Assembly: GCA_017405525.1 (NCBI GenBank)
Contig: JAFRAH010000034.1
Coordinates: 1-64,000 of the forward strand
DNA length: 64,000 nucleotides
Source: Synergistaceae bacterium
GTDB lineage: Bacteria; Synergistota; Synergistia; Synergistales; Aminobacteriaceae
Direction: 5' to 3'
In this document: positions 1 to 64,000 of the stretch, in pieces
Layout of the letters: each line of letters opens with the position of its first letter
Numbering within the stretch: position 1 is the stretch's first letter
Position numbers and translations under genes: made by a program
The notes under the pieces: model-generated
Told to the model about the DNA's origin: nothing
The model's input: only the letters and a program-made list of their open reading frames with translations
Database searches by the model: none

Positions 1-55
1 GCAGAGCCTCATCACTGGAAACAGCCTCCAGAAATCTCTTCATGTTGTCCGTCAT
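1..55 (-). CDS. Second Nif11-type RiPP precursor, N-terminal fragment cut by window edge
   Basis: Only the first 18 codons lie in the window. They read MTDNMKRFLEAVSSDEAL, which resembles the start of a Nif11-like leader (charged helix, F-hydrophobic-x2 pattern). An AGGAGG site precedes the ATG. The bases around the site and start are almost identical to those of the complete precursor upstream in the same locus (AATCAGGAGG, then ATGTAG, then ATGAC). It is therefore probably a second substrate of the adjacent radical SAM enzyme. The core peptide lies outside the window, so its chemistry cannot be judged. Confidence 0.6.
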   Translation of the reverse strand, partial: MTDNMKRFLEAVSSDEAL

Positions 56-85
56 TTCTACATAACCTCCTGATTTGCTTAAAGG

Positions 86-127
86 TTACGCCACAGAAGA
101 TTTCTCCTCCGGGCGCAACTTCAGTAC
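86..127 (-). pseudogene. Decayed duplicate of the radical SAM gene 3' end
   Basis: On the minus strand this stretch reads VLKLRPEEKSSVA and stop, matching the C-terminal VLKVRPEAKSPVL of the radical SAM enzyme encoded further along. The homology continues through the spacer and ribosome-binding site into the next precursor start, roughly 56-130 against 551-645, with about 18 bp missing. A stop codon directly precedes it in frame, so it is a remnant and not a gene. It indicates that an enzyme-precursor unit was once tandemly duplicated, with most of one enzyme copy then deleted. Confidence 0.7.
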
Positions 128-205
128 TCACTGGCCTTATTCCGTCATACTGCAGCCCTTCACCGGATCACTGGCGAGACAGCCGCAAAACGGAGTCCCA
201 GCAAC

Positions 206-550
206 CTAGTCGTTGTTCTGCCCGTAGCCGCCACCCGAGCAGGCGCAGAAGCCCTTGTGTCCAGCGTTGGATGAACCGCCGCCTACACCCCAGACGCATG
301 CGCAGGTCAGATCGCCGCCCCCTCCACCGAATACGGGGCACACGCAGACGCTTCCACCAGCTACTGCCTTCATCTCTTCCTCGCTGAGCTGCTCAGCCTT
401 TGCGTCCGCCGCGAAGTCCTCTGCCGTCAGCTTGTAGCCGTTTGCGTTCGCTACCTTCAGCATTGCCTCAACCTGTGCCGCCTTCATGGCCTCCTGGATC
501 TTGCTGTCCTTTGATGCCTGAACGATGAAATTCCTACCGTTTTCTGTCAT
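206..550 (-). CDS. Nif11-leader RiPP precursor with three CxC motifs in the core
   Basis: A 114-residue precursor peptide. Residues 1-64 form a helical, acidic Nif11-like leader (LSEEEMKAVAGG), ending in a double-glycine cleavage site at 65-66. The 48-residue core is rich in Gly and holds exactly six cysteines as three CxC pairs (C69/C71, C83/C85, C102/C104) separated by Gly-rich linkers. Nif11-type leaders are known to guide maturases and to be cleaved at GG by peptidase-containing exporters; none is visible here. The gene starts one codon after the maturase stop, behind AGGAGG, so the two are almost certainly co-transcribed. The exact modification (thioether, cyclophane or other radical crosslink) is not deducible. 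Confidence 0.85.
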   Translation of the reverse strand: MTENGRNFIVQASKDSKIQEAMKAAQVEAMLKVANANGYKLTAEDFAADAKAEQLSEEEMKAVAGGSVCVCPVFGGGGGDLTCACVWGVGGGSSNAGHKGFCACSGGGYGQNND

Positions 551-552
551 TG

Positions 553-2001
553 CTACATGACCTCCTGATTTATTCTAAAGTTACGCCACAGAGAATTTTC
601 CAGTACAGGGGATTTTGCCTCCGGGCGTACCTTCAACACCGCTTCAACTATCTTGTCTGCCCATCCGCCGCGGAATAGCTCACACGTGGACGGGGACCTT
701 CCCATAAAATCACCGTCGCCAGTACCCAGAGCATCAGCCCTGCAGCCGCCGTAACAGCACATTGAATACTTGCACGACTTGCATACCTCGTTCAGCGCAA
801 AATACTCGCTAGCCCTCGTGTCTATCACCTTCATGTAGAACGAGTCAGTGATGCACTGGGCAAGACCCTTCTCCGTAATCAGCGGGAAATTCTCCTGAAA
901 GTCCATCGCTGAGAGCGACATGCACGGAAGTACGCGGCCTTCAGGTGAAATGTACATGACCATTCTTGCATGACCGCATAAACATAACGTGTCAGGGTCG
1001 TGCTCAGTCTTGTATGATGGGATGCTGAAGTACTCAGGCTCACGGGGATTTGCGCAGAAGAACCCTCCGAGCATTATGGACAAGGGCATACCGTCTTCGT
1101 AGTACTGGGGGATATAGTCCAGGTAGAGCTGGAAGAGTTCCTTAAGTTCGATGGCCTTACCGTAGCCATGCTTGCGCCATTCCCCGATGTCGTCAACTGG
1201 TACGGTCTTCAGTGAGCGGACTCCGAGACTGCCCAAGTGTCTGATGCTCTCCCTCAACGTGTGCTTGTTGTGCTGGTGAATGCACATCTCCGAGCCCGTC
1301 GGGAAGCCCCTATCACGGCAAAGGGCAAAAGCGCGGTTCACGATGTCCTCAGCACCCTTCACGCCCCTGAGCCAGTCATGCCAGCCTACACCGTCAAAGC
1401 TCATGTTGAACTCCGGGTGAATGTTCCGTGCCTCAAGCTCCCGCAATAATGCCTCGTTCACCAGTGCACCGTTCGAGTAGATCGTCCTGATTCGTATGTT
1501 GCGTTCAAGGAGTGCGTCAACAATCTCCATGAAGTCGGGGCGGATCAGGGGCTCTCCTCCAGTGAGTGAGACGTTCATCACGCCGCAGTCCCCAAGTTGC
1601 TGGACTATGTTCATGATTGTGTCGTGGGGAAATTCTCCGAGCTTCGCATCAGGTGCGGACAAGAAACAGTGCTTGCACCTGTAGTTGCATTTCCCGGTGA
1701 TTGACCAGTGAGCCTGGCGGATATAGCGTGCGGGGTATTTCCTGTATTTCTGGTTGTCGGTGAGGCCGTGGCCTGGTTCGCAGGGTTCGATGATGCCGTT
1801 CTTCACGCCGTCTGACACTATGGCGCGGACTTTGTCAGGGACTAAGGGGAGGGACAGGTCGCAGTTCCCGTTGCAGAGTTCTACAGCTCCCATAGTCTCG
1901 GCATTGAGGAATAGTGCTTCGCCCGTCTTGGTGTCTATTATGGCATATGGCAGCTTCTCATAGCCGCGCAGTACAAAGTTATCCTTAAGTCTGTAGAACA
2001 A
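553..2001 (-). CDS. Radical SAM-SPASM peptide maturase
   Basis: A 482-residue enzyme. The N-terminal ~75 residues look like a PqqD-type peptide recognition domain (FVLRGYEKLPYAIID). The radical SAM core has the [4Fe-4S] motif CNYRCKHC near residue 105, followed by a GGEP motif. The C-terminal third has SPASM cysteines, including CLCGH, LPCMS and CKSCKYSMCCYGGC, expected to bind auxiliary Fe-S clusters. Such enzymes install thioether or C-C crosslinks on RiPP precursors. The immediate downstream gene encodes a Cys-rich Nif11-leader peptide, the likely substrate. A promoter lies upstream. No transporter or peptidase is visible, but the locus continues beyond the left edge. Confidence 0.9.
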   Translation of the reverse strand: MFYRLKDNFVLRGYEKLPYAIIDTKTGEALFLNAETMGAVELCNGNCDLSLPLVPDKVRAIVSDGVKNGIIEPCEPGHGLTDNQKYRKYPARYIRQAHWSITGKCNYRCKHCFLSAPDAKLGEFPHDTIMNIVQQLGDCGVMNVSLTGGEPLIRPDFMEIVDALLERNIRIRTIYSNGALVNEALLRELEARNIHPEFNMSFDGVGWHDWLRGVKGAEDIVNRAFALCRDRGFPTGSEMCIHQHNKHTLRESIRHLGSLGVRSLKTVPVDDIGEWRKHGYGKAIELKELFQLYLDYIPQYYEDGMPLSIMLGGFFCANPREPEYFSIPSYKTEHDPDTLCLCGHARMVMYISPEGRVLPCMSLSAMDFQENFPLITEKGLAQCITDSFYMKVIDTRASEYFALNEVCKSCKYSMCCYGGCRADALGTGDGDFMGRSPSTCELFRGGWADKIVEAVLKVRPEAKSPVLENSLWRNFRINQEVM

Positions 2002-2020
2002 TCAAAAGCACCTCTTGCTT

Positions 2021-2050
2021 TGAGGCCTTCTGTTTTGAGGCCTTCTGTTT
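2021..2050. repeat. 15-bp direct tandem repeat in the RiPP operon leader
   Basis: The unit TGAGGCCTTCTGTTT occurs twice head to tail between the -10 element and the maturase start codon, so it would be transcribed into the 5' leader. No function is evident. Confidence 0.85.
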
Positions 2051-2060
2051 TGATGTCGTA

Positions 2061-2089
2061 ATTATATTGTGAGTGTACTATTTTTGCAA
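2061..2089 (-). promoter_or_regulatory. Sigma-70-type promoter of the RiPP operon
   Basis: Minus strand: TTGCAA, 17-bp spacer, TATAAT. The predicted transcription start is near 2054, about 50 bases before the radical SAM start codon. Confidence 0.75.
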
Positions 2090-2102
2090 GGGGTAAGTGA
2101 AG

Positions 2103-2140
2103 AAAAAAAATTGCCGGGCTGATATAACCTCAAACCCGGC
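2103..2140 (-). terminator. Rho-independent terminator after the iron ABC operon
   Basis: Minus strand: GCCGGG stem, loop, CCCGGC, then AA and a run of eight T. It lies just after the ATPase stop codon and separates this operon from the RiPP promoter. Confidence 0.85.
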
Positions 2141-2160
2141 GTTGGTATTGCCTGTTGTCC

Positions 2161-3267
2161 TTATGCCTGCTCCAAGTCGTCAGCAAGCACCTTCGTCAGC
2201 GCGGGGTCAAACGACAGGGAAACCTTCTCGCCTTCATCCCAGATCTTCTTCACGTCAGGGTTGTCGATCTGTACGAGGACATTACCCAGATCGGTCTTCA
2301 CCCACGTCTCCACGCTGTTGCCGAGATAGATATTCGCCGTAACTATGCCGTCCTCAACACCTGCCCCCGGCTCACCCACTGCAAGGGACTCAGGACGTGC
2401 CATCACTAGGGCTTTGTCCCCGGCCTTGAGGGTCTTTGCCCATCTTGGGGCGGTGAACTTCTGGCCCTTCACCTCAACATGGCAGGCATCATCAATCCCC
2501 TTCACCTCGCACGGGAAAAACGCTACCTTCCCCACGAAACCAGCAACAAACGTATTCACAGGGTCGCGGTAAATGTCGCTGGGAGTCCCTATCTGGATTA
2601 TGTGGCCGAGCTTCATCACTATTATGCGGTCGGACAAGCTCATTGCTTCAACGCGGTCATGTGTTACGTACATTGCAGTGATACCGAGCGACTTCTGGAG
2701 GCGGCGTATCTCTACCCTCATCTGTTCGCGCAGTAATGCGTCAAGGTTGCTCAGCGGCTCATCAAGCAGCAACACCGACGGCTCAACGATGAGACTGCGT
2801 GCTAGTGCAACCCTCTGCTGCTGTCCTCCTGAGAGTCTCGACGGAGGACGCTTCCCCATCTGCCCAAGCCCTACCATCTCTAGGAACTTCTGCACCTTCA
2901 CGTCAATATCCTTCTGCGGGACTTTGCGCAGTCTCAGGCCGTAGCCTACATTGTCCGCAACGTTCATGTGCGGGAACAAGCCGTAGCTCTGGAAGACCAT
3001 TGCAGTATCGCGCTTGTTCGGAGGAGTGTTCGTTACGTCGTTGTCGCCTATCATGATTTTCCCGGAGGTGGGCTGCTCAAATCCCGAAAGCATACGCAGG
3101 ATGGTTGACTTCCCACAGCCTGAAGGCCCAAGCAACGTTACGAGTTCGCCGGGCTCAAGTCGGAATGACACTCCCGCAACTGCCGCAACGTCCTGACCTG
3201 ATTGTGGGTCGCGGAATATCTTCTTTATGTCCTCAAAGGTTACTGATTTGCTGTTAGTATTTGCCAC
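2161..3267 (-). CDS. fbpC: Iron(III)-type ABC transporter ATP-binding protein
   Basis: A 368-residue ATPase of the FbpC/PotA group that energises import through the adjacent fused permease. Walker A is GPSGCGKST at residues 47-55, the Q-loop Q93, signature LSGGQ at 145-149, Walker B VLLLDE around 165-170, and the switch His at 203. A C-terminal ~130-residue TOBE-like regulatory domain follows. It is the last gene of a three-gene operon (binding protein, permease, ATPase), ended by a hairpin terminator. Iron is the best guess for substrate; spermidine or phosphonate importers have similar ATPases. Confidence 0.85.
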   Translation of the reverse strand: MANTNSKSVTFEDIKKIFRDPQSGQDVAAVAGVSFRLEPGELVTLLGPSGCGKSTILRMLSGFEQPTSGKIMIGDNDVTNTPPNKRDTAMVFQSYGLFPHMNVADNVGYGLRLRKVPQKDIDVKVQKFLEMVGLGQMGKRPPSRLSGGQQQRVALARSLIVEPSVLLLDEPLSNLDALLREQMRVEIRRLQKSLGITAMYVTHDRVEAMSLSDRIIVMKLGHIIQIGTPSDIYRDPVNTFVAGFVGKVAFFPCEVKGIDDACHVEVKGQKFTAPRWAKTLKAGDKALVMARPESLAVGEPGAGVEDGIVTANIYLGNSVETWVKTDLGNVLVQIDNPDVKKIWDEGEKVSLSFDPALTKVLADDLEQA

Positions 3268-3288
3268 TTCTGATTGTCCCCTTTCTCA

Positions 3289-5499
3289 TCATGTTACGTT
3301 CTTCATCAGGTTGGTATTCTCACGGACTAAGAGCCTCATTATCCCGAATGCCCCGAATACGATTACGATTAGCACGGTTGACAGCACACTAGCAAGGCCA
3401 AATCTCAGGTTCTCCGAGAAGTTGTAGATTAAGACCGTGATGTGATACCACTTCGCCGAAATCAGGAAGATAACCGCACTAACTGCCGTCATTGACCGCA
3501 CGAACGTATAGGACAGGCTCGACAGGAACGCAGGCCGCACCAATGGCAGCACTATAGTCCTGAACACCGTAGCCTGGTCTGCCCCCAAGTCAGTGGCTGC
3601 CTCCTCGATTGACGGGTCTATCTGACGCAATGACGCTATTCCCCCCTCAATGCCTACAGGGAGCTCACGTATCACGTAGTTGATGATGATGATTGCCGCA
3701 GTACCTACGAGGATTATGGGCGCGTGGTTGAAGGCTAGTATGTAGCTTATGCCGAGCAACGTTCCGGGCAATGCGAACGGTGTCATCAGGAGCATTTCCA
3801 GTAACTTTTTGCCGTGAAACTTCCGCCGGACTATGAGCAGTGCCGCAATCATGGCTATAATTCCCGCAATCGGTGTAGCTATTGCCGCGAGGGTTACGGT
3901 GTCGAACAACGCATCCTTTGAGCGCGTTATTGCCTCCGTGATGTTCTCAAGGCTGAACGTGTAATCAATGCCCCAGTTCTTCACGAAGCACCCGGCGAAT
4001 ATCGTACCGTAGAGCATAATCAGGAAGAAGATTATCACGAAGATTATTCCCGTGAGAATGCGGCGGACTCCCGGAGTCGTCAGCTCTGTGATTCGTCCTG
4101 AAGGCTTGCCAGTTACTGTAACGTATGAGCGTTTGGCAACCCAGAAACGCTGAGCAAGGAACGCCGTCAATGTCGGAAGTAGCAGCAGTATCGAGAGTGC
4201 CGCACCATGTCCGAGCCTGTTCATGCCAGTAACCTCTATGTAGCTCTCCAGTGATAGCACCTTGAGGTCGCCCGCAAGAAGCAACGGGTTCGCGAAATCA
4301 GCTAGTGATGTCGTGAACACCAGGAGCCACGCACTGAGAAGTCCCGGAACTGCAAGCGGCAGGGTTATCTTGCTGAACGTCTGGAATCTCCCGGCTGAAA
4401 GGTTGAGTGATGCCTCCTCAAATGTCGAGTCTATGGCCTGCAACACACCGCCCAATGTGAGGAACGCTATCGGGAACATTCCCATTGTCTGGACGAGAAC
4501 GAGGCCGGGCAGTCCGTAAATCGAGAAGTCGAGACCCACAACACGAAGCCAGCGGGTAATCAGTCCGTTGTTGCCGAAAAGAAGGATTATCGACAGTGTC
4601 AGCGAGAACGGAGGGGAGATTACCGGGAGGACTCCCATTGTTGAGATGAGCTTCTTGCAGGGTGCGTTAGTCCTTGAGACCACGAACGCAAAGAGAAATC
4701 CCACGATTGTCGAGAATGTAGCAGTCCAGCAACCGAGCTTAAGGCTGCCCCATAGTGCCGAAAGATAGCCTTCTGAGTTGAGGATAGTCTTCCAGATTGA
4801 GAGTGAGAATTTGCCGTTCTCGAGGAATGACAGCCTCAGTGCCTCAAACAATGGATAGGCCACGAAGATTAGCGTCATCAGGAAGAGACCAGCGAGCGCA
4901 AAGCCAACGATAGGATCACGGCTCATCATGAGCTGCCACACTACGACGGCAAAAAGGACGAACGCACAGAAAAACAGGGTGTTCATCATCCTCATGAATC
5001 CCTGTTCACCGTCAGTGCTGAACGAGAACACTAACGCCCCCTCGACTTCATGGGTCTTCATGTCGATTGCCGGGGCAAAGAACAATGCCTGCTCCTCCTT
5101 AGTGCCTACCGTCCAGTTATGGGAGCTCCTGTAGACTTCCTCATAGGCGGCGTTGTCGAATCCCTTCGCGAACTCAGGGTCAAGCGTATTCTCTTCAGTG
5201 AGCCGTGAAAGTTCAGGGTCTCCTGCTGGTGATGATGTGAGCTTCTCGCCCGGCATTGGGATTTCCCGGACAAGTGCAACGCGGTAATTCGCCGATTCCT
5301 CCGCAAGACGCTTCAGCCATTCAGCGACCTCGTCATCACCTGAAGGGTAGCCTGCCGCAACTGTCTCGACTGTCCTGCGCTGTGATGCCCTGGTCTGGCT
5401 CAGGAACTCATCACGGACGCTTGAGTATATCCACCAGCCTACGAGGGCTACAAAAAGCATAGTCAGCAGGAAGTTTATTGCTTTCTTGTTCAAGTTCAT
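3289..5499 (-). CDS. fbpB: Fused ABC permease with extra extracytoplasmic domain (FbpB-like)
   Basis: About 736 residues. After a first membrane segment (8-25) comes a soluble, presumably extracytoplasmic stretch (27-172), a second segment (173-191), then two binding-protein-dependent permease modules in tandem, each with an EAA-type loop (EEASLNLSAG and EEAATDLGAD). Fused double permeases are typical of FbpB/SfuB iron(III) importers, but the N-terminal soluble domain is not. The start is uncertain. ATG 5499 sits only one base after AGGAGG, whereas TTG 5493, two codons in, has an ideal 7-base spacing; a TTG at 5559 is a further, less likely choice. Confidence 0.85.
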   Translation of the reverse strand: MNLNKKAINFLLTMLFVALVGWWIYSSVRDEFLSQTRASQRRTVETVAAGYPSGDDEVAEWLKRLAEESANYRVALVREIPMPGEKLTSSPAGDPELSRLTEENTLDPEFAKGFDNAAYEEVYRSSHNWTVGTKEEQALFFAPAIDMKTHEVEGALVFSFSTDGEQGFMRMMNTLFFCAFVLFAVVVWQLMMSRDPIVGFALAGLFLMTLIFVAYPLFEALRLSFLENGKFSLSIWKTILNSEGYLSALWGSLKLGCWTATFSTIVGFLFAFVVSRTNAPCKKLISTMGVLPVISPPFSLTLSIILLFGNNGLITRWLRVVGLDFSIYGLPGLVLVQTMGMFPIAFLTLGGVLQAIDSTFEEASLNLSAGRFQTFSKITLPLAVPGLLSAWLLVFTTSLADFANPLLLAGDLKVLSLESYIEVTGMNRLGHGAALSILLLLPTLTAFLAQRFWVAKRSYVTVTGKPSGRITELTTPGVRRILTGIIFVIIFFLIMLYGTIFAGCFVKNWGIDYTFSLENITEAITRSKDALFDTVTLAAIATPIAGIIAMIAALLIVRRKFHGKKLLEMLLMTPFALPGTLLGISYILAFNHAPIILVGTAAIIIINYVIRELPVGIEGGIASLRQIDPSIEEAATDLGADQATVFRTIVLPLVRPAFLSSLSYTFVRSMTAVSAVIFLISAKWYHITVLIYNFSENLRFGLASVLSTVLIVIVFGAFGIMRLLVRENTNLMKNVT

Positions 5500-5561
5500 A
5501 CCTCCTTTGCACATAAACAAGCCTCCCATGAAGTCATCACAGGAGGCTGAAGACTGCAATA

Positions 5562-6563
5562 CTATTTTTCGGGAGCGGTTGAGATTTCCCTGTTCCAGCG
5601 TTCAAGCAGGCGTTCCTTGTTGGCAGCGTCCCACTGGTCGTCCTGGTTTACGAGGTTCATAGTGTCGAGTGAAAATCCCGTGTTCGTCGGAGTTGCCTTG
5701 TCTGACAGCGGGATAACGTACCAGCTCGCTATGATGTCCATTGCCTTCTGACCTAGTACCCAGTCATAGAGTTTCTTGGCGTTGAGGGGATCAGGGCCTC
5801 CCTTGAGGATCGACATTGAGGCTGTCTCGAAGCCTGTTCCGTCTGACGGTATGACTATCTGGAGCTTTGCGCCTTCCTTCTGCAATTTTATCTGGTCGTG
5901 AAGGTAGCCTATAGCTATGGGTATCTCGCCAAGAGCGCAGGATTTTCCTGGAGCTGAGCCCGAACGCGTGAACTGCTCCACTGCTTTGGCCATGTCCTTG
6001 AAGTACGCAAATGCCTTGTCCTCATCGCCGCCGTTGATGCGTATAACGGTCGTTATCATGTTGTAGGCAGTCCCTGAAGTGCTGGGGTGGGCAACACGTA
6101 CCTTCTTTGCGTATTCAGGCTTGAGGAGGTCAGCCCAGCTTGTCGGCATCTCAAGGCCCAGCTCCTTGGCGCGCTCCGTGTTCATGCAGAACGCTATCGG
6201 CCCGACGTATAACCCCGTCCAGTAGTTCTCCGGGTCCCTGTAACGTGCAGGAATGCTCCCGGCCATGCGTGAACGGTAGGGTGTCGAGAGCCCGCGAAGT
6301 TTTGCCTCAATGTGCTGAGTTCCCACACCACCGACCCAGATGCTCGCCTGTGGGTTGGCCTTCTCTGCCTCAAGACGTGCGATTGCCTCACCACCTGAGA
6401 GCCTGACCCACTCGACTTTGATTCCCGTGTCTGCCTCGAAAGCGTCAAATAATGCTTTGGCGAGGGGTTCTTCCATTGTCGTATAAGCCTTCACGACTTC
6501 GGAAGCTGAGGCCATGACGGAAAACATCATGACAAGGACAAGAGCGAACGCAAATTTTTTCAT
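5562..6563 (-). CDS. ABC transporter periplasmic binding protein (iron(III)-type)
   Basis: A ~333-residue exported binding protein. The signal peptide is MKKFAFALVLVMMFSVMASA, followed by a mature domain beginning EVVKAYTTMEEPLAKALFDAF, characteristic of the FutA/FbpA type I folds. The start at 6563 is chosen because AGGAGG lies 9 bases upstream and it gives a clean signal peptide; an in-frame extension to 6638 has no such site. It heads the three-gene import operon. Iron(III) is inferred from permease and ATPase relatives; 2-aminoethylphosphonate-type binding proteins are the main alternative. Confidence 0.85.
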   Translation of the reverse strand: MKKFAFALVLVMMFSVMASASEVVKAYTTMEEPLAKALFDAFEADTGIKVEWVRLSGGEAIARLEAEKANPQASIWVGGVGTQHIEAKLRGLSTPYRSRMAGSIPARYRDPENYWTGLYVGPIAFCMNTERAKELGLEMPTSWADLLKPEYAKKVRVAHPSTSGTAYNMITTVIRINGGDEDKAFAYFKDMAKAVEQFTRSGSAPGKSCALGEIPIAIGYLHDQIKLQKEGAKLQIVIPSDGTGFETASMSILKGGPDPLNAKKLYDWVLGQKAMDIIASWYVIPLSDKATPTNTGFSLDTMNLVNQDDQWDAANKERLLERWNREISTAPEK

Positions 6564-6669
6564 TATGCAAATCCTCCTGAACATAATAAATTTTTTGGAA
6601 CGTTTGGTTTGAATTGATGGCTGATATTTTAGTGCCATTGAGTGAATTTCTACAGAGTATTTCTATCGT

Positions 6670-6678
6670 TGCTATAAT
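6670..6678 (+). promoter_or_regulatory. Extended -10 promoter before the protease pair
   Basis: TGC followed directly by TATAAT, about 33 bases upstream of the TTG start of the first protease gene. No good -35 element is visible, as is usual for extended -10 promoters. Confidence 0.5.
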
Positions 6679-6710
6679 AAGCCAGCTCATTAAGAAAGCT
6701 GTGATTTATT

Positions 6711-8150
6711 TTGACACCTGATGAGGCTTGCCTGTACTTGGGAATTTCCCCGGATGATGAAGACTTGGACATTGACCAGATAGAGAGGAACTACAAGACT
6801 AAAATATCAATCTATGACCCGCAGAGATTTATTGACGACACTCCCGAATACAGGGAAGCCCAAAGGATGCGTGCCAACATTGAGCAAGCATATGAATACC
6901 TCACTGAAGCCTACAGGGACTTATACGGTGTTGAAGAGCCCCCCGAAACTCCCAAGCCCAAGCCTCAACGCAATAACATCATTCTGAAACTTGCTCTCGT
7001 AATGACCACGATAACCACAATATGCCTCGGAGTGTTCCTGTATTTCGTCCACACCTCAAGGAATGCAGAAGCCCCCGCCCAAAACTCAGGGGACTACGCA
7101 CGGGTTCTTCAGGAGCTCGAACAGTTGCGCGCAAGAACTGAGCTACCCGCCTCACAGAACAGCACTGCTCCCGATTATGCCGACCTCGTTGAACGTGTCA
7201 TGCCCTCAATCGTCCTCATCAGGACCGACACGGGAACAGGCAGCGGATTTTTCGTGAGCTCAACGGGGGACATCCTCACGAACTGGCACGTAGTACGTGA
7301 TGCCGGGTTCATCACAGTAACCCCCCAGAACGGGCAAAGCCTCAACGCGAGCTTGAAGGACTACGACGCGAGGAGGGACATGGCACTACTGACGGTGAAC
7401 GCTCCTTACCCGGTGAAGTTCCTGACGATAAGCCGGACTCTACCAAGACAGGGCGAGGCAGTGATAGCGATCGGGAATCCCAAAGGTCTAAGTGGCACTG
7501 TTTCGAACGGTATCGTGTCGGCCTTCCGGGAAAATAACACGTGGGTGCAGTTCACCGCTCCCATTTCGCCGGGGTCAAGTGGTGGAGCACTCATCAACCT
7601 TAAGGGTGAAGTTGTAGGGATGCCGACGAAATTACGGACTGACGGGCAGAATCTGAACTTTGCGATTGCTCCGGGGATATTGTCGTCGTTCTTCAGTTCA
7701 GCGAGGGACAAGAAGCCCCGGATACTTCCGAGAGCCTCACACGAGAACGTAAGACGTGATAACCCGGACGGAATGATATTCGTTCGGAAGGATGAGAGCT
7801 ACGAGATGTATATTGCCGCTGATTATGTCGAGTATGACCGTGCGACATCACAGGCGGCGTTTGTGTCGGTCTGGTTTCCGACGGAGAAGACGAACCGGCA
7901 GATGAAGAGGGACCCGAACTTCAAGGCACGTCAGGGAAAAGACTTCGGGCCGTGTATCCTGCTCTATGCTGTGGACTTTGAGGATGGGACATATCTTCAC
8001 CTTCGGACGGTGAACCTGTACACTGACGGGACGATTGCGCGGGACTACGTGAGGCCACAGAGCGGCTATAAGTGGGAGAGGCCTTCAGGGAACAGCAGGA
8101 TTAACGACCTCATGAATGCATTGAAGAATTATCTTGACAGGGGGATATGA
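6711..8150 (+). CDS. Membrane-anchored trypsin-like serine protease with J-like N-terminal domain (copy 1)
   Basis: 479 residues. Residues 1-75 form a helical J-domain-like module without the HPD tripeptide, so it is unlikely to stimulate an Hsp70. A single membrane segment spans 89-113, followed by a short coiled region. Residues 155-320 are an HtrA/S1C-type protease domain with a complete triad: His193 (TNWHVV), Asp223 (RRDMALL) and Ser290 (GSSGGAL). No PDZ domain follows; instead there is a ~110-residue unassigned C-terminal domain shared with the next gene. The protease should face the periplasm. The start must be TTG 6711, because a stop codon lies three codons upstream. It overlaps the next gene by four bases. 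Confidence 0.85.
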   Translation: MTPDEACLYLGISPDDEDLDIDQIERNYKTKISIYDPQRFIDDTPEYREAQRMRANIEQAYEYLTEAYRDLYGVEEPPETPKPKPQRNNIILKLALVMTTITTICLGVFLYFVHTSRNAEAPAQNSGDYARVLQELEQLRARTELPASQNSTAPDYADLVERVMPSIVLIRTDTGTGSGFFVSSTGDILTNWHVVRDAGFITVTPQNGQSLNASLKDYDARRDMALLTVNAPYPVKFLTISRTLPRQGEAVIAIGNPKGLSGTVSNGIVSAFRENNTWVQFTAPISPGSSGGALINLKGEVVGMPTKLRTDGQNLNFAIAPGILSSFFSSARDKKPRILPRASHENVRRDNPDGMIFVRKDESYEMYIAADYVEYDRATSQAAFVSVWFPTEKTNRQMKRDPNFKARQGKDFGPCILLYAVDFEDGTYLHLRTVNLYTDGTIARDYVRPQSGYKWERPSGNSRINDLMNALKNYLDRGI

Positions 8151-8152
8151 GG

Positions 8153-9610
8153 ATGACGGCTGAAGAAGCATGTGAATATCTGGGAATATCGCTCGATGAT
8201 GATAAACTTGACATCAGCAAGATAGAGGAGAATTACACGGCCAGGCTCTCAGAATGTGGAGATGACCCGGAAAAGACAGCAAAACTTGAGGAAGCCTGCA
8301 ATGTATTGATTGAGGTCTACGATGAGCTTTACGGAGGGACTAAGGGCAGTAAGGAGGAGAAGCCTCATGACAGCCTTGTGATAAAGCTGGTGTTGGTCAT
8401 GGCCGGGGTATTTCTTCTGTCGTTCGCGGGGGGAATGTATTTTCTGTACAAGGTTCACACGGAGAGTAAACCTTCTGTGAGTGAAGTTGTATCGTCTGCG
8501 GAGTATGAGAGGCTGAGGCGAGAGCTTGAGGTAATTCGGCAAAAGCAGGAAGAAACGCCACCCCCTCAGGTAGTAGTGAGTACTCCTCCAGCGGATTATA
8601 CTGCGCTTGTTGAGCGGGTGATGCCGTCAATGGTATTCATTCAGACGGATGCAGGACGCTTTGGGAGCGGTTTCTTTGTGAGTTCCAACGGGGATATTCT
8701 CACCAACTATCATGTTATAGACGGGGCAGGATACATCGGCGTAACGACTAGGGACGGGCAAAGTGTCAGCGCACTGGTGAAGGACTATGACGCGCAAAGA
8801 GATATGGCACTCCTGAAGGTGAACACGTCTTATGCTGTACCGTTCCTGACGATAAGCGACGCACTCCCTAAACAGGGCGAGGCTGTAATCGCGATAGGAA
8901 ACCCTAAAGGATTAAGCGGGAGTGTATCCAGCGGCATAGTGGCGGCCATCAGAGAAATGGACAATAATTTGTGGGTGCAGTTCACAGCTCCTATTTCACC
9001 CGGCTCAAGCGGAGGTGCGTTGCTCAATCTCAAGGGTGAAGTTGTAGGAATGCCAACTCTGCAATATAGGGAGGGGCAGAATCTGAATTTCGGTGTACCT
9101 TCTACGGTATTGGCGCAATTCCTGCGTTATGCCGTCAACAAGCCTGCAAGAGCATTGCCACAGCCACAGAAGCCTAGTGTAGCCTCACGCCCCCAGCCTA
9201 AGCCAGCCCCTAGTATTGCAGACATTCCCGGAGTCAAATTTGTGCGCAGGGATGACAGATACGATATGTACCTTCTTACACAGAGCATAGAGTATGACAG
9301 AGCGACTCAGTCAGCATTATTCATAACATTATGGATTCCTACAGAGAAGTCAAAGAGGGAAATGCGCAAGGATCCTCATTTCAGGCCTGCCCCTGCCGGA
9401 GAAGATTTAGGGAACTGCCTTCTTGTCTACAATGTCAACTTTCAGTACAACACCTACCTACACTTAAGGACGGTAAATTTCTTCACGGATGGATCTGTTG
9501 CACGGGATTACATCAAGCCATCTGACGAAATCAAATGGAGGAAAGCCCCGAAAGGCAGCCGCATTGAGAGCCTCATGAAAGAAGTAAAGAAGCAGCTACG
9601 AATCAGGTAA
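8153..9610 (+). CDS. Membrane-anchored trypsin-like serine protease with J-like N-terminal domain (copy 2)
   Basis: A paralogue of the preceding gene with the same order: J-like N-terminus lacking HPD, one membrane segment (about 76-101), coiled linker, and a trypsin-like domain with the triad in TNYHVI, QRDMALL and GSSGGALL. A proline-rich linker and the same ~110-residue C-terminal domain follow. ATG 8153 is preferred over ATG 8147: it aligns with the start of copy 1 and has AGGGGG 8 bases upstream. The upstream ATG overlaps the previous stop as ATGA. The two diverged copies suggest distinct substrates or a hetero-oligomer; substrate and trigger are unknown. Confidence 0.85.
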   Translation: MTAEEACEYLGISLDDDKLDISKIEENYTARLSECGDDPEKTAKLEEACNVLIEVYDELYGGTKGSKEEKPHDSLVIKLVLVMAGVFLLSFAGGMYFLYKVHTESKPSVSEVVSSAEYERLRRELEVIRQKQEETPPPQVVVSTPPADYTALVERVMPSMVFIQTDAGRFGSGFFVSSNGDILTNYHVIDGAGYIGVTTRDGQSVSALVKDYDAQRDMALLKVNTSYAVPFLTISDALPKQGEAVIAIGNPKGLSGSVSSGIVAAIREMDNNLWVQFTAPISPGSSGGALLNLKGEVVGMPTLQYREGQNLNFGVPSTVLAQFLRYAVNKPARALPQPQKPSVASRPQPKPAPSIADIPGVKFVRRDDRYDMYLLTQSIEYDRATQSALFITLWIPTEKSKREMRKDPHFRPAPAGEDLGNCLLVYNVNFQYNTYLHLRTVNFFTDGSVARDYIKPSDEIKWRKAPKGSRIESLMKEVKKQLRIR

Positions 9611-9621
9611 GCACAAAATAT

Positions 9622-9650
9622 CCCCCAGCCCTGAAAGCCGGGGGGTAAAC
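9622..9650. terminator. Hairpin between convergent genes, possible bidirectional terminator
   Basis: CCCCCAGC, short loop, GCCGGGGG. The flanking T/A tracts are short on both sides, so termination is plausible for the protease pair and the opposing carrier gene but not certain. Confidence 0.5.
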
Positions 9651-9660
9651 TTTCTCCGTC

Positions 9661-10932
9661 CTATGCTCCGAGGTTTATCGTCAGCCCGTAAACCCCGGCA
9701 TACCCCATCACTCCCAAGACCGCCAGCCCAATGAACGACACCGCAAAGAGCTCAATGAACAGCCTGTTCTGCGGGAAGCGAGTCTCCGCATTCTCCTGCT
9801 GAGCTGCACCGGCCATGATTAACGCCCCCGTAACTGACATCGGCGTAAACCCCGCAATAGTCCCGCCGATTACGATTGCCGCACATAACTCGACAGCATT
9901 AGCTCCCATGCTCGTGGCGAGTCCTCCGGCAGTAGGTATCAGCGTCGGGAACACTACACCAAGCCCCGAACTGAAGAGGCTCATTATTCCCGCAAGCGCG
10001 CCCGTGATTGTCGCCGCCGTCCGGGGCGTCATGATGCCCTTCATGGCCTCGATGAGCATATCTATTCCGCCCGAAATCGTTACTATGTGCATCAGGACAC
10101 CAACGCCAATAATCATGAAGATTACTCCCCAAGGTATTGACCTTATGGCCGCCTTCTCATCTCCACAGCCCAAGCATATCAGCACCGTCCCGCAGGTGAA
10201 GCCCGTAAACCCTGCGTTCCACTTCAGGAAGAGCACTCCTACCGCCAAGATACCAAGTGCAAGGACACTCAGGACGTTGGTCATTGTCATTCTTGGGACT
10301 TCCGCGCCCTCGTCTACTTCCTTTGCCCCGGCCTCAACCTCCCAGCCGTGATAGTACACGAACACAAGCAATGCCATCACAACGCACGTAATCATCAGCG
10401 AGAACATCAGGGGCAGTGTATTTCCCGGCAGTCCCTGCTTCACCATAAGCTCACTCACCACTGCGGCTTCAGGAGTCAGGGGGCTCATTCGTGCGCTCAT
10501 CACTCCGAAGTCGCCGATTATTGCGACCATTATGGGGTTAAGACCGGCTGAGACCGCAACAGGAATCGCAATCACCGGGATAATCGCAAGGCAGGGAATC
10601 GATCCGGGGCCTATTCCGCTGAGTATTGCACCTATCACGAAGAACACTATGGGGATTAGGTGAACGCGTTTTCCCACAAGACCCAGTAACTTTTTGGCGA
10701 GAAGCTCAAGTGTTCCGTTGACCTTGACGATGCCGAACAGGTAAGTGATGCCCACCATCTGCATGAAGATTGACGAGCTGAACCCCGCAAGCAACTTCCC
10801 GTTGGGTATTCCGAACCACAAGCCCAAGACCATAGCGAAGCCCAAGCACAGAACCCCGACGTTCGCATTTCTGAAGAAGCCGAGAATTATCGCAAGCAAT
10901 AACGCAATCAGTGAGAGTATTCCGAGATTCAT
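9661..10932 (-). CDS. MatC-type dicarboxylate carrier
   Basis: A 423-residue integral membrane protein with about 11-12 hydrophobic segments. It resembles MatC-family dicarboxylate carriers of the ion transporter superfamily: hydrophobic hairpins around GIGPGSIPCLAIIPV and a symmetric second-half motif SSGLGVVFPTLIPTAGG. It is the last gene of a group with a beta-propeller lactonase and an aconitase, all reading away from a LysR regulator. Its likely role is uptake of a di- or tricarboxylate that enters via the aconitase. Malonate, the classic MatC substrate, is not specifically supported here. Confidence 0.75.
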   Translation of the reverse strand: MNLGILSLIALLLAIILGFFRNANVGVLCLGFAMVLGLWFGIPNGKLLAGFSSSIFMQMVGITYLFGIVKVNGTLELLAKKLLGLVGKRVHLIPIVFFVIGAILSGIGPGSIPCLAIIPVIAIPVAVSAGLNPIMVAIIGDFGVMSARMSPLTPEAAVVSELMVKQGLPGNTLPLMFSLMITCVVMALLVFVYYHGWEVEAGAKEVDEGAEVPRMTMTNVLSVLALGILAVGVLFLKWNAGFTGFTCGTVLICLGCGDEKAAIRSIPWGVIFMIIGVGVLMHIVTISGGIDMLIEAMKGIMTPRTAATITGALAGIMSLFSSGLGVVFPTLIPTAGGLATSMGANAVELCAAIVIGGTIAGFTPMSVTGALIMAGAAQQENAETRFPQNRLFIELFAVSFIGLAVLGVMGYAGVYGLTINLGA

Positions 10933-10937
10933 GATGC

Positions 10938-11996
10938 CTAGTCCTCCTTCAGGAACGTAATGCAGACGGGGCTTTCAGTGTGGATAATCCTGCCGGTGTA
11001 GTCAAGCCTCCCGGTGTCCTCGTCAAGTTTCAGCTCTATGATGGTATCGCTGTCCTCATTGGCCACGTAGAAGCGCGAATAGTCCGGGTTGAACGTCATG
11101 AACCGCGGGGTCAAGCCAAGAGTTGGGTAGAAGTCGAGAAGTCTCATGTAGCCGTTGTTCGGGTTTATCCTGTAGGTTACGATTGACTCGTGAATCCTGT
11201 TTGAGCCTATGAGGATTGCGCCGTTCTTGCTCACAACTGACGCGCTGGCCTGTCCTTCACCCGTGTATGTCTCAGGAAGTGAGGGCAGTATCTGCCGGGG
11301 GTATAACTTTCCTTCCTTGTCGTCGAACTCGAAGAACGTCATGCAGTTACCCTTCTCGTTGATGAGATACACATACTTGTTGCTTGGGTGTACTGAGACG
11401 TGCCGGGGCTCTGAATATTGCCGCGCCTTGTAGGTGTCTGTCTCGCTCAATGTCCCGTCGTCAGGGTTGAACCTGTAGACATTCACCCACTCATAGCCCT
11501 TGTTCCTGCCCTGAGTTACCACGAACAAGAACGTCTGCGTAATGTCCCAGATGCACTGGTGAGCGTAAGACACTGTGCCCTCAGTTTTCCCCGGAAGGTG
11601 TGTAGTGTGGACTTCATCGCCGAGTGTGCCGTCAGGGTTGCGGCGTATTACGTGGACTGCCCCGCCCTGAAGTGAGGCAATGATCATGTACCTGTTCGAC
11701 TTGTCCGGGACAATGAAGACGGGGTTCTGCCCTGATGCCCCAAGCTCAATAACGTTCATGAGCTCAAGGGTATAGTCATCCCTGACACGGTAGCTTGATG
11801 CCTTCGTGAAGTCCCCGTGAACTGAGTAGAGGAATTTCCCCGTGTGGTCGAGTGCCTGATATGATGGGTTCTCCTCCGGGGTCTTGAGGGTCTGGAACTC
11901 GTGCCATTCCCCCGCGCCGTCAATCCTGAATGCACGTATTCCCTTGCCTCGTGCGTTACGGTGTTCGGTCGTCCTGCAGCCAACGTATGCTATCAT
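10938..11996 (-). CDS. Seven-bladed beta-propeller lactonase family protein
   Basis: 352 residues of the 6-phosphogluconolactonase/carboxymuconate cyclase-like propeller family (YbhE type). Repeated blades carry the typical signatures NPSYQALDHTGKFLYSVH, EPRHVSVHPSNKYVYLINE and TPRFMTFNPDYSRFYVANE. There is no signal peptide, so it should act in the cytoplasm. It sits five bases from both neighbours in the carrier-lactonase-aconitase operon. Here it may open a lactone form of the imported acid; a pentose phosphate role is less likely given this context. The exact substrate is unknown. Confidence 0.75.
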   Translation of the reverse strand: MIAYVGCRTTEHRNARGKGIRAFRIDGAGEWHEFQTLKTPEENPSYQALDHTGKFLYSVHGDFTKASSYRVRDDYTLELMNVIELGASGQNPVFIVPDKSNRYMIIASLQGGAVHVIRRNPDGTLGDEVHTTHLPGKTEGTVSYAHQCIWDITQTFLFVVTQGRNKGYEWVNVYRFNPDDGTLSETDTYKARQYSEPRHVSVHPSNKYVYLINEKGNCMTFFEFDDKEGKLYPRQILPSLPETYTGEGQASASVVSKNGAILIGSNRIHESIVTYRINPNNGYMRLLDFYPTLGLTPRFMTFNPDYSRFYVANEDSDTIIELKLDEDTGRLDYTGRIIHTESPVCITFLKED

Positions 11997-12001
11997 GATG
12001 G

Positions 12002-13972
12002 TTACTCTCCTTTCGTCTTTATGCCCATTTCTTCGAGCTGTCTTCTGAGGTGCCTTAGCTGCCCGCCGTCTAGTGATACCTCAACTTCTGAGGCTGACAT
12101 GTCGGGTTTCACGGTGAACTCTGAGCCCTTAGTGATGTTCCTTACCTTTACGCTGCCGGATTTGACCTGTTCCGGGAAGTTCACGATTTCGAGGGTATCG
12201 CCCTGATCTATGCTGTCGTAATCCGCGGGGTTGGTGAAAAGCATCGGCACTATTCCGTGATTGACGAGATTGCCCTTGTGTATTCTGGCTATGCTCTTGG
12301 CTATCACGCACTTAACGCCCAAGAACATTGGGTTGATTGCCGCGTGTTCACGTGATGAGCCCTGCCCGTAGTTCTCGCCCCCGACAATGATGCTCCTGCC
12401 CAAGCTCCTGGCACGTTCGGCAAATTCAGGATCGTAACGGTGGAAGCAGTATTTGCTCATGAGGGGGATATTTGAGCGCATTGAACTGAACTCCGCGCTT
12501 GCAGGGGTAATGTCGTCAGTCGATACGTTATCCCCTGTCTTGAGGCTGACCTGTGCCTTTAGGTTCTCTTCAGGGGCATCAGGAACAGGAAGGTAGGCGA
12601 TGTTCGGGCCTTTGACGACCTCAACATTTGCGGCATCTTCGGGGCTCAACGGCGGGATAATCAGGCTGTCATTCACGGGGTAATCTTCGGGCTCATGGAT
12701 GGCATCAAGAATCTTCACGTCATCACCGAGAATGTCCCTTGCGCTGGCGAATGTCCCGGTTATGGCGGTTGCGGCGGCACTCTCAGGACTCACCAGGTAC
12801 ACTTCAGCGTTGGGGTTGCCGCTCCGTCCCTTGAAGTTTCGGTTTGTGGTACGGACTGCCACGCCATTAGTGGGGGGTGTCTGGCCAATCGCACAGCATG
12901 GCCCGCAGGCAAGCTCCAGGAATCTCACTCCAGCGTCTAGCATCATCTCAATGTAGCCATCACGCAACAACTGTGTGTATATAGACTTCGTACTGACGGC
13001 ACAAGTACAGCTCACGTTCTCGGCAACCTTTCGACCCTTCATGACTAGTGCGGCTTTGGCGATGTCGGAGTAGCTTGCGTTCGTACAGCTCCCGATGAAG
13101 ACCTGTTGAACCGGCTTGCGCTCAACGTCCTTGAGGGGTTTTACGTTGTCGGGCTGATGAGGACATGCACAGAGGGGCTCAAGACTCGACAGGTCAATGT
13201 CTATCACCGCGTCATACTCTGAGCCTTCATCAGGTGAGAGGGGTATATAGTCGTTCTCCCTTCCCTGAGCCTTGAGGAATCTCCTCACGTTCTCATCACT
13301 GGGGAAAATTGATGTTGTTGCGCCCATTTCCGCGCCCATGTTCGTTATTGTTGCGCGTTCGGGGACTTCAAGAGCCGCCGCACCTTCCCCGGTGTACTCG
13401 TAGACTTTCCCCAAGCCTCCCTTGTTCGTTACCCGCCTGAGCATCTCAAGGATTACGTCCTTAGCGTTGCAGCCCGGATTGAGCCTGCCTGTGAGCCTCA
13501 CGTTCACGACTTCGGGCATCTTCAGGCGCATGGGTACTCCAGTCATGGCCGTAGCGATGTCCATTCCGCCAACACCAATGCAGAGCATCCCTATAGCTCC
13601 GCCGTGTGGTGTATGGCTGTCTCCTCCCATGCTGAGCTTTCCGGGCTTCCCGAAACGCGCAACGTGTACGGCATGGCATATCCCGTTACCCGGACGCGAG
13701 ACATAGACACCGTATTTCTTTGCGGCCGACTGAAGGTAGATGTGATCGTCGGGGGTCTTGAAGTCGAGGTATAGCAGGTTGTGATCCAGGTAGCTCACGC
13801 TGAGCTCTACCTGTGTGCGTTCAAGTCCAACGGCCTCAAAGGCTAAATACGTCATTACGGCGTTGATGTCGTGGGTTAATGTGTGGTCAACCTTCACGAA
13901 AATTTCACTGCCGGGCTTCATGTCCGACGGCTTGGCGAGATGAGACGACAAAATTTTTCTCGTTAAGTTCAT
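12002..13972 (-). CDS. Aconitate hydratase, Aquifex-type
   Basis: 656 residues, matching the length of the Aquifex-type putative aconitases and shorter than classic AcnA (~890). It isomerises citrate, cis-aconitate and isocitrate, or a related tricarboxylate. Fe-S ligands are Cys296 (GSCTN) and Cys356/Cys359 (CGPC). The substrate site GGDSHTPHGG lies near 117-125, and the swivel-domain loop GQGSSREHAA near 550. It is first in the operon with the lactonase and MatC-type carrier and is divergent from a LysR gene, so it is probably induced by a carboxylate. Homoaconitase or dehydratase activity on a related acid cannot be excluded. Confidence 0.85.
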   Translation of the reverse strand: MNLTRKILSSHLAKPSDMKPGSEIFVKVDHTLTHDINAVMTYLAFEAVGLERTQVELSVSYLDHNLLYLDFKTPDDHIYLQSAAKKYGVYVSRPGNGICHAVHVARFGKPGKLSMGGDSHTPHGGAIGMLCIGVGGMDIATAMTGVPMRLKMPEVVNVRLTGRLNPGCNAKDVILEMLRRVTNKGGLGKVYEYTGEGAAALEVPERATITNMGAEMGATTSIFPSDENVRRFLKAQGRENDYIPLSPDEGSEYDAVIDIDLSSLEPLCACPHQPDNVKPLKDVERKPVQQVFIGSCTNASYSDIAKAALVMKGRKVAENVSCTCAVSTKSIYTQLLRDGYIEMMLDAGVRFLELACGPCCAIGQTPPTNGVAVRTTNRNFKGRSGNPNAEVYLVSPESAAATAITGTFASARDILGDDVKILDAIHEPEDYPVNDSLIIPPLSPEDAANVEVVKGPNIAYLPVPDAPEENLKAQVSLKTGDNVSTDDITPASAEFSSMRSNIPLMSKYCFHRYDPEFAERARSLGRSIIVGGENYGQGSSREHAAINPMFLGVKCVIAKSIARIHKGNLVNHGIVPMLFTNPADYDSIDQGDTLEIVNFPEQVKSGSVKVRNITKGSEFTVKPDMSASEVEVSLDGGQLRHLRRQLEEMGIKTKGE

Positions 13973-14016
13973 GCGCTAATCCCCCTGCAATTTTTGGTTA
14001 TCTCATGGAATGGTTG

Positions 14017-14049
14017 TATTTTACGGAACGCCCCGCCCAATGTAAAATA
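14017..14049. promoter_or_regulatory. Face-to-face divergent promoters inside an 8-bp inverted repeat
   Basis: TATTTTAC at 14017-14024 and its exact complement GTAAAATA at 14042-14049 are separated by 17 bp. The two arms supply a -35/-10 pair on each strand. On the plus strand this is TTTACG, 17 bp, TAAAAT for the LysR gene; on the minus strand, TTTACA, 17 bp, TAAAAT for the aconitase operon. The two polymerase sites fully overlap, so transcription should be mutually exclusive. The arms also suit a LysR dimer. Confidence 0.65.
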
Positions 14050-14083
14050 TTATTATCCTCATGAAAGGCATATTGTTATTGTT

Positions 14084-15001
14084 ATGATGAACCTGCGGGA
14101 GCTACAGTACATGCTGAAGGTTGCTGAGTTACGGAGCATTACGGGGGCGGCAAATGAGCTCCACATCTCACAGCCAGCATTGAGCCGCTACATTCACGAC
14201 GTAGAGGCCGAACTGGGCGTGAAGATCTTTGACCGTTCAACGACACCGATAAGCCTCACATACGCCGGGGAATGCTACACCGAGACAGCCCGCAAAATCC
14301 TCCTCGAACACGACAGCCTCAAGCGCGAAATCCGGGACATAACCCATCACATGGCCGGAAGACTCAGAATAGGGACATCAAGAGACCGTGCCTCGTTCAT
14401 GATGCCGAAGCTCCTTCCTGAGTTCGTGGCGAGGTATCCGGGAATAGACACAGAGATATTCACCGAGAGCGGCCAGAAATTGCGTGAAGCCCTGAAGTCC
14501 GGGAGGATTGACATTCTGATACTGCCTGAGACATTGCCGGAAGATGCCTCAACATTCGAGAGCCGCCTAATCTGCACTGAAGAGCTAGTTCTAGCAGCAA
14601 AGCCCGGAACTGTCCCGACTGATTCTAGGATTTCCGGGAGGAACGCCGTAAAGCCCGAAGCACTGGGACGCATGAAGTTCTTTCTGTTGTTCCGTGAACA
14701 CGCAATCAGAGCCTTCTGTGATAAGTTCTTCCGTCTGCACAGCATCAAGCCCGATATAGTCATGGAATTTTCGAGCAACATAACCTGTTACCGAATGGCC
14801 GCCGCAGGAATGGGTGTTGCAATAATCCCGGAGCTCACGGCAGAAATGGCAGGGGCAGGCTGTGAGGCTGAGACATTCTCGCTGGGAGATGAGCCGGTTA
14901 CGTGGGAGGTGAGGGCGTTCTTCAGGAAGGGGGCATATCTTGGAGAACCTGAGAATGAGCTAATCCGAATGGCTAGGGAGATATTCAGACGTGAGAGCTA
15001 G
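14084..15001 (+). CDS. LysR-family transcriptional regulator
   Basis: About 305 residues. The N-terminal winged HTH spans residues 1-60 (LRELQYMLKVAE, ITGAANELHISQPALSRYI), followed by a two-lobe effector domain. The start is set at the ATG pair 14084/14087, where the canonical LysR N-terminus begins; an in-frame extension upstream would run through the promoter. No strong ribosome-binding site is visible (AAAGG about 15 bases upstream). Divergent placement from the aconitase-lactonase-carrier operon is the classic layout for a LysR protein that controls the neighbouring operon and itself. The inducer is probably a carboxylate. Confidence 0.85.
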   Translation: MMNLRELQYMLKVAELRSITGAANELHISQPALSRYIHDVEAELGVKIFDRSTTPISLTYAGECYTETARKILLEHDSLKREIRDITHHMAGRLRIGTSRDRASFMMPKLLPEFVARYPGIDTEIFTESGQKLREALKSGRIDILILPETLPEDASTFESRLICTEELVLAAKPGTVPTDSRISGRNAVKPEALGRMKFFLLFREHAIRAFCDKFFRLHSIKPDIVMEFSSNITCYRMAAAGMGVAIIPELTAEMAGAGCEAETFSLGDEPVTWEVRAFFRKGAYLGEPENELIRMAREIFRRES

Positions 15002-15007
15002 AGGCAC

Positions 15008-15043
15008 AAAAAAAAGCAGAGCCCCCCTAGTGAGGAACCCTGC
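15008..15043 (-). terminator. Rho-independent terminator of the TRAP operon
   Basis: Minus strand: a 10-bp stem (GCAGGGTTCC against GGGGCTCTGC, with wobble pairs) followed by eight T, just after the dctM stop. Confidence 0.8.
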
Positions 15044-15058
15044 CGTAAATTTCCGGGA

Positions 15059-16360
15059 CTAGACCGAATACCCGAAGAGTACAGGAAGCCACAAGCTGAT
15101 TGACGGAATGAACGTAATCAGAAGCAGCGTGATCAACATGCACAGGTAGAACGGCAACGTAGCCTTTACGACCTTCTCCATTGGGAGCTTAGCCACAGCC
15201 GAACCGATAAAGAGCACTGAGCCGACGGGAGGGGTAAGCAGTCCTATTCCGCAGTTGAGGATTACCATGATTCCGAACTGTATCGGGCTGATTCCTATAG
15301 ACTGTGCAACGGGCAACAATATCGGTGTGGCAATGAGGATTATCGGTGCCATGTCCATAATGCAGCCAAGTACCAGCAATATAGCGTTGAGCATCAGGGC
15401 AATAGCTATCGGGTTGTCAGATACTGACTTGATGAGGTTAGCGGCCTTTGCCGGGACGTGAAGGGTAGTGAGGCAGTAACCGAATGCCGCAGACGTTGCT
15501 ATCAGTATGAGGACGATGGCGAGGGTCTCAACGCACGAATCGAGAGCCTTCCAGACACCCTTCCAGGTCAGCCCCTTGTAGATGAAGACCGACACGAGGA
15601 GTGAATAGACTACAGCGATTGCCGCAGACTCTGTGGCAGTGAAGACACCTCCGACAACTCCCACAACGACAATCAGGACCGCCGCAAGTGCCCAGAACGA
15701 GCGCATTAACTCCTTCAGGAAGAACGGAAGGCTGAAGGGTTTACCGCGGGGGTAATTGCGTTTCACTGAGATGATGTATGACCCAACCATGAGTGAGATC
15801 GCCAGCAGTGCACCGGGGATGTATCCGGCCATGAAGAGCGCACCTACTGAGATACCGCTTGCAGTGGTGGCGTAAATCACCATGTTGTGGCTTGGGGGGA
15901 CAAGAAGACCCTCACATGATGATGTTATCGTTACGGCGGTCGAGAAGTCAGCGTCATATCCCTGGTCGACCATCATGGGAATGAGTATCGAGCCCAGCGA
16001 GGCAGTATCAGCGGACGCAGAGCCAGAGATTCCGCCGAAGAAGTACGACGCTACTATGTTGACCATTGCGAGCCCTCCCCTCATCCATCCGACGAGGGAG
16101 TTAGCCAGCGCAATCAACTTGTCCGAGATACCTCCTGAACCCATGAGAACGCCCATAGTGATGAAGAACGGTACGGCCATGAGTGAGAACGACCAGATGC
16201 CTTTGACCATCTGCTGAGGGAGTGTAACGAGTGCCTGACCCTGCGAGATGAGGCAGAAGACGGTTGAGAGTCCCACCGCGTAGGCAATGGGGAAACGAAG
16301 GAGTATCATTGCGAAGAATGTTCCGAGAAGTACCAGTGTCGAAATATCTTCAGGACTCAT
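15059..16360 (-). CDS. dctM: TRAP transporter large permease subunit (DctM)
   Basis: 433 residues with about 12 membrane segments and family signatures: PFFITMGVLMGSGG, the GGISGSASADTASLGSI loop, the PPSHNMVIY region and LLTPPVGSVLF. It forms the ion-coupled translocation channel for a substrate captured by DctP. It is last in the operon dctP-dctQ-ank-ank-dctM, so two ankyrin genes separate it from its partner DctQ. Terminator after stop. The substrate is an organic acid or amino/keto acid, not resolvable from sequence. Confidence 0.9.
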   Translation of the reverse strand: MSPEDISTLVLLGTFFAMILLRFPIAYAVGLSTVFCLISQGQALVTLPQQMVKGIWSFSLMAVPFFITMGVLMGSGGISDKLIALANSLVGWMRGGLAMVNIVASYFFGGISGSASADTASLGSILIPMMVDQGYDADFSTAVTITSSCEGLLVPPSHNMVIYATTASGISVGALFMAGYIPGALLAISLMVGSYIISVKRNYPRGKPFSLPFFLKELMRSFWALAAVLIVVVGVVGGVFTATESAAIAVVYSLLVSVFIYKGLTWKGVWKALDSCVETLAIVLILIATSAAFGYCLTTLHVPAKAANLIKSVSDNPIAIALMLNAILLVLGCIMDMAPIILIATPILLPVAQSIGISPIQFGIMVILNCGIGLLTPPVGSVLFIGSAVAKLPMEKVVKATLPFYLCMLITLLLITFIPSISLWLPVLFGYSV

Positions 16361-16381
16361 AATAATATTTTCACCCTTTCT

Positions 16382-17287
16382 TTAGCTTGAGGCTAAGAGT
16401 TTTTTCACGCTTTCATTGTGCGCGTAGTCTAGTGCTGTTTTTCCGTCAATGTTCTTCAGGCTTGTATCTGCCCCGTAGCTGAGGAGTATGTTCACGTTCT
16501 CCTGAAGTGATTTCTCTGCGGCATACATGAGGGCAGTTCTCTTCTCCCTGTCCTGAGCGTTCACGTCAGCCCCAGAGTTCAGAATTGCCCTGAGAACGTC
16601 CGGGTTGTCGTCAAACGCTGAGGCCATGAGCGGGGTATGTCCTAATGCGTCGGCGGCGTTCACGTCTGCCCCTGACGAGATGAGTATGCTGACATGTTCC
16701 GGCCTTAATGCCCTGTGAAGTGCTGTGATGCCGTATGAGTTCTTGCCTCTGACATCAGCCCCGGCATCAATGAGAAGTCTCAATACCTCGGCGTTCGTGT
16801 TGAACATGGCCGCCATCATGAGGGCAGTATTTCCGTCGTCATTCTTGGCGTTCACATTTGAGCCTGACTTTATGAGGGCGTTTATGATTGACGCTTCAGG
16901 GTTGAGCATTGCCGCAGTGATGAGCGGGGTATTTCCGTCATTGTCGCGTGCCTCAAGGTCTGAGCCGGAGTCAATGAGGAGACTCAGTGCCTCTACCGAT
17001 GAGCTGCGGGAGGCCGCAAGGATCAGGGGGGTACGTCCGTCATTGTCGCGGGCCTTGAGGTTTCCCCCAGCCTTGAGGATTTCCTGAATCTCCTCGAACG
17101 TAGCATCACGTTTCTTTGCGGCCTTGATGAGGTCGGTATCTGGTGCCTTGTAGAGCATTGCAGCAGCCGAGACAGCTATAAGCACTGCTATAGTGATGGA
17201 TATTGCTGTTCTTGGTGCCCCATGCCAGACCAGAAGGGCAAGGATTACGACCAGAAGAATGATGAGCCGCCTGCATAAGTTTCGCAT
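16382..17287 (-). CDS. Membrane-anchored ankyrin-repeat protein in the TRAP operon
   Basis: 301 residues. Two hydrophobic segments (about 8-24 and 28-46) form an N-terminal hairpin. The remainder is about seven ankyrin repeats with regular TPL-AA and GADVNA consensus elements, for example GNTPLITAAM and GADVNAQD. The hairpin would leave the repeats on the same side as the N-terminus, which ends in RRL and therefore probably faces the cytoplasm. It lies between another ankyrin gene and dctM. Ankyrins are protein-binding scaffolds; a role in assembling or gating the TRAP complex is an inference from position only. Confidence 0.8.
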   Translation of the reverse strand: MRNLCRRLIILLVVILALLVWHGAPRTAISITIAVLIAVSAAAMLYKAPDTDLIKAAKKRDATFEEIQEILKAGGNLKARDNDGRTPLILAASRSSSVEALSLLIDSGSDLEARDNDGNTPLITAAMLNPEASIINALIKSGSNVNAKNDDGNTALMMAAMFNTNAEVLRLLIDAGADVRGKNSYGITALHRALRPEHVSILISSGADVNAADALGHTPLMASAFDDNPDVLRAILNSGADVNAQDREKRTALMYAAEKSLQENVNILLSYGADTSLKNIDGKTALDYAHNESVKKLLASS

Positions 17288-17314
17288 TATGTTTGTTGCA
17301 TTTCCTTTCTTGTG

Positions 17315-17893
17315 TTACTTCATTGCTTCAAGTAAAACCTTTTTCACTTCATCTGATGCTGACAACCCTTCTGCCAATTCAAGCGCGTTAGTGCCATTAA
17401 CATTTTTTGCGTTCACATCTGCACCTGCTTCGAGCAAAATTCTGATGCATTCGAGATTGTTCGCAGAGACAGAATACATCAGGGCATTCAAGCCAGCCAT
17501 CTTGTCCTTTGCGTTTACGTCAGCCCCGGAATCTATGAGGAGTCTTGCCACGTCATTATTAGCGACCATTGCGGCATACATCAGGGCGGTCATGCCGTTA
17601 TCAGCCTCAGCATTGACATCATAGCCGTACTCTATGGCCTTCTTAGTCATTCCGGGCTCAAGGTAGGGATTCATTGCTAGGATCATCAGACCTGTAAGCT
17701 GACCTTCATATCTCTTTGATGCGTTCTGAGGACTTATGACAAGCTCATCCATCATTTGCGTTTCATACCTGACTTTACCTTGAGGTTTCAGTTTCCCGGC
17801 TTCCCTCATGAGCTCATCAACAGCACTCCCGAAAGAAGGGGATGCTAAAGCCAGAACAGCCGCAAGGATAATATACGGTTTTCCTTTTCTCAT
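17315..17893 (-). CDS. Exported ankyrin-repeat protein in the TRAP operon
   Basis: 192 residues with an N-terminal signal peptide (MRKGKPYIILAAVLALASPSFGSA). A linker is followed by about three to four ankyrin repeats (GMTALMYAAM, GADVNAKD, NALMYSVS, GADVNAKN). It should be periplasmic or outer-surface located. The start overlaps the dctQ stop by four bases (ATGA), so translation is coupled to the TRAP small subunit. Together with the next gene, one ankyrin protein may sit on each side of the inner membrane beside the transporter. No catalytic signature is seen. Confidence 0.8.
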   Translation of the reverse strand: MRKGKPYIILAAVLALASPSFGSAVDELMREAGKLKPQGKVRYETQMMDELVISPQNASKRYEGQLTGLMILAMNPYLEPGMTKKAIEYGYDVNAEADNGMTALMYAAMVANNDVARLLIDSGADVNAKDKMAGLNALMYSVSANNLECIRILLEAGADVNAKNVNGTNALELAEGLSASDEVKKVLLEAMK

Positions 17894-18432
17894 GCATTCC
17901 CTCTACTGTCAGGTAAAAATATTTCCTCAAGCCTCTGGAATATCTGTTCAAGCTCGAAAATTGCCATGCTCCCCCCTGCAACAGGGATAGGCAGGTACAT
18001 CCAGAACCTGCTTAGTGTCGGAATGCTCTCGTATCTCCCGAAGCGTGCAAGCGGCGACTGACATACCTTGATCCCATAGACCAGCATCACGATGCCCAAG
18101 GCGAACACTGCCACATCAGCGATGAGGTCAAGGAACTTCACGAGACCGTCAGGAAGGTACTTGTCGAACGCCGTCATCCTGATATGTGCCCGCCTGCGTA
18201 TCGCCAAAGTAGCCGACAGAACGGCCATGTACACCATGAAGGTCAGAACCATCTGCTCACTCCATGCAGGGTCAGGAATCCACTCGATATAGCGTCCAGC
18301 AACTGCCATTGACGTTATGCCTATGTCCGCGATGAGTAACAGCTTGCAGATGAGCATCACTAACTTATCTGTCAGGTCATAGAGCGGCTTAATCTTTGAC
18401 ACTGCCCTGAAAAATCCGCGCATAAATATCAT
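17890..18432 (-). CDS. dctQ: TRAP transporter small permease subunit (DctQ)
   Basis: 180 residues with four predicted membrane segments, matching the DctQ topology, and a typical central charged loop (AIRRRAHIRMTAF). It partners DctM in the inner membrane. It is separated from dctP by a hairpin with a T-rich tail and overlaps the downstream ankyrin gene by four bases. The length is normal for the family. Confidence 0.85.
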   Translation of the reverse strand: MIFMRGFFRAVSKIKPLYDLTDKLVMLICKLLLIADIGITSMAVAGRYIEWIPDPAWSEQMVLTFMVYMAVLSATLAIRRRAHIRMTAFDKYLPDGLVKFLDLIADVAVFALGIVMLVYGIKVCQSPLARFGRYESIPTLSRFWMYLPIPVAGGSMAIFELEQIFQRLEEIFLPDSRGNA

Positions 18433-18449
18433 CTCCCTGTTAAACGTTA

Positions 18450-18484
18450 AAATAAAAGCGGGAGAATTTTTTTCTCATCCCCCG
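18450..18484 (-). terminator. Hairpin between dctP and dctQ, probable attenuating terminator
   Basis: Minus strand: GCGGG stem with an inner GAGAA/TTCTC pair closing an A-rich loop, then CCCGC and TTTTATTTT. Its position after the binding-protein gene suggests partial termination that keeps DctP more abundant than the membrane subunits. Confidence 0.65.
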
Positions 18485-18508
18485 CCTTGTTACTGCACTG
18501 TGAAATTT

Positions 18509-19480
18509 TTACTGAAGGTCTACGATTTTCTTGTAGAGTTCGGCCTGTGAGCTTGTGTTTGCCTGTATTGTGGGCTGGCAGGCTTTTACCCATTCGGATT
18601 TGTCGGGAACTTCAACGATAGTAACGCCGTCTTTCCTGAGAAGTTCAAGGACTTTCTCCTCTTCCCTCGCCGAAAGCTGAGCGTTGAACTCCTGGACGTA
18701 CTTCCCTGCCTCCATGATCCAGGCTCTCTGCTGGTCATTGAGCTTTGCCCATCCTGTATCGGCTATGATGATCTGGATTGCTCCGAGTGTGTGGCCGTCA
18801 AGAAGAAGGTAAGGGGCAACTTCGGAGAATGCGTTTGACCTGTAGTTTGCGATTGGCTGTTCTGCCCCGTCAGTTACGCCGGTCTGAAGTGCGCTGTAGA
18901 GCTCCGTATACGTTACGACTGTGGGATTTGCGCCGAGGTTGTTCACCATGCCGGTCATTACGGGGTCATCAGAGACGCGGATCTTCTTGCCCTTGAGGTC
19001 GCTCAAGCCTGAAACTTTCTCCTTGAAGAAGAAGTGCCTGAATCCCTCTTCACCGTAGCATATTCCCCTCAACGGAAGCCCTATAGTCTGCGGCTCAGCA
19101 AGAAACTCCGCGGCAAGCTCACTATTGGCGAACTTCCAGAAGTGCTCGCGGCTAACGAACGTGTAGGGTATCGACAGGAGCATAGCTTTCTGGCATCCGT
19201 AGCTGGTGAGTGCAAACGCTGAGATTCTGGAGATGTCCACAGTGTCGCCCCCGCTGAGTATCCCGTCGAGAATCTGAGCCTCAGAGCCGAGAACTCCGCC
19301 CGCCTGAATGTCGATGATGATTTCGCCGCCTGAGAGCTCCTCAACCTTTGCCTTGAAGGCCGCCGCTGTCTGGCCAACGATTGAGTCCATAGGGTTGACT
19401 TCGGCATAAGTGAGGGTTACTGCCGCTGATGCTGAACCCGCAAGGGCCAACACAAGAACGAGTGCTAATACTTTCTTCAT
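18509..19480 (-). CDS. dctP: TRAP transporter substrate-binding protein (DctP)
   Basis: About 323 residues, exported by the signal peptide MKKVLALVLVLALAGSASA. The mature part has DctP-family features: FKAKVEELSGGEIIIDIQ, the GYGEEGFRHFF-like region (CYGEEGFRHFFFKEKV) and the substrate-loop segment TELYSALQTGVTDGAEQP. In this family a conserved Arg (here in the KIRVSDDPV stretch) salt-bridges the substrate carboxylate. The start at 19480 has AAGGAG 8 bases upstream; an in-frame GTG at 19498 is less suitable. It heads the operon, behind its own promoter. Confidence 0.9.
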   Translation of the reverse strand: MKKVLALVLVLALAGSASAAVTLTYAEVNPMDSIVGQTAAAFKAKVEELSGGEIIIDIQAGGVLGSEAQILDGILSGGDTVDISRISAFALTSYGCQKAMLLSIPYTFVSREHFWKFANSELAAEFLAEPQTIGLPLRGICYGEEGFRHFFFKEKVSGLSDLKGKKIRVSDDPVMTGMVNNLGANPTVVTYTELYSALQTGVTDGAEQPIANYRSNAFSEVAPYLLLDGHTLGAIQIIIADTGWAKLNDQQRAWIMEAGKYVQEFNAQLSAREEEKVLELLRKDGVTIVEVPDKSEWVKACQPTIQANTSSQAELYKKIVDLQ

Positions 19481-19517
19481 GTACCTGACTCCTTCCACTA
19501 TAACGGATATTTCGGCA

Positions 19518-19545
19518 ATTATAGCTTATCCCTGATGATGTGCAA
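19518..19545 (-). promoter_or_regulatory. Promoter of the TRAP operon
   Basis: Minus strand: TTGCAC, 16-bp spacer, TATAAT. The -35 lies inside the 3' end of the phosphotransbutyrylase gene and the -10 just after its stop. Confidence 0.65.
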
Positions 19546-20458
19546 GCATTACGGCACCGGCGATTGAGAGGAGTTTTGCCCTCGGTGAGTCTGCGCGGCT
19601 GGTCAGAACTACGGGTGCTGCTGCTCCGATGATGAGGCCGGCTGTCTCACTGCCCTTAGCGAAGAAACTGATTGACTTTGCGAGTGCATTGCCGACCTCG
19701 ATCTGCGGCACAAAGAGGATGTCTGCATGTCCTGCAACGGGTGATTTGATGTGCTTGATGCGTGCGGCTTCCTCGTCAATTGCGTTGTCCAGTGCAAGAG
19801 GGCCGTCTACTATGCAGTTCTTGATCTGTCCGCGTGCGTTCATCTGGACGAGTGCTGTTGCGTCAAGCGTGCAGGGCATGTCGGGGTTGACCATCTCAAC
19901 GGCGGCGAGGCAGGCAACTTTCGGGAGCTCAACACCGAGTGAACGGGCGAAATTGACGGTGTTCTGCACGATGTCAGCCTTCATCTTAAGGTCAGGGTAC
20001 ATGTTGAACGCGCCGTCAGCAATGAAGATTACGCGGTCATATCCGGGGATTGAGTGGAAGTAGCAGTGAGAGATTGCCTTTTTGCCGACCCTGAGACCGA
20101 CTTCCTTGTTGAGCATTCCGCGAAGGAAATTATCCGTGTGGAGCTGGCCCTTCATGTAGATGTCAGCGCGCTTTGACGATACTTCAGTTACTGCGACGAT
20201 TCCGCAGGCTGCCTCGTTGTTCTCCGGGATGATGTGGTAGCTCGACTCACTTGCTCCGGCTTCAGCGATGCAGGCTTTGACCTTGTCGGGGTTGCCCACG
20301 AGCGTGGCCTCGACCAGTCCGAGCTTACGGGCTTCCTCGATTGCTGAGATGAGCCCGGCATCTTCTGCCATTGCTACGGATATGCGCTTGCGTCCCTTTT
20401 CGGCGCACAGCTTGGCGGCATCCTCGATTAACTGCGACAATGAACGAATCTGTTCCAT
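19526..20458 (-). CDS. ptb: Phosphate butyryltransferase (phosphotransbutyrylase)
   Basis: 310 residues of the PTA/PTB family, normal length for Ptb. It converts butyryl- or branched acyl-CoA and phosphate into the acyl phosphate, allowing ATP formation by a butyrate-type kinase. Family signatures include YMKGQLHTDNFLRGML and IPGYDRVIFIADGAFNMYP. The kinase gene is not in the window. With the class IV aminotransferase just upstream it fits amino acid fermentation, in which branched keto acids become acyl-CoAs and then acids with ATP gain; this linkage is inference. AGGAGG precedes the ATG. Confidence 0.85.
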   Translation of the reverse strand: MEQIRSLSQLIEDAAKLCAEKGRKRISVAMAEDAGLISAIEEARKLGLVEATLVGNPDKVKACIAEAGASESSYHIIPENNEAACGIVAVTEVSSKRADIYMKGQLHTDNFLRGMLNKEVGLRVGKKAISHCYFHSIPGYDRVIFIADGAFNMYPDLKMKADIVQNTVNFARSLGVELPKVACLAAVEMVNPDMPCTLDATALVQMNARGQIKNCIVDGPLALDNAIDEEAARIKHIKSPVAGHADILFVPQIEVGNALAKSISFFAKGSETAGLIIGAAAPVVLTSRADSPRAKLLSIAGAVMLAHHQG

Positions 20459-20524
20459 GAGAAAAATAACCTCCTGAATGTATTTTTGCTTTTACCCCGT
20501 GGGGAATGTACGGGGATAATGCAC

Positions 20525-21349
20525 TTACTCAAGCCAACGCTTCATGTATTCCTTGAAGAGCTCAATAAGCCGGCGTGTGATGCTTCCCATTTTCCCGTCA
20601 GCTATGGTTATCCCTCCGATTTTGACGGCAGGAACAATCATCTTCATGCTCCCGGTGATGAATGCCTCTGATGCTCCCGTAAGCTCAGACCACAGCGGGC
20701 ATCTTTCCTCGACTGTGTAGCCTTCCTGCTTGGCGAGCTCAATGGCGGCGGCTCTTGTTGTGCCCTTGAGGACGCGGCTCAACGGTGCAGTGATGATTTT
20801 TCCGTCAACAACAAGGAAGAAGTTACTGTGTCCGCATTCCGTGATTTCTCCGCCAGGGCAGTAGAGTATATCGTAGGCATCCTTTGTGAGGGTGAATGTC
20901 GCGCGGTAATCTACGCTCTTCACTTCGGGGTTGTCGCGGCCAAATGATACAGGCTCAAGGATTACGCCCTTTTCCCGTGCCTCCTCTGAGATCAGCCCTG
21001 CGTCGTCGAATATCACGAAAAATCTCGGCTCAGGGAAACAGCCCTTCTCCTCGTCAAAATAGTCGCCACCAGTCAGGAATGTCCTGACTCTCACGTCATG
21101 GCCGACCTTGGCGATACCTTCACGAACAACGCCCTTCATGTATTCGATGTCCGGGATATTGGCGATGCCTGAACTCTCAGCACTCGCAATGAATCTCGTC
21201 ATGTGTGGTGTCAGCATCAGGGGCTTCAGTCCGAATGACGCAAACGCCTCGAACACTCCTACACCGCGCTGAATGATTAAATCCGAAATGGGTAAAGTAG
21301 CTTTTTCTGGTTCAACAAATTTTCCATCAATAAAGCACAAGTGAATCAT
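20525..21349 (-). CDS. Class IV aminotransferase (IlvE / D-amino acid aminotransferase type)
   Basis: 274 residues of fold-type IV PLP aminotransferases. Visible features are the N-terminal FIDGKFVEPEKATLPISDLIIQRG segment seen here in parts, the likely Schiff-base lysine in VKSVDYR near residue 141, the phosphate-binding E-x3-GHSNFF motif near 170, and a C-terminal GSM segment. It transfers an amino group between branched-chain or D-amino acids and a keto acid. The sequence around the lysine (KSVDYR instead of KSLNY) leaves substrate class open. It is followed by ptb, consistent with amino acid catabolism. Confidence 0.75.
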   Translation of the reverse strand: MIHLCFIDGKFVEPEKATLPISDLIIQRGVGVFEAFASFGLKPLMLTPHMTRFIASAESSGIANIPDIEYMKGVVREGIAKVGHDVRVRTFLTGGDYFDEEKGCFPEPRFFVIFDDAGLISEEAREKGVILEPVSFGRDNPEVKSVDYRATFTLTKDAYDILYCPGGEITECGHSNFFLVVDGKIITAPLSRVLKGTTRAAAIELAKQEGYTVEERCPLWSELTGASEAFITGSMKMIVPAVKIGGITIADGKMGSITRRLIELFKEYMKRWLE

Positions 21350-21379
21350 CTTGCGTAATACCTGCTTTCCTGTTTGATG

Positions 21380-23086
21380 TCATTCTCTGGGAACTTCACG
21401 GGGTCTGACGAACGGGTCAACGTCCAGTTTCTGCCCGAATGATGCCGGCCTGTCAGGGAACGCCCGTATCGCTATGGACAGTCCTATCTCGTCATCACCG
21501 CCTGAAGTCCTGTCGTTCTTGTAGTGCAAGTCCCAGATCATGCAGTCAGTTACCCACTGGAGGCTGTAATGCATCTCGTCAATCATGGACTCTTTCAGGT
21601 CATAGCTTCCGCGTAAGGCTGTATATATCTCGCGACCCAATGGAAAACGTAACTTCTGGTGAATCCTTTCCCTGTCCTTGTACTGGTCCCAGTGCATCGG
21701 GCTTTCTCCCCAAGTGTATTGTTTCTCGTAGCCTGTTCCCAATTCAAACGCCCCTATTTTATACCGTAATCCCGTAAAACTCCTCAGCATTTCATGGTCA
21801 GCATCTTCACGGTCATAGAACCACAAAACTCCTTCGCTGTCGGTGAAGAACTCTATAGTGCCTGTGTCGTTAAGCGTCCTCTCGAAATAGTGCCTGAAAC
21901 CCATTCCGTAACGTGATGTAGAGTCTCCTTCAGGTTGCCCGCGTACTGTCTCCCTGTAGCTCCCGTAAGACGCGTAGAGCCTGTTCCATGAGCTGAGCTG
22001 CCTGAACCATGGACTCCAGACGGTGAACTCAGGCCGACGTTCAAGCCTTCCCTTGAAGTCTTCGAGGCTGTCTTTCTGGTCGGAAATGTATTCGTTCCTT
22101 GACCACCTGAGCATTGTCTCCCATCCGTTATGTGAGTAGCTCAATGCGGCATAAGGTCTCCAGACGCGTTCATCCCATTCGTCATCCCAAGAGTGTTCAA
22201 TTCCGGCCATGATGGAGAAGTCGCGGTTGATCTCCTGCTCAATCTCGAACATGTATTCAAAGCCTGCCTTGTCCGCATAAGACAGGCCCAATGATGCCGA
22301 GCCTGTATCCCATCCTATAGTGCCGGTTATTCCGCCGCCTGTTCCTTTTGTGTCGCTCCTCTGGAAGTAGGGTAGGAATGAATACGTTACTGCCTTCCTC
22401 TTGAGCTGGACGACATAATCAAGCGGTGAAGTGAACAGGTAGGTGTTGCCGAGATATACACGGGGTTTTTTGGCGGTTACCTTCCTGTTCGGGATGAAGG
22501 TTATTGTTTTGGACTCAAGCCTGTAGTGCGGGTGTTCAAGCGCGCATGTGGTAAGTATAACGTTTCGCCACTGTATCATGTATTCTTCAGGGCTTCCCCT
22601 GACGAGGCCGCGTTCCTGCGCAAGCTCCCAAGGCATGTAGTCAATCTCGCTGCCGTAAACGTAGAGTATCCCCCCGTCCTCACCGACTGCAAGCCGTGTA
22701 ACTGCCCCCGTCAATATTCCTTCCCTGCTGTTGAGGTCATAATCTATCTGGTCGCCCCTTAAGGTTCTTTGTCCGTTGGTCAATAATATCTTCTGGCCGG
22801 GAAGTGGAAGTGCTTTGACCTTCTGGGTGTCAGCGTCATACTCTATGCGTTCGGCAAGTATGGTCGTGTCGTTGTAGGAGAGTACTGCGTTTCCTTCGGC
22901 GACTGCATGGCCGGTCTCATCGTTGAATGAAACACGGTCGGCATTCAGCGTAACCTGCTGGGGGAGTTCTTCGGGTTCTTCCTGTACCTCTGATATGTAG
23001 TCTCCAAGTTCAGCGGCATGAATAATATTCGTGAGTGAAAGTAAAAGTGCTAGGGAAAATGTTAATGCTTTAAGGGTCTTAGCCAT
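21380..23086 (-). CDS. lptD: LptD-like outer membrane LPS assembly protein
   Basis: 568 residues with a signal peptide (to about residue 24). An OstA/LptA-like beta-jellyroll region spans about 44-140 (VTLNADRVSFND, GNAVLSYND, LRGDQIDYDL). A long beta-rich C-terminal part with alternating aromatic strands follows, as expected for a barrel. It would insert lipopolysaccharide into the outer membrane. It is clearly shorter than the ~780-residue enterobacterial LptD, so the barrel or plug is reduced; deep-branching diderms often have such short forms. It overlaps the LptC-like gene by 25 bases. Confidence 0.75.
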   Translation of the reverse strand: MAKTLKALTFSLALLLSLTNIIHAAELGDYISEVQEEPEELPQQVTLNADRVSFNDETGHAVAEGNAVLSYNDTTILAERIEYDADTQKVKALPLPGQKILLTNGQRTLRGDQIDYDLNSREGILTGAVTRLAVGEDGGILYVYGSEIDYMPWELAQERGLVRGSPEEYMIQWRNVILTTCALEHPHYRLESKTITFIPNRKVTAKKPRVYLGNTYLFTSPLDYVVQLKRKAVTYSFLPYFQRSDTKGTGGGITGTIGWDTGSASLGLSYADKAGFEYMFEIEQEINRDFSIMAGIEHSWDDEWDERVWRPYAALSYSHNGWETMLRWSRNEYISDQKDSLEDFKGRLERRPEFTVWSPWFRQLSSWNRLYASYGSYRETVRGQPEGDSTSRYGMGFRHYFERTLNDTGTIEFFTDSEGVLWFYDREDADHEMLRSFTGLRYKIGAFELGTGYEKQYTWGESPMHWDQYKDRERIHQKLRFPLGREIYTALRGSYDLKESMIDEMHYSLQWVTDCMIWDLHYKNDRTSGGDDEIGLSIAIRAFPDRPASFGQKLDVDPFVRPREVPRE

Positions 23087-23625
23087 TCGATTACGCCTCC
23101 ATGCTCTAATAATATCACGCCAGAGTTATCCATGCTTGCAAGTGGAGAGCGTAATAGAAATTCGCCGTCATAAATCAGGAGCCCTTCAGGGAAAGTGAAG
23201 GTGTTGCGTTCTTCCGTCCATGTCAATTTTGGGCTTTCGAGCTTCCAGCTTCGTCTTGTGTCGTTAAGGGTGCCCTGAAGTCCTGAGATGCTTGCGGCCT
23301 TTATGTCGTGGGAGTATATTCCTGACTTCCCGAAAAATGTCCATTCCCCCCTATCGCCGGAAATCTCGCGCCGTATGTCGAGGGACTTCATGTTGATGGT
23401 GTCGCCGTCGCGGTCAAGGTAGGGTATTCGGACGCGCCACATGTCGCCGGAGACCTCACGGGACAAGCGTATATTCTCCATGACCATGCCGGGCATATTC
23501 ATGAGGCTCTCACGCAATAAATCAACGTCCAGATGCATATCATGGAAGGCATAACGGACGAGGGTAATTATTCCTATAGCTATTAGTATCAATGCTAACT
23601 TCTTGAGAGTAAATATATTCTTCAT
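23062..23625 (-). CDS. lptC: LptC-like periplasmic LPS transport protein
   Basis: 187 residues. One N-terminal membrane anchor (about 7-23) is followed by a beta-rich domain with LptC-like pattern (VRIPYLDRDGDTINMKSL, GIYSHDIKAASISGL, SPKLTWTEERNTFTF). It would bridge the inner-membrane Lpt ABC complex and the LptA/LptD jellyroll chain. Sequence is divergent; the call rests on topology, size and coupling to the LptD-like gene downstream. Confidence 0.65.
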   Translation of the reverse strand: MKNIFTLKKLALILIAIGIITLVRYAFHDMHLDVDLLRESLMNMPGMVMENIRLSREVSGDMWRVRIPYLDRDGDTINMKSLDIRREISGDRGEWTFFGKSGIYSHDIKAASISGLQGTLNDTRRSWKLESPKLTWTEERNTFTFPEGLLIYDGEFLLRSPLASMDNSGVILLEHGGVIEWLRPLKH

Positions 23626-23634
23626 GTCTGTGTT

Positions 23635-24480
23635 TCAGTAAAGGGATATGAGTTTCTTGAATGCCTCGGAAAGTTCTTCATTGCCCGGCGGAATTTCTGC
23701 ACCGTAACTCACAAGGAGCTTCGCCGCCTCACAGGTATTCAGGTCTGTCATGAACATATACACTGCCATCATCAGGGCGTTCCTTCCCTCGTTGTCCGTA
23801 ATACTGACATCTGCCCCTGCCTCAAGTAGGAGCTTGAGTGTCTCAAGATGACCGTAAACCGAGAGAATTAGTGCTGTCTTCCCGTTATTGTTTCTTGCGT
23901 CAATATCTGCTCCTGCGTCAACAAGTATTCTTGTCGTCCCGGAATGTCCGAGCATTGCGGCAAACATCAGCGGGGTCATTCCGTCATTGTTTCTGCCGTC
24001 AACGTCTGCCCCTGCGTCAATGAGGAGCTTTGCCGTTCTGGCTCTTCCTCTTTTTGCGGCCATGATAAGGGGGGTAGTTCCGTCCTGCATTCTGGCGTTG
24101 GTGTCAGCCCCGGCACGAATGAGCCTTGAAGCTATGCGTGTGTTCCCGTGTGATGATGCGGCCATGAGTGGAGTCCATCCTTCGGGGGGGCAAAGGTTGG
24201 GGTCAGCCCCGGCATTGAGAAGGGCAATCACTAGGCGTTCGAGGTTTCTTCCCACAGCGAGACTCAGGGCACTAAGTCCTTTGTCGCCTCCAAGATTGAC
24301 ATCTGCTCCCGAACGTATGAGGAAGTGCGCGGTTTTTGTGTGTCGTTCGAGAATTGCCATAGTGAGGGCAGTATCACCGATATTGTCCTGAGTGTTTATG
24401 TCTGTCCCGGCCTCAATGAGTGAAGCTACCTTTTTCCTCTGGCCGTCGCGTGAAAAGTCAAGAATATTTTTCCTGTACAT
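23635..24480 (-). CDS. Cytoplasmic ankyrin-repeat protein in the LPS-assembly operon
   Basis: 281 residues made up almost entirely of about eight ankyrin repeats (NIGDTALTMAI, GADVNLGG, GWTPLMAASSHG, DGTTPLIMAAKRG and so on) with a short acidic C-terminal cap. No signal peptide or membrane segment is seen, so a cytoplasmic scaffold or binding role is likely. It sits 9 bases upstream of the LptC-like gene and 4 bases downstream of an exported unknown, so it shares their transcript. It is the third ankyrin gene within 8 kb; the other two are inside the TRAP operon. Confidence 0.8.
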   Translation of the reverse strand: MYRKNILDFSRDGQRKKVASLIEAGTDINTQDNIGDTALTMAILERHTKTAHFLIRSGADVNLGGDKGLSALSLAVGRNLERLVIALLNAGADPNLCPPEGWTPLMAASSHGNTRIASRLIRAGADTNARMQDGTTPLIMAAKRGRARTAKLLIDAGADVDGRNNDGMTPLMFAAMLGHSGTTRILVDAGADIDARNNNGKTALILSVYGHLETLKLLLEAGADVSITDNEGRNALMMAVYMFMTDLNTCEAAKLLVSYGAEIPPGNEELSEAFKKLISLY

Positions 24481-24484
24481 TGCC

Positions 24485-25630
24485 TCACCACACTATGCGC
24501 CATGCAGAGCCTTCACGTGTAACTCCTAGCGTTCTTGTCGAAACTGACCGGAAGACCAGTGTCTTATGCGTAACTATGACCTTTGCGCGTTCCTCACCGA
24601 TCCAGTCAATGCGGTAATCACCTTTGAGACCTGCCCGCATGTCATTAGCCTTCATGACTTCCTTTGTGAAATTTTCGCGTGAAATCATTTTCTTGGAGTT
24701 CTCTGAAAGCATATCATACATTTCGCCGGGGGCATTATTCGCCCAGAAGTTCAGGAAACGGCGAAGGACACTCTCACGGCTTGCATAGGCATTCCCGGTA
24801 TTGGCTTGTCTTGGGGGCTGTGAGGCTGGCGGGGCTGTTCTTGGTGCTGTGTCCCTTGAGGTATTCCCTCCGCGTTCCCTCACTGAACGGACGAACCCGG
24901 CCATGTCGCTGGACTCTTCACGGAATATCGGCGTTATCGGCCTTGGAGGTATTGCTGGCGGTGGCGGTGGTACGTATTCCTGAACGGGCTCAGGCTTTTT
25001 CCGTGGCTTACGTTTCGGGAGGTTGACCACGACAACTTCAGGTTTCTTTGCTGGAACTGGAGGTGCTTCCGGCGGGGCAAATGAGAATATCCGCTCAGTC
25101 CGTCCCATTCCCTTGATGGCAATAACGTAGTCCTTGTTCGTCTGTTTGGGGAAGAACACGAGGCCCTGAACTACTCCTGCCTGCGGGCTGTCGAGTGATG
25201 AGTCATAACGTACCGGCTTTATGCGCTCACCTGACGATGCAAGGAGTGAGACATTATCCCGGACAGGCGACAAGTTTACCGGCCTTGCCCCGAAAGAATA
25301 GACACTGACGAGGAAGGTCTCTGATGTGTCGAGTTTCAGTTCAGAGACGAAACTAGCCCTGAACCGTTCCTGTTCTGCCTCACTCATTCCTGACCTCAAT
25401 GCCTCAGACTCAGCCCATGGCCCGGCAAGTTCCTCCGGATATCTCACTACCCACACGAAACAATCCTGCCCCCAGTGTGAGGCTGTCCAGCGTTCGAGTA
25501 TTCGCACTGTCTCATCGTAGGGGTTGAGTTCCGCGCCGTAGGAAGGCATAAAAAAAATACCCGCCGCTAAAATCATGGCGAGTAGTGATATTGCGATATT
25601 ACTGTACCTGCTGTTCTGGCGGAAGCTCAA
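24485..25630 (-). CDS. Exported proline-rich protein with NTF2-like C-terminal domain
   Basis: About 381 residues, not assigned to a named family. The chosen start is TTG 25630: AGGAGG lies 5 bases upstream and it yields a good signal peptide (to SYGA). Longer in-frame starts would sit deep in the previous gene. The middle has a soluble beta-rich part, then a basic and proline-rich linker (KRKPRKKPEP, PPPPPAIPP). The last ~100 residues (SRESVLRRFLNFWANN to SAWRIVW) resemble an NTF2-like fold. The gene overlaps the preceding exported protein gene by 32 bases. A cell-envelope function is likely from context only. Confidence 0.65.
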   Translation of the reverse strand: MSFRQNSRYSNIAISLLAMILAAGIFFMPSYGAELNPYDETVRILERWTASHWGQDCFVWVVRYPEELAGPWAESEALRSGMSEAEQERFRASFVSELKLDTSETFLVSVYSFGARPVNLSPVRDNVSLLASSGERIKPVRYDSSLDSPQAGVVQGLVFFPKQTNKDYVIAIKGMGRTERIFSFAPPEAPPVPAKKPEVVVVNLPKRKPRKKPEPVQEYVPPPPPAIPPRPITPIFREESSDMAGFVRSVRERGGNTSRDTAPRTAPPASQPPRQANTGNAYASRESVLRRFLNFWANNAPGEMYDMLSENSKKMISRENFTKEVMKANDMRAGLKGDYRIDWIGEERAKVIVTHKTLVFRSVSTRTLGVTREGSAWRIVW

Positions 25631-26756
25631 AGTCTCCTCCTGTTGTTGACGGTGCTCCATAGTCGTTGCGGTTGAAGACATCCCTCTTGATGATCGTATC
25701 ACGGTCAGGGTTGTAGCTTGATGACGTGTCTGCTCTCCCTGAAGCTGCCTGCGTTGAGCCGGTTATGCTGTTGCTGGTCTGGAGGCTTAACGGTATCGGG
25801 TAACCTGAGACGGTAACATCACCTGAAGTCTGGACGAAAGTAACTGACCCTGCGGCGATCTTTATGGAGTTCCCGCGAATGAATACCCCGCTGACGAGCC
25901 CGACAGGTCCAAGAAGTGCTGCCCCTGCTATGCTCACTGCCCCTGCGCCGATTACTGCACCTTCACCCCTGCCGCCGGTCTTGCGTGCGTCCTTGATGGC
26001 GTTCTGCGCGGCTGTACCGACATGGACTGGGGGCCTCTGCGGACCAAGTGGCTTGAGCTCGTTGAACGACAACCTGACTTCACCGGGTATCCCGAACATT
26101 CTGGGACGCTTGACTTCCCGGACCTCAGTGATGAGCAATGAGCCTGCCGGAGCTACCAGGCACTGGTTCACGATGAGGTCATTCGTCAGTTCAAGCCTCA
26201 CGAAATCACCGGCCTTTGACGTTGCGGGACTGAGCTCATCCATGAAACGGAACTTCATCACCGTATCACGTGGTATTGTTACCTGCTGTGCTGTTACCGG
26301 GTCCATAATCAGCGTGGCAAGGAGGCTCTCTACCCTCATCACTATTGGGTTGCCTGAACGTGAGGTGCCCGTAAGGTTGGACTCCAAGTCATCAAGACGC
26401 TTCACGGCAGGTTCTGAGGCACGTATCTTTTTGTCGACTACCCATTCAGCAACGCCCAACTTGAACATCATTGAAGGCTGCTCGTCCGTCCCGGTGTCAA
26501 CGAAATTCAGGATTGCCGCGTGCCTTTCTGCGATTGTTCCGGGAAGACTCCGGCCGAAAAGGTCTTCTTCTACCTTGTTGAGCCTCTCGATTAGTCCTCC
26601 CTGTGAGACGTAGCCGTATATTATTTTTTCTATCTGCTCCATCATCTGGTTAGATGAGCCGCCGTTCAAATCCGGGTCAGGGACTGCCTCAGATGCCATA
26701 CATACGGACGCGGCTAACACGAACGACAGCATCAGCAAGAATTTTACAGCCTTCAT
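25599..26756 (-). CDS. Exported protein of unknown function
   Basis: 385 residues with a signal peptide ending near SVCMA. Residues 35-165 are helical with a repeated LxxLE pattern. A beta-rich middle region (TIPRDTVMKFRFMDELSP, GDFVRLELTNDLIVN) looks like a conjugation TrbI/SLH-type or 'cell-surface property' beta domain. A Gly/Ala hydrophobic stretch (about 268-300) and a low-complexity polar tail follow. I do not recognise the family. It is 7 bases after pyrG and overlaps the next gene, so it belongs to the envelope operon. Confidence 0.6.
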   Translation of the reverse strand: MKAVKFLLMLSFVLAASVCMASEAVPDPDLNGGSSNQMMEQIEKIIYGYVSQGGLIERLNKVEEDLFGRSLPGTIAERHAAILNFVDTGTDEQPSMMFKLGVAEWVVDKKIRASEPAVKRLDDLESNLTGTSRSGNPIVMRVESLLATLIMDPVTAQQVTIPRDTVMKFRFMDELSPATSKAGDFVRLELTNDLIVNQCLVAPAGSLLITEVREVKRPRMFGIPGEVRLSFNELKPLGPQRPPVHVGTAAQNAIKDARKTGGRGEGAVIGAGAVSIAGAALLGPVGLVSGVFIRGNSIKIAAGSVTFVQTSGDVTVSGYPIPLSLQTSNSITGSTQAASGRADTSSSYNPDRDTIIKRDVFNRNDYGAPSTTGGDFELPPEQQVQ

Positions 26757-26763
26757 ATGTGCT

Positions 26764-29986
<3,223 letters not shown>

Positions 29987-30080
29987 AAACGATTCCTCCC
30001 GACCTGCCGCGCAATTACGTAACATTACGACATGAAATTTTTGATACCTCTAAATTTTTAATCAAGTTTGGCCGCTAAGT

Positions 30081-30089
30081 ATTATAGCA
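30081..30089 (-). promoter_or_regulatory. Extended -10 promoter of the peptidase-pyrG-lpt operon
   Basis: Minus strand TGCTATAAT, about 90 bases before the TTG start. A second TATAAT occurs at 30153-30158 on the same strand. The 30026-30179 spacer holds nothing else recognisable. Confidence 0.5.
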
Positions 30090-30179
30090 TAAAGCATTGT
30101 AGTAAAAAATACTTACCAAAGGCGGCTGCTTCACCCTTCCTTGATTGCGGCTATTATAACACAGCATAAAATCAGGCGT

Positions 30180-30686
30180 TCAGTGTATTTTCTCATTCTT
30201 GGGGCGTAAATATCCTCCCTCTTCTTCAACCCATGAAGGCCATACCTCGCGGAGATGGTCGGACAATCGGCGCGTGAGTTCCGGGGAAGTTCCAGCACTG
30301 CACACCGAAACAGCAACACTCCCGGAAATTATGAGGGACGGGAAAAAGAAATCACATTCATCCTGACAGTCCGAGACATTCACAGGGATTCCCATAGAGT
30401 TGGCTGTGTCATGAATGAGCTTGTTGGTCTCGCGGTCATCCGTTGCCGCAACAACCAGTGCAAGGTTTCCAGTGATGTCCCCGGCCTGGAACTGCCGGGT
30501 AATCCTCTCAGCTCCTCCGGGAAAATCCGGGACGAACTCAGGACTTACCGCCACAACCTCAGCACCGCATAGCAGCAATTTTCCCGCACGCCTTGACGCT
30601 ACATTGCCACCCCCAACAACGAGAACCTTCCGGCCCTTGAGGTCGATCATCATCGGGAAATACGGGGGACGCTCCGAGCCTGACAT
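30180..30686 (-). CDS. Precorrin-2 dehydrogenase / sirohydrochlorin ferrochelatase-like (CysG N-terminal type)
   Basis: 168 residues. An N-terminal NAD-binding Rossmann motif (GRKVLVVGGGNVASRRAGKLL) and the family middle segment (VNVSDCQDECDFFFPSLI) match the SirC/Met8 group. It oxidises precorrin-2 to sirohydrochlorin in siroheme or cobalamin synthesis. The start at 30686 has AGGAGG 9 bases upstream; the in-frame extension to 30869 covers the divergent gene's promoter and is rejected. It is a lone gene, with no other tetrapyrrole genes in the window. It is a little shorter than typical (~200). Confidence 0.85.
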   Translation of the reverse strand: MSGSERPPYFPMMIDLKGRKVLVVGGGNVASRRAGKLLLCGAEVVAVSPEFVPDFPGGAERITRQFQAGDITGNLALVVAATDDRETNKLIHDTANSMGIPVNVSDCQDECDFFFPSLIISGSVAVSVCSAGTSPELTRRLSDHLREVWPSWVEEEGGYLRPKNEKIH

Positions 30687-30706
30687 AATAACCTGCCTCC
30701 TTGCGC

Positions 30707-30712
30707 TATAAT
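30707..30712 (+). promoter_or_regulatory. Possible -10 element before the small exported gene pair
   Basis: TATAAT on the plus strand, about 36 bases before the TTG start at 30748. No clear -35. Confidence 0.35.
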
Positions 30713-30747
30713 TCATGGCATATATTTTCACAGGGAGTGCATGAAAA

Positions 30748-31098
30748 TTGAAGAGGGGACTAAAATTTGCGGCTCTGCTTCTGGCTCTGTTCATGCTGCC
30801 GGGAATTTCTGAGGCCGTGATTAGGGACGGGGCAATTCGCGGGAAGTCAGGGCTGTCTTTCGGGAGCATATCCTACAACTTCAACAGCCTCAGCGTTACC
30901 ATAAGGAACAGCACAAAGTACAACCAGAATTTCGGGGGCTCTATGATTTTCCTCGACAAGAACTACAAGGTCATAGCTAGGGCTGAGATACTCACGGCAA
31001 AAATAAAGCGTCATTCATCCCGGAAGTTCAAGGCATTCTTCAGCGAGGGCAGTGGTAACGAGGCAAAGAATGCACGCTATCTCGAGTGGGAGTTTTAG
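30748..31098 (+). CDS. Small exported protein of unknown function
   Basis: 116 residues. Signal peptide (LKFAALLLALFMLPGISEA) followed by a ~90-residue beta-rich domain containing SLSVTIRNSTKYNQNFGGSM, a pattern reminiscent of FxLYD/DUF3426-type immunoglobulin-like envelope domains. The start is TTG 30748, behind GGGAG; the nearby ATG at 30741 is in another frame. It is followed three bases later by another exported protein. Function unknown. Confidence 0.65.
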   Translation: MKRGLKFAALLLALFMLPGISEAVIRDGAIRGKSGLSFGSISYNFNSLSVTIRNSTKYNQNFGGSMIFLDKNYKVIARAEILTAKIKRHSSRKFKAFFSEGSGNEAKNARYLEWEF

Positions 31099-31101
31099 GG
31101 A

Positions 31102-31632
31102 ATGAAGAAAATCCTGTGTGCATTGACATTCTGCCTCATTCTCTCAGGTGAAGCCTTCCCTGCATCGAACAGCTCAGAAGCCTTCATGTCCCTGCCGTTC
31201 GGGCACAGCTACGCAAGGACGCAGAAACGAATGGAGAACAGCGGCGCAAAAGTCTTAACCCCCCGTAAAGATACCCTGACTATGGAGGGAATGTTTGAGG
31301 GCTATCCTGCAACGTTCATCTTTGGGTTCTACAAGAAAAAGCTGCTGAATCATAAGGCCGTCTATCTTCAGAGCATGGGAGACGCTGAGTTTGACCGGAA
31401 GTTCTACGAGGCAGTGCAGAAAGGGCTCAATGCTGCCTACGGTTCAGGCCATGAGACACCGACAGCAAACACCAGAGCCGCCGGGAAAATCATGCTCAAG
31501 AACGTATGGACACCCGACAGGTACACGACAATAACGCTGACGTACAACCCTGAGATGTCGAAGAGATTTCCTGGAAGCTCACTCTCAGGAAAATTCATTC
31601 AGCTCATCTACAAATACGAAAAGTGGGATTAG
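31102..31632 (+). CDS. Exported protein of unknown function
   Basis: 176 residues with a signal peptide ending near GEAFPA. The mature part begins with FMSLPFGHSYARTQKRMENSG, the start of a repeat-like fold seen in small periplasmic proteins that gauge a short peptide or ligand. No catalytic residues are recognisable. It is paired with the preceding small exported protein and closed by a strong terminator. Confidence 0.65.
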   Translation: MKKILCALTFCLILSGEAFPASNSSEAFMSLPFGHSYARTQKRMENSGAKVLTPRKDTLTMEGMFEGYPATFIFGFYKKKLLNHKAVYLQSMGDAEFDRKFYEAVQKGLNAAYGSGHETPTANTRAAGKIMLKNVWTPDRYTTITLTYNPEMSKRFPGSSLSGKFIQLIYKYEKWD

Positions 31633-31641
31633 GTTATATTG

Positions 31642-31672
31642 CCCCCGGTTGAAGAAGTGCCGGGGGTTTTTT
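31642..31672 (+). terminator. Strong Rho-independent terminator
   Basis: CCCCCGG, 11-base loop, CCGGGGG, then six T, ten bases after the stop of the exported protein gene. It also faces the convergent thrB. Confidence 0.9.
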
Positions 31673-31679
31673 GTGGGAG

Positions 31680-32600
31680 TTATTCCGCAACAGTGCCGGA
31701 AGACGCACAGTTCAGCACAAAGAAGTGTGAGGCCGCCCCTCCCTCAGTGAATATCCTGCACATAGCCTCCGAGAGTTTGCCCGCTTTCCCGTGAACTATC
31801 GCTATCATCGTTGGCCCTGAACCAGATATAGCCGTCGCCACGCAGTCAGGGTGTTCGGCAATCTCACTCAGGAATTTTGCGCCGGTACTTCCGGGGAAGA
31901 GCTTTGCCCTGTGAGGCTGATGTAGCCTGTCCTCCATTCCCACACGGAGAAGGTCCCAGCGTCCCATAGCCCACGCCGCGCAAAGTATGCTCGCATGGCT
32001 GACGTTGAACACAGCATCACGGAATGGCACACTCTCAGGCAGTATCTTTCTCGCGTCCTCAGTGTGGACCTCGAAATCAGGAACAGCAGCTATAACGTTC
32101 AGATCTTCAGGCAATGCAGGAAGACGGACATAACGCAGTGATTCGCCGTCCCAGCATGAGACAGTCATACCGCCGATACAGCAGGGCACTACATTATCCG
32201 GGTGTCCCTCGATTTTCGTCATTACGCGCAAGAGTTCAGCCTCCGGGAATTTCGACCCGGCAAGTATATTCGCTATCATTACCCCCGCAACTACGGCAGT
32301 AGATGAGCTCCCAAGTCCGCGATTGAGTGGCACGGCGTTACAGCTCTCAAAGGCAAACCCCTTCGGTTCAACACTCCAAATCTCGCAAGCCCTCAAGTAG
32401 CTGGTTACGAGCATGTTCTTGTGGGCATCCTTCAGGAGGTCTACACCTTCGCCCCATATCTCGCAGGTGTACTCGCCCTTCGGGAGTATCTCCTTCACCG
32501 TGAACATGTTGTAGAGGCTCAAGGCCATTCCGAGAGTGTCGAAACCTGAGCCTAAGTTAGCGGTTGTTGCAGGGACTTTCAGGCGTATCGGGAAGTTCAT
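31680..32600 (-). CDS. thrB: Homoserine kinase
   Basis: 306 residues of the GHMP kinase family: N-terminal VPATTANLGSGFDTLGMAL and the ATP-binding loop PLNRGLGSSSTA, with a C-terminal ISGSGPT motif. It phosphorylates L-homoserine for threonine synthesis. It overlaps thrC by four bases downstream of it (order thrC-thrB), so the two are translationally coupled. Confidence 0.93.
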   Translation of the reverse strand: MNFPIRLKVPATTANLGSGFDTLGMALSLYNMFTVKEILPKGEYTCEIWGEGVDLLKDAHKNMLVTSYLRACEIWSVEPKGFAFESCNAVPLNRGLGSSSTAVVAGVMIANILAGSKFPEAELLRVMTKIEGHPDNVVPCCIGGMTVSCWDGESLRYVRLPALPEDLNVIAAVPDFEVHTEDARKILPESVPFRDAVFNVSHASILCAAWAMGRWDLLRVGMEDRLHQPHRAKLFPGSTGAKFLSEIAEHPDCVATAISGSGPTMIAIVHGKAGKLSEAMCRIFTEGGAASHFFVLNCASSGTVAE

Positions 32601-33637
32601 CCTTCAAGCACCCGCATCAAGTCATCCAGTGTGTCGTTAATCTCGATTGGCCTTCCCACCTGGCTCATGGCAGTATCAGGGTCTTTCAGGCCGTTGCCTG
32701 TGAGGATCATAGTTACTGTGATTCCTTCGGGGAGCCTTCCTTCACGTTTGAGCTTGAGTAGTCCGGCAAGCGGTGCACATGATGCAGGCTCGGCGAAAAC
32801 TCCTCCTTCTGCCGCCAAAATTCTCTGAGCTTCGAGTATCTGCTCGTCAGTTACGGCGTTGAACTCCCCTCCCGACTCACTCACTGCCGCACGCGCTAGG
32901 TGTGCACTTACGGGGTTGCCGATACGTATTGCCGTCGCGACTGTCTCAGGGTTGGGACATGGCCGGTTGTACACTAGGGGTGCTGCTCCTTCGGCCTGAA
33001 AGCCCATCATCTTCGGGAGTGCTGAGATTTTGCCGAGCTTGTGGTACTCGTTGTAGCCTGCCCAGTAGGCCGAGATGTTGCCGGCATTTCCGACGGGTAT
33101 CGCGTGCCAGTCGGGAGCATGGCCGAGAACGTCGCATATCTCCCACGCCCCGGATCTCTGTCCTATGAGCCTGTAGGGGTTGACTGAGTTGACCATTGCG
33201 CACCCGGTTTTCTCTGCACCTTCACGCGCAAGTTCAAGTGCACGGTCAAAGTTCCCCTTCACCGCGATAACCTTAGCACCGTACATGAGAGCCTGAGCAA
33301 GTTTCCCTAATGCCACCTTCCCAGCCGGAAGAAGGACAAAGCACGGAATGCCCTGACTTGCCGCATATGCCGCCGCTGATGCTGAGGTGTTGCCGGTTGA
33401 TGCACAGATTACCGCACGCTTGCCGTCTTCGAGTGCCTTGGCCACAGCAAGGAACATTCCCCTGTCCTTGAACGAGCCGGAAGGGTTGCAGCCCTCGAAC
33501 TTGCCATAGAGCTTTATTCCGAGCCTTGAGCTCACTCGTGGAAGATAGATTAACGGGGTATTTCCCTCCTCAAGGTTGACCTCCGGGGTCTTGTCGGTTA
33601 CGGGCAATAAATCCCTGTAGTGTTTCATTACTCCCAT
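32597..33637 (-). CDS. thrC: Threonine synthase
   Basis: 346 residues, the short form of PLP fold II threonine synthases. The Schiff-base lysine is in NPSGSFKDRGM and the phosphate-binding loop in ASTGNTSASAAAYAA. It converts O-phosphohomoserine to threonine. The start at 33637 follows AGGAGG by 10 bases; in-frame extension to 33769 would invade the PARG-like gene. It is coupled to thrB downstream. Confidence 0.93.
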   Translation of the reverse strand: MGVMKHYRDLLPVTDKTPEVNLEEGNTPLIYLPRVSSRLGIKLYGKFEGCNPSGSFKDRGMFLAVAKALEDGKRAVICASTGNTSASAAAYAASQGIPCFVLLPAGKVALGKLAQALMYGAKVIAVKGNFDRALELAREGAEKTGCAMVNSVNPYRLIGQRSGAWEICDVLGHAPDWHAIPVGNAGNISAYWAGYNEYHKLGKISALPKMMGFQAEGAAPLVYNRPCPNPETVATAIRIGNPVSAHLARAAVSESGGEFNAVTDEQILEAQRILAAEGGVFAEPASCAPLAGLLKLKREGRLPEGITVTMILTGNGLKDPDTAMSQVGRPIEINDTLDDLMRVLEG

Positions 33638-33683
33638 TGTGGTTATTCCTCCTGTTGTGATTTTACGGATGACATTATAGCCG

Positions 33684-34511
33684 CTATTCGGTGAACTCGT
33701 TGCGGAATGCCCGGAGGTTTCTCTTTCCTTCCTCATGTTTCCCCGGAAAATCGCTGACGTATATGGCAAATACTACAAGGCTGAATTTTTCCCGGTAATC
33801 CTTGAGTGCCTCGCCCCATGCCCGCGAAACTATCAATGGGTCATTGTGGAAAGCCCCGCACCCGAAAGCTCCACCCACGAAAATATCAGCACCGTTGAAG
33901 GCACATACACGAAGGATATTCCTTGCCCTCCTCACGTGAATGCTGAAGAGCTCCTCAGAAGTTACAGCCTCGCCCCTGAGATGAGGAGCCGCGCAGGTAA
34001 CAACGTCAACCTTCACGAACTCATCAGGTCTCAGCCTTGCGGGTATTCCGTCCGAATCGTCCTTGCAGATTACCACGTCGGGCGAATATATGCAGTCATC
34101 CCAGCCCCTGAAGTCATAGTGCTCTTTGTGCGGAATGTAGTAGGTCTCCATCATGGCCGGGTTGTCTAGCGTCGGGTAAAGCGTTGAGCTCCTGCACAGG
34201 CTCTCTTCCTGCGCGAATGCCCCGCCCCACACTCCTCCGCCGGGTCTGGTTGATGCCGCAAAGTTGAGGACAGCTATCTTTTGTCCGGGGAACTCCCGCG
34301 AAAGCCTCAATGCCTCCTGAAACGTCCTGCCCTCAACGACACGAATATCTCCCTCCTTCACTGTCTCCACTTCCTCGCTGAAATCTGAAGGGTAGAATTT
34401 CGTCCTTTCCCTGCTCGATAATGCGGCCTCCCTGAGAACGGGGTCTCCCTCAATGAATTTCACCGTGTCCCTGAAGGCTTCAGAAAGCTCACCCTTTGTC
34501 AGAATTGCCAT
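33684..34511 (-). CDS. Microbial PARG-like macrodomain protein (TIGR02452/DUF2263 type)
   Basis: About 275 residues. The diagnostic poly(ADP-ribose) glycohydrolase signature GGG-x6-8-QEE is present (GGGVWGGAFAQEE), followed by SLCRSSTLYP, as in bacterial PARG-like proteins. The two catalytic glutamates are therefore conserved. Such enzymes hydrolyse ribose-ribose bonds in ADP-ribose polymers or related O-glycosides. Start 34511 has GGAGG 10 bases upstream; the ATG at 34547 lies within the citG-like gene. It follows the citG-like gene by overlap of their reading regions and precedes thrC by 46 bases. The natural substrate is unknown. Confidence 0.85.
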   Translation of the reverse strand: MAILTKGELSEAFRDTVKFIEGDPVLREAALSSRERTKFYPSDFSEEVETVKEGDIRVVEGRTFQEALRLSREFPGQKIAVLNFAASTRPGGGVWGGAFAQEESLCRSSTLYPTLDNPAMMETYYIPHKEHYDFRGWDDCIYSPDVVICKDDSDGIPARLRPDEFVKVDVVTCAAPHLRGEAVTSEELFSIHVRRARNILRVCAFNGADIFVGGAFGCGAFHNDPLIVSRAWGEALKDYREKFSLVVFAIYVSDFPGKHEEGKRNLRAFRNEFTE

Positions 34512-34536
34512 ATCTCTTTTCCCTCCGTTTGTGTAG

Positions 34537-35433
34537 TCATTCGTCATAGCCTGAACGTGTCAGCCTCATACTCCCAAGCTCACGGACAAACAAAGCACAG
34601 GACATCACCACACTGCTTCCCGTCGGTGATGCCCCCCTTGAACGCAAATTCTTGTCCATCGCGAAAACAGCATCAAGCCCCTCAGTTGTGAGCATCCCCC
34701 CGGCACTTACTGCCTCCCTAGCTTCTTCCTGTACCCTCATGAGCTCGCTTATTCCCCCGTGTGCGGCAAGGCTCGTGTCCTGGTTCTCACTCATTACCTC
34801 AAGGAGTGCGTGCGTAACTCTCTCCCGGAAATTCAGCTGCCCCTGAGTTGCCTCAAGCCGTCTCAGTGCCTCTGCTGCCTTCATCGTCCGGGCGTATCCA
34901 TGTTCAGCCTCACCCCTGCAACCTTCAAGCCCGTAGGTAATGTAAGCTCTCTCTCCCGGTGAAAGGACTTTACCCCCTGTGTTGTCGGTCAATGGCCAGA
35001 GTTCCCGGGCAGTAAGTCCCTCAGCGAATGACGAGGCAGTTAGCATGAGAGCTCCGGGAGTGAGTATACGTTTCTGCGCGAGAAGTCTTCCTGCGGCGGC
35101 ACAAAGCAACCCCATGCAGAGAACATGACCCTTCATTGCGAGCCTGCCCCTTGTTGCGCACAAGGCATCATTGCTCCCGATACGGCCGGGAGATCTCAGG
35201 ATGCTGAAAACGTCAACAGGCTTCATGCTCTCGGTGTCTGCACCGGCTGATGCACAGTTCACGAAACACTGGAGAAGGGACATCGCTCCGTCAAGAAGGC
35301 AAGGAAAATCCGTACCGTCAAGCGGGCTTTCGTCAATAGGGGTAACAAGCCCGGGCTTGGGGTAAACTGAGGCGGTGCTGATGATTGACTTCACGGCTAA
35401 TTTCGCGGTGTTGAATACGTATATCTCGTTCAA
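34537..35433 (-). CDS. citG: CitG-like triphosphoribosyl-dephospho-CoA synthase family
   Basis: 298 residues with the CitG/MdcB pattern: SVYPKPGLVTP near the N-terminus, a helical core (SFAEGLTARELW, RGEAEHGYARTM), AAHGG, and C-terminal GASPTGSSVVM where the family has SPGGSADLL. The family makes the prosthetic-group precursor of citrate lyase and malonate decarboxylase by joining a triphosphoribosyl unit to dephospho-CoA. No lyase or decarboxylase genes are in the window, so the product's use is unknown. The start is TTG 35433 with a poorly spaced GAGAGG. It is followed directly by a PARG-like gene. Confidence 0.75.
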   Translation of the reverse strand: MNEIYVFNTAKLAVKSIISTASVYPKPGLVTPIDESPLDGTDFPCLLDGAMSLLQCFVNCASAGADTESMKPVDVFSILRSPGRIGSNDALCATRGRLAMKGHVLCMGLLCAAAGRLLAQKRILTPGALMLTASSFAEGLTARELWPLTDNTGGKVLSPGERAYITYGLEGCRGEAEHGYARTMKAAEALRRLEATQGQLNFRERVTHALLEVMSENQDTSLAAHGGISELMRVQEEAREAVSAGGMLTTEGLDAVFAMDKNLRSRGASPTGSSVVMSCALFVRELGSMRLTRSGYDE

Positions 35434-35441
35434 GGTGTTTA

Positions 35442-35469
35442 TTGCCCTCTCATTGTTTGCTGATAGAAT
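35442..35469 (+). promoter_or_regulatory. Probable promoter of the uxuB-like gene
   Basis: TTGCCC, 16-bp spacer, TAGAAT, about 47 bases upstream of the start codon. Confidence 0.45.
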
Positions 35470-35515
35470 TTATTTTACACGTTCCCAAAATTTTCACTAA
35501 GGAGGATTTACCACA

Positions 35516-37102
35516 ATGCGCCTTAATTTTCAGGGCTTGAAGGATTTTCAGGCATGGCAGAAGGCAGGCATAGCCCTTCCCAAAAATGACATTGAGGCAA
35601 CGAGGAAGGCAACCTCACTAAATCCCCGCTGGGTTCATTTCGGCGGCGGAAACATCTTCAGGGGGTTCATTGCGGCACTTCAACAGGACTTGCTCGACAA
35701 GGGACTGACTGACACCGGGATAATCTCGGCTGACCGGGATTTTGACGGCATCATCAGCAAGATATGCAGGCCGTTTGACTGTCTCACACTGCTTGTTACT
35801 CTCAGGGCATCGGGTGAAACAGACAAAAGGGTAATTGCCTCAGTAGCTGACAGCATATGCTGGGACAGCTCGATACTTGAGGAATGGGAGAAGCTGCGTG
35901 CTGTTTTCGTGAGGCCCTCCCTCCAGATGGTGAGCTGCACGATAACCGAGAAGGGCTATGCACTGCGGGGGATTGACGGCGGATTGCTCCCCTCAGTTCT
36001 TGAGGACATGAATGCCGGGCCTGATGCCCCCAAAAACGCAATGACAGTGATTGCCTCCTTGATGCTCGACAGGTTCAGGGCAGGAGCATTCCCGGTTGCT
36101 CTCGTGAGCATGGACAACTGTTCACACAATGGCGAGAAGTTCAGGGCCTCAGTTCTTGAGGTGGCGAATGCTTGGGTTGAACGTGGATTTGTCGACAAGG
36201 AATTTTACGGGTGGTTGGGTGATGAGTCGCAGGTCTCGTTCCCATGGAGCATGATCGACAAGATTACCCCCCGGCCTTCAGGTGAGGTTGAGGCTGAACT
36301 TAAGGCACTTGGAGTTGAGGAGATGAGCCCGATAATCACGAAGAGAGGGACATACATAGCACCTTTCGTGAACGCTGAGGCACCGGGCTATTTGGTGATA
36401 GAGGACAAATTTCCGAATGGCCGCCCGCCGCTCGAAAAGGCCGGGGTCTACATGACTGACCGCGAAACCGTGAACAAGACCGAACGCATGAAGGTTACTA
36501 CCTGCCTCAATCCACTTCACACGGCTCTTGCTGTCTATGGCTGCCTTCTGGGCTACACGAAAATTGCCGATGAGATGGATGACCCTGACCTGAAGAAACT
36601 CGTTGAGGTTATCGGTTATAAGGAAGGTCTGCCCGTCGTAACTGACCCCGGAATTATTGACCCCAAGAAATTCATTGACGAGGTAGTGAGCGAGAGGCTG
36701 CCCAACAAGTTCCTTCCTGACGCTCCCCAGAGAATAGCCACCGACACGAGCCAGAAGGTGCCCGTACGTTTCGGCGAGACACTGAAGAGTTATGCCGCGA
36801 GCCCTGCGCTTGATGCGTCCTCACTTGTGGCGATACCCCTTGCGATTGCGGGATGGCTCAGGTACTTGGGCGGGACTGACGACAACGGCGGGGCTATGTC
36901 TGTGAGTTCTGACCCGATGCTTGAGACGTTGCAGGCCGGGCTCAAGACACCGGGAGGACTGAAGGGCATTCTCAGCAACGCTAACATCTTCGGGGTGAAC
37001 CTCTATGATGCCGGGATTGGTGGTAAGGTTGAGGGGCTCTATGCGGAACTTTGCGCGGGTAATGGTGCAGTTCGTGAGGTGCTGAGGAAGTATCTTGCGT
37101 GA
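35516..37102 (+). CDS. uxuB: Mannitol dehydrogenase family protein, fructuronate reductase-like
   Basis: 528 residues of the long-chain mannitol dehydrogenase family. The N-terminal NAD(P)-binding stretch WVHFGGGNIFRGF replaces the common GxGxFHRAH, and the catalytic K-x5-N-x2-H pattern is present (KVTTCLNPLH). Family members reduce fructuronate, tagaturonate or fructose. This one is closer in length to UxuB-type enzymes, but no other hexuronate genes are nearby, so the substrate is uncertain. AAGGAGG precedes the ATG. A hairpin terminator follows the stop. Confidence 0.75.
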   Translation: MRLNFQGLKDFQAWQKAGIALPKNDIEATRKATSLNPRWVHFGGGNIFRGFIAALQQDLLDKGLTDTGIISADRDFDGIISKICRPFDCLTLLVTLRASGETDKRVIASVADSICWDSSILEEWEKLRAVFVRPSLQMVSCTITEKGYALRGIDGGLLPSVLEDMNAGPDAPKNAMTVIASLMLDRFRAGAFPVALVSMDNCSHNGEKFRASVLEVANAWVERGFVDKEFYGWLGDESQVSFPWSMIDKITPRPSGEVEAELKALGVEEMSPIITKRGTYIAPFVNAEAPGYLVIEDKFPNGRPPLEKAGVYMTDRETVNKTERMKVTTCLNPLHTALAVYGCLLGYTKIADEMDDPDLKKLVEVIGYKEGLPVVTDPGIIDPKKFIDEVVSERLPNKFLPDAPQRIATDTSQKVPVRFGETLKSYAASPALDASSLVAIPLAIAGWLRYLGGTDDNGGAMSVSSDPMLETLQAGLKTPGGLKGILSNANIFGVNLYDAGIGGKVEGLYAELCAGNGAVREVLRKYLA

Positions 37103-37110
37103 TTTTTGCG

Positions 37111-37138
37111 GCCTCCTCTGTGAGATGGGGAGGCTGTT
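37111..37138 (+). terminator. Terminator after the uxuB-like gene
   Basis: GCCTCC, 12-base loop, GGAGGC, then TGTTT. The T tract is short, so termination may be partial; the broken small gene downstream begins within this hairpin. Confidence 0.6.
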
Positions 37139-37142
37139 TCAC

Positions 37143-37151
37143 TGGTATAAT
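37143..37151 (+). promoter_or_regulatory. Extended -10 element near the broken small gene
   Basis: TGG followed by TATAAT, no clear -35. If used, transcription would start inside the small gene at about 37158, before the AAGGAGG at 37167. Confidence 0.35.
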
Positions 37152-37190
37152 GATGAGCAAATTCGCAAGGAGGAAGTAGAGAACTTCGTC

Positions 37191-37222
37191 AAGGTGCTCG
37201 ATGCTGAAGGTGCTCGATGCTG
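37191..37222. repeat. 16-bp tandem duplication
   Basis: Two perfect head-to-tail copies of AAGGTGCTCGATGCTG inside the small gene; 16 is not a multiple of three, so the duplication is frame-changing. Confidence 0.9.
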
Positions 37223-37429
37223 AACCGATGCCTATTCCTGAGATGCCCGGATGCCTAGTTACTGACAAGGAAGAGGCATACAGGATACTTATCGGCAAGA
37301 ACTACACCGACGGGGTAAATGACTTGGTTACGGGCAGTGAACTCCTCATCCTCGCCTTGAACGTCATTCGAAACATCCAGTACATGGCCGGACAGTTTTA
37401 CAGGACATTCTAACCCGCCAAAAATTCAC

Positions 37430-37458
37430 TTGCATTAAACCAGACTTCACCGTTTATT
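37430..37458 (+). promoter_or_regulatory. Possible promoter of the DUF362-permease pair
   Basis: TTGCAT, 17-bp spacer, TTTATT, about 38 bases before the start codon. Confidence 0.4.
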
Positions 37459-37496
37459 TTTGCCTCATCCCAAAAAATACAGGAGGCATTAACCCA

Positions 37497-38438
37497 ATGA
37501 AACGCATCAAATTCTTACTCACTGCGTCAATTCTTGTGCTCGTTCTTTCTGGCTCATCATTAGCGGCATCAACAGTATTCTTCACGAAAGACATATCACC
37601 CGCCGGCATCATGGCCATCTACAACAAGCTCGGACGTGAGGCAACGGGTAAAGTAGCCGTGAAGCTCAGTACAGGAGAAGCCGGGAACACTCACTACCTT
37701 TCACCCGACCTCATCAGGGAGCTCGTCCAGAGGGTCAACGGTACTATAGTCGAGTGCAACACTGCCTACGGTGGTTCACGCGCAGAGACGGCCATGCACA
37801 GGCAGGTCATCGAGGATCACGGGTTCAACACAATAGCTAGCGTCGACATCATGGACGAGGAAGGCGAGGTCTCACTGCCCGTAACAGGAAACGGCATCAA
37901 GCACCTCACACAGGACGTAGTAGGCTCACACTTCAGGAACTATGACTTCTTCCTCGTGCTCTCACACTTCAAGGGCCACGCAATGGGAGGTTTCGGCGGA
38001 GCTCTGAAGAATATTTCCATCGGTATAGCCTCATCACGCGGCAAAAAGATAATCCACACAGCAGGCACGAAAGATTCCGGCTCAATCTGGTATGACGATC
38101 AGGACGCATTCCTTGAGTCAATGGCTGAAGCGGCAAAGGCAGTATCCGACAGCCTCGGCAATGGAGAGCGCATGATGTTCATCAGCGTCATGAACCACCT
38201 CAGCATAGACTGTGATTGCGACGGAAACCCCCACGCCCCTGACATGCACGACATAGGAATACTTGGCTCACTTGACCCCGTAGCACTGGATCAGGCTTGC
38301 GTTGATTTGGTCTACAAGGCTCCCGATGGCCAGTCCCTCATCAACAGGATGGAGTCAAAGCACGGAATACATACCGTTGAGCACGCGGAGACTATAGGGC
38401 TCGGCTCAAGAGCATACGAACTTGTGAGCATTGACTAG
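37497..38438 (+). CDS. Exported DUF362-family protein
   Basis: 313 residues. Signal peptide (to about SLAA) followed by a DUF362 domain: VAVKLSTGEAGNTHYLSPDLIREL, the central SHFKGHAMGGFGGALKNISIG motif and a C-terminal GILGSLDPVALDQACVDL. Most DUF362 proteins are cytoplasmic and carry ferredoxin-like Fe-S domains; this one has neither a ferredoxin module nor cytoplasmic location. A short cluster DCDCDGNPHAPDMHDIG may bind a metal. AGGAGG precedes the ATG. It overlaps the following ArsP-like permease gene by eight bases, so the two are a unit. The reaction is unknown. Confidence 0.75.
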   Translation: MKRIKFLLTASILVLVLSGSSLAASTVFFTKDISPAGIMAIYNKLGREATGKVAVKLSTGEAGNTHYLSPDLIRELVQRVNGTIVECNTAYGGSRAETAMHRQVIEDHGFNTIASVDIMDEEGEVSLPVTGNGIKHLTQDVVGSHFRNYDFFLVLSHFKGHAMGGFGGALKNISIGIASSRGKKIIHTAGTKDSGSIWYDDQDAFLESMAEAAKAVSDSLGNGERMMFISVMNHLSIDCDCDGNPHAPDMHDIGILGSLDPVALDQACVDLVYKAPDGQSLINRMESKHGIHTVEHAETIGLGSRAYELVSID

Positions 38439-39342
38439 CATTATCCGCAGAGAGTTCATATATCTCTGGTACTACTTCACCGTACAGCTTGAGCAGATTT
38501 ATTCTTACTGGCTCTGGGGAATGGCTATAGGCTCGTTCGTCTCGGTCTTCGGGAAGGACAAGATACACGGGCTCTTCTCCTCCCTCAGCAATAAGCGCAT
38601 AAGCATCTTCGGGATTGTTCCGGCGTGCATTCTGGGCATTCTTTCCCCCCTGTGCATGTACGGGACAATCCCCATTGCCGCATCATTCAGCCAAAAGGGA
38701 ATGCGTGAGGACTGGCTGGCCTCGTTCATGATGGCCTCAATCCTCCTTAACCCTCAGCTTGTCATCTACAGCATGGCACTGGGGAACGTTGCCGTAACTG
38801 TCAGGATAGTATCATGCTTCTTCTGCGGAATTTTTGCCGGCCTTGCGGTGAACTTCTACGGGAAATTCACAGGCGGGCGGAAATTCTTCACGTTCTCCGG
38901 GTTCTACGAGGCATCAAGCCGCGACACTGACCCCAACATCATCATGCGGTACGTCAAGAACTTCGGGCGCAACGTCCGGGCAACAGGTCCGTACTTCCTT
39001 GCGGGAATATTCCTCTCTGCCCTGTTCATGCGCTATGTTCCTGCTGAATCGTTCGCGAGATTGTTCGGCCGTCGCAACGGCTTCGGTGTCCTCATGGCCG
39101 CAACTGTGGGAGTGCCGCTTTATGCCTGCGGAGGAGGGACGATACCGCTGCTTCAGATGTGGCTTGCTGACGGTATGAGCATGGCCTCAGCTTCGGCGTT
39201 CATGATTACGGGCCCGGCAACAAAGATAACCAACCTGGGGGCACTCAAAATCGTACTAGGCTCGTGGAAATTCGCAGGGTATATCGCTTTCGTCATACTC
39301 TACTCACTCATTAACGGCCTCATAGTTGACCTCATGGTGTAA
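38431..39342 (+). CDS. ArsP/DUF318-type predicted permease
   Basis: 303 residues with about eight membrane segments. Duplicated family motifs are present: GIVPACILGILSPLCMYGTIPIA in the first half and VGVPLYACGGGTIPLLQ in the second, each with a conserved Cys. Related ArsP proteins export organoarsenicals, but most family members have unknown cargo. The start is TTG 38431, overlapping the DUF362 gene stop. The exported DUF362 partner suggests a metal or metabolite transported across the inner membrane; the cargo is not deducible. Confidence 0.75.
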   Translation: MTSIIRREFIYLWYYFTVQLEQIYSYWLWGMAIGSFVSVFGKDKIHGLFSSLSNKRISIFGIVPACILGILSPLCMYGTIPIAASFSQKGMREDWLASFMMASILLNPQLVIYSMALGNVAVTVRIVSCFFCGIFAGLAVNFYGKFTGGRKFFTFSGFYEASSRDTDPNIIMRYVKNFGRNVRATGPYFLAGIFLSALFMRYVPAESFARLFGRRNGFGVLMAATVGVPLYACGGGTIPLLQMWLADGMSMASASAFMITGPATKITNLGALKIVLGSWKFAGYIAFVILYSLINGLIVDLMV

Positions 39343-39390
39343 AAAAATTCCCGGCCTCTCGAAACTTCAAGACCGGGATAAAATTTTTCT
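39341..39390. terminator. Bidirectional terminator between convergent genes
   Basis: TCCCGG at 39349-39354 and CCGGGA at 39373-39378, flanked by A7 on the left and ATTTTT on the right, so it can serve both the permease gene and the opposing 1026-residue gene. Confidence 0.7.
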
Positions 39391-39395
39391 TGGCA

Positions 39396-42300
39396 CTATG
39401 CTTTTCTTCCCAGGCATCCGGCAATCTCAATACATATAGCCTTGACCTGTTCAATGTCCTCATTCTTGATATATTCAGGGTGGGCATGGAACACTGGATC
39501 TCTTACCCACTGCAATTTAGCGAACCTCTCCTTCCAGTAAGTGGCATAAGGCTTTCCCCCGAAATATTCCCCAAAGCATTCGTTCCAGTACTGCCTCATC
39601 ACAGCACCAAGTACATGAATCGGCAAAACGTCAAGCAACCCTGCATCAGGGTCATACTTTCTCCGTGTCTTTGCCAGTGAGCCAGCATACTCATCAGAGC
39701 CCAATATTGGGTTAGCCTTCCTCAAAGCGTCATCAAGAGTTTCCGGCGTGGCCTTAAGTATTCTGGTCAGCTCCTTCTTCATGAGCCTCACTATGGATTT
39801 CTGAATGCTGAGTATTCTCAGGAACTCCGGCGACAATTTCACCTCAGCATCCTGAATCAGTGAGTCCCTTCTGTTTCCGTAGCCTTCAAGTGCCTTCTTG
39901 AACGACGATATTATTTCAGCGTCCGCATTTTCATGGGAGTAGACGCTCTCATCAAGTCCCAGTTTAGCGAGAAGGCTCCCGGAATATTCGAGGCTGTGCA
40001 GAAGTGCCTTAAGTGTCGGGGCAATAAGCTCACTCCCTGTAACGTAGGCCAGAGTAAGGAGACCCTCAAAGAATTTCCCGAAGTCATTGCACTCAAGGAG
40101 GCTCAACCCTGAAAGTGATATGCTTGGGGCTGTCCATTTCCCTGAGATGCTCTGAAACCGCAAGCCGTTCACGAAATAGGAATAGATGTAAATCCTAAGC
40201 CATACGTTGTTTTCGTCGATACGCCGGGCTTCCTGTATCTCGTCGGCAAGTTTAAGGAGGCAGTAACGCCGGGCAGTGTCGTAATTCGCCTCAGTCCTTG
40301 CCGCGCCGTCAAGCTGGGAATATATCAGGTACTCCAGCCCCTTGTAGGCCATGATCCTGATGTTGTCCTCTTCAGTTGCAGGGTAGAGCTTCTTGTCTGT
40401 ATCGTCAGCAAGCATGAAGAAACTGAAGACGTACCTCGCCATCACAAAGCACCTTTCAGCACGTTCGGAATTGGTCAGGTTAGTGTCGTCATTGTTGAAC
40501 CGGCTGACCATTGAGAGATAGTTAGCCCTGACTTCCCGGTAATGTCCCTTGCTGTAGTATGTATCAGTGAGGTATCTCGTGCTGAACTTCGCGGGGTTGA
40601 CGCTCCTGATTCTGTCCTGAAGGAATTTCGGGAGCTCGCTGAATGTACCGACAGTTCCGGGCTTCCTTGATGGTACGTCCTCCGTATGGTTTGCCGGGGC
40701 GGACTTCATGCCTCTGGTCTCAGGCGTGTACGTGTCGAGCGGGACATATCCCCGTGAAATCAGCTCCTCAACCTCCGGTGTGGTCTCTTCTTCGGGCTCA
40801 GGTTCAGGCTGTGATTCGGGCTCTTCATCCGGCGGAAGGAGACCTAATCTTTCGCGTGCCTTCTCCACGAGGCCGGATTCCTCCCATGCCTTCACTTTGT
40901 CGTCAGGGAACGGGACTGCCGACTCTATGTTCTGTATCTGCACCTTCCCGTTGTCGTTGATGCTCCGGGTAAATCTCACAGGGTGGCCTTCAGGGGACGG
41001 CTCTACCTCAAGGAACACAGAAAGGAGCGGGTCAGTGATGTTATTCTCGTTGAAGGTGTAAAGTTTCTTGTCCTTCGCTATGACTTTCCCGAACGGCGGC
41101 TCATTGTAGCGCATGAAGAAATCTATTTCCCCCTCTTCTGAGAGTGCCGCCATCATGTCAACAGAAAGTGCCTTCACTGATTCGTCATTGTCCTTCTCCA
41201 TTACGGCAAAGGCAGCAGGGCCCTCTACATTGTTTCCGAGCTTGAAGGTTACCCGTATCATCGGCTTCATCTTTTTCCCGGTGAGGAGCTTGCGGCGCAA
41301 TGCCCTGTCCTCTATCTGGTTGAGGTGGACGAAAACAGAGCCTTCAGAGCGCAAGGGGACGTTGTAGCGTTTCAGGCCGGGACACTTGATGAACCCGTAG
41401 AGCTTGTCCCTGTTGGGGTTGAAGTACTCAAATTCCCCCTCGAACCTTTGGGTGCTCCAGTCAACACGAGGGAACGCCGCTAATTCTTCCTGCTTGGGGA
41501 TGTCCGACTTCTCCGAGAGACTCAGAGCGTCATCAACTATCTTCATGTCCGAGGGCTGGGACTCAAGCCATGATCTTAGAGCGTCAATATTGGCCTGAGT
41601 GAAGAGCAGCGATTTTTCCGGCCATGATGAAAATCCGAGCATCTTCCAGCTTATGGCACTTGCACACCTGAAGCAGAGCTCCCGGTAATCATCCGGCATC
41701 TCTTCGTTCATTACGGCGTTCGAGACAACCCACCTCAAGAGTGCGCTGACCTGTGGGGGCTCAAGTTTCAGGAGGACGGCGAAATTCCGGGGGCTCAAAG
41801 GCTCGCTGACTATCAGGCAGGCGGCGGCTAACATTCTTGATGCTGCACTGGTCGCGGCAGTGAAGGCTGCCCTGAAATCGTGAATGTTCATGTAGATTTT
41901 GACGCTCCTGGCATTCTCGCCCATGAGGTAAAGCACAAAACCATAAATCTCCGAGGCTGGTATGCTGGTCTGTCGGCTCCTCCATAAGTTTTTTGCCTCG
42001 TCCAGTATCTGCCTCATCCTCATGGAATACGGCCTGTCCTCGTGAACTCGCACTGCATAGCTGTATTTCGTCAGTATGCTCTCTATGGAGTTCTGTACCT
42101 TGTTCTGCCGGTCTGTCCTGAATTTCCGTACATAGTCGGTGTTAAGTGTGTATGTCTGCAATTTTGCCTCTAGGTCATCATAGCATTCATCAAGTCCCTC
42201 AAGAAACGTTATAGCTGGTGCTGAAGGTTTGATGACATGGGGAGCTATAGGTGCAGGTGAAAATGAAGGGGTTTTTTCCCAGGAAGGCGACGAGTTACCT

Positions 42301-42476
42301 AACGGGCTTATTCCCCAGATCATAGGGTAGACAAAGAGGGCTTCTCCTGAATCGCTGCCTAAAGCAATAAGTTCATCCTCACACCTGAGAAGAACGCCGG
42401 AGGTTTTATGTCCGTCCGGCATTAACATAATCTCGACGTTGCGGCCAAGATACTGTTCAATATTTTTTCGTTCCAA
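39396..42476 (-). CDS. Large protein with Sm-like, cold-shock-like and HEPN (R-x4-H) regions
   Basis: 1026 residues; I recognise regions but no named family. Residues 1-57 (LGRNVEIMLMPDGHKTSGVLL, DELIALG) look like an Sm-like fold. Residues ~344-390 resemble a cold-shock domain (FEGEFEYFNPNRDKLYGFIK, EGSVFVHLNQI), and ~452-535 may be a second OB-fold (PPFGKVIA, LYTFNENNI). An acidic linker (~555-585) separates a helical C-terminal half. The last ~70 residues contain a HEPN-type Arg992-x4-His997 (RDPVFH), the active-site pattern of HEPN ribonucleases. The likely start is TTG 42476 behind AAGGAG. It begins 23 bases after purL on the same strand. RNA binding or cleavage is inferred, not shown. 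Confidence 0.65.
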   Translation of the reverse strand: MERKNIEQYLGRNVEIMLMPDGHKTSGVLLRCEDELIALGSDSGEALFVYPMIWGISPLGNSSPSWEKTPSFSPAPIAPHVIKPSAPAITFLEGLDECYDDLEAKLQTYTLNTDYVRKFRTDRQNKVQNSIESILTKYSYAVRVHEDRPYSMRMRQILDEAKNLWRSRQTSIPASEIYGFVLYLMGENARSVKIYMNIHDFRAAFTAATSAASRMLAAACLIVSEPLSPRNFAVLLKLEPPQVSALLRWVVSNAVMNEEMPDDYRELCFRCASAISWKMLGFSSWPEKSLLFTQANIDALRSWLESQPSDMKIVDDALSLSEKSDIPKQEELAAFPRVDWSTQRFEGEFEYFNPNRDKLYGFIKCPGLKRYNVPLRSEGSVFVHLNQIEDRALRRKLLTGKKMKPMIRVTFKLGNNVEGPAAFAVMEKDNDESVKALSVDMMAALSEEGEIDFFMRYNEPPFGKVIAKDKKLYTFNENNITDPLLSVFLEVEPSPEGHPVRFTRSINDNGKVQIQNIESAVPFPDDKVKAWEESGLVEKARERLGLLPPDEEPESQPEPEPEEETTPEVEELISRGYVPLDTYTPETRGMKSAPANHTEDVPSRKPGTVGTFSELPKFLQDRIRSVNPAKFSTRYLTDTYYSKGHYREVRANYLSMVSRFNNDDTNLTNSERAERCFVMARYVFSFFMLADDTDKKLYPATEEDNIRIMAYKGLEYLIYSQLDGAARTEANYDTARRYCLLKLADEIQEARRIDENNVWLRIYIYSYFVNGLRFQSISGKWTAPSISLSGLSLLECNDFGKFFEGLLTLAYVTGSELIAPTLKALLHSLEYSGSLLAKLGLDESVYSHENADAEIISSFKKALEGYGNRRDSLIQDAEVKLSPEFLRILSIQKSIVRLMKKELTRILKATPETLDDALRKANPILGSDEYAGSLAKTRRKYDPDAGLLDVLPIHVLGAVMRQYWNECFGEYFGGKPYATYWKERFAKLQWVRDPVFHAHPEYIKNEDIEQVKAICIEIAGCLGRKA

Positions 42477-42499
42477 TGTGAATAAACAACTCCTTGTGA

Positions 42500-45400
42500 T
42501 TAAGATTTGGCGAAATAATAACAGGCAGCCTCAAAAAATTTCATGCTGTAATTTCCCGGAACGTTCCTGTAAAGATTACTCCCGTTGCGCTCAACATGTC
42601 CCATTCTGCCGATTATCCTTCCGTCAGGGGATGTCAGGCACTCAACCGCATAGCATGATCCTGAAGGGTTGTCGCATGTCCTCATTGACGGACTGCCCTC
42701 GATGTCGCAATACTGCCCGGCAATCTGGCCGTTCCCCATGAGGCGCGCAAATTCCTCCTCACTGCACAAGAACCTTCCTTCACCGTGAGAGATTGGGATT
42801 GAGTAGACTTCCCCCGGCTGTGTGAACTTCATCCATGGTGAATTGTTCGTGATTACCCGCGAGCGTATTATCCGGGACTGGTGGCGGCCTATTCGGTTGA
42901 AGGTCAGCGTTGAGGTGAGCTCTTCGGGGTTCATGATGCGGCCATGCGGGAGCAGCCCGGTCTTCACGAGTGCCTGAAATCCGTTGCAGATGCCACAGGC
43001 TAGACCAGCCCGCTCATCTATGAGGCGTTCGAGTGCTGAGCGTACTTCGGGACTTCGGAGGAATATTGCGATGAATTTTCCCGAACCGTCAGGCTCATCA
43101 CCGCTTGAGAACCCGCCCGGTATCACTAAGGCCTGTGAGTCATCAAGCAGGCGTGCGAACTCTGAGGCTGATTCCTTCATGAGCTCAGGGGTCAATGTCC
43201 TCACAACGAAGATTTCAGCTTTTCCCCCGGCGTTGTTGATGGCTTTTGCGGTCTCGTACTCACAGTTCGTGCCGTTGAAGACAGGTATCAGGAATTTCGG
43301 CGTGGCTATAGGGCTGTGAGTGTAGGAGGCTCTCGGCAGATCATGGCCGGGCTTGATGTCGGGAATGTCTTGGTCTTCCTGCGTATCAGTCGGGAATATC
43401 GCGGACAACGGAGCATCATAGAGCTTCCCGGCGTCTGACAGCTTGACGGTCTCAGTGCCTGCGAGGATTTCGGGGGCACTAATCACGCGGCCAAGCTCCG
43501 GGTAATCCACTGGCTCATCATCAGCGAGCTCAACGATGAATTTTCCCCTTCGTGTGTCGTGAGTGAGGTTATCCGTGAACTCAAAGCCTAGATTGTTCCC
43601 GATGCACATCCTGAAAATTTCTGAGGGAATGCCGCCGTTCGAGACAAGAGAGCATGAGAGTATCCTGCCCTTGCTGTTCATGTCCTGAATGTCGGCAAAA
43701 ATCTTCAGCATTGATGACTTTACCGGGAGCCCTCTTGCGTCATATTCGGGTTCAAGAAGGATTACGCGCGAGCCTAGACGCTTGAACTCCGGGGAAATCA
43801 CGCCCTTAACGTCAGCAACCGAGACGGCAAACGCAATCAGTGTAGATGGAACGTCCAGATTAACGCCGTCAACCCCGGCAAATGTCCCGCTCATTGAGTC
43901 CTTGCCACCGACTGCCGCAACCCCGTAATCAGTTTGAGCCTTCAACGCTCCAAGTAATGCCCCGAATGGCAGCCCCCAGCGTTCCGGGTCATGCTCAGGC
44001 TTCCCGAAGTACTCCTGAAGTGTCAGCCAGCAATGAGAGAGACAGCCACCTGATGCCACGATCCTGCAGAGTGCCTCAAGGACCGCAAGATATGCCCCGT
44101 CAAATGATGAACGCTCCGAGAGGTACGGGTCAAATCCGTATGACATGAGCGAGCAAGTGTCAGTGTTGCCCTCGATGCCGACCGGGATTTTTGCACACAT
44201 TGCCTGAGACGGTGTCCTCTGGAATTTTCCCCCGAACGGCATTAACACCGTATGAGCCCCGACAGTCGAGTCGAAACGTTCAGAGAGCCCCTGCCCTGAA
44301 CAAAGGTTCAAGTCTGCGAGACAGTCCGGGAATTTTGCGGGTGAGTAATCCTGTGGCACTGAGGCGTTCACCTTCACGTTGATGTGCCTTGATGCCCCGT
44401 TTGTGTCGATGAATGACCGGGATAAATTCACGATTTCTTTTCCCCGCCAGGTCATGCGCATTCTACCGCTGTCATTCACACGGGCAATCACTGTAGCCTC
44501 TACGTCCTCAGAGAGAGCAAGAGCCTTCACACGTTCAGCATCCCCTGAGCTCACGACAACGGCCATTCGTTCCTGAGACTCACTGACGGCAATTTCCGTC
44601 CCGTCAAGCCCGGCATACTTCAGCGGCACAGCGTCAAGGTCAATGTCGAGTCCTTCAGCGAGTTCACCGACTGCCACACTGACACCACCGGCCCCGAAAT
44701 CATTGCAGCGTTTCACGAGGCGTGTGAACTCAGGGTTGCGGAAGAGACGTTGAAGTTTCCGTTCTTCTGGAGCGTTGCCCTTCTGGACTTCTGCCCCGCA
44801 TGTCTCGATTGAGCTTGCTGTGTGTGAGACTGATGAGCCCGTAGCCCCGCCAATGCCGTCCCTGCCTGTTCGTCCTCCGAGTAAAAGCACGACATCTCCC
44901 GGTTCAGGACGTTCACGCTTCACGTTACCCTCACGAACTGCCGCAATCACTGCCCCGACTTCGAGACGCTTGGCCCTGTAGCCCTCGTGATAGAACTCAC
45001 GCACTAAGCCGGTCGGTAGTCCTATCTGGTTGCCGTATGAGCTGTAGCCTTGAGCCGCCTTCGTGATGATTGAACGTTGAGGGAGCTTGCCAGGTATTGT
45101 GGGACTGAACGGGTCAGCCGCCCCGGTTATTCGCATGGCCTGGTAGACGTAGGCACGTCCTGAGAGCGGATCTCTTATTGCCCCGCCGATGCATGTTGCC
45201 GCCCCTCCGAACGGCTCAATCTCCGTAGGGTGGTTGTGGGTCTCGTTCTTGAAGAGGAGCAGCCAGTTCTCACCGTCAACGTCAATTCTCACTGTGCAGG
45301 CGTTGTTCTCCTCAGAGATAACGAGGTCTTTGGGCTTGAGGTACTTTGCTCCGATTGTGGCAATGTCCATTAACGTTATTGGCCGTGTCTTAGGATAGCC

Positions 45401-46123
45401 GAGCTCCTTACGCATTGCCAGGTACTCAGCGAATGCCTCCCTCACTGCGTCATCATGAATCTCCACGCCGTCAATGTGTGTCGTGAATGTTGTGTGCCTG
45501 CAGTGGTCAGACCAGTAAGTGTCGAGCACCTTGATTTCTGTCTGGGTTGCCTTCCTTCCTTCAGCCTCGAAGAATTTTCGGACGCACTCCAAATCTTCAC
45601 GGCTCATTGCCAGCCCCTTAACGCCCATAACGTCATCAAGAGCTTTAACGTCATCAGGCCGGGAATAATTCATGTCCAGCGATGAATATTCTTCAAGCTG
45701 TGCCTCCCGTGCCTCTACCGGGTTGATGAGATGCCTCCTTAATGCCCCGGTGTCCTGAATGCTCCCGTAGAACAGGTAGACGCTCGCAGTCCTAACCACC
45801 GGGCGGAAACCAAGCAATAACCCCGCGCATTGCTGTGCTGAGTCTGCCCTCTGGTCGTATTGTCCGGGAAGGTACTCAACCGCAAGGGTATAGTCCGCGT
45901 CGTCAGGCAGTGAGGCTAGTACGTTGTCGGTGAATGGCTCGGAGAATATCGAGTCCCTGCAGGTAGCCATCTGTTCATCATCGAGGCCCTGAATGTCGTA
46001 GCGTCTGAGGATTCGTACGGCCTTGAGGGTTTCGCAGCCCTTTATGCTCTTCAGCTCGGCAAGAAGAGATGATGCTTCGGGATTGTTGGTGTCTTTTCGT
46101 TCGGTGTAAATTCTGTGAACCAA
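42500..46123 (-). CDS. purL: Phosphoribosylformylglycinamidine synthase, single-chain
   Basis: 1207 residues. It converts FGAR, ATP and glutamine to FGAM in purine synthesis. Order: N-terminal PurS-like region, FGAM synthase core (SDHCRHTTF, NNHP-type NETHNHPTEIEPFGGAAT, GAGGVSVAVGELAEG) and a C-terminal glutaminase with the nucleophile in ACGICNGFQ and a catalytic His in SHGEGRF. PurS, PurL and PurQ functions are thus fused, as in the clostridial-type single-chain enzymes. The start is TTG 46123, with GGAGG 9 bases upstream. The 1026-residue RNA-related gene follows in the same operon. Confidence 0.93.
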   Translation of the reverse strand: MVHRIYTERKDTNNPEASSLLAELKSIKGCETLKAVRILRRYDIQGLDDEQMATCRDSIFSEPFTDNVLASLPDDADYTLAVEYLPGQYDQRADSAQQCAGLLLGFRPVVRTASVYLFYGSIQDTGALRRHLINPVEAREAQLEEYSSLDMNYSRPDDVKALDDVMGVKGLAMSREDLECVRKFFEAEGRKATQTEIKVLDTYWSDHCRHTTFTTHIDGVEIHDDAVREAFAEYLAMRKELGYPKTRPITLMDIATIGAKYLKPKDLVISEENNACTVRIDVDGENWLLLFKNETHNHPTEIEPFGGAATCIGGAIRDPLSGRAYVYQAMRITGAADPFSPTIPGKLPQRSIITKAAQGYSSYGNQIGLPTGLVREFYHEGYRAKRLEVGAVIAAVREGNVKRERPEPGDVVLLLGGRTGRDGIGGATGSSVSHTASSIETCGAEVQKGNAPEERKLQRLFRNPEFTRLVKRCNDFGAGGVSVAVGELAEGLDIDLDAVPLKYAGLDGTEIAVSESQERMAVVVSSGDAERVKALALSEDVEATVIARVNDSGRMRMTWRGKEIVNLSRSFIDTNGASRHINVKVNASVPQDYSPAKFPDCLADLNLCSGQGLSERFDSTVGAHTVLMPFGGKFQRTPSQAMCAKIPVGIEGNTDTCSLMSYGFDPYLSERSSFDGAYLAVLEALCRIVASGGCLSHCWLTLQEYFGKPEHDPERWGLPFGALLGALKAQTDYGVAAVGGKDSMSGTFAGVDGVNLDVPSTLIAFAVSVADVKGVISPEFKRLGSRVILLEPEYDARGLPVKSSMLKIFADIQDMNSKGRILSCSLVSNGGIPSEIFRMCIGNNLGFEFTDNLTHDTRRGKFIVELADDEPVDYPELGRVISAPEILAGTETVKLSDAGKLYDAPLSAIFPTDTQEDQDIPDIKPGHDLPRASYTHSPIATPKFLIPVFNGTNCEYETAKAINNAGGKAEIFVVRTLTPELMKESASEFARLLDDSQALVIPGGFSSGDEPDGSGKFIAIFLRSPEVRSALERLIDERAGLACGICNGFQALVKTGLLPHGRIMNPEELTSTLTFNRIGRHQSRIIRSRVITNNSPWMKFTQPGEVYSIPISHGEGRFLCSEEEFARLMGNGQIAGQYCDIEGSPSMRTCDNPSGSCYAVECLTSPDGRIIGRMGHVERNGSNLYRNVPGNYSMKFFEAACYYFAKS

Positions 46124-46171
46124 GCTGTAAAACCTCCATAGTGAATTTTGGCACTAAGTTTAACATGCAGG

Positions 46172-46201
46172 TATATAGTCTTGATGTTCAGTCAGTGTGA
46201 A
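46172..46201 (-). promoter_or_regulatory. Probable promoter of purL
   Basis: Minus strand: TTCACA, 18-bp spacer, TATATA, about 45 bases upstream of the TTG start. Confidence 0.5.
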
Positions 46202-46295
46202 ATATTATCGTGGTGTTTCTGGAACGGGAGGCTTGGGATTTTTTGGGGGGGCTTGTGCTAAGATTGGCGGCAAATTTTCAGGAAGGTGATTGAAA

Positions 46296-47081
46296 ATGTC
46301 AATACATGTAAATTTTTCGGTACGTTCAGAAATTGGACACGTCAGGGAAAACAATGAGGATAATTTTTTCTGCAACGGTATCTTCATGTCCCCTTCAGAA
46401 CGAGAAAAGCCCTTCTTCATGAACGGCACTGCTGAAGTTCCTTGTGTCTTTGCAGTTTTTGACGGAATGGGCGGCCATGACTTGGGAGAACTTGCCTCAC
46501 TCACTGCGGCGGAAACTCTCTCGGAACATTTCGGGTCAGTCCTTAAAGGCTCACATGAAGAAATTGACAGCTATGTGATTGACGCGAACAGGAGGCTCCG
46601 GGAAATCATGAGGGCCAATAACATAATGACAGGTACAACCCTCGCGATGGTTGTTGCCGGGGAAAACTACTTCACTGCCTACAACATAGGGGACTCAAGA
46701 ATCTACAAGGTGAATAACGGTTTTCTTGTCCGTGTGAGTGAGGATCATACAGTCGAGGAGGAAATGATACTTTCCGGGCAGCTCAGCCCAAAGCGTGAAG
46801 GTACTACTATGTTTGCCCATCAGCTCACTAGGTTTCTCGGCATGGGTGAGAGCTATGGAGTTCCTGAACCTGACATCTACGCACTCAATGACTACGAGGA
46901 AAACAGAAGAGCCGTAATATGTTCGGACGGTCTCAGCGGAATGCTCCGGCATAAAGAAATGTCGGACATCATGAAGAAAGCCGGAACTGTCTCCGAAGCC
47001 GTGAATGCCCTTGTTGATGCCGCGCTCGAAAAAGGCGGGAATGACAACGTTACCTGTATAGTCATGGAGTTCGTGAAATGA
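46296..47081 (+). CDS. PP2C-family serine/threonine protein phosphatase
   Basis: About 261 residues. Metal-binding motifs of bacterial PP2C enzymes are complete: RENNEDNFF, FDGMGGHDLGELAS, GDSRIYK, SDGLSGM and GGNDNVTCIV. It dephosphorylates Ser/Thr residues in a Mn-dependent manner; no partner kinase is present in the window. ATG 46296 is chosen, with AAGGTG 7 bases upstream; an in-frame TTG lies two codons earlier. It overlaps the following glycosyltransferase gene by four bases (ATGA), an unusual partner. Confidence 0.9.
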   Translation: MSIHVNFSVRSEIGHVRENNEDNFFCNGIFMSPSEREKPFFMNGTAEVPCVFAVFDGMGGHDLGELASLTAAETLSEHFGSVLKGSHEEIDSYVIDANRRLREIMRANNIMTGTTLAMVVAGENYFTAYNIGDSRIYKVNNGFLVRVSEDHTVEEEMILSGQLSPKREGTTMFAHQLTRFLGMGESYGVPEPDIYALNDYEENRRAVICSDGLSGMLRHKEMSDIMKKAGTVSEAVNALVDAALEKGGNDNVTCIVMEFVK

Positions 47082-48232
47082 AGCTCATCTTTGCGTCAAA
47101 CTACCTGAGCCATTATTCCAGGTCAATATCTGAGGCATTCATTAGGATTTACGGGGACGACTTCAAGTTTGTAGCCTTTACGCCGTTCAACGAGAAGAGA
47201 TTATCGGCAGGCTTTCACGACATGAACGATGCCCCGTTTGTCCTGAGAGCCTACGAGTCCCCACAGTCAATGAACGAGGCCATGAATGCCATCAATGAGG
47301 CCGAATGCGTGATTATCGGGGGAATGCCTGTAAGCTGTGTGAGTGAGAGACTGAAACGGGGAAAAATTACGTTCATGCAGAGCGAACGTTTCTTCAAGGG
47401 GCCGTTGTGGAAGGACATAGTCAGGTTCGCGAAGTACTGCCTATATTCCGGGGGAAGGTCTCAGGCCAAGGATGCCGGGGAAAAATTCTACCTTCTATGC
47501 GCCGGGGCATTCACTGCGTGGGACTACAACCTTTGCGGACTGTTCAGGGGGAAGGCTTACAGGTGGGGATATTTCCCGGAGCTGAAGAAGTATGATGACA
47601 TTGGCGGCCTGATCTCCCGGAAAAAGCCGGGCAGTATCTTATGGGCCGGGAGGTTTCTCGGCTGGAAGCACCCCGAACTTTCCGTGAGGCTCGCAAAAAA
47701 CTTGAAGGCCATGAACTTTGACTTTCACGTTAAGATAGTCGGCTCTGGTGAAATGCAGGGCTCATTGTCCCGGATGATTGAGGCTGAAAATCTGAATGAC
47801 TGCGTTGAACTCACCGGTGCACTCCCGACCGAAAGGGTGCGCGAAGAAATGGAGAGCTCTCAGGTTTTCCTGTTCACTTCCGGGCGCGGCGAAGGCTGGG
47901 GGGTTGTCCTGAATGAGGCCATGAACTCAGGCTGTTCTGTTGTTGCCGGTGGGAAGATAGGTGCAGTACCGTACCTCCTGAAGGAAGGTTATAACGGGTT
48001 GGTCTTCCGGGACAGGGACATTGACGACCTGACTGCGAAGGTTGCGGGATTGTTCCGGGATTCTGGGAGTGCCTCACGTCTGGGGCTGAATGCCTATGAG
48101 ACACTTGCCGGGATGTGGAGCCCTGAGACTGCCGCAAGAAGGTTCGTGGTGCTCGCGGATGCCCTGAAGGTGAGTGATGGGGCTGTGCGTCTTTGGGATG
48201 ACGGGCCGGGGAGTCTTGCGCCTGTGATATAG
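47078..48232 (+). CDS. GT4-family glycosyltransferase
   Basis: 384 residues. C-terminal GT-B signatures are clear: SILWAGRFLGWKHPEL, VKIVGSGEMQGSL and the donor-binding E-x7-E region GEGWGVVLNEAMNSGCSV. It transfers a sugar from a nucleotide donor, probably to a surface polysaccharide or LPS precursor at the cytoplasmic face. It is translationally coupled to the PP2C gene; there are no other glycan genes beside it, so the acceptor is unknown. Confidence 0.85.
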   Translation: MKLIFASNYLSHYSRSISEAFIRIYGDDFKFVAFTPFNEKRLSAGFHDMNDAPFVLRAYESPQSMNEAMNAINEAECVIIGGMPVSCVSERLKRGKITFMQSERFFKGPLWKDIVRFAKYCLYSGGRSQAKDAGEKFYLLCAGAFTAWDYNLCGLFRGKAYRWGYFPELKKYDDIGGLISRKKPGSILWAGRFLGWKHPELSVRLAKNLKAMNFDFHVKIVGSGEMQGSLSRMIEAENLNDCVELTGALPTERVREEMESSQVFLFTSGRGEGWGVVLNEAMNSGCSVVAGGKIGAVPYLLKEGYNGLVFRDRDIDDLTAKVAGLFRDSGSASRLGLNAYETLAGMWSPETAARRFVVLADALKVSDGAVRLWDDGPGSLAPVI

Positions 48233-48255
48233 TATCGCAGGGAGGTGATGAGTTT

Positions 48256-48599
48256 ATGGCTGACGTGATAAGATCCTTCAGCGATGATGCTTTTGTGTGG
48301 GATGAGAACAAGGCCATAGCCAACTGGAAGAAGCACAGAGTAACCTTTGATACGGCAATAAATGTATTCTATGACAGGGATGCGGTTATTCTTCCTGACA
48401 TAGCACACAGCGATGATGAAGACAGGCAAATAATTATCGGGACTGTTCTTGATGCGTGAGCCGCATAAGAATATTGTTTGTCGTATTCATTGAACGCGTA
48501 AGAGACGACAACCCGGAGGGTCATGTGTACCGCATTATTTCAGCAAGAGATGCTACAAAGAAGGAGGCGAAGATCTATGAGCGTGGTCTATCCAGATGA
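48256..48599 (+). pseudogene. brnT: brnT-type toxin gene with an internal frameshift
   Basis: The first frame (start ATG 48256, GGGAGGTGA upstream) gives FVWDENKAIANWKKHRVTF and so on to IIIGTVLDA and stops at 48457-48459, only 67 residues; BrnT is normally ~90. The missing C-terminal part is intact in another frame from about 48456: RILFVVFIERVRDD, then YRIISARDATKKEAKIYERG, to a TGA at 48597. Restoring one base near 48455 would join them. The conserved C-terminal RIISAR element cannot be made in the first frame, so the toxin is probably inactive unless ribosomal frameshifting occurs. Confidence 0.75.
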
Positions 48600-48810
48600 T
48601 TACCCTAAGTCAATACATGAGGCGGTAATGGCAGCTATGGAGGTTGATGATGATGATATTGATTACTCAGACATTCCTCCGATTACTGATGAACAGGCTG
48701 CATTAGCAAAACCTGTAGGTGATAAGTTTATAGAGCTCAGGAGAAAAAACGCGATGTTCATCAACAGGCTTCTTAATGAGTATTACGCGAAGAAGGGAGT
48801 TACATTCTGA
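48577..48810 (+). CDS. brnA: BrnA-like antitoxin
   Basis: 77 residues from ATG 48577, behind GAAGGAGG with 9-base spacing, overlapping the 3' end of the brnT frame as is usual for brnTA. The acidic middle DDDIDYSDIPPITDEQ is BrnA-like and the C-terminal RRKNAMFINRLLNEYYAKKG resembles the end of its ribbon-helix-helix, though the usual R-VD-DVL element is not visible. It would bind the toxin and repress the operon. It looks intact while the toxin is not. Confidence 0.65.
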   Translation: MSVVYPDDYPKSIHEAVMAAMEVDDDDIDYSDIPPITDEQAALAKPVGDKFIELRRKNAMFINRLLNEYYAKKGVTF

Positions 48811-48816
48811 TATAAT
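48808..48816 (+). promoter_or_regulatory. Extended -10 promoter of the garR-like gene
   Basis: TGA followed by TATAAT, 36 bases before the start codon and overlapping the end of the brnA-like gene. Confidence 0.45.
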
Positions 48817-48852
48817 TACGGACAAATCCCACAAAAGAGAGGAAACCCAAAA

Positions 48853-49749
48853 ATGAAGATCGGATTTATAGGTCTCGGAATAATGGGCAAGCCTATGGCC
48901 AAGAACCTCCTCAAGGCAAGCCATGAACTCCGCGTGTATGACCGTGCACAACCCGCAGTCGATGATGTTGTAGCGTTCGGGAAGGGCAAAGCCTCAGCCG
49001 CAGCAAACGCCGCAGATGCCGCAAAGGGTGCCGAGCTCGTCCTTACGATGTTGCCCAATTCCCCCCACGTTAAGAGTGTCATGCTCGAAGACGACAAGGT
49101 AGCCGACCACATGGAGAAGGGTGCTGCCTTTATCGACATGTCCAGCATCAACCCAATAGCCAGCCGTGAGATAGCCGATGCCCTCGCCAAGAAGGGAATC
49201 GACATGCTTGATGCCCCCGTAAGTGGAGGAGAGCCCAAAGCAATAGACGGCACATTGAGCTTCATGGTCGGCGGAAAAAAGGAAGTATTCGCGAAATTTG
49301 AGCCCGTCCTAAAAGCTATGGGTGCAAGCGTCGTACTTTGCGGGGAAATCGGCGCAGGCAACGTAACCAAACTCTGCAACCAGATAGTGGTCGCCGTGAA
49401 CATTGCGGCAGTGAGTGAGGCTCTCATGCTCGGCAAGAAGGCAGGGGTTGACCCGGAGGCTATCTACCAAGCCATCAGGGGGGGACTCGCAGGCTCAACT
49501 GTAATGGACGCTAAGGCACCCATGATTATGGATCGCAACTTCAAGCCCGGCTTCAAGATTGACCTCCACATCAAGGACCTCACAAACGTAATGGACGCGG
49601 CAAAATCCGTAGACAGCCCCATACCGTTGACTGCTCAGGTATTCGAGATGATGAAGATACTTCACGGCGACGGTAAAGGACAGAATGACCACAGCGCACT
49701 TGCCTTAGTGTATGAAAAGATGGCAAACACTGAGATAACCCGCGGCTAA
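48853..49749 (+). CDS. garR: Tartronate semialdehyde reductase / 3-hydroxyisobutyrate dehydrogenase family
   Basis: 298 residues of the beta-hydroxyacid dehydrogenase family. N-terminal NAD(P) motif GFIGLGIMGKPMAKNLL, substrate motif DAPVSGGEPKAIDGTLSFMVGG, and catalytic lysine in GNVTKLCNQ near 171. It interconverts a beta-hydroxy acid and its semialdehyde. GarR/GlxR-type activity (tartronate semialdehyde to glycerate) is the nearest match by length and motifs, but no glucarate or glyoxylate genes are nearby. Single-gene unit. Confidence 0.8.
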   Translation: MKIGFIGLGIMGKPMAKNLLKASHELRVYDRAQPAVDDVVAFGKGKASAAANAADAAKGAELVLTMLPNSPHVKSVMLEDDKVADHMEKGAAFIDMSSINPIASREIADALAKKGIDMLDAPVSGGEPKAIDGTLSFMVGGKKEVFAKFEPVLKAMGASVVLCGEIGAGNVTKLCNQIVVAVNIAAVSEALMLGKKAGVDPEAIYQAIRGGLAGSTVMDAKAPMIMDRNFKPGFKIDLHIKDLTNVMDAAKSVDSPIPLTAQVFEMMKILHGDGKGQNDHSALALVYEKMANTEITRG

Positions 49750-49797
49750 GCAATACACAAAGTTTTCATACAAGCTGAATACAATTACCCTATGATT

Positions 49798-49806
49798 TGC
49801 TATAAT
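49798..49806 (+). promoter_or_regulatory. Extended -10 promoter of the efflux operon
   Basis: TGC followed by TATAAT, 46 bases before the tolC-like start codon. Confidence 0.5.
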
Positions 49807-49851
49807 TTGGCTTCATGGGGTTTAATTTTATTCTCAGGAGTTCTATATGTC

Positions 49852-51168
49852 ATGCGCAGAATTTTTCTCACACTATCACTAATACTATTGCTGTCCACTT
49901 CTTCATACTCTCAGGAAATTTCAGGGGACATTTCGGGCCTCTCCATTGAGGAATGCTTAACCCTCGCACTCATGAACCACCCATCACTCAGAAGAGCAGG
50001 AGCATCAACCCAAAGCATCGCCGCACAGCTCGAATCACTCAGGGCCGCTAAAAGGGTCAAGGTCTCACTGACAGGCTCGGCACGCTACAACGGCGACTAT
50101 GAGTACTGGGACGACCGCTACCACAACGAGTCATTAGGTCTCTCGGCAACAAAGCTGCTCTACGACACAGGAAGGAACAGGCTTCAGCAGGAGATACGCC
50201 GCGAAAACCTCAGAGGCTCGCGCGAAACTGAACGCAACACACAAGTAACCGTAGCGGCAAACGCAAAACGAAAATATTATGACCTCGTCCTTAAGTTCCT
50301 GAACAGGGACGTAGAGCAGGAGAAGTTACGGAACTATGAGGAGCACCTGAAGAACGCCGAGGGTCTCTATGCAGTCGGCAACAGCGCGTTCATCGAGGTA
50401 ACGAAGGCTCAGGCTGATGTCTCATCCGCACGTGTCTCGCTCCTGAAGGCCGAGAATGATATTCTCCTCGCACAGGAAGCCCTACGTGTCGCAATGGGTA
50501 CTGACATTAGCGGTCCGTTCAATATTGCATTGTCGACTGAGCTCCTTCTGCCACAGCCAGCCGAGAACTTAAGTGCACTGATTGATATTGCCCTCGAAGA
50601 CAGGCCCGACTACAAGAAGCTCATGCATGACGTTAAGGCCGGGGAACTCAGCATCAAGGACGCGGCACGTTCAAGCTCCCCGACAATAACCGGGCAGGCC
50701 AGCACATCGGTCTCGAAGCGTGAAGGCTCATCTGCAACCACTGACTATTACGCCGGGGTTAGCGTGAATGTCCCTGTTGTTGACGGTGGCGAAATGACAG
50801 CCTCAGTTGCCAGCGCAAGGGCTCAACTCGAACAGGTCTATGCTGACGTTGACACGTTGAGGCAGTCCATAACCTACAGCGTCAGGAGTGCGGCCTTGTC
50901 CCTCATGAATGCGATCGACAGGGTCAGGTCATCAGAGGCAGGGGTGAAATACGCCGAGGAGAATTTAGCCCTCGCACAGGGACGCTATGAGGTAGGGGTC
51001 GGAAATCCCATAGAGCTCAGCGATGCAGTCTCATCACTCGCAAGCTCACGGTACACGTACTATCAGGCACTCTATGACGCACAGACGGCACGGGCAGATC
51101 TTGATGAGGCACTTGGTCATTTCCCGCCCGAAATTGAGGGGAGACCTGAGCTTTGGGAAGCACAGTAG
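49852..51168 (+). CDS. tolC: TolC-family outer membrane channel protein
   Basis: About 438 residues. Signal peptide (MRRIFLTLSLILLLSTSSYS), then two outer-membrane efflux repeats of the TolC family (LSIEECLTLALMNHPSLRRA with paired helical regions AQADVSSARVSLLKAE and ARAQLEQVYADVDTL). It forms the outer membrane tunnel for the membrane-fusion protein encoded two genes downstream. The start is set at ATG 49852 because it gives the signal peptide; CAGGAG is ~11 bases upstream. It overlaps the PHP gene by 16 bases. Confidence 0.85.
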   Translation: MRRIFLTLSLILLLSTSSYSQEISGDISGLSIEECLTLALMNHPSLRRAGASTQSIAAQLESLRAAKRVKVSLTGSARYNGDYEYWDDRYHNESLGLSATKLLYDTGRNRLQQEIRRENLRGSRETERNTQVTVAANAKRKYYDLVLKFLNRDVEQEKLRNYEEHLKNAEGLYAVGNSAFIEVTKAQADVSSARVSLLKAENDILLAQEALRVAMGTDISGPFNIALSTELLLPQPAENLSALIDIALEDRPDYKKLMHDVKAGELSIKDAARSSSPTITGQASTSVSKREGSSATTDYYAGVSVNVPVVDGGEMTASVASARAQLEQVYADVDTLRQSITYSVRSAALSLMNAIDRVRSSEAGVKYAEENLALAQGRYEVGVGNPIELSDAVSSLASSRYTYYQALYDAQTARADLDEALGHFPPEIEGRPELWEAQ

Positions 51169-51998
51169 ACCTCCACATACACACGGACGCATCAGACGGC
51201 ACCGACTCGCCGCAAGCCCTCCTGTGGAACATCCAGAAGGCCGGAATACGAGCATTCGCCATCACTGACCATGACACCATCAAGGGAGCACTCAAGATGA
51301 AGCGGATAATTCCCCACGGCATAAAATTCGTCAAGGGAGTGGAATTTTCCTGCATTACTGACGGCGGGGCTAAGTGCCACATCTTGGGGCTGAACTATGA
51401 CGAGAACAGCCTAGAGTTTCAGGCGGCATTAAGGACGGGCGACCAATTGAGACACGAGAAATTCTACTTGCGTATCAAGAAATTATCTGACAAGTTCGGA
51501 ATAACCTTCACCGATGAGGAAATGGCAGCACTGCTCAGCAAACCCAGCGTAGGAAAGCCACACATAGCGAACATGCTCGTGATGAAGGGGTTGGCCGCAA
51601 ACAAGCAGGAAGCCATAGACCGCTACGTGAACAAGTGCTCTGCAGGCAGCAGCAGGATACCCGCAGAACTGGCCATCAGGGGAATACTCACATCCGGTGG
51701 TATTCCTGTGTGGGCTCATCCATTGGGCGGCGAAGGAGAGCGTGAACTGCCGGAACAGGACTTCAGGAAGACACTTTATGTGCTCATGGCTTTGGGGCTG
51801 AAGGGTCTGGAATGCTGGTACTCAAAATACACGGTGCAAAAGTGCAAGTTCCTCGTTGACGCGGCGGAACGTTCGGGGTTGCTGGTATCAGGAGGCAGCG
51901 ACTATCACGGCACGAACAAGGCTATACCGTTGGGACGGCTCAATTCTGACGGCGAAAACATAGAACCCGGAAAATTAACCATACTAAACGCAATATAG
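51153..51998 (+). CDS. PHP-domain phosphoesterase (TrpH/YciV type)
   Basis: 281 residues. PHP metal-binding motifs: DLHIHTDASDG, the ITDHDTIKG region, GVEFSC, WAHPLGG and C-terminal GGSDYHG. Related enzymes hydrolyse 3',5'-nucleotide bisphosphates or RNA 5' ends. The start is TTG 51153 (GGGGAG 8 bases upstream), within the end of the tolC-like gene, and it is followed 14 bases later by the membrane-fusion gene. A cytoplasmic nucleotide phosphatase inside an efflux operon is unexpected; the reason is unknown. Confidence 0.85.
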   Translation: MGSTVDLHIHTDASDGTDSPQALLWNIQKAGIRAFAITDHDTIKGALKMKRIIPHGIKFVKGVEFSCITDGGAKCHILGLNYDENSLEFQAALRTGDQLRHEKFYLRIKKLSDKFGITFTDEEMAALLSKPSVGKPHIANMLVMKGLAANKQEAIDRYVNKCSAGSSRIPAELAIRGILTSGGIPVWAHPLGGEGERELPEQDFRKTLYVLMALGLKGLECWYSKYTVQKCKFLVDAAERSGLLVSGGSDYHGTNKAIPLGRLNSDGENIEPGKLTILNAI

Positions 51999-52012
51999 GA
52001 GAGTGAAGAACT

Positions 52013-53266
52013 ATGAGGGCAGGAATCAAGAAATTACTATTGCTGGCAATATTCGCAGGGATAGGCTGGGGAGCATATCAATACTTTTCCCGTGAGGAAC
52101 AAATAACCTACGGACTGACAACCTCACAAGTTACTCGTGGTGATATAGTCTCGACGGTAACGGCAACAGGTGAGCTCAACGCAATAAGTGTAGTCGAGGT
52201 AGGAACTCAGGTATCCGGGATAATTCAGGAGATCTACGTCGACTTCAACTCACAGGTGCAGGCCGGGCAGTTAATCGCGCTGGTTGACCCGTCAGTCTCA
52301 CGCCTCACCCTCAGTGAGTCAGAGGCAAGCCTTGCGGTCTATCAGGCAGGTGTTCGGAGTGCCCAGGCATCACTTGAGGACGCACAAAGGAAGCTCAGGC
52401 GCAACAGGGAGCTCTACAGCAAGAAGCTCATTGCCCGCAGTGAAGTTGACACCAGCGAGACGGACGTAGACATGAAGCGTGCGGCACTTGAGGAGGCAAG
52501 ATCACGGGTTGTTCAGGGACGTGCGGCAGTTGAACGCGCAAGGACTAACCTCGGATATACCCGCATAACTTCCCCGGTTAACGGCGTTGTGATTGACAGG
52601 AAGGTTGACGCAGGGCAGACAGTTGCGGCAGGATACCAGACACCGACACTCTTCAAGGTTGCCGAAGATTTGACCCGTATGCAGATTGAGACAAAAGTAG
52701 ACGAGGCCGACATCGGAACAGTAGCGGAAGGCCAGAACGTAACCTTCAGGGTTGACGCGTTCCCTGACGAGACATTCAGCGGGCAGGTTGTTCAGGTGAG
52801 GATTGCCCCGAACACGAGCGATAACGTAGTAACCTACACCGTCATAATCCACGTCAGCAACCCGGATCTCAAGCTCAAGCCCGGAATGACCGCCAACGTG
52901 TCAATAGAGACAGCTAAAGCCTCGAACGCCTTGCGCATTCCTGTAGCGGCACTGAGATTCACGCCACCTGAAGGACTGCTGGACACAATATCGTTCGACC
53001 GCGAAATACTGACACAGCGGAAGACCCTCAACACCGGGACTGTATGGCCTGAACGGGACGGTATCATGATGCCCCCTGTGCGTATACATACGGGGATAAC
53101 TGACAGCCGGTATGTCGAGCTCGTGAGGGAAGATTCTGGGAGGGCGCGCCCTGCATTGCGTGAGGGTACTGAACTCATCATCAACGCACAGCAAGGCGTA
53201 ACCACCGGGACGACAACAACGGGAGGACTTTTCGGAGCACCTCGCGGAGGAAGACGGCCAAGATGA
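52013..53266 (+). CDS. macA: MacA-like periplasmic membrane fusion protein
   Basis: 417 residues. One N-terminal membrane anchor (KKLLLLAIFAGIGWGAYQYF in part), a barrel-sandwich hybrid (VVEVGTQVSGIIQEIYVDFNSQV), a long coiled-coil hairpin (about 100-175), a lipoyl second half (TRITSPVNGVVIDRKVDAGQTV-type) and a beta-barrel domain. It links an inner-membrane ABC pump to the TolC channel. It overlaps the ATPase gene by four bases. The C-terminal tail is Gly/Arg-rich. Confidence 0.85.
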   Translation: MRAGIKKLLLLAIFAGIGWGAYQYFSREEQITYGLTTSQVTRGDIVSTVTATGELNAISVVEVGTQVSGIIQEIYVDFNSQVQAGQLIALVDPSVSRLTLSESEASLAVYQAGVRSAQASLEDAQRKLRRNRELYSKKLIARSEVDTSETDVDMKRAALEEARSRVVQGRAAVERARTNLGYTRITSPVNGVVIDRKVDAGQTVAAGYQTPTLFKVAEDLTRMQIETKVDEADIGTVAEGQNVTFRVDAFPDETFSGQVVQVRIAPNTSDNVVTYTVIIHVSNPDLKLKPGMTANVSIETAKASNALRIPVAALRFTPPEGLLDTISFDREILTQRKTLNTGTVWPERDGIMMPPVRIHTGITDSRYVELVREDSGRARPALREGTELIINAQQGVTTGTTTTGGLFGAPRGGRRPR

Positions 53267-53985
53267 GCATTATCGAGGTCAGGGATCTCACGAAGATCTA
53301 CAAGACGGGTGATGTTGAGCTTCATGCCCTTGACGGTGTGAGCTTCAAGATTGAACGCGGGGAGTTCGTCTGTGTCATGGGGCCTTCAGGTTCTGGGAAA
53401 TCTACGATGATGAACATTCTGGGATGCCTTGACGTTCCCACTTCAGGACACTATGAGCTTGACGGTGTTGACGTGAAGGATCAGAGCAAGGCCGAGCTTG
53501 CCGACATACGAAACAGGAAGTTAGGCTTTGTGTTCCAGGGCTTCAACTTGCTATCTAGGGCTGACGCTGTCGAGAACGTGGAACTTCCCCTGCTCTATCG
53601 TGGTGTCAGCAGTTCAGCACGGAGGAAGGCTGCCGTTAATGCGCTCGAACGTGTGGGATTGGGCAAGAGGCTTCATCACCGTCCTGCACAGATGTCCGGG
53701 GGTCAGCAGCAGCGTGTGGCGATTGCGCGGGCAATTGTCGGGGAGGCTCCCATAATCCTGGCTGACGAGCCAACTGGAAACCTCGACACAAAGACAACGG
53801 TCGAGATCATGAATATCTTTACCGGCCTCCACTCTCAGGGAATAACCGTAATCCTAGTTACGCATGAGCCGGAAATAGCTACATGGAGCGAGAGGGTATT
53901 GCGTTTCAGGGATGGAAAGCTGATTGCTGACGAGGATGCACCGAAACTTGAGGAGCTTGACACGGAGGCAAAACAGAGACAGTAA
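53263..53985 (+). CDS. MacB/LolD-type ABC ATPase without permease
   Basis: 240 residues, ATPase domain only. Walker A GPSGSGKST, signature MSGGQQQR, Walker B IILADEPTGNLD, switch His in VTHEPE. MacB proper is a ~650-residue fusion of this ATPase to an FtsX-like permease; here the gene ends after the ATPase, and the next gene (argG) is convergent. An FtsX-type permease must be encoded elsewhere, or the complex is not a MacAB pump. ATGA overlap with macA shows coupled translation. Confidence 0.85.
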   Translation: MSIIEVRDLTKIYKTGDVELHALDGVSFKIERGEFVCVMGPSGSGKSTMMNILGCLDVPTSGHYELDGVDVKDQSKAELADIRNRKLGFVFQGFNLLSRADAVENVELPLLYRGVSSSARRKAAVNALERVGLGKRLHHRPAQMSGGQQQRVAIARAIVGEAPIILADEPTGNLDTKTTVEIMNIFTGLHSQGITVILVTHEPEIATWSERVLRFRDGKLIADEDAPKLEELDTEAKQRQ

Positions 53986-54040
53986 ACAACGAGGGCAGGA
54001 GAGAATGTTTCCGATGCGTTCCCCTGTCCTCTTTCTGTGT

Positions 54041-55273
54041 CTATGCCTCTATCGGTATCTCTGCCTCATCCTGTCTCGGCCATGTCGATGTCCACGTCCT
54101 AACAGGAAGCCCCCAGATGTTGATGAACCCAACAGCCGCCGAGTGGTCGAACGCATCACCCTCTGAGTACGTCGCTAGGTCATGCCGGTAGATGCTCTTG
54201 GAGGTCTTCAGCCCACGGACTACACACTGACCCTTGAAGAGCCTCATCTTCACCGTCCCGTTCACGTATCTCTGCGTGTCATTCATGAACGCGTTTATTG
54301 CGTCCCTCAACGGTGAGAACCAGTAGCCCTCGTACGTCAGCTCGGCAAATCGTATCTCAAGTTCCCGTTTCGTCTTCAGCACCTGCTTATCCAGTGTCAG
54401 GGTCTCCATTGCCCTGTGAGCCGCAAGAAGTACCGTAGAACCGGGGCACTCGTAGACTTCCCTCGACTTGAAGCCTACAAGCCTGTCTTCTATCATGTCG
54501 ATGCGTCCTATTCCGTGCCTGCCTGCTATCTTGTTGAGGCTCTGGATCAGTTCAACGCCGTGCATCCTCTCGCCATTAAGCCCCGAAGGTATCCCTCCCT
54601 CAAAGTCAATCTCCACAAATTCGGGAGTGTCCGGGCCCTCAAGCGGGTTGGCCGTCATCTCGTAGGCATCTTCAGGAGGCTCATTCCACGGGTCTTCAAG
54701 CATCCCGCATTCTATCGAGCGTCCCCATAAATTGTCGTCGGTGCTGTATGGTGAGGCAGCCGTCGCCCTTACTGGTATTCCGTGCTTGTTGGCATACTCT
54801 ATTTCAGCCTCGCGCGTAAAATGCCAGTCCCTCACAGGAGCAAGCACCTTGATCTTGGGATTGAGTGCCGTCGCGCATACCTCTATCCTCACCTGATCCT
54901 GACCCTTCCCAGTGCAGCCATGAGCTACAGCAATTGCGCCTTCCTTGTTGGCGATGTCTACGAGTGTCTTGGCGATGAGGGGACGGGACAATGCCGACAC
55001 AAGGGGATAAGTTCCCTGGTACATTGCGTTTGCCCTCAGCGATGGATAAACGTAATCCTCAACAAAGCGTTTCTTGAGGTCAAAAATATACGCCTTAACT
55101 GCCCCGCTATGGAGTGCCTTAGCTTTTGCCGCCTGAAGGTCAACGTCCTTCTGCCCAACGTCAGCAGTCATTGTGATAACGTCATAGCCCTGTTCAGTGA
55201 GCCACATTACAGCGACTGAAGTATCAAGCCCACCGCTGTATGCGAGTACTGCCTTGCCTTTCTTTTCCGGCAT
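54041..55273 (-). CDS. argG: Argininosuccinate synthase
   Basis: About 410 residues, normal length. N-terminal P-loop AVLAYSGGLDTSVAV, plus the citrulline/aspartate region (VAHGCTGKGQDQVR). It ligates citrulline and aspartate to argininosuccinate, using ATP. Start ATG 55273 is chosen, with AAGGA 9 bases upstream; further in-frame starts (55294, 55327) lack a better site. A matching promoter lies just upstream. Convergent with the efflux operon; the tail overlaps no gene. argH is not in the window. Confidence 0.93.
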   Translation of the reverse strand: MPEKKGKAVLAYSGGLDTSVAVMWLTEQGYDVITMTADVGQKDVDLQAAKAKALHSGAVKAYIFDLKKRFVEDYVYPSLRANAMYQGTYPLVSALSRPLIAKTLVDIANKEGAIAVAHGCTGKGQDQVRIEVCATALNPKIKVLAPVRDWHFTREAEIEYANKHGIPVRATAASPYSTDDNLWGRSIECGMLEDPWNEPPEDAYEMTANPLEGPDTPEFVEIDFEGGIPSGLNGERMHGVELIQSLNKIAGRHGIGRIDMIEDRLVGFKSREVYECPGSTVLLAAHRAMETLTLDKQVLKTKRELEIRFAELTYEGYWFSPLRDAINAFMNDTQRYVNGTVKMRLFKGQCVVRGLKTSKSIYRHDLATYSEGDAFDHSAAVGFINIWGLPVRTWTSTWPRQDEAEIPIEA

Positions 55274-55314
55274 GTGAATAGTTCCTTCCTTCATGGGAAA
55301 TTTTTTTGACGGCC

Positions 55315-55343
55315 ATGATAATATCACACACAGCCCAATTCAA
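55315..55343 (-). promoter_or_regulatory. Promoter of argG
   Basis: Minus strand: TTGAAT, 17-bp spacer, TATCAT, about 42 bases before the ATG. Confidence 0.55.
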
Positions 55344-55511
55344 AGCACACTGGAAAATTTATAGAGTTATATTATTTCTTGGGGGTTAATGAAACGGAAG
55401 ATGCCTAAGAATTTTTGGACAAGCTAAACCTTCCCTGCTTTGAGGCCGAAACAAGACATGTCGGCAAAAAAGGCAGGTAAGTCAGCCGGATTTATGGGAG
55501 TAAAGACGACG

Positions 55512-55694
55512 CTATAATACCGCCGAAATGATATATGCGGCAGTGAGAACAATTCCCGATACCGTAGCGAAGCTCTTGTAGAGTTTTATGGCGTTCTCGT
55601 AGCTTGCATTTGGAGAATACGCCGACATTTTTTCTCTCATGTGCGCGTCATGGTCATATGAATTTCTTTTCATGGCATCATCACGTTCCTTCAT
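55512..55694 (-). CDS. Possible small single-pass membrane protein
   Basis: 60 residues: a hydrophilic, charged N-terminal half (HDAHMREKMSAYS) and a C-terminal membrane segment (SGIVLTAAYIISAVL). It may begin at ATG 55694 or, with a distant AAGGA, at ATG 55673. A convincing promoter sits 80 bases upstream on the same strand, which supports expression. No relatives are recognised; the rest of the 55344-55889 region shows no other gene. Confidence 0.45.
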   Translation of the reverse strand: MKERDDAMKRNSYDHDAHMREKMSAYSPNASYENAIKLYKSFATVSGIVLTAAYIISAVL

Positions 55695-55773
55695 TCAATA
55701 GCTTAATATTGTTGTGTATTTCTTGTGGAATTGTGGAAAATATAGCATGTAGTACCGTAACGTAACTCCGTAA

Positions 55774-55801
55774 ATTATACATAAATCACCCAGCAATTCA
55801 A
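55774..55801 (-). promoter_or_regulatory. Promoter directed at the small membrane protein gene
   Basis: Minus strand: TTGAAT, 16-bp spacer, TATAAT. The leader would be about 70-95 bases, long for a 60-codon gene. Confidence 0.55.
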
Positions 55802-55889
55802 GCAAAATTTTTCTCTGATTTTCCCCCTTTCAAGTTATGCTGTAATATATCTTCATTCCAAAAAAATTAAGAGAGTGAGCAATCCCATC

Positions 55890-57116
55890 ATGTCAAAGCG
55901 AATACTCCACACGTCAGACTGGCACACCGGCAGAAAGCTCAAGGAGCACGACCGTCTTGAGGAGTTCAGGAAATTCTTTGCGTGGCTTGAGGATGTTATA
56001 GCCCGCGAAAATATTGATGCCCTCATTGTGTCGGGGGACATATTCGACACAACAGCACCCTCACCAAAAGCTCAGGAGCTCTACTATTCGTTCTTGGGCA
56101 CGACCTCATGCCGCAACACAGTAATTATTTCGGGCAACCACGATTCACCTTCACTGATTGACGCACCGGCAGAGATCATGAAGCTGTGCAAGACCCACGT
56201 CATCGGCCGGGCATATGATGACTCCTCAAAGGAAGCAATCATACTCTATGACCCTGACGGACAGCCTGAGTTCATCGTCTGTGCAGTGCCCTACCTACGA
56301 GACAGGGACATACGCAGGGCATCACCTGACGACGACCCGGAAAGCATTGAACGTTCCATGAAGGACGGGATCATGAAGCACTATTCCGGGGCAATCGGGC
56401 GTGCTCTCGAAATCAGGGGTGATAGTGATGTCCCGGTTATAGCGATGGGTCATCTCTTCCTTGAGGCCGGAAGGACACTCGAAGATGAGGGGGTGAGGTC
56501 GCTCTATGTCGGGACGGCAGTAAAGGTAGGCACTGACATTTTCCCGGAGGATGTGGCTTATACCGCGCTGGGTCATCTCCATTCACCGCAGGAAGTAGGA
56601 CGGGAGAACATACGTTACAGCGGCTCACCTGTCGCTATGACCTTCGGGGAAGCGTCAGGCCCGGCAAAAACAGTAAGCATTGTCGAGTTCGAGGGGAGGA
56701 ATTTTTCGGGCGTTAAGGAAATTCCTGTTCCTGTTTTCCAGAGACTGGAGAGGGTTTCGGGCGGAAGTGTCCAGGAAATCGGCAGGAAGATTGAAGCACT
56801 GGGAAGCGAGAACGTATCAATATGGCTTGAGGTTACCTACACCGGCAGCGAGGCAATCGGGGACATTCAGGGAAGCCTTGAGGACTATGTGAGGGATTAC
56901 CCCCTTCTTGAGATTCTCAGTGTCAGGGACGAGGGAAGCTATAAGGACATCACAGAAGACCTTGAAGGTTTCACAGGCAAGACACTCGATGACATTACGC
57001 CCGAAAGAATGTTTGAGCGTCTCATTGAAGGCAGGGACTATTCAGAGGAACAGCGCGAGACCTTCAAGGCAATGTACAGAGAGATACTTCACAAGATAGC
57101 AGCAGGGGAGAACTAG
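55890..57116 (+). CDS. sbcD: DNA exonuclease subunit SbcD (Mre11-like)
   Basis: 408 residues. Calcineurin-like metallophosphatase with the full motif set: HTSDWHTGR, VSGDIFDT, SGNHDSPS, MGHLFL and ALGHLHSPQ. With SbcC it processes DNA hairpins and blocked ends. ATG 55890 begins the conserved MSKRILHTSDWH; a GTG five codons upstream is the alternative. Neither has a strong ribosome-binding site. sbcC follows after four bases. Confidence 0.93.
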   Translation: MSKRILHTSDWHTGRKLKEHDRLEEFRKFFAWLEDVIARENIDALIVSGDIFDTTAPSPKAQELYYSFLGTTSCRNTVIISGNHDSPSLIDAPAEIMKLCKTHVIGRAYDDSSKEAIILYDPDGQPEFIVCAVPYLRDRDIRRASPDDDPESIERSMKDGIMKHYSGAIGRALEIRGDSDVPVIAMGHLFLEAGRTLEDEGVRSLYVGTAVKVGTDIFPEDVAYTALGHLHSPQEVGRENIRYSGSPVAMTFGEASGPAKTVSIVEFEGRNFSGVKEIPVPVFQRLERVSGGSVQEIGRKIEALGSENVSIWLEVTYTGSEAIGDIQGSLEDYVRDYPLLEILSVRDEGSYKDITEDLEGFTGKTLDDITPERMFERLIEGRDYSEEQRETFKAMYREILHKIAAGEN

Positions 57117-57119
57117 AAC

Positions 57120-59843
57120 ATGAAGATACTTGACATAAGGCTAAAGAACCTGAACTCATTACGCGGGACGTGGCACATTGACCTTGACGACAAGGCCTAT
57201 TCGTCGGACGGGATATTTGCCGTTACGGGCCCGACAGGTGCGGGAAAGACTACGATATTTGACGCTGTATGTCTTGCACTCTACTCACAGACTCCGAGAC
57301 TTGGCAGGGTTGGCGGCCAGTCGAACGAGATAATGTCCCGGCGAACGTCTGAGTGTTTCGCCAAGGTCATCTTTGAGGCTGACGGGAAGAAGTACCTCTG
57401 TGAGTGGGAGCAGCACCGCGCAAAAGGGAAGTTCCAGCCCGCAAAGCACACCATCACCTACGCCGATACAGGGCAGGCTCTGGAAGCTCAGGACGACCAG
57501 AAGCAGGCAGTCCCGGCAATAGTGGCAGGGATTACGGGGATGAACTTCGCCGAGTTCAAGCAGTCAGTGATGCTCGAACAGGGAGGGTTTGACGCATTCC
57601 TGAAGTCCGGGAAGAATGAGCGTGCCTCAGTCCTGGAGCTCATCACTGGGACGGGGATTTACGGCGAGATTTCCCGGAGGGTCTTCCAGCGGAGCAAGGA
57701 CGAAACCGCCGCACTTGACGCGAAACGCAGGGAGCTCAACGAGGCAGAAACCAGCAATGACGGAAGGACAGAAGAGGCAGTGCAGGGGGAGATCTCACGA
57801 GTTCAGGGGGAAATCTCACGGCTTGAGGAGGAACGCAAGGCATCCGAGGCATTCAGGGCATGGCACAGGGACATCAGGAAGCTCACTCAGGACCTGGAGC
57901 AGAATACGGCGGCCATGTCGAACCATGAGAGGCGTTGCGAGAATTTCGAGGGCGACAGAAAGAGGCTTGAAGCATCCGAACGTTCGGCAGTTATTGAGGG
58001 CGATTATGTCCGTCTTGACGAGAGGAGGACATCACTCACAAAGGCACGCGGCGAATTTGATGCACTCTTCGCGAAAACCGCAAAGGATGAGGCGGAACTA
58101 CTGCGGCTCTCCAACGCTATACCTTCACTTGCCGAGGAGCTCTCACGGCTCAAGGGCAATGCCGACGAATCACCTGATGCAATGGTCGCAAGGATTAAGG
58201 CGGCTGTTGATGATTTCGACCGGCAGGCTCAGGACGTTGACGAGACCGAGAAGGCACGGGTACGTTCGGAACGTGAGCACCAGAGGGCAAAGGCTGAGAC
58301 TTCACGCATAGTGTCGGAAGGGAAAATGTCCAGCGCAAGGAAGGAAAAGGCTGAAGACGATTACCGCCGTATATTCGACCAAATAATGAGCATGAGGGCA
58401 AGGACAGCAGAGGCAGTTCTTGAGCAGGAACGTTCACGCCTCATTGACGGCCAGCCCTGCCCATTGTGCGGATCACTTGAGCACCCCGGAATAACCCATC
58501 ATGACACTGAAGGTGAGAATGCTGATGAGCTTTTCCGCGAGACTGAGAAGATGGAAGCCGCCCTCAAGAAAGCACAGGACGCACTGAAGGCCGCTGAGAC
58601 AAAGCTGGAGGCTGACAGGGAGAGATACCGTGTAGCATATGCCGCAGAGGTTTCGGCATCACAGGAATGTTCAAGGCTCCGTGATGAGGTTGCCGACAAA
58701 CGAGAGAAGCTGGGGCTATTCAGGGTTGCACTGAACGAGGCAGTGAAGCCCTTGGGGATTTCCGGGGACATAAGGACGGTCGACATAATGAAGCTGGCCT
58801 ATGAATGGCTCGTAGGAGTAAGAAGCCTTGAGGAGAGCATACGTTCAAACGAGAGGACAAAGAGCGTCCTTGAGGCTGGCATAATGGCGGAAAAAGAGAC
58901 GCTTGAACTCAGATGCAGGGAACTTGACACACTCACTGCAGAGCTTGACGGTCTTGAAGCATCGTTTAGCGAGGCTCTCAGGACTAACGGATTTTCTGGC
59001 GAGGAGGAATTTACGGCCTCACGCCTGAACCCCTCAAAGGCTGAGGAGCTCAGGGCACGAAAACGCGAGCTTGACGCACAGGGCAACATGTTACAGGGAG
59101 CAAGGGCTAGCATCATTGAGAGCCTTGACGCAAAGAAGGCCATGAACCTGACACAAGACAGCCCGGAGGAAGTCGAACGCCGCTATAATGAGCTTGAGGC
59201 ATCAATCAGGAGACTTCACGCGGAAGATGCATTGCTTGGTCAGGCAGTCAGGGACATCAAGGCACAGAAGGAGAAATCTGAACGTCTGAGGCAGGAATAC
59301 GAGGCACAGAAGGCAAAGGCAGAGGACTGGGCGGCACTGAATACCCTCATAGGCTCAGCGAAAGGGGACAAGTACCGAATCTTTGCGCAGAAAATAACTC
59401 TTGGCCTCGTCGTGAACAATGCCAACGAGTACTTGCGGCGAATGAACGGACGCTATACCCTCATGCTCACGCCCGGAAGTGATGAGCTCGAGCTCAGCGT
59501 GAAGGACAAAGAACAGCCCGGTGAAATCCGCCCTACCGATAATTTATCCGGCGGTGAAAGGTTCATCATCAGCTTGGCTCTTGCGTTGGGTCTCTCTCAG
59601 ATTTCGGGGAGCAGGGCAAAAGTTGACTCGCTGTTCCTTGATGAGGGGTTCGGCTCGCTCGATGAGGAGGCATTAAACGCGGCACTTGATGCACTTGGTG
59701 AGGTCAGGCGTGAAGGACGGATGATAGGCATAATCTCACACGTTCAGGGCATAAGCGACAGGATAGCCAAAAAAATCCGGGTAATCCCAAAAACTGAAGG
59801 CGTTAGTGTTCTTGAGGGGCCGGGCTGTTCGGGGAAATTGTAG
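57120..59843 (+). CDS. sbcC: DNA exonuclease subunit SbcC (Rad50-like)
   Basis: 907 residues of the SMC-like type: N-terminal Walker A GPTGAGKTTIFDAV, two long coiled coils flanking a zinc hook CPLCG near 447, then C-terminal signature LSGGERF and Walker B FLDEGFGSLDEE. It pairs with SbcD. It is shorter than E. coli SbcC (~1048), mainly in the coiled coils. It is coupled to sbcD by a three-base gap. Confidence 0.93.
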   Translation: MKILDIRLKNLNSLRGTWHIDLDDKAYSSDGIFAVTGPTGAGKTTIFDAVCLALYSQTPRLGRVGGQSNEIMSRRTSECFAKVIFEADGKKYLCEWEQHRAKGKFQPAKHTITYADTGQALEAQDDQKQAVPAIVAGITGMNFAEFKQSVMLEQGGFDAFLKSGKNERASVLELITGTGIYGEISRRVFQRSKDETAALDAKRRELNEAETSNDGRTEEAVQGEISRVQGEISRLEEERKASEAFRAWHRDIRKLTQDLEQNTAAMSNHERRCENFEGDRKRLEASERSAVIEGDYVRLDERRTSLTKARGEFDALFAKTAKDEAELLRLSNAIPSLAEELSRLKGNADESPDAMVARIKAAVDDFDRQAQDVDETEKARVRSEREHQRAKAETSRIVSEGKMSSARKEKAEDDYRRIFDQIMSMRARTAEAVLEQERSRLIDGQPCPLCGSLEHPGITHHDTEGENADELFRETEKMEAALKKAQDALKAAETKLEADRERYRVAYAAEVSASQECSRLRDEVADKREKLGLFRVALNEAVKPLGISGDIRTVDIMKLAYEWLVGVRSLEESIRSNERTKSVLEAGIMAEKETLELRCRELDTLTAELDGLEASFSEALRTNGFSGEEEFTASRLNPSKAEELRARKRELDAQGNMLQGARASIIESLDAKKAMNLTQDSPEEVERRYNELEASIRRLHAEDALLGQAVRDIKAQKEKSERLRQEYEAQKAKAEDWAALNTLIGSAKGDKYRIFAQKITLGLVVNNANEYLRRMNGRYTLMLTPGSDELELSVKDKEQPGEIRPTDNLSGGERFIISLALALGLSQISGSRAKVDSLFLDEGFGSLDEEALNAALDALGEVRREGRMIGIISHVQGISDRIAKKIRVIPKTEGVSVLEGPGCSGKL

Positions 59844-59845
59844 GC

Positions 59846-59851
59846 TATAAT
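59846..59851 (+). promoter_or_regulatory. Possible -10 element for the symporter gene
   Basis: TATAAT immediately after the sbcC stop, 40 bases before the start; no clear -35. Confidence 0.35.
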
Positions 59852-59890
59852 TATGTGAAAATTTCTGAAACAGTCAGGAGGATTTTATTC

Positions 59891-61141
59891 ATGGCAGAAA
59901 ACACAGGCATGAAAAAGCGCATCTCCCTTCTCTGGAAAATCTCAATAGGCTTCTTCCTGGGAATAATCTTCGGGTTCGCAATAGGCCCGGTAGTTCCATC
60001 GTCCCCGGTTCTGAGCGGCTACGTTATGCCGTTCATTGACCTCGTGGGAAAAATATTCCTCCGTCTCCTGATGATGCTCATTGTCCCGCTGGTCTTCGCT
60101 TCACTTGTTGCGGGTGCGGCTTCAGTCGGTGATGTCCGAAAGCTCGGCAGGATTGGCGTTAAGACCCTAGCACTCTACCTCATCACTACGGCGGTGGCAA
60201 TCGTGATAGGTCTTGCGTGCGGAAATCTCTTCCAGGCCGGGGCAGGCATGAACATTCCGGGAGACCTTCAGGCTTCGGCACGTGAGGCAAAACCGTTAGT
60301 TGATGTTATACTCGACATATTCCCGACCAACCCCATCGCGTCAATGGTCAATGCCAACATGCTACAGATTATCGTTTTCGCATTGTTCTTCGGAGTTGCG
60401 TGCATACTTGCTGGCGAGCGCGGCAAAAAGATCTCCGACTTCTTCGAGAATGTCGCCGAGGTCATGTACTCAGTTACTCACATGGTCATGGGCTTTGCTC
60501 CCTACGGTGTGTTCGCACTGATTGCTGTTACTGCGGCAAAATTCGGGTTCGCTATACTTGCACCGTTCGTGAAGGTCATTGCGGCGGTCTATATCGGCTG
60601 TATCATCCACGCTGTGATCGTCTATTCGGGAATGCTCGTAGTCTTCTGCCGTAGATCACCGATGTGGTACTTCAAGGGAGTACAGGAGGCGGCAATAACG
60701 GCGTTCGTTACGCGCTCAAGTTCGGGCACGCTCCCCGTAACACTCTCGAACGTCCGCGACAATCTCGGTGTGTCTGAAGGTGTGAGCTCGTTCGTTCTTC
60801 CGTTGGGAGCAACAATCAACATGGACGGTACAGCACTCTATCAGGGAGTTTGTGCGCTTTTCGTGGCTCAGGCGTTCAACATTCCCCTGACGCTTCAGAT
60901 GCAGATCGGAATAGTGGTTACTGCGACTCTGGCATCAGTCGGGACGGCAGGAGTTCCCGGCGCGGGGCTGATTATGCTCACACTGGTACTCACGAGCGTA
61001 GGGCTTCCCATTGAGGGCATCGCGTTAGTTGCGGGTATTGACGTGATCCTTGACGCTGCGAGGACGTGCCTCAACGTCATGGGTGATACTGCGGTCTGTG
61101 CTGTGGTCGCCTCAAGTGAGGGTGAAGAGCTGAACTCGTGA
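59891..61141 (+). CDS. DAACS-family dicarboxylate/amino acid:cation symporter
   Basis: 416 residues with the GltP/DctA-like fold of about eight helices and re-entrant loops: the serine-rich loop TRSSSGTLPV and, in the second half, ATINMDGTALYQGVCALF (Na+/substrate site) and the GVPGAGLIM loop. It imports glutamate, aspartate or C4-dicarboxylates with Na+ or H+. ATG 59891 is chosen, with AGGAGG 9 bases upstream. Single gene followed by a hairpin and the tRNA gene. Confidence 0.88.
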   Translation: MAENTGMKKRISLLWKISIGFFLGIIFGFAIGPVVPSSPVLSGYVMPFIDLVGKIFLRLLMMLIVPLVFASLVAGAASVGDVRKLGRIGVKTLALYLITTAVAIVIGLACGNLFQAGAGMNIPGDLQASAREAKPLVDVILDIFPTNPIASMVNANMLQIIVFALFFGVACILAGERGKKISDFFENVAEVMYSVTHMVMGFAPYGVFALIAVTAAKFGFAILAPFVKVIAAVYIGCIIHAVIVYSGMLVVFCRRSPMWYFKGVQEAAITAFVTRSSSGTLPVTLSNVRDNLGVSEGVSSFVLPLGATINMDGTALYQGVCALFVAQAFNIPLTLQMQIGIVVTATLASVGTAGVPGAGLIMLTLVLTSVGLPIEGIALVAGIDVILDAARTCLNVMGDTAVCAVVASSEGEELNS

Positions 61142-61159
61142 GCATCAAGTGATGGTTTG

Positions 61160-61186
61160 ACCCCGTAAGGGCTGATTTGACGGGGT
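61160..61186 (+). terminator. Hairpin after the symporter gene
   Basis: ACCCCGT and its exact complement ACGGGGT around a 13-base loop. The following T content is low, so it may be a weak terminator; its right arm overlaps the -35 of the tRNA promoter. Confidence 0.45.
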
Positions 61187-61205
61187 GATTTGAGCGTGGT
61201 AGAAT
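61177..61205 (+). promoter_or_regulatory. Promoter of tRNA-Pro
   Basis: TTGACG, 17-bp spacer, TAGAAT; the tRNA begins 15 bases after the -10. Confidence 0.7.
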
Positions 61206-61220
61206 GCGCAGTGTGATTCA

Positions 61221-61299
<79 letters not shown>

Positions 61300-61320
61300 A
61301 GATAACGAGAACGACAGAAT

Positions 61321-61359
61321 CGGGAGCATCCATCAAAAAATGTTCCCGGTTCTTTTTTT
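61321..61359 (+). terminator. Terminator after tRNA-Pro
   Basis: CGGGAGCAT, loop, ATGTTCCCG (one G-U pair) followed by GTTCTTTTTTT. Confidence 0.85.
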
Positions 61360-61377
61360 GTGCCTGTCATGGCCTGT

Positions 61378-61406
61378 TTGACAGAAAATTTTGACGGTGC
61401 TATATT
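61378..61406 (+). promoter_or_regulatory. Promoter of cstA
   Basis: Consensus TTGACA, 17-bp spacer, TATATT; the best -35 match in the window. Confidence 0.8.
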
Positions 61407-61445
61407 CACGCCTAATTTTTCACGCTGAAAGAAGGAATATTTTTC

Positions 61446-63128
61446 ATGAACGGATTGACGCTCGTCGGCATAGCGGCAGTAGTGCTTGTGCTGGCGTATT
61501 TGCTCTATGGCCGCTGGCTCGTGAAGACCTGGGGCATTGACCCCTCAGCTCAGACCCCGGCCTACAAGTACGAGGACGGACAAGATTACGTACCTGCCTC
61601 AAGGTTTACGGTGTTCTCCCATCAGTTCAACTCAATCACAGGTGCAGGCCCTGTAACTGGCCCGATTATTGCGGCAATGTTCGGGTGGCTTCCTGCGTTC
61701 CTGTGGCTTCTTGTCGGGGGCGTGTTCTTCGGGGCTGTCCAGGACTTCACGGCTCTCTATGCTTCCGTCAAGAACGAGGGCAAGTCTATGGGTCTCATCA
61801 TTGAGCGTTACATAGGCAAGACCGGGCGCAAGCTCTTCCTGATGTTCTGCTGGCTCTTCACGCTGTTAGTCATTGCGGCGTTCGCGGACATTCTTGCGGG
61901 AACGTTCAACGGCTTCACCAAAGACGGCGGGCAGAACGTCCCCGGTGCGGCGGCGGCTTCAATCTCAATGATATACATCTTTGCGGCAATGGTCTTCGGA
62001 ATCTTCATCAGGTTCATGAAGACAGGCGAGCTCCCCAAGTTCATAGTGGGGGTAATCCTCGTTGTTGCCATGCTCTGGGCAGGCATCGCCAACCCTCTCT
62101 ACTATGATGCTCAGACGTGGCGTTATGTCGTTTTCGCGTATTGCTTCATTGCTTCGGTTCTTCCCATGTGGCTCCTCAAGCACCCCCGCGATTACCTGAG
62201 CGTCTTTCTACTTCTGGGAATGATATTCGGCGGGGCAATAGGAATAATCATCGCCAACCCCGAAATACAGATGCCAATGTTCGCAGGCTGGACGGTCAAG
62301 AATCAGCCATTGTTCCCGATTTTGTTCATCACTATAGCTTGCGGGGCAGTCTCAGGTTTCCACAGCCTCGTATCATCCGGCACGTCGTCAAAGTCAATCG
62401 CCAATGAACGCGACATGCTCACTGTCGGCTACGGTGCAATGCTTGTAGAGACACTGCTCGGCGTTGTCTCACTGGTTATAGCTTGTTCGGCGGCTCAGGG
62501 CGGAGGACTTCCCACAGGTACACCGTTCCAGATTTTCGGGAATGCTGTAGGAGGCTTCTTCACGATGTTCGGGCTTCCTGCTCATATCTCGACGTGCGTA
62601 ATCATGATGTGCGTTTCGGCACTGGCCATGACCACAATTGACGCAGTAACGAGAATAGGCCGCATGTCATGGCAGGAACTTTTCGCGCCGTCTGAAGGTG
62701 AGACTAAGGGCTTCCTTGTGGGCATCATCACGAACAGTTATGTGGCCACAATCATAACGCTTGCCCTGGCGTATGCACTCTGCCTTGCGGGTTATGCGAG
62801 CATCTGGCCGTTGTTCGGGGCGGCTAACCAGCTCTTGAGTGCGTTGGTGCTTACGGCACTTGCGGTGTTCCTGAGAGTTACGGGGCGCAAGGGATGGATG
62901 CTCTACGTGCCGATGACGTTCATGTTCGTAGTTACTATGTCGGCTCTGGTAATTAGCGTCTACAACATAATCTTGAAGTTGGGTGCAGGCAGCTTCGTGT
63001 TCATGGTTGACGGGTTACAGCTCATTATCGCCCTGGCATTGATGACGCTGGCGATTCTGGTAGTCTCACACTGCTGGAAGGAACTATTCACCGCCAAAGT
63101 CCGGGACAACACAGCTACGGCACATTAA
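61446..63128 (+). CDS. cstA: CstA-family carbon starvation / peptide or pyruvate transporter
   Basis: 560 residues with about 15-16 membrane segments. N-terminal signature HQFNSITGAGPVTGPIIAAMFGWLPAFLW and the SSGTSSKSIANERD loop in the middle identify the CstA family. Members import peptides or pyruvate under starvation. It is shorter than E. coli CstA (701), being of the compact form. AAGGAA precedes the ATG, and strong promoter and terminator frame it as a single-gene unit. Confidence 0.9.
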   Translation: MNGLTLVGIAAVVLVLAYLLYGRWLVKTWGIDPSAQTPAYKYEDGQDYVPASRFTVFSHQFNSITGAGPVTGPIIAAMFGWLPAFLWLLVGGVFFGAVQDFTALYASVKNEGKSMGLIIERYIGKTGRKLFLMFCWLFTLLVIAAFADILAGTFNGFTKDGGQNVPGAAAASISMIYIFAAMVFGIFIRFMKTGELPKFIVGVILVVAMLWAGIANPLYYDAQTWRYVVFAYCFIASVLPMWLLKHPRDYLSVFLLLGMIFGGAIGIIIANPEIQMPMFAGWTVKNQPLFPILFITIACGAVSGFHSLVSSGTSSKSIANERDMLTVGYGAMLVETLLGVVSLVIACSAAQGGGLPTGTPFQIFGNAVGGFFTMFGLPAHISTCVIMMCVSALAMTTIDAVTRIGRMSWQELFAPSEGETKGFLVGIITNSYVATIITLALAYALCLAGYASIWPLFGAANQLLSALVLTALAVFLRVTGRKGWMLYVPMTFMFVVTMSALVISVYNIILKLGAGSFVFMVDGLQLIIALALMTLAILVVSHCWKELFTAKVRDNTATAH

Positions 63129-63144
63129 CCCAAGAAAATTATTG

Positions 63145-63175
63145 CCCTCTCAGTCAAACGGGAGGGTATTTTTTT
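63145..63175 (+). terminator. Terminator after cstA
   Basis: CCCTCTC, 8-base loop, GGGAGGG, then TATTTTTTT. It lies immediately before the next gene's start at 63182, whose only candidate ribosome-binding site (GGGAGGG) is within the hairpin. Confidence 0.8.
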
Positions 63176-63181
63176 GCCATC

Positions 63182-64000
63182 ATGAAGAGAATACTAATCA
63201 CAGGCTCAAACAGCTACACAGGCAGGGCACTCACTGAATACCTCTCAGCATGGCCGGACAAGTACGAGACCCGGACAATAAGCCTGCGGGGTGAAGGGTG
63301 GAAGTCCGAGAGCTTTTCACGTTTTGACGCGGTGATACACACTGCAGGGATTGCCCATGACTCGACTAAGTCAGCGGACAAGGAGCTATATTACCGTGTG
63401 AACTCAGAGCTTGCGTTTGAGACGGCAAAGAAGGCCATGAATGACGGCGTGGATCAATTTGTGTTCATGAGCTCGTCAATCGTCTACGGGAAATCTGCAC
63501 CCATAGGACGGGAGAAGGTCATTACCCGCGATACTCCCCTGAATCCTGAGAGCTTTTACGGGGACAGCAAGGTGAAGGCTGAAGGTATGGTTGCGCCACT
63601 CGATGACGGTGGAAAGTTCAGGGTGTGCATTCTGAGGTGCCCTATGATTTACGGGAGAAACTGCAGGGGGAATTACCCGGTGCTCTCGAAACTTGCACGG
63701 AGGCTTCCTGTTTTCCCGAAGGTGCACAATGCGCGGTCAATGCTCTACGTGAAGAATTTTGCGGAGTTCGTCAGGCTGATGGTCTCGAACAATGAGCGGG
63801 GGGTATTCTGGCCACAGAACGGGGAATATTCCTGCACGTCCGGGATGGTGAGGATGATTGCGGAGCTTCACGGCAGAAAGATATTGCTTCTTCCGGGCTG
63901 TGAACTTCCGCTGAAGTTGCTTGCGAACTTTTCCGGCCTCGTCAACAAGGCGTTCGGGTCTCTCGCGTATGACATGAGCCTTAGCAGTTACAGGGAGAAC
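63182..64000 (+). CDS. NAD-dependent epimerase/dehydratase, truncated by window end
   Basis: The open frame runs from ATG 63182 to the edge (273 codons). It begins MKRILITGSNSYTGRALTEY, an extended-SDR nucleotide-binding motif (TGxxxxxG), followed by HTAGIAHD, a catalytic SSIVYG segment and the Y-x3-K of SFYGDSKVKAE. It therefore acts on a nucleotide sugar (epimerase, dehydratase or reductase). The C-terminus and operon partners lie beyond the window. Confidence 0.85.
   Translation, partial: MKRILITGSNSYTGRALTEYLSAWPDKYETRTISLRGEGWKSESFSRFDAVIHTAGIAHDSTKSADKELYYRVNSELAFETAKKAMNDGVDQFVFMSSSIVYGKSAPIGREKVITRDTPLNPESFYGDSKVKAEGMVAPLDDGGKFRVCILRCPMIYGRNCRGNYPVLSKLARRLPVFPKVHNARSMLYVKNFAEFVRLMVSNNERGVFWPQNGEYSCTSGMVRMIAELHGRKILLLPGCELPLKLLANFSGLVNKAFGSLAYDMSLSSYREN

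Follow-up and report, generated by a model that had tools for sequence, protein, structure and literature searches.

A purL-linked Synergistaceae protein with an Hfq-like start, tandem cold-shock domains and a very likely Swt1-like HEPN tail

HEPN domains of the Swt1/Abi2 clade are known in combination with STAND ATPase, TPR and S1 domains, e.g. in the proteins Npun_F6454, MED222_16016 and Desac_1927 (Anantharaman et al. 2013, PMC3710099). According to the relevant passages of the same paper, Bacillus-type proteins combine HEPN, STAND and cold-shock domains. The CoCoNuT type IV restriction systems, for which RNA is the predicted target, likewise bring together HEPN RNases, cold-shock OB folds and coiled-coil or otherwise helical parts, and some of them carry an AAA+/glycine-zipper cassette (PMC11090510). 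The first-pass annotation of the DNA described here stated that no described system has the order Sm-like, OB fold, HEPN. This was too strong, since Swt1 HEPN-STAND-TPR-S1 and HEPN-STAND-cold-shock fusions, as set out in the passages cited, have been known since 2013 (PMC3710099) and the kind of protein is thus already known; for the exact domain order we found no description in the open-access literature.

The window, i.e. the whole analysed stretch of 64,000 nucleotides, encodes on its minus strand a protein of 1026 amino acids with the domain order LSm-helical-CSD1-CSD2-helical-HEPN (42476 down to 39396). Only 23 bp separate its start from the purL stop codon. The Shine-Dalgarno sequence AAGGAG (42490..42495, minus) is located upstream of a conserved TTG start codon (42476-42474); such a motif was kept in all orthologues shown, and the start codon was TTG in 20 of 23 orthologues and ATG in the remaining 3. 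Pairwise dN/dS values of 0.05-0.15 over the full length show that the protein is under strong purifying selection. The ORF thus encodes a protein maintained by selection rather than being a spurious frame, and the single chain proposed in the first-pass annotation is real. With a probability of roughly 0.5 we regard it as a single-chain HEPN RNase gated by RNA binding, a factor of the dormancy type acting in stress or against phages. This reading is preferred because of the logic of its domains and the company its relatives keep.

Residues 1-60 (42297..42476, minus) form an LSm/Sm-like (Hfq-like) domain. The AlphaFold2 model (pLDDT about 89) exhibits an N-terminal helix followed by a five-stranded Sm barrel, for which Foldseek detected Hfq (1kq2_H) with a TM score of 0.77, an rmsd of 1.6 A and a probability of 1.00. 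Furthermore, the Pfam model of the RimP C-terminal Sm-like domain matched one orthologue (6.6e-4) and, exceeding the curated cut-off, the paralogue L107 (3.9e-7). The Sm-like start suggested earlier is thus supported by fold and by relatives. Compared to Hfq and other LSm proteins, the window protein shares this fold but carries about 960 further residues. The Sm2 signature of Hfq is Y-K-H-A; Y-P-M-I is found at this position in the window protein.

Instead of the one or two OB folds expected from the first reading, two were found in tandem. Cold-shock domain 1 (residues 340-430; 41187..41459, minus) contains the RNP1-like motif KLYGFI and the RNP2-like motif VFVH, and its positions G361, F362, I363, F382 and H384 are invariant among the orthologues. 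Cold-shock/OB domain 2 (residues 445-520; 40917..41144, minus) was modelled as a five-stranded OB fold with degenerate RNP motifs and aligned with the second half of Unr CSD1-2 (6y6m), to which the pair as a whole was matched by Foldseek (E 4.4e-4). The Pfam CSD model reached a best E-value of 1.1e-4 among the orthologues and 7e-5 in one paralogue; for the window protein itself a weak match to the cold-shock model was the sole sequence-profile match, and PDB sequence searches yielded chance matches only. Unr (CSDE1) resembles the window protein in its tandem cold-shock pair, but is a eukaryotic protein with multiple cold-shock domains and without nuclease. The OB pair is flanked by helical domain 1 (residues 88-330; 41487..42215, minus; pLDDT about 90), which belongs to no known family, and helical domain 2 (residues 610-870; 39867..40649, minus), which is conserved in the orthologues and in the relative from genome G022 and absent from the variants of G028 and G018. 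In the full-length AlphaFold model the N-terminal helix and five strands span residues 1-58, the first helical region 88-322 and the two OB barrels 344-427 and 447-519. This model had a mean pLDDT of 78 and a pTM of 0.39, and for the latter reason its domain arrangement is not trusted.

The fixed upstream neighbour is purL (long PurL, FGAM synthase; 42500..46123, minus). It was the next gene in all 26 genomes whose contig extends upstream of the full-length gene or of a variant at the purL site, usually within about 110 bp and in two genomes at about 160 and 450 bp, and the genes beyond this pair vary between genomes. The first-pass annotation had explained the link by purine control or simple transcript sharing. 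The adjacency itself was confirmed. Neither a purine riboswitch nor another RNA element was found at purL, which leaves the idea of purine control unsupported; the linkage is also much stronger than chance sharing of a transcript predicts.

The family was confined to one of the 63 genera searched in the Synergistota, with a match in 31 of 188 genomes; the named relatives are from uncultured Synergistaceae or Fretibacterium-like genomes, mostly of ruminant stomachs. The full-length form was present in 26 of 43 genomes of one Synergistaceae genus, including one contig-edge fragment and one gene split by an apparent frameshift. In the orthologue G099:C21:2255-5277 (L045) a split near residue 948 separates most of the HEPN domain, which is either an assembly error or a real inactivation. 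Relatives were sought within the Synergistota and the contig scan for others used narrow peptide patterns, so that distant relatives may exist outside this phylum. Searches of plasmids, phages and viral contigs revealed no relatives of the protein; a single weak plasmid match (E 0.4, Geobacter) concerned the ATPase of G022. Between genomes the identity of the gene tracks that of purL (r 0.86 vs a permutation maximum of 0.44), and three changes are needed to place the full-length form on the purL tree. This fits a single gain inside the genus and subsequent losses or changes.

The purL site differs among genomes. Where the gene is missing, purL can directly abut the neighbouring permease gene in a clean junction (G024, G094), or the site can be occupied by LicD/glycosyltransferase-like or toxin-antitoxin-like genes. 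The latter (RelE/HigA-like by eye) directly follow purL in G018 (L158:6111-6908), suggesting that the spot tolerates insertions. At this site in G022, a 1683-aa protein with LSm, CSD, TPR and STAND-like ATPase parts overlaps a 523-aa ATPase-HEPN frame; the two together may be one frameshifted gene. G028 carries a 731-aa form that lacks the middle helical region. Two diverged forms were detected in G018, one of which is preceded by an AAA+ gene and a glycine-zipper protein; the second adjoins the permease usually found beside the purL site. The row of AAA+ ATPase, glycine-zipper protein and CSD-HEPN (L108:2-3906 and L107), of which a partly identical second copy is located on contig C496, is possibly a mobile or duplicated conflict cassette. 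Short paralogues with LSm and tandem cold-shock domains but no HEPN are scattered over other loci, away from purL, in about a dozen genomes (e.g. L109:7129-8322, L111:7287-8774, L112:4818-5747 and L114:8052-9305). A general role of these as antitoxins was rejected, since they are absent from many genomes that carry the full-length gene, that of the window among them.

This distribution bears on the possibility that the protein is a housekeeping factor of RNA processing or decay, i.e. an Hfq/Unr-like chaperone with its own endonuclease which acts on cellular transcripts (e.g. during starvation) and is kept near purL for its expression. The adjacency to purL in 26 of 26 testable genomes, vertical co-inheritance with purL under purifying selection and a weak start codon (TTG), whose conservation suggests constant low expression, would all agree with such a role, and Las1 is a precedent for a HEPN RNase in RNA processing. 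However, the gene is missing from roughly one third of the genus and from every other genus searched, and the empty junctions are clean, so it is not essential. Moreover, the architecture at the locus turns over, STAND-like ATPases included. We consider a housekeeping role, the main alternative, possible but rather doubtful.

An RNA-gated RNase in stress response or phage defence would fit a different set of these observations. TPR, STAND-like ATPase and HEPN at the same locus in G022 is the architecture of conflict proteins described in the passages cited above, and the CSD-HEPN form of G018 behind AAA+ and glycine-zipper genes resembles the CoCoNuT cassette. The presence/absence pattern with clean purL/permease junctions and the toxin-antitoxin-like and glycosyltransferase/LicD-like genes at the spot point in the same direction. 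On the other hand, the strong purifying selection and the identity tracking that of purL are more typical of a resident gene than of one in an arms race. The defence reading is also weakened by the lack of relatives on plasmids, phages and viral contigs, by the PADLOC scan of the whole window protein, in which no model of a named anti-phage system matched, and by the missing NTPase switch.

The C-terminal residues 882-1026 (39399..39833, minus) are very likely a Swt1-like HEPN domain. HEPN motifs are of the type R-x4-6-H with a polar residue (N, D or H) behind the arginine, and lie where helix 3 ends and the loop leading to helix 4 begins. The tail contains R992-D-P-V-F-H997 (39486..39503, minus). 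Both R992 and H997 are retained without exception in all 23 orthologues and in 4 diverged paralogues of 24-48% identity (27 of 27 members), and are among only 14 invariant columns of 167; D or N follows the arginine in all 27, giving R-[D/N]-x3-H. The conservation check that had been proposed for these two residues thus came out in favour of the motif. The isolated tail was modelled as all-helical (pLDDT 87, pTM 0.79), with R992 in the last turn of the penultimate helix (977-996), H997 in the following loop and a final helix at 1005-1024, which is the position known from HEPN domains.

Several profiles bear on this assignment. Pfam HEPN_Swt1 matched 12 of the 27 members (best E 1.5e-4), HEPN_RiboL-PSP three (best E 1.4e-4) and the HEPN_Apea and SWT1 C-terminal HEPN models single members, the listed scores being below the curated cut-offs; among the defence-associated PADLOC models of HEPN type, PDC-M34B (5.9e-6), CARF-HEPN and RTasHEPN matched the family. 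Matches of PF18731 at about 17-18 bits in proteins of about 600 amino acids across the phylum were dismissed as noise, because the one inspected looks like an A-type subunit of ATP synthase and the others are of similar size. In hhalign the family tail aligned with genuine Swt1 HEPNs of the phylum with a score of 31.7 (E 1.8e-4), pairing R and H of both families, whereas none of the controls (ten slices cut from this protein and twenty shuffles of the columns) exceeded a score of 19.2 (E 0.027 or worse). Plain HMMER comparison of the family with the few genuine Synergistota Swt1 HEPNs was near noise in either direction. Foldseek found no significant PDB match for the tail alone (E about 1 or worse), its weak top 50 including Swt1 (4pqz), HEPN (4nqf) and HepT (7bxo) entries and 1wwp. 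Of the HEPN tail claimed in the first-pass annotation, the motif and a confident helical model stand, without a significant match in the fold search. For an RNA-gated HEPN RNase, the invariant R/H pair, the HEPN model matches, the hhalign score above controls and the Hfq and Unr fold matches weigh in favour, the fold search and the HMMER result against.

RNase activity of the tail is predicted. The protein might instead be a non-catalytic RNA-binding scaffold or translational regulator in which the HEPN fold merely binds or dimerises. RNA-binding parts make up most of the protein, short LSm/cold-shock paralogues exist without HEPN, and some HEPNs, including eukaryotic Swt1, are reported to be probably inactive. 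However, presumably inactive HEPNs typically lose the motif, and here R, D/N and H are retained throughout, which makes this explanation unlikely. That the tail is another helical domain (e.g. for dimerisation or a repeat) with R-x4-H by chance would be in line with the fold search and plain HMMER, but is very improbable in view of several independent HEPN model matches, an hhalign score above all controls and a motif at the HEPN-specific helix end.

If the protein is an RNA-gated HEPN RNase, the Hfq-like domain would assemble it, perhaps into a ring, and would bind single-stranded RNA together with the tandem cold-shock domains. Binding or crowding could be relayed through the helical regions to the HEPN domains at the C-terminus; two of these would pair so that R992 and H997 cut RNA by the metal-independent HEPN mechanism. 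Growth stop or destruction of the bound RNA would be the outcome. More specifically, we tentatively propose that a single protein acts as an RNA-activated RNase of immunity or stress, its Hfq-like ring and tandem cold-shock domains taking the place of the STAND ATPase as both sensor and switch. The purL-linked locus would then be one at which sensor modules are exchanged among species. If active, such a HEPN RNase would be governed directly by an Hfq-like/cold-shock RNA-binding head, without nucleotide hydrolysis or second messenger. The variants at one fixed locus (STAND ATPase present or absent, middle helical region missing, gene missing) are a natural series for comparing sensor and effector, and raise the question why a possible toxin-like RNase persists behind the important biosynthetic gene purL.

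What looks from its sequence like a second sensor-effector family of the same genus is encoded in G033, G094, G018 and G022 (L086, L089, L091 and L093), with two HEPN-like segments containing an R-N-x-A-V-H type motif, an S1/OB-like stretch and then ankyrin repeats. Ankyrin-repeat proteins, apparently common in the genus, are also encoded in the window (16382-17893 and 23635-24480), as is a protein resembling a microbial-type PARG/macro-like protein (33684-34547; TRPGGG...GAFAQEE) adjoining a CitG-like gene.

Compared to the Npun_F6454 type as far as it is described in the passages cited, the window protein has a Swt1-like HEPN with R-x4-H, an OB-fold RNA-binding domain and helical repeats in common, and its G022 relative at the same locus contains TPR, STAND-like ATPase and HEPN. 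In contrast, a profile scan detected no P-loop NTPase in the window protein. Its N-terminal domain is Hfq-like, two cold-shock domains are present instead of S1, and HEPN is located at the C-terminus. The Bacillus-type proteins likewise unite HEPN and a cold-shock OB fold in one chain, but this includes a STAND NTPase and has the reverse order, with HEPN N-terminal and cold-shock C-terminal; the passage describing them does not mention an Sm-like domain. CoCoNuTs share the combination of cold-shock OB, HEPN and helical parts, and their AAA+/glycine-zipper cassette the arrangement in G018. However, they are multi-gene systems built around a McrB GTPase and coiled coils. The window protein has neither of these, and by inspection no McrB-like gene was found among the ORFs of its neighbourhood or the orthologue flanks. 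Both the linkage to purL and an architecture with an Hfq-like front and without ATPase are new. The most fitting interpretation of the window protein is a variant that lacks the ATPase and has an Hfq-like head.
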